Origin: a virus
DNA length: 21,364 nt
IMG/VR virus record: IMGVR_UViG_3300033182_001048
Span: 1 to 21,364 of that record
Strand: one strand, 5' to 3'
Shown here one piece after another: positions 1-21,364 of this stretch. A model generated the notes under the pieces. It searched no databases. It worked only from the letters and a program-made list of their open reading frames with translations, and was not told the DNA's origin. Position 1 is the stretch's first letter. Each line of letters begins with the position of its first letter. The position numbers and the translations under genes were made by a program.

Positions 1-630
1 GATGGGGTAAGGTATTATAAAGTTCCAGATGAAGAAGAACTTCTTCGACTGGTCTCGATTACTTCGGTGACCAGTCATTTTAATAAGGAGATCTTTGTTA
101 ACTGGCGAAAAAGAGTTGGTAATGAAGAGGCAGACCGTATCACAAAGGCGGCAACAAGTCGTGGTACGGACATGCACACTCTTGTAGAACATCACCTTAA
201 AAACGAGGAACTACCTAAGGTACAACCGATTTCTGATTTTCTCTTCAAAATCTCAAAATCAGACCTGAATCGTATAAATAATATTTACGCCTTAGAAGGT
301 TCCCTATATAGTAAGCAACTGGGCATTGCTGGAACCGTTGATTGTATTGCCGAATATGATGGCGAACTAGCAATAATCGATTTTAAGACTTCTAAAAAAC
401 CCAAACCACGAGAGTGGATCGATCACTATTTTGTACAGTGCATGGCATATGGTTGTATGCTGTACGAACTGACTGGCATCTCAGTCAAAAAACTTGTAAT
501 TATCATGGCTTGTGAAAATGGAGAATGCGTTGTCTATGAAGAACGAGACAAATCAAAGTACATCAAACTACTCACCCAATACATTAGAAAGTTTGTTAGA
601 GATAAACTGGAACTCTATGGAACAGAATAA
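1..630 (+). CDS. PD-(D/E)XK exonuclease, 5' end missing
   Basis: The frame is open from base 1, so the gene begins before the window; an internal GTG at 67 is not the true start. The visible part has the layout of RecB/Cas4-type PD-(D/E)XK nucleases. There is a motif-I helix RGTDMHTLVEHHL, then GTVDC supplying an acidic metal ligand, then IIDFKTSKKP supplying the D-x-K, then a helix with QCMAY matching the Q..Y motif. These families cut single- or double-stranded DNA with two metal ions. The gene leads a run of overlapping replication and transcription genes (gp33, gp59, gp32), so a role in phage DNA replication, recombination or host DNA degradation is likely. Its last 14 bases overlap the gp33 start. 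The family call is fairly secure; the exact substrate is not visible. Confidence 0.8.
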   Translation, partial: DGVRYYKVPDEEELLRLVSITSVTSHFNKEIFVNWRKRVGNEEADRITKAATSRGTDMHTLVEHHLKNEELPKVQPISDFLFKISKSDLNRINNIYALEGSLYSKQLGIAGTVDCIAEYDGELAIIDFKTSKKPKPREWIDHYFVQCMAYGCMLYELTGISVKKLVIIMACENGECVVYEERDKSKYIKLLTQYIRKFVRDKLELYGTE

Positions 631-877
631 AGAACTAGAACAAGCAATAGAAAACAAATTCTTAACACCATCCAGATTTGCTCTGGAGATTGAGAAAATT
701 GTTGCAGAAGAAAATATCAATTATATTGATGCCATCTGTCACTATTGCGAGATCAACAATCTTGAGGTAGAATCAGTTGTGAAACTGATCTCTAAACCCC
801 TGAAGGAGCGACTGAAGTGGGATGCAACTCGTCTCAACTTTATGAAGCGAACTTCTAGGGCAAAACTTCCACTATGA
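617..877 (+). CDS. gp33: gp33, late-promoter transcription co-activator
   Basis: This 86-aa protein resembles T4 gp33, which bridges host RNA polymerase (beta flap), the sigma-like gp55 and the sliding clamp gp45 to activate late promoters. The central stretch (FALEIEKIV, then INYIDAICHYCEINNLEVE, then VVKLISKPLKERLKWDATRLNFM) has the all-helical pattern of the family. I chose the ATG at 617 rather than the in-frame ATG at 512. Translation from 512 would overlap 119 bases of the nuclease and add a low-complexity N/S/T-rich leader unlike the family. The gene ends in an ATGA overlap with the next one, which suggests coupled translation. T4-late-like boxes elsewhere in the window support a working gp33/gp55/gp45 system. 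Confidence 0.72.
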   Translation: MEQNKELEQAIENKFLTPSRFALEIEKIVAEENINYIDAICHYCEINNLEVESVVKLISKPLKERLKWDATRLNFMKRTSRAKLPL

Positions 878-1074
878 TTTCCCGTGATGACCTCATGCAC
901 CATCGCCTACAAGCATGGTTGCGTGAGAACAAGTGTGATGACATTGAGTATCTTGGTGAATATGAAGATGTTTTAGGGATTATGAAACATTGGTATCGTA
1001 TTGCCGAGCACGAAGTTTCTGTTGATTGTATTGAAGATCTTGAATTAGTCGATGCTGAAAGTGAGTCCCTTTGA
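874..1074 (+). CDS. small conserved protein of unknown function
   Basis: I do not recognise this 66-aa acidic protein. It begins MISRDDLMHHRLQAWLRENK and ends in a run of E, D and S. No membrane segment, metal site or known motif is visible. It is translationally coupled at both ends: its ATG overlaps the gp33 stop (ATGA) and its last 23 bases overlap the gp59 start. A position between two T4 core genes suggests a small regulator or partner of replication or late transcription, but that is only context. Confidence 0.6.
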   Translation: MISRDDLMHHRLQAWLRENKCDDIEYLGEYEDVLGIMKHWYRIAEHEVSVDCIEDLELVDAESESL

Positions 1075-1651
1075 AACCTACCAACATTATCTGTCATTAA
1101 AGAATCATTTTACAAACCCGAAATACGATTTCTTTAAGTATGGTGCAAAGACCCGTGCCAGCATTACTTCTTTCAACAAAAGAAAGGACAAATACTGGTT
1201 CGAGAAGACAAGTCGCAAGTATTCTGATAAAGAAGTTGTAGATTTTCTAGTATCTAATTTCACTGCCACCGATAACCCACAAAACGTATGGATAGGGGAG
1301 ATTATCAATTCTGGCGAAAGAAACTATTCCGAGTGGATGAGACGCCAACAGAGTTTGACATACTTATTCAAAGAGCAAAGCAACGAATTGTTATCGGAGA
1401 ACGAATTAGAGAGTGTTTTCGACTGTTCGAAAGGTCATCCACTAATACTCAAAAAGTTTCTAAGCGGGAGCGTATCGCTAGAAACCTTAACAATCTTCGA
1501 CAAAGTATTCCATTTCTCAAAAAACTTTGATAAGAAGTTAGATGATCCGGTGTGGGAATCCGTCAGTTTGAAATTGAAGAAGTATTCTCCATTCCTAAAT
1601 ATTGATGTCTTTCAATACAAGAAAATCTTGCGGTCTATAATCGATGAGTGA
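1052..1651 (+). CDS. gp59: gp59, loader of the gp41 replicative helicase
   Basis: This 199-aa protein is close in length to T4 gp59 (217 aa). It shares the family's N-terminal signature: KYDFFKYGAKTR, then KRKDKYWFEKTSRKY (residues 24-57), followed by VVDFLVSNF and WIGEI. A C-terminal helical part contains VWESVSLKLKKYSPFLNID. In T4, gp59 binds fork DNA and gp32-coated single strands and loads gp41 helicase, so its placement two genes before gp32 fits. The ATG at 1052 overlaps the upstream gene by 23 bases. The 3' end overlaps the next start by 8 bases (ATGAGTGA). Confidence 0.88.
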   Translation: MLKVSPFETYQHYLSLKNHFTNPKYDFFKYGAKTRASITSFNKRKDKYWFEKTSRKYSDKEVVDFLVSNFTATDNPQNVWIGEIINSGERNYSEWMRRQQSLTYLFKEQSNELLSENELESVFDCSKGHPLILKKFLSGSVSLETLTIFDKVFHFSKNFDKKLDDPVWESVSLKLKKYSPFLNIDVFQYKKILRSIIDE

Positions 1652-1976
1652 CTTTTTTAAATCTGATATTATCCAAGATGAACTGACTGAGATTAATAAT
1701 CTTCAGGAAGAAATCTATGGTAGTATCCTGACCTTTGGTGGAATGGATAATGAGACCAAAAGAGAACACGTCGAAAAGTTACAAACCTTGCTAGAAAAGC
1801 AAAGGATCATGTATACTAGGTTATCTCTTTCAGACGACCCAGAAGCGGTTGAAATGAAAGAGAATCTTCGCAAATCGGTGGCACTGATGGGTTTTCCACC
1901 AGACACTGACATGCAAGTTTTATTCGACAGTATGAACGAGACAATTGAATCCCTCAAGAACTATCTTGACGACTGA
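1644..1976 (+). CDS. DUF1825-like protein
   Basis: This 110-aa, mainly helical, acidic protein looks like the DUF1825 family, known from cyanobacteria and their phages. Family-like elements are SDIIQDELTEI near the start, the central helix EHVEKLQTLLEKQRIMYTRL followed by LSDDPEA, and the ending DSMNETIESLKNYL. No function is established that I can name. It overlaps gp59 by 8 bases, so it is probably co-translated with it. Its last codons contain the -35 box of the gp32 promoter. A cyanobacterial-type family inside the replication operon is further support for a cyanobacterial host. It could alternatively be a small gp33- or gp32-interacting factor. Confidence 0.6.
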   Translation: MSDFFKSDIIQDELTEINNLQEEIYGSILTFGGMDNETKREHVEKLQTLLEKQRIMYTRLSLSDDPEAVEMKENLRKSVALMGFPPDTDMQVLFDSMNETIESLKNYLDD

Positions 1977-1994
1977 GGAAATCCTTGCTATACT
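1966..1994 (+). promoter_or_regulatory. sigma-70-type promoter for gp32
   Basis: TTGACG (1966-1971), a 17-base spacer and TATACT (1989-1994), with TGC just before the -10 box giving an extended -10. Five of six bases match consensus at each hexamer. The -35 overlaps the final codons and stop region of the DUF1825-like gene. It points at gp32, whose ATG is 46 bases downstream. Confidence 0.75.
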
Positions 1995-2027
1995 ATCCGA
2001 GTAAATCCCCCGAATCCAAACTAATCC

Positions 2028-2031
2028 GAGG
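2028..2031 (+). promoter_or_regulatory. ribosome binding site of gp32
   Basis: GAGG lies 8 bases before the ATG at 2040. It is the clear Shine-Dalgarno sequence that fixes the gp32 start. The leader from about 2001 is C/A-rich with repeated AATCC units. Confidence 0.65.
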
Positions 2032-2039
2032 TAATCCAA

Positions 2040-2966
2040 ATGAGCTTCCAAAATCTTAAAAAACAATCCAAACTGGGCAACCTGACCGCAAAACTGGTCA
2101 AGGAAGTCGAAAAAATGAATAACAATGGCGGTTCCAGCAGCGATGAGCGCCTGTGGAAACTGGAAGTAGACAAAGGCGGTAATGGTTATGCCGTCATTCG
2201 TTTCCTGCCTGCTCCCGAAGGTGAAGACCTTCCGTTCGTGAAACTGTACAGTCACGCCTTCCAAGGTCCTGGTGGTTGGTACATCGAGAACTCTCTGACC
2301 ACTCTGGGTCAAAAAGATCCTGTGTCCGAGTACAATACGATGCTGTGGAACAACGGCACTGATGCTGGTAAGGATGCCGCACGTAAGCAGAAACGCAAAC
2401 TGACCTACATTGCTAACATCTATGTGGTCAAGGACCCTGCTAATCCTGCCAACGAAGGTAAGGTGTTCCTGTACAAGTTCGGTAAGAAGATCTTCGATAA
2501 ACTCACCGCTGCTATGCAACCTGAGTTTGAAGATGAGGAAGCAATTGATCCCTTTGACTTCTGGGGTGGTGCCAACTTCAAACTGAAGGCAAAGAACGTC
2601 GCTGGTTATCGCAACTACGACTCTTCTGAGTTCGCACGTCCTGATGCACTTCTGGACGATGATGATGCCATGGAGGCAATCTGGAAAAAAGAGTATTCTC
2701 TTGCCGAACTCGTTGCAGGTGATCAGTTCAAGACCTATGATGACCTGAAGAAGCGTCTTGACTATGTGCTTGGTAACAAGGGCACTCCTCGTCTGCAAGA
2801 TCCTGATGAGTATGAAGAGGAAGAGAACACCCGTGGTTCTGCCCGCGAACTTACCGAAGATCTCCGTGATGAACTGAGTTCTCTGCAACCGACTCGTTCT
2901 TCTTCTGTTGATGAAGATGAGGACGACGATGCCATGTCCTACTTCGCACGTCTTGCCGAAGAGTGA
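2040..2966 (+). CDS. gp32: gp32, single-stranded DNA-binding protein
   Basis: This 308-aa protein is T4 gp32, which coats single-stranded DNA during replication, recombination and repair. The basic N-terminal arm (SFQNLKKQSKLGNLTAKLVK) matches the self-interaction domain. The OB-fold core contains YAVIRFLPAPEGEDLPFVKL, HAFQGPGGWYIENSL and KRKLTYIANIYVVKDP. The C-terminal tail (about 275-308) is strongly acidic (DEDEDDDA), as in T4, where it recruits gp59 and other partners. The T4 zinc-site CxxC region is here KDPVSEYN, and I see no cysteine in the whole protein, so the zinc site appears lost. The gene is richer in G/C at third codon positions than its neighbours and has its own promoter, consistent with high early expression. 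Its stop overlaps the next GTG start. Confidence 0.92.
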   Translation: MSFQNLKKQSKLGNLTAKLVKEVEKMNNNGGSSSDERLWKLEVDKGGNGYAVIRFLPAPEGEDLPFVKLYSHAFQGPGGWYIENSLTTLGQKDPVSEYNTMLWNNGTDAGKDAARKQKRKLTYIANIYVVKDPANPANEGKVFLYKFGKKIFDKLTAAMQPEFEDEEAIDPFDFWGGANFKLKAKNVAGYRNYDSSEFARPDALLDDDDAMEAIWKKEYSLAELVAGDQFKTYDDLKKRLDYVLGNKGTPRLQDPDEYEEEENTRGSARELTEDLRDELSSLQPTRSSSVDEDEDDDAMSYFARLAEE

Positions 2967-3580
2967 AGTCTGATTACACAATAGACCGTGTAACTAAGTC
3001 CGATGCCGCAGATTTACTTCTGCGGTATCATTATCTTAAGGATATTTCAAAAGGTTTCAAATCTGGTTATAATTACGGTCTATACAAGAAAAATGACTTT
3101 TCACCTCTAAATATTGGAGGTATACAGGGAGTTTGTATCTTCACTGGTCTTCCTGTTCCAGAAATTGCAAAAGGTGCATTTGGACTAGAAAGAAATGAGC
3201 AACAAGGACTCTTCGAACTCTCAAGGCTCTGTATCCACCCCGATACTCAGCAGGGAGAGTATAATATCACTTCTTGGTTCGTTTCAAAGGCGATTAAGAG
3301 ACTTAGAAAAGAAACAGAAGTCAAAGCAATCATCTCATACGCTGATAGCGACTATCATAGCGGTACAATTTATCGGGCTTGTAACTTTAGGTATTGCGGT
3401 CTATCAGAACCAAAGAAAGATTTCTACTTTGCGGATGGCACCAAGCATTCCCGAGGTTCTGTTAAAGGGTGCGATGGAGAATGGAAAGAACGCTCCCGTA
3501 AACACAGGTATGTGATGGTCTTTGATAAGAAACTAAAACTACTGTGGGATAGTGACCCTGGTGTTCTCAGTTCTCACTAA
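2963..3580 (+). CDS. Mom-like DNA-modification acyltransferase
   Basis: This 205-aa protein has the look of the Mom family, GNAT-fold enzymes. Mu Mom converts adenine to N6-(methylcarbamoyl)adenine and protects phage DNA from restriction. Visible elements are GIQGVCIFTGLPVP (53-66), FELSRLCIHPDTQ (84-96), a helix SWFVSKAIKRL (104-114), and the hallmark ISYADSDYHSGTIYRACNF (124-142) with IYRA.NFRYCG. The GTG start at 2963 overlaps the gp32 stop (GTGA), so translation is coupled. The last 42 bases overlap the 3' end of gp53 on the other strand. It could instead be a different GNAT acyltransferase, since the substrate cannot be read from sequence, but the YAD.xxHxGxIYxAxNFxYxG pattern favours Mom. 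Confidence 0.65.
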   Translation: MKSDYTIDRVTKSDAADLLLRYHYLKDISKGFKSGYNYGLYKKNDFSPLNIGGIQGVCIFTGLPVPEIAKGAFGLERNEQQGLFELSRLCIHPDTQQGEYNITSWFVSKAIKRLRKETEVKAIISYADSDYHSGTIYRACNFRYCGLSEPKKDFYFADGTKHSRGSVKGCDGEWKERSRKHRYVMVFDKKLKLLWDSDPGVLSSH

Positions 3581-4192
3581 GTTCTCTGTCACATATTGAG
3601 AGGAAAGTTCATAGGTCATAATCTCTCTCATATCATTCAGGAACTGTTGCAGATATTCTCTTCTCAGTAGATAGATAGAAGACTTCTTATTGTTCTCTCT
3701 GACTTCATATTCCCAGTTTGTTACTGGTCTCACTGGATTTAAAGTAGCAGTGTAATCAGCAGGGTCTGGAATCGTAAAGGTAGAATCAACAACCTTTTCT
3801 TTTGGAAGTATCAATCTGCCATTTGAATCCTTGACTTCTTTGGTTTCATAGTGATGAACTCCATTCAATTCTGAAAGACCATATTTTTCATCGGCATACT
3901 TATAGAGATGGTAGTTGGACAATGGCCATTCGTCTCTTACGTTGAGAATGCCAGCAGTCATCAGAACAACCCAATCTAACTCAGGATTACCATAAAACTC
4001 TTCTGCTACGAGATCTGGTCTGGAACCTTCTGGGATTTCGTATTTGTTGAAGATGGTGAAGACATTTGATAAATCATCACGGAGTTTGTTTCTTCTGAAT
4101 AAGTTTTTGACAGTTACGTAACTTCCAGAAGAAATACTATCTGAAAGGAATGATTGATATTCTAGGTCTGGTAGTTCTCTGAAGTATCCCAT
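3539..4192 (-). CDS. gp53: gp53, baseplate wedge protein
   Basis: This 217-aa protein matches T4 gp53 (196 aa), which links neighbouring wedges of the baseplate. The N-terminal part reads VKNLFRRNKLRDD, then FNKYEIPEGSRPDLVAEEFYG, then NPELDWVVLMTAGI. The G.PxLDWVVLxxN-type motif is characteristic of gp53. The C-terminal half ends with YLLRREYLQQFLNDM. It follows gp48 with a single base between genes, so it is translated from the same message. Its 3' end runs 42 bases under the Mom-like gene, and no clear terminator separates the two convergent units. Confidence 0.85.
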   Translation of the reverse strand: MGYFRELPDLEYQSFLSDSISSGSYVTVKNLFRRNKLRDDLSNVFTIFNKYEIPEGSRPDLVAEEFYGNPELDWVVLMTAGILNVRDEWPLSNYHLYKYADEKYGLSELNGVHHYETKEVKDSNGRLILPKEKVVDSTFTIPDPADYTATLNPVRPVTNWEYEVRENNKKSSIYLLRREYLQQFLNDMREIMTYELSSQYVTENLVRTENTRVTIPQ

Positions 4193-4193
4193 T

Positions 4194-5330
4194 TTAGTAT
4201 CCTACTCCCTCGTGTCCGTCTCCAAAATTCTCAATTTCATTATAGTCCTCATTGTAAATTGGTGTCAGTTCGCTGAATGACAAGTCCATTTGCATGGAGA
4301 TTGGTGTTCCGTCCCAATAAGTGGCATGAACTCCATCACCAGTATAATTGACACTCATATTTGTAAGAGCACACAACTTAAACTTATTTAAGTAAGGATG
4401 CACTCCTTTTCCTTGCATATAATTGATTTGGAAAATATTTGGCGTCTTTAAGAATCTATCACCTGAACCTTGAGGTGCCATGTTTCTCTTAAAAGCTTTG
4501 ATAATTTTTTTGACTTCTAAGGATTCTTTCTCATCTCTTGGCGTGAATTTGAAAGAGAACTTAAATTGCCTCAGTCCAGGTCCAGAAAACAGAAGTTCCA
4601 TGTTTGGATTGATAATAGAACCTGTCGTTCTGGCAAGAATTTGCTCCAATGATATATTACTTCCTAGCGATTGTGTTGCCTGAGATGCGAAGTATTTTTT
4701 TACGAGTTCAGAACTAGCAACTTGTCCAGCCAAATCTAATGCCTGTGTTGCCATTCCCATGAGATCTCCACTTATTCCTGATTCTGCTGCTCCAAATATT
4801 TTCTCTTCTGCAAAGTTCATATTTCCTGAACCAAAATTAGCGACGTTGCTGTCACTAATCTGAGAAGGAATTGGAAGTATTATTGTTCCAAGCAATTTAT
4901 CTGCCAAGGTTTTATCATCTCTGGTTATAACTCCACCTCTTTTGTATGTGTGAATATTAAACCTTATATAATCTTGCCCTTCTGGTATTGCTTCTCTTGG
5001 ATATCTTAGAGGACCATTAAAATCTGCCTTTGCCTGTGCTTTTGGTGGTGGAGGTGGTGTAGGTTTGGGAGCTGGTTTTGATGGTGGTGTTGATCCTCCT
5101 CCTGGTTTATTAGGTTTATTATCTGGGGCATTTTTAGGTTTGGTTCTTTTTTCAAAACCATCATATCCATAATCACCTTTTATTGGTTCTTCTTTTACAA
5201 CTTCCCAGACATTTTTGTCCTTATTAAATTTCTGATTTACTTTTATTTTTTGACCAGTTGTTTCATCTCTTCTGTATATTTCTCTAGTTCTATCTCTATG
5301 CGTGCCAGTTACTAAATCCCATAAGGACAT
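4194..5330 (-). CDS. gp48: gp48, baseplate tail-tube cap
   Basis: This 378-aa protein resembles T4-like gp48, which caps the baseplate hub and nucleates the tail tube. The tube-like domain contains NPNMELLFSGPGLRQFKFSF, then FTPRDEKESLEVKKIIKAFK, then LNKFKLCALTNMSVNYTGDG and a final MDLSFSELTPIYNEDY. Before this domain lies a charged segment and a proline-rich linker (about residues 75-105, with PPPPPK) that looks flexible. The start has GGAGA about 9 bases upstream. A late-type box lies about 40 bases upstream. gp54 is a related family, so the two names could be exchanged, but the ALTNMSVNYTGDG region fits gp48 better. Confidence 0.75.
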   Translation of the reverse strand: MSLWDLVTGTHRDRTREIYRRDETTGQKIKVNQKFNKDKNVWEVVKEEPIKGDYGYDGFEKRTKPKNAPDNKPNKPGGGSTPPSKPAPKPTPPPPPKAQAKADFNGPLRYPREAIPEGQDYIRFNIHTYKRGGVITRDDKTLADKLLGTIILPIPSQISDSNVANFGSGNMNFAEEKIFGAAESGISGDLMGMATQALDLAGQVASSELVKKYFASQATQSLGSNISLEQILARTTGSIINPNMELLFSGPGLRQFKFSFKFTPRDEKESLEVKKIIKAFKRNMAPQGSGDRFLKTPNIFQINYMQGKGVHPYLNKFKLCALTNMSVNYTGDGVHATYWDGTPISMQMDLSFSELTPIYNEDYNEIENFGDGHEGVGY

Positions 5331-5370
5331 TTTATTATTCTCCGAACCTTAACTTTTGGAAGCAATGTAA

Positions 5371-5784
5371 CTATTTAGAAAGAATATTGCGATAATTGAG
5401 TTCTACCACATCAGACATCTCTTCCGGATATAATTCATATAATTCACCATTGATCTGATCATAGTTATAATATCTTGTATTCTGTCTTTGACTTTTTCCC
5501 CAGTGATAATTGTGTCCCACAAATCCCCAAGGATAAACTTGTTTTACAATGACTAGTGGAAACTCATCATATCTTATCCCATTTGTCTTCGCAGTATAAA
5601 AGAAAGTATATGCCTTACCAGCACTTGGAATTTTTCCACTTTCACTCAGAACACTGATAAGTGCTTCCATAATATCATCAGGACTTTCAGTTCCTATAAA
5701 ATTGCGAATAACCCCACGCACACGATTTTCATTATCGTCTGTTGGGTATCGTTCTCTTCTTTCTTTGAGAGTTTTTCTTGGCAT
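5371..5784 (-). CDS. conserved phage protein of unknown function
   Basis: This 137-aa protein sits between gp4 and gp48. It has a basic N-terminus (PRKTLKERRERYP) and a conserved-looking core: AYTFFYTAKTNG, YDEFPLVIVKQ, WGFVGHNYHWGKS. The YDxxPLVI...G.NxHW pattern recurs in unnamed proteins of T4-like phages, as far as I recall, so it is probably a virion or assembly protein. I cannot assign a function. It starts 3 bases after the gp4 stop and so is expected to be co-translated. Its last codons double as the late-promoter box for gp48. Confidence 0.6.
   Translation of the reverse strand: MPRKTLKERRERYPTDDNENRVRGVIRNFIGTESPDDIMEALISVLSESGKIPSAGKAYTFFYTAKTNGIRYDEFPLVIVKQVYPWGFVGHNYHWGKSQRQNTRYYNYDQINGELYELYPEEMSDVVELNYRNILSK
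5372..5379 (-). promoter_or_regulatory. T4-late-like promoter for gp48-gp53
   Basis: On the - strand the box reads TCTAAATA, one step from the T4 late consensus TATAAATA. It overlaps the stop of the upstream 137-aa gene (TCT AAA TAG) and lies 41 bases before the gp48 ATG, which has a good ribosome binding site between. Confidence 0.55.
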
Positions 5785-5787
5785 TTG

Positions 5788-6231
5788 TTAGAAGAGTTCG
5801 TTTTCTGTAAGAACTTTAAACTCATAACCACGATCTAAACACCATTCTCTTGCCGCTTCCCATTTTGCCTGGTTTTTGGCATACTCAACGACTTCATAGA
5901 TATAACCCTTTGTCTTTCTTTTTTGGACTTTGGGTTCTATACACTGTTTATATGGTTTGATTTCAATTAGTGCTTTTTTTATTTTTCCGTTTCTGTCTTT
6001 GTATTTGATGTAGAAATCAACAAAGTATCTGTGGTATTTATTATCTACTGGTGATCTGTAGGGAATAACAACCTCCTCACTAGAATATTCTATAATATTT
6101 TTATTCATATCACAATAGTAGAGAAATTTTCTTTCCCAACTACTTCTATAAATTATATTGCAAACATCTCCTCTATACTTCTCTGGATTTGATGGTTTAT
6201 ATTTACCTTGTAGATATTTCCTCTTTGACAT
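5788..6231 (-). CDS. gp4: gp4, head completion protein with nuclease fold
   Basis: This 147-aa protein matches T4 gp4 (gp50/65), needed to finish the filled head before tail joining. It opens with QGKYKPSNPEKYRG and YRSSWERKFLYYCDMN, then has IPYRSPVDNKYHRYFVDF and a strand ALIEIKPYKQ. Residues E33, D72 and E90-x-K92 line up as a PD-(D/E)XK site of the TnsA N-terminal type, suggesting that the protein can act on the packaged DNA end. A late-type box reading towards it lies at 6265-6272. Gene order gp4 - gp48 - gp53 on one strand recalls the T4 order 2-4-53-5. Confidence 0.85.
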   Translation of the reverse strand: MSKRKYLQGKYKPSNPEKYRGDVCNIIYRSSWERKFLYYCDMNKNIIEYSSEEVVIPYRSPVDNKYHRYFVDFYIKYKDRNGKIKKALIEIKPYKQCIEPKVQKRKTKGYIYEVVEYAKNQAKWEAAREWCLDRGYEFKVLTENELF

Positions 6232-6238
6232 CTAAATA
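6231..6238 (+). promoter_or_regulatory. T4-late-like promoter for gp54/gp26 direction
   Basis: TCTAAATA on the + strand, touching the first base of the divergent gp4 start codon. The distance to the gp54-like GTG at 6273 leaves a leader of about 29 bases containing AAGG (6261-6264) as the ribosome binding site. It is the mirror image of the box at 6265-6272. Confidence 0.6.
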
Positions 6239-6264
6239 CTTAATAATGTAAGACTCGTATAAGG

Positions 6265-6272
6265 TATTTAGA
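6265..6272 (-). promoter_or_regulatory. T4-late-like promoter for gp4 direction
   Basis: On the - strand this reads TCTAAATA and directly abuts the GTG start of the opposite gene at 6273. It faces the identical + strand box at 6231-6238, so the two predicted transcripts begin by crossing each other. Confidence 0.58.
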
Positions 6273-7118
6273 GTGGCAAAATCAGTTATTCAAGGATATA
6301 AGATTAGTGCCCTTAACAGATCTGATCTTGTAAAACCAGCTCTATCCAATCAATATCAGGTAAACATTTCTGGAATACCGAAAGGAATAACCGAACATTT
6401 AGAAAACATTTATGATGTAAAGGGTGATTGGATTAGTAGAAATGTTGGATTGTTATGTGCGGATGCAACTCTTCCGACGAGTTCTTTTGCAACATCAGAG
6501 GTAAAAGATAATTTTCAGGGAATCAATCAACAGTTTGCTCATACGAGATTGTATATTGATAGTGATTTTACTTTTTATGTTGACTACAACTACAATATGA
6601 TAAAATTCTTTGAAGGATGGATGGATTATATTTCTGGTGCAAATAGAATAAATGATATGAATATTCCAGGTTCAGACAAAGAAAGTCATAAGGGATTTTA
6701 TCGCAGATTTAATTATCCTAATGGAGAAACAGGATACAAAGTAGATACACTGTCTATTGTAAAATTTGAGAGAGATTTCAAACGTAGTGGAACTTATCTT
6801 CAGTATGATTTTATCAATGCATTTCCAAAAGGAATGACTGCAATTCCTGTTTCATACGGAGCAGCTGATTTAGTTAAAGTCACTGTTACTTTTGCTTATG
6901 ATAGGTATGTAGTGGGACGTGCATCTAAATCATCAAAAGATGTTCCAGAACCACTCAACCCAGAGACACAGGCAAAACCAGCACCAAAAAGTGATAGATT
7001 CTTGGGAGCACCCACTGCGAAAGGATTAAATTCACAGCAAACATTGAATGAGTTATATGAAGCTGGACGTTCTGGTAAAATAAAAAGTGCCTCTCAATTC
7101 ATAGGACCTCTCCAGTAG
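6273..7118 (+). CDS. gp54: gp54-like baseplate tail-tube initiator
   Basis: This 281-aa protein has the tube-protein layout shared by T4 gp19, gp48 and gp54. Elements are CADATLPTSSFATSEVKDNF, then LTFY-type strands DFTFYVDYNYNMIKFFEGWM, then YRRFNYPN, SIVKFERDF, FINAFPKGMTAIPVSYG and VTVTFAYDRYVVG. The domain ends near residue 215; the remaining 65 residues are P/K-rich and probably flexible. At 281 aa it is longer than a gp19 tube protein (about 160-205 aa) and closer to gp54 (320 aa). The start is GTG at 6273 with AAGG 8 bases upstream; the alternative of a later ATG would remove conserved sequence. It could be a gp19-type protein instead. Confidence 0.65.
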   Translation: MAKSVIQGYKISALNRSDLVKPALSNQYQVNISGIPKGITEHLENIYDVKGDWISRNVGLLCADATLPTSSFATSEVKDNFQGINQQFAHTRLYIDSDFTFYVDYNYNMIKFFEGWMDYISGANRINDMNIPGSDKESHKGFYRRFNYPNGETGYKVDTLSIVKFERDFKRSGTYLQYDFINAFPKGMTAIPVSYGAADLVKVTVTFAYDRYVVGRASKSSKDVPEPLNPETQAKPAPKSDRFLGAPTAKGLNSQQTLNELYEAGRSGKIKSASQFIGPLQ

Positions 7119-7122
7119 GCAT

Positions 7123-7130
7123 AATAAATA
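7123..7130 (+). promoter_or_regulatory. T4-late-like promoter for gp26
   Basis: AATAAATA, 28 bases before the gp26 ATG at 7159, in the short gap after the gp54-like gene. It matches the late consensus at seven of eight positions. Confidence 0.5.
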
Positions 7131-7158
7131 ATCACAACTGAACTTATAATGGGTTAGT

Positions 7159-7881
7159 ATGCCTTTACCAAAAATCAATACTCCAACCTATGAGTTGGAA
7201 CTGCCTTCCAATGGAAAGAAAATTAAGTATCGCCCTTTCCTTGTAAGAGAAGAAAAAATCCTTATTATGGCACTGGAATCTGAAGACATGAAACAGATTA
7301 CAGATGCAATCAAAACTGTTCTTACCGATTGTGTTCTGACAAGAGGAATCAAAGTCAGTGATTTATCTACCTTTGACATTGAGTATCTGTTCCTTAATGT
7401 TAGAGCAAAGTCTGTCGGTGAAAGTGTTGAGGTTAATATTACCTGTCCTGATGATGGAGAAACACAAGTCAAAGTAGAAATTGACATTGACAGTATCAAA
7501 GTTCAAAAGAATCCTAAGCACTCAAACATTATTCAACTTGATGATAATCTCTCAGTTGAAATGAAGTATCCATCACTGAATCAGTTCGTCGAGAGCAACT
7601 TCGAAACCAATACGACTCAAAGTGATGTTGATAAGTCACTTGATGTTATTATCTCTTGTATTGGAACCGTCTTCACCGAAGAAGAGTCTTGGAGTGCTTC
7701 TGACTGCACCAAGAAGGAATTGAGAGAGTTCGTCGAACAGATGAACACCAAGCAGTTTAAGGATATTGAAGTCTTCTTTGAGACAATGCCTAAACTGACA
7801 CACACGATTGAAGTAACCAATCCAAATACAAAAGTCAAGAATAGTGTTCTCCTGGAGGGACTGGCAAGTTTTTTCAGCTAG
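7159..7881 (+). CDS. gp26: gp26, baseplate hub assembly / tail chaperone-like protein
   Basis: This 240-aa protein resembles T4-like gp26, described as a baseplate hub subunit. It begins PKINTPTYELELPSNGKK, followed by RPFLVREEKILIMAL and a helix ending TDCVLTRGI. It contains VEVNITCPDDGETQ and ends HTIEVTNPN, LLEGLASFFS. Its position between a tube-type protein and a tape-measure-like protein is that of the tail assembly chaperone in many tailed phages. Near the end, the codons AGT TTT TTC form a T TTT TTC slippery heptamer in the correct phase. A -1 shift there would continue through the gp51 frame to give a fusion of about 301 residues. Confidence 0.78.
   Translation: MPLPKINTPTYELELPSNGKKIKYRPFLVREEKILIMALESEDMKQITDAIKTVLTDCVLTRGIKVSDLSTFDIEYLFLNVRAKSVGESVEVNITCPDDGETQVKVEIDIDSIKVQKNPKHSNIIQLDDNLSVEMKYPSLNQFVESNFETNTTQSDVDKSLDVIISCIGTVFTEEESWSASDCTKKELREFVEQMNTKQFKDIEVFFETMPKLTHTIEVTNPNTKVKNSVLLEGLASFFS
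7854..7875 (+). promoter_or_regulatory. candidate -1 programmed frameshift site (gp26 into gp51)
   Basis: TTTTTTC at 7869-7875 is a canonical X XXY YYZ heptamer, read in gp26 as agT TTT TTC. GGAGG at 7854-7858 lies 10 bases upstream, similar to the stimulatory Shine-Dalgarno of dnaX. After a -1 slip the frame reads CAG CTA GCG ATG and runs without a stop into the whole gp51 frame to 8063. GGAGG is 25 bases from the gp51 ATG, too far to serve that start well. Confidence 0.6.
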
Positions 7882-7883
7882 CG

Positions 7884-8063
7884 ATGGCGCATGAAAACCT
7901 GGAGAACTACTATAAGACTAATTTTGCATTGATGCAGCATCATAAATACTCATTAACAGAGTTGGAAAATATGATACCTTGGGAAAGAGACATTTATGTA
8001 ACTCTTCTCCAACAATACATTGAGGAAGAAAACCTGAAGTATCAGCAAAAGAATGGCATTTAG
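7884..8063 (+). CDS. gp51: gp51, baseplate hub assembly catalyst-like small protein
   Basis: This 59-aa reading frame begins MAHENLENYYKTNFALM and contains YSLTELENMIPWERDIYV, then a glutamate-rich helix. The SLxELExMxPWERxxY signature is that of the short gp51-type protein found after gp26 in T4-like cyanophages, far shorter than T4's 249-aa gp51. The same pattern recalls the C-terminal part of frameshifted tail assembly chaperones. The ATG at 7884 lies 2 bases after the gp26 stop but has no properly spaced ribosome binding site. The frame is -1 relative to gp26 and open back to the slippery site. It overlaps the next gene by 11 bases. Confidence 0.65.
   Translation: MAHENLENYYKTNFALMQHHKYSLTELENMIPWERDIYVTLLQQYIEEENLKYQQKNGI
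7941..7948 (+). promoter_or_regulatory. possible late promoter inside gp51
   Basis: CATAAATA, about 105 bases before the tape-measure-like gene at 8053. It matches the late consensus except at one position but lies inside a coding frame, so it may be chance. Confidence 0.28.
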
Positions 8064-9864
8064 TAGTCAGGCATTTAGGGCACCATCGTTAACATCAAGA
8101 CCTAAATTGGGGAAGACTACTGTTTCCTCTTCAGTTTTTCGTGGAACCACTAAGGCAGTAAGTGCTTCCAAAACCATGAAAGTTCCTGCGGGAATGGGTT
8201 ATGGAAGCATTTATCGTGGTGCTAGTGTAGATCCTAAGTATCTGAAGAAAGAGGGAACGCCTCTTGAGCAGACACTGGTAGAAACAAATAATATTCTTGT
8301 AGAGATTCAAAAGCAACTCTCTGTCGATTTTGCATATAGAATCGCAAAAGAGGATGAAGAAACTAAGAAGATAAGAGCGGCGGCAGATAAGAAGAAAAGA
8401 ATAGATGCGGAGAAGGGTGCCGAGGGCGTAAAGAAAGTTGCCAGTGCGATAGGTGGAGTTGCCGATAAAGTTCTGGCACCAGCAAAGAGCATCTTTGATA
8501 AGATACTTGGATTCTTAAGTGCCGTAGTAACTGGATTTGTTGCTGAAAAAGCAATACCTTGGTTACTTAATAATAGAGATAAGATTGAAGGTACATTTAA
8601 ATTTGTACAAGATAATTGGAAATGGATTCTTGGTATAATCGGTGGTGTTCTGGTTGGTAGAGTTGTCTATAAGATTGTAAGATTATACAGAGCACTTCGT
8701 GGAGTTGCAAGATTTGCGACTGGACGTGGTGGAAAACCTTCAACTAGTGGTGGAAGAACAAGAGGTGGAATATTCCGAAATGCGGCGGGACAAAGAAGAG
8801 GTAGATTAACTATAGGTAGGGAGGTTCAATCAAGAGTTGTTCCTGGAAAATTTAATGTAGCAGGCGGTGCAGTAAGAGAAAACGTAGAAGTTATAACAAG
8901 ACAGAAAGGAATAATCAATAAGGCACTCCAAGGTGTTGAGGTTAGTGTCAAGAAGTTTTCTAGAGACATTATAAAATCACTGGGCATGGGTCCTGGTTCA
9001 AAGACACTGCAAAAATCCATACTTAAGTTTGCAAGACCTATACTGAAAAGAATACCATTTGTCGGAGCACTGCTAGATTTTGCTCTATCAGTTGCTCTCG
9101 GTGAAGATCCTGGAAGAGCAGCATTTGGTGCTATTGGTGCTGGTTTGCTTGGTGCTGTTGGAACATTCCTTGGCGGACCTCTTGGAACCTTTATTGGTGG
9201 TTTTGCTGGTGACTTTGCTGGTAGAAAACTTTATGATTTATTCTTCGGAAACAAGGGTAAAGATCCTAATGTAGAAGAAGCAAAGGGAATGAATAGTGGC
9301 GGAACAGTCACTGGAAGAAATGTTGGTGATAGAGATAGTGTCCCTGCATTATTGACTGTTGGTGAAAAAGTTGTCCCAAGAGAACAAAGTAAGGCAAGTA
9401 AGTTCGGTCCTTTTGTAGATGATATTATCAGAGACAAAGGTTCTCTTTATGGAGGAATGGTATTTGCTCTGAGAGAACAGGAAGAGAACAATAAGTTATT
9501 TAAGAAAACCAATGTTGAATTTGAAAAAACATTAAAAGAACTATTAGAGAAAAATAAACCAAAACCAAGAAACACTGGTGGCGGTGCTAATATTTCACCA
9601 CCGACAGAATCAAAAGCACCAGCAGCGGCAAATACTATCAAACCAACTGGTAGAGATACATCTTCTTCTCTGAAGAAAGAAGAAGATAGTGGACCAGAAA
9701 CTATCATGCTTCCAATGCAGAAATCTGGTTCTAATCTTCCACCTTCACAGGCAGCAATGGCACCAGCAGCAGGTGGTTCGTCTATTCCTACTTTTGATGC
9801 AGAAGATTCTGAAAACACCTATATTGAGTTCATGAAGATGCAGTTGGGCATATTTGGGGTGTGA
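8053..9864 (+). CDS. tape-measure-like virion protein
   Basis: This 603-aa protein has several tape-measure marks. An N-terminal helical region (71-130) is followed by hydrophobic segments at about 150-170 and 191-209. A long Gly/Ala-rich hydrophobic stretch lies at 334-390. Then comes GGTVTGRN..GDRDSVPALL..GEKVVPR (416-443), the GDxVPALLTPGE-type motif common in tail tape measure proteins. It starts 3 codons before the gp51 stop, as tape measures follow the tail chaperone genes. Its segment SIFDKILGFLSAVVTGFVAEKAIP (146-169) aligns with the same position of the next two proteins, so the three look like paralogs. No hydrolase domain is visible. In T4 terms it may stand in for gp29. The precise role is inferred. 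Confidence 0.6.
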   Translation: MAFSSQAFRAPSLTSRPKLGKTTVSSSVFRGTTKAVSASKTMKVPAGMGYGSIYRGASVDPKYLKKEGTPLEQTLVETNNILVEIQKQLSVDFAYRIAKEDEETKKIRAAADKKKRIDAEKGAEGVKKVASAIGGVADKVLAPAKSIFDKILGFLSAVVTGFVAEKAIPWLLNNRDKIEGTFKFVQDNWKWILGIIGGVLVGRVVYKIVRLYRALRGVARFATGRGGKPSTSGGRTRGGIFRNAAGQRRGRLTIGREVQSRVVPGKFNVAGGAVRENVEVITRQKGIINKALQGVEVSVKKFSRDIIKSLGMGPGSKTLQKSILKFARPILKRIPFVGALLDFALSVALGEDPGRAAFGAIGAGLLGAVGTFLGGPLGTFIGGFAGDFAGRKLYDLFFGNKGKDPNVEEAKGMNSGGTVTGRNVGDRDSVPALLTVGEKVVPREQSKASKFGPFVDDIIRDKGSLYGGMVFALREQEENNKLFKKTNVEFEKTLKELLEKNKPKPRNTGGGANISPPTESKAPAAANTIKPTGRDTSSSLKKEEDSGPETIMLPMQKSGSNLPPSQAAMAPAAGGSSIPTFDAEDSENTYIEFMKMQLGIFGV

Positions 9865-9867
9865 TAA

Positions 9868-11376
9868 ATGGAGAATCAGGTAGAACAACTAAAACTAAAT
9901 GTCACGAACATTAAGAGTGTTCTTATCAATTCCAATGCAAAACTCAAAAAAATCAGTTCTCAAAAAAGTAGTATTGTAAGAACAGAGGCACAGAAAGAAA
10001 AGAAAGCAGCAGCAGAAAAGAACATAGAGTCCGTTAAGATTTCTGGTTCTGGAATAATTGGTGGTGTAGTTGGCAAAATAAAAGGAATTGCCACGAGTTT
10101 CTTTGACAAGATTCTGAACTTTGCTGGATATGTATTGCTCGGTTTTATTGTCACAAAACTCCCAGAAATCATAGAGACTGGAAAGAAGGTTTATAACTTT
10201 GTAAAACCAATATGGGATGGAGTTGCGAGCACCATAAAGGTTATTATCAAGGGTGCAGGATTTATAGTTGGTGGATTCCAAAAAGCATTCAGTATCTTCA
10301 ATCCATTAAAAGAAGGCACAAAGATAGAAAGCATGAAGAAGGAAATTGACAAACTTGATGGGGAACTAGATGTTAATGATGTTCCAGAAGAACCAGTTGT
10401 AACACCTGCGGCACAGAAAGATACTTCTGGTTCAACTTCTGCTCCAGCACCAGTATCACCAGCGGCACCAGTTTCTTCTGGTCCTGTTAAACTGCCAGTG
10501 ATTCCTTTCCAAAAAAGAAACAAGGGTGGTTCAATTACAAAAACGACTCAACCAAACCAGGAACCCTGGAAGTATGATGAAAGTACCATCGTAAAGGTTA
10601 ATAGTTTAAAAAATTATCCAAAAGTTGCCGATAGATTTACGAATAATCTCTTGTATTTCAGAAAGAACATAAGTGATTTTGAGAAACTAATGAAATCTGG
10701 AGCACTTGTTCTCCGTGGACCTGGTTCTGGTGATGCTCCTCCTGGACCAGGAGCTCCTACTGGACCTACAACAACTCTTGTTCCAAAGGGTGGATTGAAA
10801 GGACTCACTGATGCAGATTGGCAGGAACTTGCATACATTGTCAGTGCAGAAGCTGGACCTGGTGATGATAAGTATGGTGTTGCTGCATGTGTATTAAACA
10901 GAGTTGCCAACCCTAGATGGCCTAATAGTATTGCGGCAGTGGGAAGACAGGCAGGACAATTTGAGGCAGTATATACTGGTAAAGCATACTATAGTCAAGC
11001 ACTTGCAGATGATTTAAAAAACAACCAAGGTAAGATTGTCGATGCACTGACTAAGTTGAACGGAAGAGATGCATTTAAGGGAACAACAATGTATCAATAC
11101 ATGGGTGATGGTGATATTAAGTTTGATAATAGAGGAAACTTCTTCCACTATGGAAATCAAGTTGGTAGATATGATCCACCACCAGCAAATCCAGATCAGA
11201 ACTGGAGAAAGTGGATAGGTGCCGAAGGTGGCATGGGCGGTAAAGATCGTTATGACTTTAGTTCAGTAAGAACTACAAGATTGGTGAGCAGAGAAGTAAA
11301 AGAACTGCAATCAATGGGAAAGAAGAAAAAAACTATTATCATTCCATATGAAGTCAAGAAGATAGTGGTGATATAA
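9868..11376 (+). CDS. tail-associated SleB-type cell wall hydrolase with tape-measure-like N-terminus
   Basis: This 502-aa protein has two parts. Residues 1-145 hold a coiled-coil-like region and a hydrophobic segment (SFFDKILNFAGYVLLGFIV), then FVKPIWDG, nearly shared with the next gene. After a P/A/S-rich linker and the sequence RNKGGSITKTTQPNQ (217-231) comes a SleB/CwlJ-type hydrolase (about 312-435). That domain has LAYIVSAEAGPGDDKYGVAACVLNRV, with E328 the likely catalytic glutamate, then QAGQFEAVYTGK and FHYGNQVG. Such domains cut the glycan strand of peptidoglycan. The C-terminus (IIIPYEVKKIVVI) again resembles its neighbour. It most likely degrades the wall locally during DNA entry from the tail. 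Start is ATG at 9868, 3 bases after the previous stop. Confidence 0.72.
   Translation: MENQVEQLKLNVTNIKSVLINSNAKLKKISSQKSSIVRTEAQKEKKAAAEKNIESVKISGSGIIGGVVGKIKGIATSFFDKILNFAGYVLLGFIVTKLPEIIETGKKVYNFVKPIWDGVASTIKVIIKGAGFIVGGFQKAFSIFNPLKEGTKIESMKKEIDKLDGELDVNDVPEEPVVTPAAQKDTSGSTSAPAPVSPAAPVSSGPVKLPVIPFQKRNKGGSITKTTQPNQEPWKYDESTIVKVNSLKNYPKVADRFTNNLLYFRKNISDFEKLMKSGALVLRGPGSGDAPPGPGAPTGPTTTLVPKGGLKGLTDADWQELAYIVSAEAGPGDDKYGVAACVLNRVANPRWPNSIAAVGRQAGQFEAVYTGKAYYSQALADDLKNNQGKIVDALTKLNGRDAFKGTTMYQYMGDGDIKFDNRGNFFHYGNQVGRYDPPPANPDQNWRKWIGAEGGMGGKDRYDFSSVRTTRLVSREVKELQSMGKKKKTIIIPYEVKKIVVI
10196..10220 (+). repeat. 25-base direct repeat, copy 1
   Basis: This 25-base stretch encoding the FVKPIWDG segment is identical to 11697-11721 in the following gene, at the corresponding place in the protein. 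With the near-identical gene starts (9886-9930 and 11396-11440) it marks a gene duplication. Confidence 0.8.
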
Positions 11377-11377
11377 T

Positions 11378-12943
11378 ATGGAAAAGCAAGCAGAACAACT
11401 AAAGTTAAATGTCACAAACATAAAGAGTGTTCTTATCAATTCTGATAAGAAACTTGGAAAGATTCGTGCAACAAACAGTGCTCTCAAGAGAAAAGAATTA
11501 CAACAAGAAAAGCAAGAAGCGGCAGAAAAGAAAATTGAGATGCCAAGAATACCTGTTGTCAGTCAGGTTTTTGGCACTATAAAAGGAGTGGCAACGAGTT
11601 TCCTTGATAAGGTATTAGGATTTCTTGGTTCTATCCTAATCGGATTTGTGGTTACAAAACTTCCAGAAATCATGGAAGGGATGAAGAAGGTTTATGACTT
11701 TGTAAAACCAATATGGGATGGTGCAATAAAAACCTTCGGTGTAATTGCTGGTGGATTCAAGTTCATCTATGATAATATTGCATCTATCTTCTCTCCTTCG
11801 GAGGCAAAGAAAGAACTTGGTGCTGCTGATGATACATTAAAAGGACTTGATAAGGAAATAACATCTGAGAATCTAGAAAGAGAATTATCTGAAACCCCTG
11901 GTGGTGATGTAGAAGATGATGTTGATATGCCCGAACCTCCAAGTGAGTCACCAACACCAGTAACTCCGACACCAACTCAAACTGGTGGTGCTCCACAGTT
12001 ACAACCTCAACCAAGAAATAAGGGTGGTGAAGTAACAAAAACCACCCAACCAAATCAACAACCTCATGTAAGAAGAGGTGTATCGCCAAATGAAATGGGC
12101 AAACTCAACCCATTCAGAATGTATCCTACCATTGCTTCCTCTCAGAGTAAGATGCTAAAAGAGCATCAAAAAAATGCCGATGCATTCCAGAAAGTTTTTA
12201 AGGATATGAAGAAAGGTTCATTCTTTGGTGGTGGAGGAAGTCCTGGTGGAGGATATCCTAGTGGAGGACAAGGACCTAAATGGACTGGTGGATTAGTAAT
12301 GGAAGCTGGTGACTTCTCTGGTAGTGTCAGTGTTACATCTGGATTTGGTATGAGAGGATTGGCAATATCTCCTGGAATGCACATGGGTGTTGATATTGGT
12401 GGTCCAGAAGGAACTCCATTAATTGCATTTACCGATGGTACAGTAAATGCAACTGGTTGGGATGGTGGATATGGAAACTATGTGGCATGGACTGATAGTT
12501 TTGGAACCGAACATTTCTATGCTCACATGAGAGGACAGGCAATGGTAAGTCCTGGACAACAAGTGAAGAAAGGAACAAAACTTGGTGAGATGGGAAACAC
12601 TGGAACATCTAGTGGTCCTCACCTTCACTGGGAAGTTGCGAATAGGGTAGGTGATACTGGTATGTCTAAGGATGCCGTATTAAGTAGATTTGATCCACTA
12701 TCAAAATATCCATCAACGGCACCTTTTGGTGGGGCAAGTATCAAAGGTGGAAGTGGTAAGGGTGGCGGACTCGGTGTTGTAAATAATGGTTCTGATTATA
12801 GAGTCGTTTATATGCCAATTGAAGTTGAAGAGATAGTAAGAAAACCTAGACCTAAATCAAATCCTGCTATTTCTATGGTAAATAGTAGTAAGCAAAAGAA
12901 GTCATTTTTTCCGAAAGTAAACCCAATCCACGAGTTAATATAA
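11378..12943 (+). CDS. tail-associated M23 peptidase with tape-measure-like N-terminus
   Basis: This 521-aa protein begins like its neighbour: the first 20 residues differ at only two positions. It shares the hydrophobic segment FLDKVLGFLGSILIGFVVTKLP and FVKPIWDG. A D/E/P-rich linker leads to RNKGGEVTKTTQPNQ (213-227). The C-terminal half is a complete M23 (LytM-type) zinc endopeptidase. MHMGVDI gives H335 and D339, HFYAHM gives H383, and GPHLHWEV gives H415 and H417, so all metal and catalytic positions are present. Such enzymes cut peptide crosslinks of peptidoglycan. With the SleB-type paralog it would attack both the glycan and the peptide parts of the wall. The ending MPIEVEEIVRK matches the neighbour's PYEVKKIVV. 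Confidence 0.78.
   Translation: MEKQAEQLKLNVTNIKSVLINSDKKLGKIRATNSALKRKELQQEKQEAAEKKIEMPRIPVVSQVFGTIKGVATSFLDKVLGFLGSILIGFVVTKLPEIMEGMKKVYDFVKPIWDGAIKTFGVIAGGFKFIYDNIASIFSPSEAKKELGAADDTLKGLDKEITSENLERELSETPGGDVEDDVDMPEPPSESPTPVTPTPTQTGGAPQLQPQPRNKGGEVTKTTQPNQQPHVRRGVSPNEMGKLNPFRMYPTIASSQSKMLKEHQKNADAFQKVFKDMKKGSFFGGGGSPGGGYPSGGQGPKWTGGLVMEAGDFSGSVSVTSGFGMRGLAISPGMHMGVDIGGPEGTPLIAFTDGTVNATGWDGGYGNYVAWTDSFGTEHFYAHMRGQAMVSPGQQVKKGTKLGEMGNTGTSSGPHLHWEVANRVGDTGMSKDAVLSRFDPLSKYPSTAPFGGASIKGGSGKGGGLGVVNNGSDYRVVYMPIEVEEIVRKPRPKSNPAISMVNSSKQKKSFFPKVNPIHELI
11697..11721 (+). repeat. 25-base direct repeat, copy 2
   Basis: Identical to 10196-10220, in the second hydrolase paralog. It is a candidate site for recombination between the two genes. 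Confidence 0.8.
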
Positions 12944-14419
12944 ATGGCAGCGGCACAAAGTTCTATATACGAAAAATTTATAATAATATCAAAAGATGGT
13001 AGTAATCGTGCTGACATTGCAGAAGCTCAATTTAGAGTCATAAGTTTTGATTACTACGAGAATATCCTATCTCCATTTATTACTGGAACTTTTGTTGTTT
13101 CTAGCACGTCTGGTACGGCAAAATCAAAAGATGATACTCAAAATAGATCTGGTACTCTAGGAAGTTCATTACCTCTTCGTCCTGGATGTACTGTTCTTGT
13201 AAAAATTAAGAACGAGATTGGTGAAGAATTAGATTTTTCTTCGGAAGATGATGAATATAAAAAACTATACGTACTGGATGTGCGTATTCTGACAGTAGAT
13301 TCTACATCAGAAACTCTTAGTGTTAGGTTTGCATCAAGAACTGCTTATTTAAATACGACAAATAAAGTAGTTAAAAGTTTTAGAGGAAAGATAAGTGATT
13401 CTGTCAGGAAAATACTTAAGGAAGAACTATCTTTTCAGGACGATAAAATAAACATAGATCCTTCTAGTAATTCATATTCATTTTTAGGAATGAATAAGAA
13501 ACCCGTGGATTTGATCGCAATGCTCTGCATTAGAACTATTCCAGCCAATGTTTCTAACCCAGGATATTTTTGCTATGAAACCAAGAGCGGATTTAATTTT
13601 ATATCCGCAGATACTATGATCACTCAAGATCCTTTTGAAAGAACTTACACGTATACAGGACAACCGATTGCCACGGCGGAACTTAAAGATGATAGTAATA
13701 ATTATAAAGTATCATCATTTACCACAACTCGTCATCAAGATCTTTTATCGCAAGTTAGTTGTGGAGTTTTCTCTTCAAAAAATGTATTCTTTAATCCCAC
13801 AACATGCGTATTTACGGAAATTGATATTAGTGTAGAAGATAAAAAATTATCGCAGGATCCAAAGTTTTCAACATTAGGTAAAAAGGATGATCCACCTCCA
13901 TTTTTATTTGGAGGAAAAAATGGGAAGAGATATCATAGAATTCAGTCTGCAATCTTTGATGTTGGTACAGATTCTGGTGATGTAAATAACAGTCCAGAAC
14001 TTTATTATGCTGCTGGAAGCACTAGATACAATCTTTTATTTTCTCAGGTTTATTCTGCAACTGTCCCTTGTAACGTTGATCTTGAGGCTGGGCACTTGAT
14101 TAGATTGGAAGTTGAATCTAAATCTCAAGATAAAGAACAAGGACCAGATCAATCTCAGAGTGGAAACTATATAATTCAGGCAGTCCATCATCATTTTGAA
14201 CCAAACAAATCAACCACATCTATGAATTTGATTCGTGATTCTTATGGATTACACTTCACCAAATCTCCTTCTGCACCAGCAGTTTCTGCACCAAAGTCTT
14301 CTGCAAAACCATCACCCAAACCAAAACCACCAGCAAAAGAACCAGAAAAATTTGCAACAACTGATACGAGATCATCATGGCAGAAAAGATTAGATGCGAG
14401 ACGTGGAAAACGTAATTAA
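12944..14419 (+). CDS. baseplate hub protein, gp27-like
   Basis: This 491-aa protein is beta-rich with FRVISFDYYENILSPFITGTFVV near the start, LYVLDVRILTVDSTSETLSVRF in the middle and NYIIQAVHHHFEPNKSTTSMNLIRDSYG near residue 430. Long-range strands, the vHHf.p..s.TsM.LiRDs ending and the position just before a gp5-type OB-fold protein fit the hub family to which T4 gp27 belongs (tube adaptor below the spike). The last 60 residues are a P/K/A-rich tail, probably disordered. The ATG begins directly after the previous stop. I am confident it is a virion tail protein, less so that it is the exact gp27 counterpart. Confidence 0.55.
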   Translation: MAAAQSSIYEKFIIISKDGSNRADIAEAQFRVISFDYYENILSPFITGTFVVSSTSGTAKSKDDTQNRSGTLGSSLPLRPGCTVLVKIKNEIGEELDFSSEDDEYKKLYVLDVRILTVDSTSETLSVRFASRTAYLNTTNKVVKSFRGKISDSVRKILKEELSFQDDKINIDPSSNSYSFLGMNKKPVDLIAMLCIRTIPANVSNPGYFCYETKSGFNFISADTMITQDPFERTYTYTGQPIATAELKDDSNNYKVSSFTTTRHQDLLSQVSCGVFSSKNVFFNPTTCVFTEIDISVEDKKLSQDPKFSTLGKKDDPPPFLFGGKNGKRYHRIQSAIFDVGTDSGDVNNSPELYYAAGSTRYNLLFSQVYSATVPCNVDLEAGHLIRLEVESKSQDKEQGPDQSQSGNYIIQAVHHHFEPNKSTTSMNLIRDSYGLHFTKSPSAPAVSAPKSSAKPSPKPKPPAKEPEKFATTDTRSSWQKRLDARRGKRN

Positions 14420-14444
14420 ACCTCCCTATTAAAGCAAAACAGCA

Positions 14445-15233
14445 ATGGAATCTAGAAATACTGATGGCATAAAACATTTTGGTTCTAATACCGATGAGTG
14501 GGTTGGTGTTGTACTGGATGATGAGTCTCAAAAATCCGAAGTTGGAGTTAAACTTAAAGTCGCCATAATGGGACATCATCCAACAGATACGAGTGTTGTT
14601 AAAGATGATGACATACAATATGCACAGGTCTTATTGCCAGTTACTGCAGGAAATGGTGGAGGAAATATAGGAGAAAGTATTTCTATACCTAAAGGAACCG
14701 TTGTTAGAGGCACATTCCTAGATGGATCTGCAAGACAACAACCAGAAATAAAGGGATTATATCCTCTCACAGCAAAAACAAGGTATGGTAAGGGTAGATT
14801 TGAGGCTAAGGATGGATTTGGTGGCAATCTGAAACCAGGAAATCTTTTAGGTAGGCAAGTTGCACAAGATCTGGTGAATCCTCCTTGCCCAGCACAACCA
14901 AAACCAGGAGATGATAAAACTAAAAAAAGAGAAACTCCTAAAGAAGCACTCAAAGCAGCAGGCGTTGATCCTGATGGCGAAGCAAAGGTGGCAGAATCAC
15001 CAGCACCGAAAAATAGTGGATTGACAGCAGAAGAGCAGGCAGAGATTCTGAAAGAGCAGCAGACAGGAACAGTAAAAGAGGATCCAGGTTCTGCTTCCAA
15101 TACAGTTTCTACGGAGGAAGTAGAAACCCGCGAGCAACGTAATGCAAGAGAAGAAGCAGAGGAAAGTGCAGCGGCACAAAGACTTCTTGCTGGTGAAGAA
15201 GTTGATGGAACAACTTTCACATTAGAGGGATAA
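14445..15233 (+). CDS. gp5-like OB-fold hub protein without lysozyme domain
   Basis: This 262-aa protein contains the OB-fold of gp5/VgrG-type spike proteins at residues 17-107: EWVGVVLDDESQ, VKLKVAIMGHHP, IQYAQVLLPVTAG, GTVVRGTFLDG. T4 gp5 continues with a lysozyme and a triple-stranded beta-helix. Here the chain continues instead into a P/K-rich linker and a strongly charged E/A/Q-rich C-terminus (about 150-262) with no catalytic motif. The wall-degrading role seems to have moved to the two hydrolases upstream, and the spike may be encoded separately (see 16734). The ATG at 14445 has no good ribosome binding site. The stop TAA lies inside the late-type box for the next gene. Confidence 0.68.
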   Translation: MESRNTDGIKHFGSNTDEWVGVVLDDESQKSEVGVKLKVAIMGHHPTDTSVVKDDDIQYAQVLLPVTAGNGGGNIGESISIPKGTVVRGTFLDGSARQQPEIKGLYPLTAKTRYGKGRFEAKDGFGGNLKPGNLLGRQVAQDLVNPPCPAQPKPGDDKTKKRETPKEALKAAGVDPDGEAKVAESPAPKNSGLTAEEQAEILKEQQTGTVKEDPGSASNTVSTEEVETREQRNAREEAEESAAAQRLLAGEEVDGTTFTLEG

Positions 15234-15236
15234 ATA
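15229..15236 (+). promoter_or_regulatory. T4-late-like promoter
   Basis: GATAAATA, differing from the T4 late consensus only at the first base. It overlaps the stop codon of the gp5-like gene (GGA TAA ATA). It is followed by a strong ribosome binding site (GGAGG, 15244-15248) 10 bases before the ATG at 15259. Confidence 0.58.
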
Positions 15237-15258
15237 TCAGCACGGAGGACACTAATTC

Positions 15259-16725
15259 ATGGATTGTAGAGCCGAATCAACAACTTCTGGACAAATTCTT
15301 ATTTTTGCGGATCCTTGTAACGATAATACATTCGCAAAAATGGAGGCACATCTTGGTAATTTCTTTGATAAGGTTACAAAAGTTGGTAGTGCCGTATCAA
15401 ACTTAACGAATGATATTAATAAAACGGTAAGACTCCTAAGTAATGCCTCTAGAAAGTTCATAACCAAAGTTATTGGTGGAGTAACTGACGGAATAACAAA
15501 GGCAATTTCCAAAGCCCTTGATGCATGGACATCATCATTATTGGCAGATGGATTCGGATTAACGTCAATATTTGGTATTCAATCACCTCTTGTCGGACTA
15601 GCAAAAACTCTTTTAGATGGACTTGATTGTCTCGTAACAAAAATCATCAAGGCATCAAAGGATATATTCAAGGACTTGCTGACTGGTGCAGTGAAGAATG
15701 TATTGAATGCTGGTGCCTGTGTTGTTGATCAGATGATGGGTGCCTTTACAACTAAACTTACTGGATTAATTGACTCTGCGGTAAAACCACTTCTTGGTCC
15801 TATTGAAGGATTAATGGGAGCATTCTTTAAGTTTAATGTAAAAGACTTTGTTTTGGGTGGAATCAATATGCTGAGAAAAATCCAAAACTTGTTTAAGTGT
15901 GATGAAGAAAAGATCTGCCCAGCATCTGTCAAGTATAAGATTGATGGAGGAATGCTGAAAGGAAAGGGCGAAGATAAGAGTTTATTTGATAAGGCATTCA
16001 GTGGTGCCGCACTTTCTCAAGGTGCAGGAAATTTGGTGAATGATTTTGAAAAGCAATATGGAAAGTGGGAGATCTTTGGCGCACCGCTCAGCGAAACTTC
16101 TAGTGCATCACCTTGCGAGTTTGGAAATATAACCAAGTGTGGCGCACCAACCGTTGATTTCTTTGGTGGTGATGGATTCGGTGCGGCAGGTAAAGTTATT
16201 CTTGGTAAGTTTGTAGATAAATTAGACACAGAAGATATAGTAGGTTCGGTCAAAAAGACTGCGAGTATTGTTGGCGTTGAAATGACAAATCCTGGACAAG
16301 GATATGCAGAGGCACCATTTGTAAGTTTTGGTGATAGTTGCAATATGGGATATGGTGCTTATGGTCGTGCAGTGATAGATCAAAATCCAAGTTCGCCAAC
16401 ATATGGTCAGATTACATCTGTTGCGATTATCACAAGTGGTGCAAATTATCCAGCAGATGTTGATGAAGATGTTCTTTATGTTAGTGATGTTATAATTGAT
16501 GATCCTGGTGAAGATTATCAGGAAGATGATACTTTGGAAGGATTTGATTTAACTATTAGAGATGGAAGAGTTGTTAGCGTTCGTGTCAAACCTGGATATG
16601 GATACAATGGATTGCCAGACCTAAATATTGATACAGATACAGGTTTTGGTGCTGTTCTTAGACCTATTATGACCGTGGTTACTCCACAGACAGAAATTGT
16701 TCAAGTTATTGATTGTGTTAGTTAG
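15259..16725 (+). CDS. virion structural protein with GxGY beta repeats
   Basis: I do not recognise a named T4 counterpart for this 488-aa protein. Residues 30-235 are amphipathic or hydrophobic helices with many K, D and G/A (for example KLTGLIDSAVKPLLGP). From about residue 335 come repeated beta units: VGVEMTNPGQGYAEAPFVSF, then ITSVAIITSGANYP, then VSDVIIDDPGEDYQED, and VVSVRVKPGYGYNGLPDL near 437. This V..V.v..pG.gY pattern occurs in structural proteins of cyanophages, as far as I recall. Four or more cysteines lie in the first 300 residues. Its own late-type box and GGAGG suggest strong late expression. A tail-tip or baseplate location is inferred from neighbours. Confidence 0.55.
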   Translation: MDCRAESTTSGQILIFADPCNDNTFAKMEAHLGNFFDKVTKVGSAVSNLTNDINKTVRLLSNASRKFITKVIGGVTDGITKAISKALDAWTSSLLADGFGLTSIFGIQSPLVGLAKTLLDGLDCLVTKIIKASKDIFKDLLTGAVKNVLNAGACVVDQMMGAFTTKLTGLIDSAVKPLLGPIEGLMGAFFKFNVKDFVLGGINMLRKIQNLFKCDEEKICPASVKYKIDGGMLKGKGEDKSLFDKAFSGAALSQGAGNLVNDFEKQYGKWEIFGAPLSETSSASPCEFGNITKCGAPTVDFFGGDGFGAAGKVILGKFVDKLDTEDIVGSVKKTASIVGVEMTNPGQGYAEAPFVSFGDSCNMGYGAYGRAVIDQNPSSPTYGQITSVAIITSGANYPADVDEDVLYVSDVIIDDPGEDYQEDDTLEGFDLTIRDGRVVSVRVKPGYGYNGLPDLNIDTDTGFGAVLRPIMTVVTPQTEIVQVIDCVS

Positions 16726-16733
16726 AAAGTAAT

Positions 16734-17534
16734 ATGGCATATGATCCAGCAAGACAACAAAAGATATTTGGTCCAAAGTTAGTTTTTGAGACTGGCAACC
16801 AGCTTCCAAATATGGCTGGAAAAACGTCTTTTTGTCTACAATCAACAAATGATGCCAAACAGAATTTGATTTTAGCACATACAGAATGTGGCAGATCAAA
16901 AATGATGACCGATGGTTGTCTAGTAGTTGAATCTGGTGCAAAATCAGAATGTGCAGATCCCGATATTGTATTCATAGGACATAATAAAGGATTTGAATTT
17001 AAGTCTGATCCTGGTTCTTTTAAAGTTAGTGCAGAAACAATAACTCTTGAGGCAGATGTTGAGATTGTTATACAGGCACCTTCTATCAGAATAGGATTTT
17101 CTGATGAGAATGGAACAAAAGACATTACCCTTAATGGTAAAAATGTAGATGCCAATGCAAAGGGTGGAAGTCTTGGCGACATTCTAGGAACCAGTAACTT
17201 TATGAGCATCTTTGCTGGTGGTGCTCTCGGTGGTCTGGCAGCAGCAGCGGCAGGAATCGCAGGAGCAGCTGGTGGTGCCGCAGGTGCTGCTGGACTTGGT
17301 GCAAATGGTCAAGGGAATAGTCAAGGATTTGCTGTTTCTGGTGGAGGAAGTGGTGGTACAGCAATTCCTAGCAATATCACTACATTATCCCAAACTTTAA
17401 CTAGTGGACAATCCAATCAAACTTTAATGGCGGATGGTTCTACAACGACTAACTATATTGGTGTTGGTGTTGGATCTACGCCAACCAGTAGTGATGTTGG
17501 AAACGATGGCGATATTTGGTATACTCTTTGCTAA
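16734..17534 (+). CDS. virion protein, possible spike-like beta-helix
   Basis: This 266-aa protein is not one I recognise. The middle (about 75-140) is made of short alternating strands: GFEFKSDPGSFKVSAETITL, EADVEIVIQAPSIRIGF, DITLNGKNV. This resembles the ladder of gp5/VgrG C-terminal needles, which the upstream OB-fold protein lacks. Next comes a Gly/Ala-rich hydrophobic stretch (about 160-195) and a G/S/T-rich C-terminus ending GNDGDIWYTLC, a type of ending seen in tail fibre-related proteins. The ATG at 16734 follows the previous stop by 8 bases. A separate spike or tail-tip protein is my best inference. Confidence 0.45.
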   Translation: MAYDPARQQKIFGPKLVFETGNQLPNMAGKTSFCLQSTNDAKQNLILAHTECGRSKMMTDGCLVVESGAKSECADPDIVFIGHNKGFEFKSDPGSFKVSAETITLEADVEIVIQAPSIRIGFSDENGTKDITLNGKNVDANAKGGSLGDILGTSNFMSIFAGGALGGLAAAAAGIAGAAGGAAGAAGLGANGQGNSQGFAVSGGGSGGTAIPSNITTLSQTLTSGQSNQTLMADGSTTTNYIGVGVGSTPTSSDVGNDGDIWYTLC

Positions 17535-17543
17535 TTTGATATT

Positions 17544-18614
17544 ATGACTTGCACTTCATATTATAAAAATGATGATGAATGGAAAGAAATATGTGACATT
17601 CATGTAAAGCACGAAGAAACGTGGAAAAAAGTTTGTGCTGGTTGGAGAAAAACAGAGGGAGAATGGCAACATTTTTATGTTTCTAATACACCATCAGTAG
17701 AATTTCTTGTTGTCGCTGGCGGCGGTGGTGGCGGAGCAAATAATGTAGGGTACGATCCATCTGGCGGTGGCGGTGGTGCCGGAGGTTTCCGTGCAAGTGC
17801 TGGTGTGGCACAAACTTCTGGTAGAAATAGTGAACCAGAGTCGGCACTATCATTAGAAGTTGGGGTAACTTACACTGTTGAGGTGGGTGGCGGAGGAGAT
17901 GGAAGTAATGGAGATTATTCTCACGGGGAAACTGGAAATAATTCTGTTCTCGGACCGATAACATCTCTTGGTGGAGGTGGTGCTGGATACTATGGATCAA
18001 CCAGTTATTCTGGAGGATCAGGTGGAGGAAGACCCGGAGGTGGTGGCCGTGGTTGTGGAACAGTGAATCAAGGTCATGATGGAGACACCGCTGCCAGTAG
18101 TCAAGGTCGTGGAGGCGGCGGTGCTGGCGGATCTTCTTTGGGGTGTACTGGCGGAACTGATTCGGGTAGTTCTGATGGTGGTGATGGATTACCATCAGAC
18201 ATTACTGGTATTTCCACATATTATGCTGGTGGTGGCGGAACTTATGGAGGAGATGGTGGTATAGGTGGAGGTGGAGATGGTGGATATAATAATTACTGCG
18301 GATCATCAAAGGCATGGAGTCATGGAACCACAAACACCGGAGGTGGCGGTGGAGGAACAGGAAACATTTGTGCTGGTGGTAGACCAGGAAACTCACAACT
18401 TGGAAATGGTCTAAGGCAAGCTGGTAACGGAGGATCTGGAATTGTTATATTCAGAGTTGCTCAATTCTATCAAGCGAGATTTAGTGCTGGCATGACAGTT
18501 AATGGGCAGTCTTCTGTTTCATCATTTGTACCAACACCAAACACTGCCGTTTCTGGGTACAATATATACAATGTAACTGGTGGAATCGGTTCGTTTACAT
18601 TAGAATTTGCTTAG
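17544..18614 (+). CDS. polyglycine-rich putative tail adhesin
   Basis: This 356-aa protein starts with tryptophan repeats (DEWKEICDIHVKHEETWKKV, then GWRKTEGEWQHFYV), a pattern found at the N-terminus of tail fibre and tip proteins. It then has VEFLVVAGGGGGGA followed by about 250 residues with more than ten runs of GGGG or GGG separated by short S/T/Y/N segments. A final beta-rich domain ends GGIGSFTLEFA. This is the layout of glycine-rich phage proteins; T4-related gp38 adhesins use polyglycine-II helices to present receptor-binding loops. Several cysteines occur in the glycine region. Host-receptor binding is inferred. The low-complexity DNA is prone to recombination. Confidence 0.6.
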   Translation: MTCTSYYKNDDEWKEICDIHVKHEETWKKVCAGWRKTEGEWQHFYVSNTPSVEFLVVAGGGGGGANNVGYDPSGGGGGAGGFRASAGVAQTSGRNSEPESALSLEVGVTYTVEVGGGGDGSNGDYSHGETGNNSVLGPITSLGGGGAGYYGSTSYSGGSGGGRPGGGGRGCGTVNQGHDGDTAASSQGRGGGGAGGSSLGCTGGTDSGSSDGGDGLPSDITGISTYYAGGGGTYGGDGGIGGGGDGGYNNYCGSSKAWSHGTTNTGGGGGGTGNICAGGRPGNSQLGNGLRQAGNGGSGIVIFRVAQFYQARFSAGMTVNGQSSVSSFVPTPNTAVSGYNIYNVTGGIGSFTLEFA

Positions 18615-18616
18615 AT

Positions 18617-19015
18617 ATGGCACATTATGCACTTTTAGATGAGAATAACGTAGTAGTAAAAGTAATTGTTGGATGCGACGAGTGTGATGAGGCTGACTGG
18701 GAAAAAATATACGAACAAAATAGTGGACTTAAATGTAAAAGGACAAGTTACAATACCCACTGTGGTCAACATGATTTTGGTGGAATACCTTTTAGATGGA
18801 ATTATGCTTCAATAGGTGGAACTTATGATGAAGATAGAGATGCTTTTATTCCACCAAAACCATACAACTCATGGGTATTAAACGAAGAAACATGTAGTTG
18901 GGAACCACCAATTCCACCACCAAATCTATTAACAACGTTGGATGTTGGAGTCACTGCAACCAATTATGAGTGGAACGAGGAGACTGTCAGTTGGGACGGA
19001 CCCCTTGACACCTGA
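18617..19015 (+). CDS. conserved cyanophage protein, MAHYAxLDENN family
   Basis: This 132-aa protein belongs to a small family I recognise from cyanophages and related marine phages: MAHYALLDENNVVVKVIVG at the start, CKRTSYNTHCG, GGIPFRWNYASIGGTYDEDRDAFIPPKPY, and repeated EET.SWE/D motifs near the end. Its function is unknown. It often lies among tail genes, so an accessory tail or fibre-tip protein is plausible. It starts 2 bases after the adhesin stop. Its last codons overlap the -35 of the next promoter. Part of the C-terminus (VGVTATNYEWNEETVSWDGP) repeats the preceding NEETCSWEPP element. Confidence 0.65.
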   Translation: MAHYALLDENNVVVKVIVGCDECDEADWEKIYEQNSGLKCKRTSYNTHCGQHDFGGIPFRWNYASIGGTYDEDRDAFIPPKPYNSWVLNEETCSWEPPIPPPNLLTTLDVGVTATNYEWNEETVSWDGPLDT

Positions 19016-19033
19016 CCCCAGATGCCCTATAAT
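19005..19033 (+). promoter_or_regulatory. perfect-consensus sigma-70-type promoter
   Basis: TTGACA (19005-19010), exactly 17 bases, TATAAT (19028-19033): both hexamers are perfect matches. The -35 overlaps the last codons of the preceding gene (CTT GAC ACC TGA). It should drive the 68-aa gene and possibly the Phd-like gene and tRNA cluster early in infection. Confidence 0.85.
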
Positions 19034-19058
19034 ACTAAGGTAATCAACGGAACACCCC

Positions 19059-19265
19059 ATGGGCACCGCACAAGAATCTGTTCTCGGTATCGTCATTGAT
19101 GTCTGCACTCGCTCCTTCCTTCTGCTGAGCGACGAAGGCAATGAAAAGATGGTTCAGTGCGACACCGTTCAAGAGTTTATGAATGTTCTTGAAGTTGTGA
19201 CTGCTAACCTTGACGAAGACCAAATCGAGTATGCCGACCTCGCAGTTCAAGGTGAGGAGTACTGA
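19059..19265 (+). CDS. 68-aa protein of unknown function, early-type
   Basis: I do not recognise this small acidic protein, MGTAQESVLGIVIDVCTRSF onwards, with IEYADLAVQGEEY at the end. No membrane segment or known motif is visible. The gene directly follows a perfect sigma-70-type promoter and has more G/C at third codon positions than most of the window, like gp32, so strong early expression is likely. The ribosome binding site is weak (CGGA, about 8 bases before the ATG). Its TGA stop lies in a GATAAATA late-type box. Confidence 0.65.
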   Translation: MGTAQESVLGIVIDVCTRSFLLLSDEGNEKMVQCDTVQEFMNVLEVVTANLDEDQIEYADLAVQGEEY

Positions 19266-19271
19266 TAAATA
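19264..19271 (+). promoter_or_regulatory. T4-late-like box before the Phd-like gene
   Basis: GATAAATA overlapping the TGA stop of the 68-aa gene. A transcript from here would start about 19277, only a few bases before the ATG at 19280, giving an almost leaderless message. Confidence 0.42.
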
Positions 19272-19279
19272 AACCAACT

Positions 19280-19453
19280 ATGGAAGTATTTACTTTGAAA
19301 GAGTGGGAAGAAAACTTTGATGCTCTCCTAGAACGTGTAGAAAATGGAGAGCACATTGGTATTATTGGAGAAGATGGCAAAGCAGCAGTTATGATACCAG
19401 CAGATGATGAACTGTATCGAATATACAATGAGAACAATAACGAAGCTCAGTAA
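19280..19453 (+). CDS. Phd/YefM-like antitoxin-type protein
   Basis: This 57-aa frame begins MEVFTLKEWEENFDALLERV and continues ENGEHIGIIGEDGKAAVMIP and DDELYRIYNENN. The order of a short strand, a helix, a V.nGe.i.I-type strand and a G.....AV.i. strand is that of the Phd/YefM DNA-binding fold, normally an antitoxin that also represses its own operon. No toxin gene accompanies it; the next features are tRNAs. It lacks an evident ribosome binding site. It might counter a host toxin or act as a small transcription regulator, both inferences. Confidence 0.6.
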   Translation: MEVFTLKEWEENFDALLERVENGEHIGIIGEDGKAAVMIPADDELYRIYNENNNEAQ

Positions 19454-19462
19454 GTTCATCAA

Positions 19463-19534
19463 GGGAGTATAGCTTAATGGTTAGAGCGGGCTCCTTATAA
19501 GGGCTTAGTCTGGGTTCAATCCCCAGTACTCCTA
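19463..19534 (+). tRNA. tRNA-Ile, anticodon TAT
   Basis: A full cloverleaf folds. The acceptor stem GGGAGTA pairs with TACTCCT (G-U at the first pair), discriminator A. The D-arm is GCT...AGC. The anticodon stem GGCTC pairs with GGGCT around loop CTTATAA, with anticodon TAT at 19496-19498. The T-arm is CTGGG-TTCAATC-CCCAG. No CCA is encoded. It would read AUA (Ile), a codon favoured in AT-rich genomes. Bacteria usually read AUA with a lysidine-modified CAT tRNA, so TAT is uncommon. Confidence 0.85.
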
Positions 19535-19535
19535 T

Positions 19536-19610
19536 TAGTGTAGATGTGATGTAAGGAAACACGCCTCTTCGGAGAGAATTGCAGGTATCAAACCCCTGTC
19601 ATCTACACTA
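19536..19610 (+). ncRNA. tRNA-like structured RNA without a normal anticodon loop
   Basis: An exact 11-base terminal pairing (TAGTGTAGATG at 19536-19546 with CATCTACACTA at 19600-19610) closes three small arms. The first is a D-arm-like hairpin GTG...CAC with AAGGAAA in the loop. The second is a CTCTTCGGAGAG hairpin where the anticodon arm should be. The third is a T-arm-like GCAGG...CCTGT stem with ATCAAAC in the loop. It lies 1 base after tRNA-Ile and 4 bases before the CAT tRNA, so it is placed and would be processed as a tRNA. I could not fit any 7-base anticodon loop. It may be a decayed tRNA or a stable RNA comparable in position to T4 RNAs C and D. Confidence 0.45.
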
Positions 19611-19614
19611 TCTT

Positions 19615-19687
19615 GCCCGTTTGGCCCTCTGGTGAAGGCGATCTGCTCATAACAGATAGAAGGTCGGATCGTAACCGACAACGGGCA
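19615..19687 (+). tRNA. tRNA with anticodon CAT (elongator Met or Ile2)
   Basis: Acceptor GCCCGTT pairs perfectly with AACGGGC, discriminator A. The D-arm is GCC...GGC with GG in the loop. The anticodon stem ATCTG/CAGAT encloses loop CTCATAA with CAT at 19648-19650. The T-arm is GTCGG-ATCGTAA-CCGAC, with A instead of T at position 54. The first pair is G-C and the initiator-type GGG stem is absent, so it is not an initiator. Met and lysidine-modified Ile2 cannot be told apart by eye. A run of five T follows. Confidence 0.85.
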
Positions 19688-19703
19688 TTTTTAATAAAAC
19701 TCA

Positions 19704-19711
19704 TATAAATA
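19704..19711 (+). promoter_or_regulatory. T4 late promoter, exact TATAAATA
   Basis: Exact match to the T4 late consensus, 23 bases before the HNH endonuclease ATG at 19735, in the A/T-rich gap after the CAT tRNA. Confidence 0.6.
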
Positions 19712-19734
19712 AATAGAACCGTCCTATTATAAGT

Positions 19735-20367
19735 ATGAGTTGTAAAAAAGAAGGCTTGATAGATAAGCACCATATTATTCCAAGATATATGGGTGGAACA
19801 GATGAGTTTAGTAATATGGTCACTGTTTCTAGAACTTGCCATACTATGTTTCATTATTGTAATTGGAGATTGTGGAGAAACAAAGAAGATTATGTTGCTT
19901 ATAGAGGATTAGCATCTCAAATATCAAAAGAAGAAATAATAAAAGAAACTTGTAGTATTGGAGGTAAGAAATGCTATGAAAACAAAATTGGTTTATTTTC
20001 CCTTTCGATAGAAGAAAAGAAAGAAGCTTCTTCAAGAGGAGGTAAAAAGGCAGGAAAATATATGTCTCAATCTATGTGGATTAATGATGGAATACAAAAT
20101 AAAAGAATACTGAAAACCAATATATTACCTGATGGTTGGGTAAAGGGAAAAGTTAAAAAGAAAAAGAAAAAAAGAAAAAGATATGGAAGAAGTTGGGATG
20201 AATATATGGATACATTTAAAGATGAATATGAAAAAAGAATAGAATATCTTAATGAAGTTGACTTGACAAAATGGGGAATAAGAACTAAAATTGCTAATGA
20301 CTGGGGGGTTTCAAGAACCCAAGTTAATAGGTTTATTTCAAAATACTATTTGCCAAGAACTACTTGA
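19735..20367 (+). CDS. HNH homing endonuclease
   Basis: This 210-aa protein has an HNH nuclease domain at the N-terminus: DKHHIIPRYMGG with H12-H13, N27 in FSNMV and H36 in SRTCHTMFHY. Next are KEE/GGKK helices of NUMOD type (EEKKEASSRGGKKAGKYM) and the stretch MWINDGIQNKRI...LPDGWVKGK, common in phage homing endonucleases. A lysine/arginine run follows, and the C-terminus (WGVSRTQVNRFISKYY) looks like a DNA-binding helix-turn-helix. Such genes are selfish and spread by cutting homologous sites. It splits the tRNA cluster, lying between tRNA-CAT and tRNA-Leu. It is notably A-rich and K-rich compared with its neighbours. The TGA stop lies in the -35 box of the next promoter. Confidence 0.85.
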   Translation: MSCKKEGLIDKHHIIPRYMGGTDEFSNMVTVSRTCHTMFHYCNWRLWRNKEDYVAYRGLASQISKEEIIKETCSIGGKKCYENKIGLFSLSIEEKKEASSRGGKKAGKYMSQSMWINDGIQNKRILKTNILPDGWVKGKVKKKKKKRKRYGRSWDEYMDTFKDEYEKRIEYLNEVDLTKWGIRTKIANDWGVSRTQVNRFISKYYLPRTT

Positions 20368-20392
20368 CCATTCAGACTCTTTGAGTTATTAT
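20364..20392 (+). promoter_or_regulatory. sigma-70-type promoter for tRNA-Leu
   Basis: TTGACC (20364-20369), 17 bases, TATTAT (20387-20392): five of six matches at each hexamer. The predicted start, about 20399, lies only a few bases before the tRNA 5' end at 20402. The -35 contains the stop codon of the HNH gene. Confidence 0.62.
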
Positions 20393-20401
20393 GGTCTCAT
20401 T

Positions 20402-20476
20402 GGCGGTGTAGCCCAACTGGCAGCAGGCACGAAACTTAAAATTTCGACAGTATGGGTTCGAATCCCATCACCGCTA
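20402..20476 (+). tRNA. tRNA-Leu, anticodon TAA, short variable loop
   Basis: Acceptor GGCGGTG pairs with CACCGCT (G-U first pair), discriminator A. The D-arm is GCC...GGC with a 12-base loop including GG. The anticodon stem CGAAA/TTTCG encloses loop CTTAAAA with TAA at 20437-20439. The T-arm is canonical, ATGGG-TTCGAAT-CCCAT. It would read UUA. The variable loop is only 5 bases (ACAGT), whereas bacterial tRNA-Leu normally has a long variable arm. Confidence 0.85.
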
Positions 20477-20479
20477 TAA

Positions 20480-20487
20480 AATAAATA
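20480..20487 (+). promoter_or_regulatory. T4-late-like promoter
   Basis: AATAAATA, 18 bases before the ATG at 20506 and directly after tRNA-Leu. AGGG (20498-20501) serves as the ribosome binding site. Confidence 0.5.
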
Positions 20488-20505
20488 GATCTAAACTAGG
20501 GATCT

Positions 20506-20814
20506 ATGTCTTATAGAATCGACACTGCCTACTGTTGGTATGATAATGGCAGTATGATAGTGAAGATGTACTTTATAAATCAACTCCCCTTTACGTTTGA
20601 TGAGTTGCCAGATGGTCATTTACTTGATAAAGACCTGATAGATCTTGCCAATAAAGAAACATCTTTTGAACCAGAAGACTTATATCGTAGTTCTTTCTAC
20701 TTAATAGATGAGGAAGTACATCCTTGTCTATTCCCTGTTGATCTAGAAAATCCAGAAGATATGCCGCAGGAAGATGTGGAGTATCAATATGATGAGGAAG
20801 ATTTTATGGGATAA
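20506..20814 (+). CDS. acidic protein of unknown function
   Basis: This 102-aa protein (MSYRIDTAYCWYDNGSMIVK start) is strongly acidic towards the end (EDMPQEDVEYQYDEEDFMG). It has a short beta-like N-terminus and D/E-rich helices, with no membrane segment or known motif. I do not recognise it. It sits between the tRNA cluster and a structural gene, with late-type boxes before it and over its stop codon, so it is probably expressed late. A highly acidic small protein could be a DNA mimic or a partner of a basic protein, but that is speculation. Confidence 0.6.
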   Translation: MSYRIDTAYCWYDNGSMIVKMYFINQLPFTFDELPDGHLLDKDLIDLANKETSFEPEDLYRSSFYLIDEEVHPCLFPVDLENPEDMPQEDVEYQYDEEDFMG

Positions 20815-20817
20815 ATA
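20810..20817 (+). promoter_or_regulatory. T4-late-like promoter over a stop codon
   Basis: GATAAATA overlapping the TAA stop of the acidic protein gene (GGA TAA ATA), 29 bases before the TTG start of the next structural gene. Confidence 0.52.
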
Positions 20818-20846
20818 AAGCATAGTAGAGGTCTTGGTATAGAAAA

Positions 20847-21364
20847 TTGCCATTAAACAAATTAGAAAACTTTATCAAAAATACTGAGGGTCGAATTCTT
20901 TATGTAAGTCCAGCAGATTTAGATTCGACAGATAGCATTCTCAATACTGGTAATTCTCTTGCTCGCCCCTTCAAAACCATTCAGAGAGCACTGATTGAGG
21001 CAGCAAGATTCTCATATATTAAAGGAAATAGTAACGACGAGACGGAGAAGACCACTATTCTCTTGATGCCTGGTGAGCACGTTGTTGATAATAGACCAGG
21101 ATGGTCTATGTTTAATGATGGTGGAACGGCAAAGGTCATTCGTTCTGATGCATCTGCGGCAGAAGTTGTTCCAGCAGACTTTTATCTTTCATTAGAATCC
21201 AATTTTGATCTAACACAATCTGGTAACCATCTTTATAGATTTAACAGTATCAATGGTGGTGTTATTGTTCCCAGAGGTGTATCAATCGTTGGTCTTGATT
21301 TAAGAAAGACTAAGGTTCGTCCTAAGTATATTCCTAACCCAACGGACAGCACACCAAATTCTGC
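20847..21364 (+). CDS. virion structural protein, 3' end beyond window
   Basis: The first 172 codons are present. The only reasonable start is TTG at 20847: the same frame has a stop at 20826 and no ATG or GTG between. GAGG (20828-20831) lies a rather long 15 bases upstream. The protein begins LPLNKLENFIKNTEGRILYV (formyl-Met in place of L), then LDSTDSILNTGNS, ARPFKTIQRALIEAARFSY, TTILLMPGEHVVDNRPGW and GVIVPRGVSIVGLDLRKTKV. This is a cyanophage virion protein I recognise as a family. It has the P.kTIq.Al..A....ii.l.pG...v motif of parallel beta-helix (pectate-lyase-like) proteins such as tail fibres. Its exact place in the particle is unknown. Confidence 0.75.
   Translation, partial: MPLNKLENFIKNTEGRILYVSPADLDSTDSILNTGNSLARPFKTIQRALIEAARFSYIKGNSNDETEKTTILLMPGEHVVDNRPGWSMFNDGGTAKVIRSDASAAEVVPADFYLSLESNFDLTQSGNHLYRFNSINGGVIVPRGVSIVGLDLRKTKVRPKYIPNPTDSTPNS

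Follow-up and report, generated by a model that had tools for sequence, protein, structure and literature searches.

Probable -1 ribosomal frameshifting from gene 26 into gene 51 in T4-like phages of cyanobacteria and other hosts

The gp26-gp51 locus

The DNA considered here, referred to below as the window, is an uncultivated virus record of 21,364 bases (IMGVR_UViG_3300033182_001048). Its gp26-gp51 region matches 418 phage records, the majority of them from Synechococcus phages, and on this sequence evidence the virus is kin to the T4-like cyanophages. The two reading frames (Table 1) lie between a tail tube-type gene (6273-7118, PF23849) and a tape-measure-like ORF that has weak matches only. 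The gp26 polypeptide is matched by PF12322 at E=9.9e-73 and by phrog_150 at E=1.2e-78 (hmmscan), and the gp51 tail that follows is matched by phrog_634, the "baseplate hub assembly catalyst" (gp51) family, at E=1.9e-29. The tail also matches the C-terminal part (236-278) of the gp26 profile phrog_150 (E=1.2e-06), which shows that some relatives carry gp26 and the tail in one protein.

The 3' end of gene 26 reads CTG GAG GGA CTG GCA AGT TTT TTC AGC TAG. A sequence-only reading of the window had pointed to T TTT TTC in phase with gp26 at this place, and base for base this is what is found (TTT at 7870-7872, TTC at 7873-7875), as is the upstream GGAGG that it had likened to the element of dnaX. 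The same reading placed gp51 in the -1 frame, open back to the heptamer; the open stretch begins 37 nt before the stop codon of gp26 and runs on to that of gp51 at 8063. A slip of one base on the heptamer is predicted to join 239 residues (...ASFF) to 62 (QLAMAHENLEN...) in a polypeptide of 301 amino acids, with the length and the Q-L-A junction that had been anticipated.

Table 1. Features of the gp26-gp51 region of the window
Feature	Position	Strand	Basis
gp26, short form, TAC-N-like, 240 aa	7159..7881	+	PF12322 T4_baseplate / phrog_150
GGAGG, Shine-Dalgarno-like, putative stimulator	7854..7858	+	sequence; 10 nt to heptamer
Slippery heptamer T TTT TTC, in phase with gp26	7869..7875	+	sequence and junction conservation
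0-frame stop TAG, one codon past heptamer	7879..7881	+	sequence
-1-frame extension ("gp51" tail), 62 codons and stop	7875..8063	+	phrog_634 and phrog_150 matches
gp51 ORF as called by the gene finder	7884..8063	+	ORF list; ATG start probably not the real start
Candidate downstream stem, weak in the window	7883..7941	+	arms 7883-7892 / 7932-7941, 4+4 bp, two mismatches
Downstream ORF, probably tape-measure-like	8053..9864	+	weak matches: phrog_167 (tape measure, 3.8e-07) and others

TTTTTTC occurs 13 times in the window against 12.2 expected, and with the count at chance level the frequency of the heptamer alone was dropped as evidence; in-phase strings of the form X XXY YYZ number 20 in the ORFs of the window. 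What is above chance, judged from the sequences, is the combination of signals together with its conservation.

Conservation of the slippery site and the -1 frame

Viral contigs were scanned five times for homologous loci, twice on a small scale, and loci from annotated phage records were added; a scan with KVP40 gp26 as the query returned two loci only. The 263 usable junctions, with lineages clustered at 80% protein identity, span cyanophages, Pelagibacter phage HTVC008M, Sinorhizobium phiM12, Rhizobium P10VF, Ochrobactrum vB_OspM_OC, Acidovorax ACP17, Vibrio KVP40, and Aeromonas phiAS5 and avDM6. In 261 of them (65 lineages) a heptamer T TTT TT[C/T/G] lies in phase close to the stop codon of gp26 and gp51 is in the -1 frame, so that the alignment of relatives proposed in the first reading finds heptamer and phase retained together. 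The heptamer is TTTTTTC in 234 cases, TTTTTTT in 26 and TTTTTTG in one, and in all 261 the -1 frame is open for some 160-215 nt through the gp51 tail. Spacing from the heptamer to the 0-frame stop is a single codon, as in the window, in 53 of the 65 lineages.

Homopolymers are error-prone, and a break between frames at such a run might be a sequencing or assembly error in what is really one in-frame gene. Stenotrophomonas phage IME-SM1, one of two exceptions among the junctions, seems to be a case of this kind: its record (L090, ~1745-1760) has T5 at the site and a gp26 extended by a spurious tail, and its sister genomes BUCT608 and Moby have T6 there, followed by the usual stop. The one-base difference is probably a homopolymer miscall to judge from the sister sequences, and a different solution in IME-SM1, a +1 shift, was dropped as a candidate in view of them. 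For the locus in general, error is refuted by the relatives, of which more than 260, from isolates and metagenomes, have the same break, and its likelihood is next to nil. The other exception is a group of Vibrio phages, K393 and K382 (L092 ~1560-1590, L274 ~1060-1090), whose junction reads ...TCA CTT TTC AAG TAA; the canonical slippery heptamer is absent there although the -1 phase of the gp51-like tail is kept.

Conservation of the signals beyond what protein coding needs is present among the relatives, in codon bias, in folding and in the absence of start codons. The residue preceding the two Phe is Ser, Ala, Asp, Asn, His or Thr across lineages, and its codon is AGT, TCT, GCT, GAT, AAT, CAT or ACT, always with a final T. 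Given a background of 72% NNT, the naive P for this T is 5e-10, and for the first Phe codon, invariably TTT against 61% TTT and 39% TTC elsewhere in these genes, it is 1e-14; both values ignore shared ancestry, and the true ones are larger. Why seven different codons should all end in T is difficult to account for without selection at the nucleotide level, on the sequences compared.

Databases annotate gp51 as a gene of its own, and in the window its ATG lies 2 nt past the gp26 stop, an arrangement that would suit a small independent protein, with ATG 7884 used by ribosomes that have just terminated at TAG 7879-7881. Yet 38 of the 65 lineages have no ATG, GTG or TTG within the first six -1 codons, their first ATG often being codon 18-33, inside the conserved domain, and in the first -1 codons of these start-less lineages the motif R/L-[ILV]-A-L-x-H-x-[SN]-L is conserved. 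Because early codons are conserved where no start is available, translation must enter from upstream in the -1 frame; in the start-less lineages, as their sequences read, the early -1 peptide is reachable by frameshifting only. A near start is present in 27 lineages, including the window (ATG 7884), and a Shine-Dalgarno (SD) core lies 4-15 nt before it in none of the 27; a search for such a core at a usable distance from the window ATG found none, which bears out the earlier remark that this codon lacks a well-placed ribosome binding site. An independently initiated gp51 would also leave the invariant in-phase heptamer unexplained, and we regard it, though one of the two main rivals, as very improbable. 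In the public records of S-WAM1 and ACG-2014d (L083 601-1490, L084 601-1500) gp51 is unannotated though a -1-frame tail is present, and gp26 of S-WAM1 is annotated from a start later than homology supports.

Signals flanking the heptamer

The dnaX gene of E. coli combines an SD-like element about 10 nt upstream with an in-phase homopolymer heptamer and, usually, a downstream stem. The window is like dnaX in the position of the SD-like element and in the in-phase homopolymer; it differs in that the heptamer is T TTT TTC rather than A AAA AAG, lies in a phage structural gene and is followed by a weak stem. Averaged over lineages, the energy of the duplex with the anti-Shine-Dalgarno sequence is about zero in the flanking 7-mers and falls to -6.4 kcal/mol for the 7-mer whose first base is 15 nt before the heptamer, with the peak spanning 11-16 nt upstream. 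A conserved Glu-Gly explains part of this peak, going by the aligned codons. The Glu codon is, however, GAG in 35 and GAA in 14 of 49 lineages, against a background of 31% GAG (p=1.1e-8), and sequence comparison supports a dnaX-like upstream element family-wide.

Folding was scanned with 70-nt windows slid across the junction region. The mean z-score reaches -2.14 solely in the window that starts right after the heptamer, and is approximately 0 to -0.7 nearly everywhere else; against synonymous-codon shuffles the downstream z is -1.73, compared with -0.54 for a control region. Folded singly, the lineages have strong but differing downstream stems, which in most begin 4-8 nt past the heptamer and have a 3' arm of highly variable position. 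No single consensus downstream structure was found by RNAalifold, which gave 0 pairs for 34 sequences. In ten lineages, that of the window included, no clear stem is seen in this place (z for the window only -0.4); the candidate stem of the window has a constrained energy of -7.5 kcal/mol, and the homologous stem is longer in three related loci (L064, L196 and L198). Downstream hairpins that differ in this way between lineages may add something new to what is known of these signals.

A -1 product might also arise at transcription, RNA polymerase slipping on the T6 run while the ribosome keeps its frame, and the conservation of the homopolymer, together with runs of 7-8 in a few relatives, could be taken in that sense. 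The run is exactly 6 in 235 of 261 junctions, which is short for slippage by bacterial polymerase; the phase T|TTT|TTY does not vary; and the SD-like element upstream and the folding downstream are signals of the translation type. We think transcriptional slippage highly improbable.

The T4 arrangement and a chaperone role

In T4 and in Aes508, gene 26 is on the opposite strand, and gp51 is a 249-aa protein that consists of a full gp26-type domain followed, in frame, by the same tail. The matches of T4 and Aes508 gp51 to PF12322 have E-values of 3.9e-52 and 1.7e-45; T4 gp51 matches PF12322 at 1-201 and phrog_150 up to position 280. No vestige of the heptamer is visible at the fusion point in either phage. 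On these sequence comparisons T4 gp51 is the counterpart of the predicted frameshift product of the window, and in T4 the two proteins appear to come each from a gene of its own. The window shares with the T4 gp26/gp51 family both the gp26-type domain (PF12322 / phrog_150) and the gp51-type C-terminal tail joined to it, and differs in having one gp26 with a -1-frame tail where T4 has a separate, divergent gene 26 and an in-frame long gene 51. The frameshift proposed for T4-type gp26/gp51 is supported for almost all relatives checked outside the T4 core group and falls for T4 itself, with its separate, longer, in-frame gp51. The work of Vladimirov, Gautam and Davidson (2022) is said to name gp26/gp51 as the T4-like tail assembly chaperones (TACs), which fits this comparison of T4 and Aes508.

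A -1 programmed frameshift, which the sequence-only reading had called likely, is supported by the conserved site and phase, the missing start codons and the stimulators. Site, phase, conservation, start-codon absence and nucleotide-level selection are shown; from them we infer the slip and its efficiency, and gp26/gp51 is very probably one TAC gene read in two ways through a -1 ribosomal slip on T TTT TTC. Most ribosomes would stop at TAG 7879 and release the 240-aa short form. On a fraction of ribosomes both tRNAs would slip back one base simultaneously on the heptamer, stimulated by GGAGG and, in most relatives, by the hairpin, and translation would continue in the -1 frame to 8063, giving the 301-aa form with an extra C-terminal domain. 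By analogy to lambda G/GT, coating of the tape-measure protein would fall to the short form, and docking of tail components to the tail of the long form.

We also infer the chaperone role, as a short/long tail assembly chaperone pair, from gene position, the published TAC assignment for T4-like phages and analogy. In HTVC008M a "putative tail tape measure" is annotated nearby. The AlphaFold model of gp26 has a mean pLDDT of 86.8, and the HK97 TAC (2ob9) has the top Foldseek probability among the solved structures listed for it, at just 0.25 and with E=3.2, which is not significant; a gp26 profile search against solved structures gave no match.

The kind of system is known, and the window is a very well supported new case of it and not a new mechanism. 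The sequence-only reading, which knew of no report for T4-type gp26/gp51, needs correction here: the TACs of T4-like phages were identified in 2022 (Vladimirov, Gautam and Davidson, Virology 566:9-15), according to papers that cite the work (PMC10885494, PMC12846349). As cited in the first of these, some T4-like phages encode the short form in one gene and the fused long form in another, with no frameshift, from which the window differs in its predicted frameshift; as cited in the second, TAC-N genes of T4-like phages carry poly-T -1 slippery signals. A literature search for a gp26/gp51 frameshift in cyanophages turned up no further report. In PMC12846349, the TAC locus of Vandenendeviridae and Andersonviridae is described as having a conserved poly-T slippery site, GTTTTT, and a -1 frame that is always open and mis-annotated as two genes; the window is alike in all three respects, and those are other phage families. 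Lambda gpG/gpGT and other TAC frameshifts (Xu, Hendrix and Duda 2004) likewise yield a short and a long chaperone from one gene. Lambda is similar, too, in the place of its frameshift, towards the 3' end of the gene, and in the tape-measure-type gene that follows closely. The lambda heptamer is G GGA AAG, unlike that of the window.

We lean, with reserve, towards the T TTT TTY frameshift being ancestral for the long gp26-type chaperone in T4-like phages of cyanobacteria, Pelagibacter, rhizobia, Vibrio and Aeromonas, with T4 and its close kin having swapped in a duplicated, in-frame fused gp51, and with the start of the hairpin fixed 4-8 nt past the heptamer as each lineage rebuilt the 3' arm and the pairing. 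Hundreds of cyanophage genomes carry a "gp51" annotation, and what it marks is probably no baseplate protein in its own right but the C-terminal portion of a product of frameshifting; the long-enigmatic gp51 "catalyst" of T4 is probably the in-frame counterpart of that product. The role of gp26/gp51 becomes testable as that of a short/long chaperone pair. The family would be a clear example of exchange between frameshifting and gene duplication, and its signals would form a natural series in which the slippery site is fixed and the hairpins change.

Other features of the window may be mentioned. Adjoining the tape-measure-like ORF are two adjacent ORFs (9868-11376 and 11378-12943) with near-identical N-termini (MENQVEQLKLNVTNIKSVLINS... 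and MEKQAEQLKLNVTNIKSVLINS...) that end in differing cell-wall enzymes, Hydrolase_2 and peptidase M23; the pair is a tandem duplication whose copies differ in their enzyme domain. Farther along, an ORF at 19735-20367 that starts MSCKKEGLIDKHHIIPRYMGGTDEF... resembles, by eye only, an HNH-type endonuclease.
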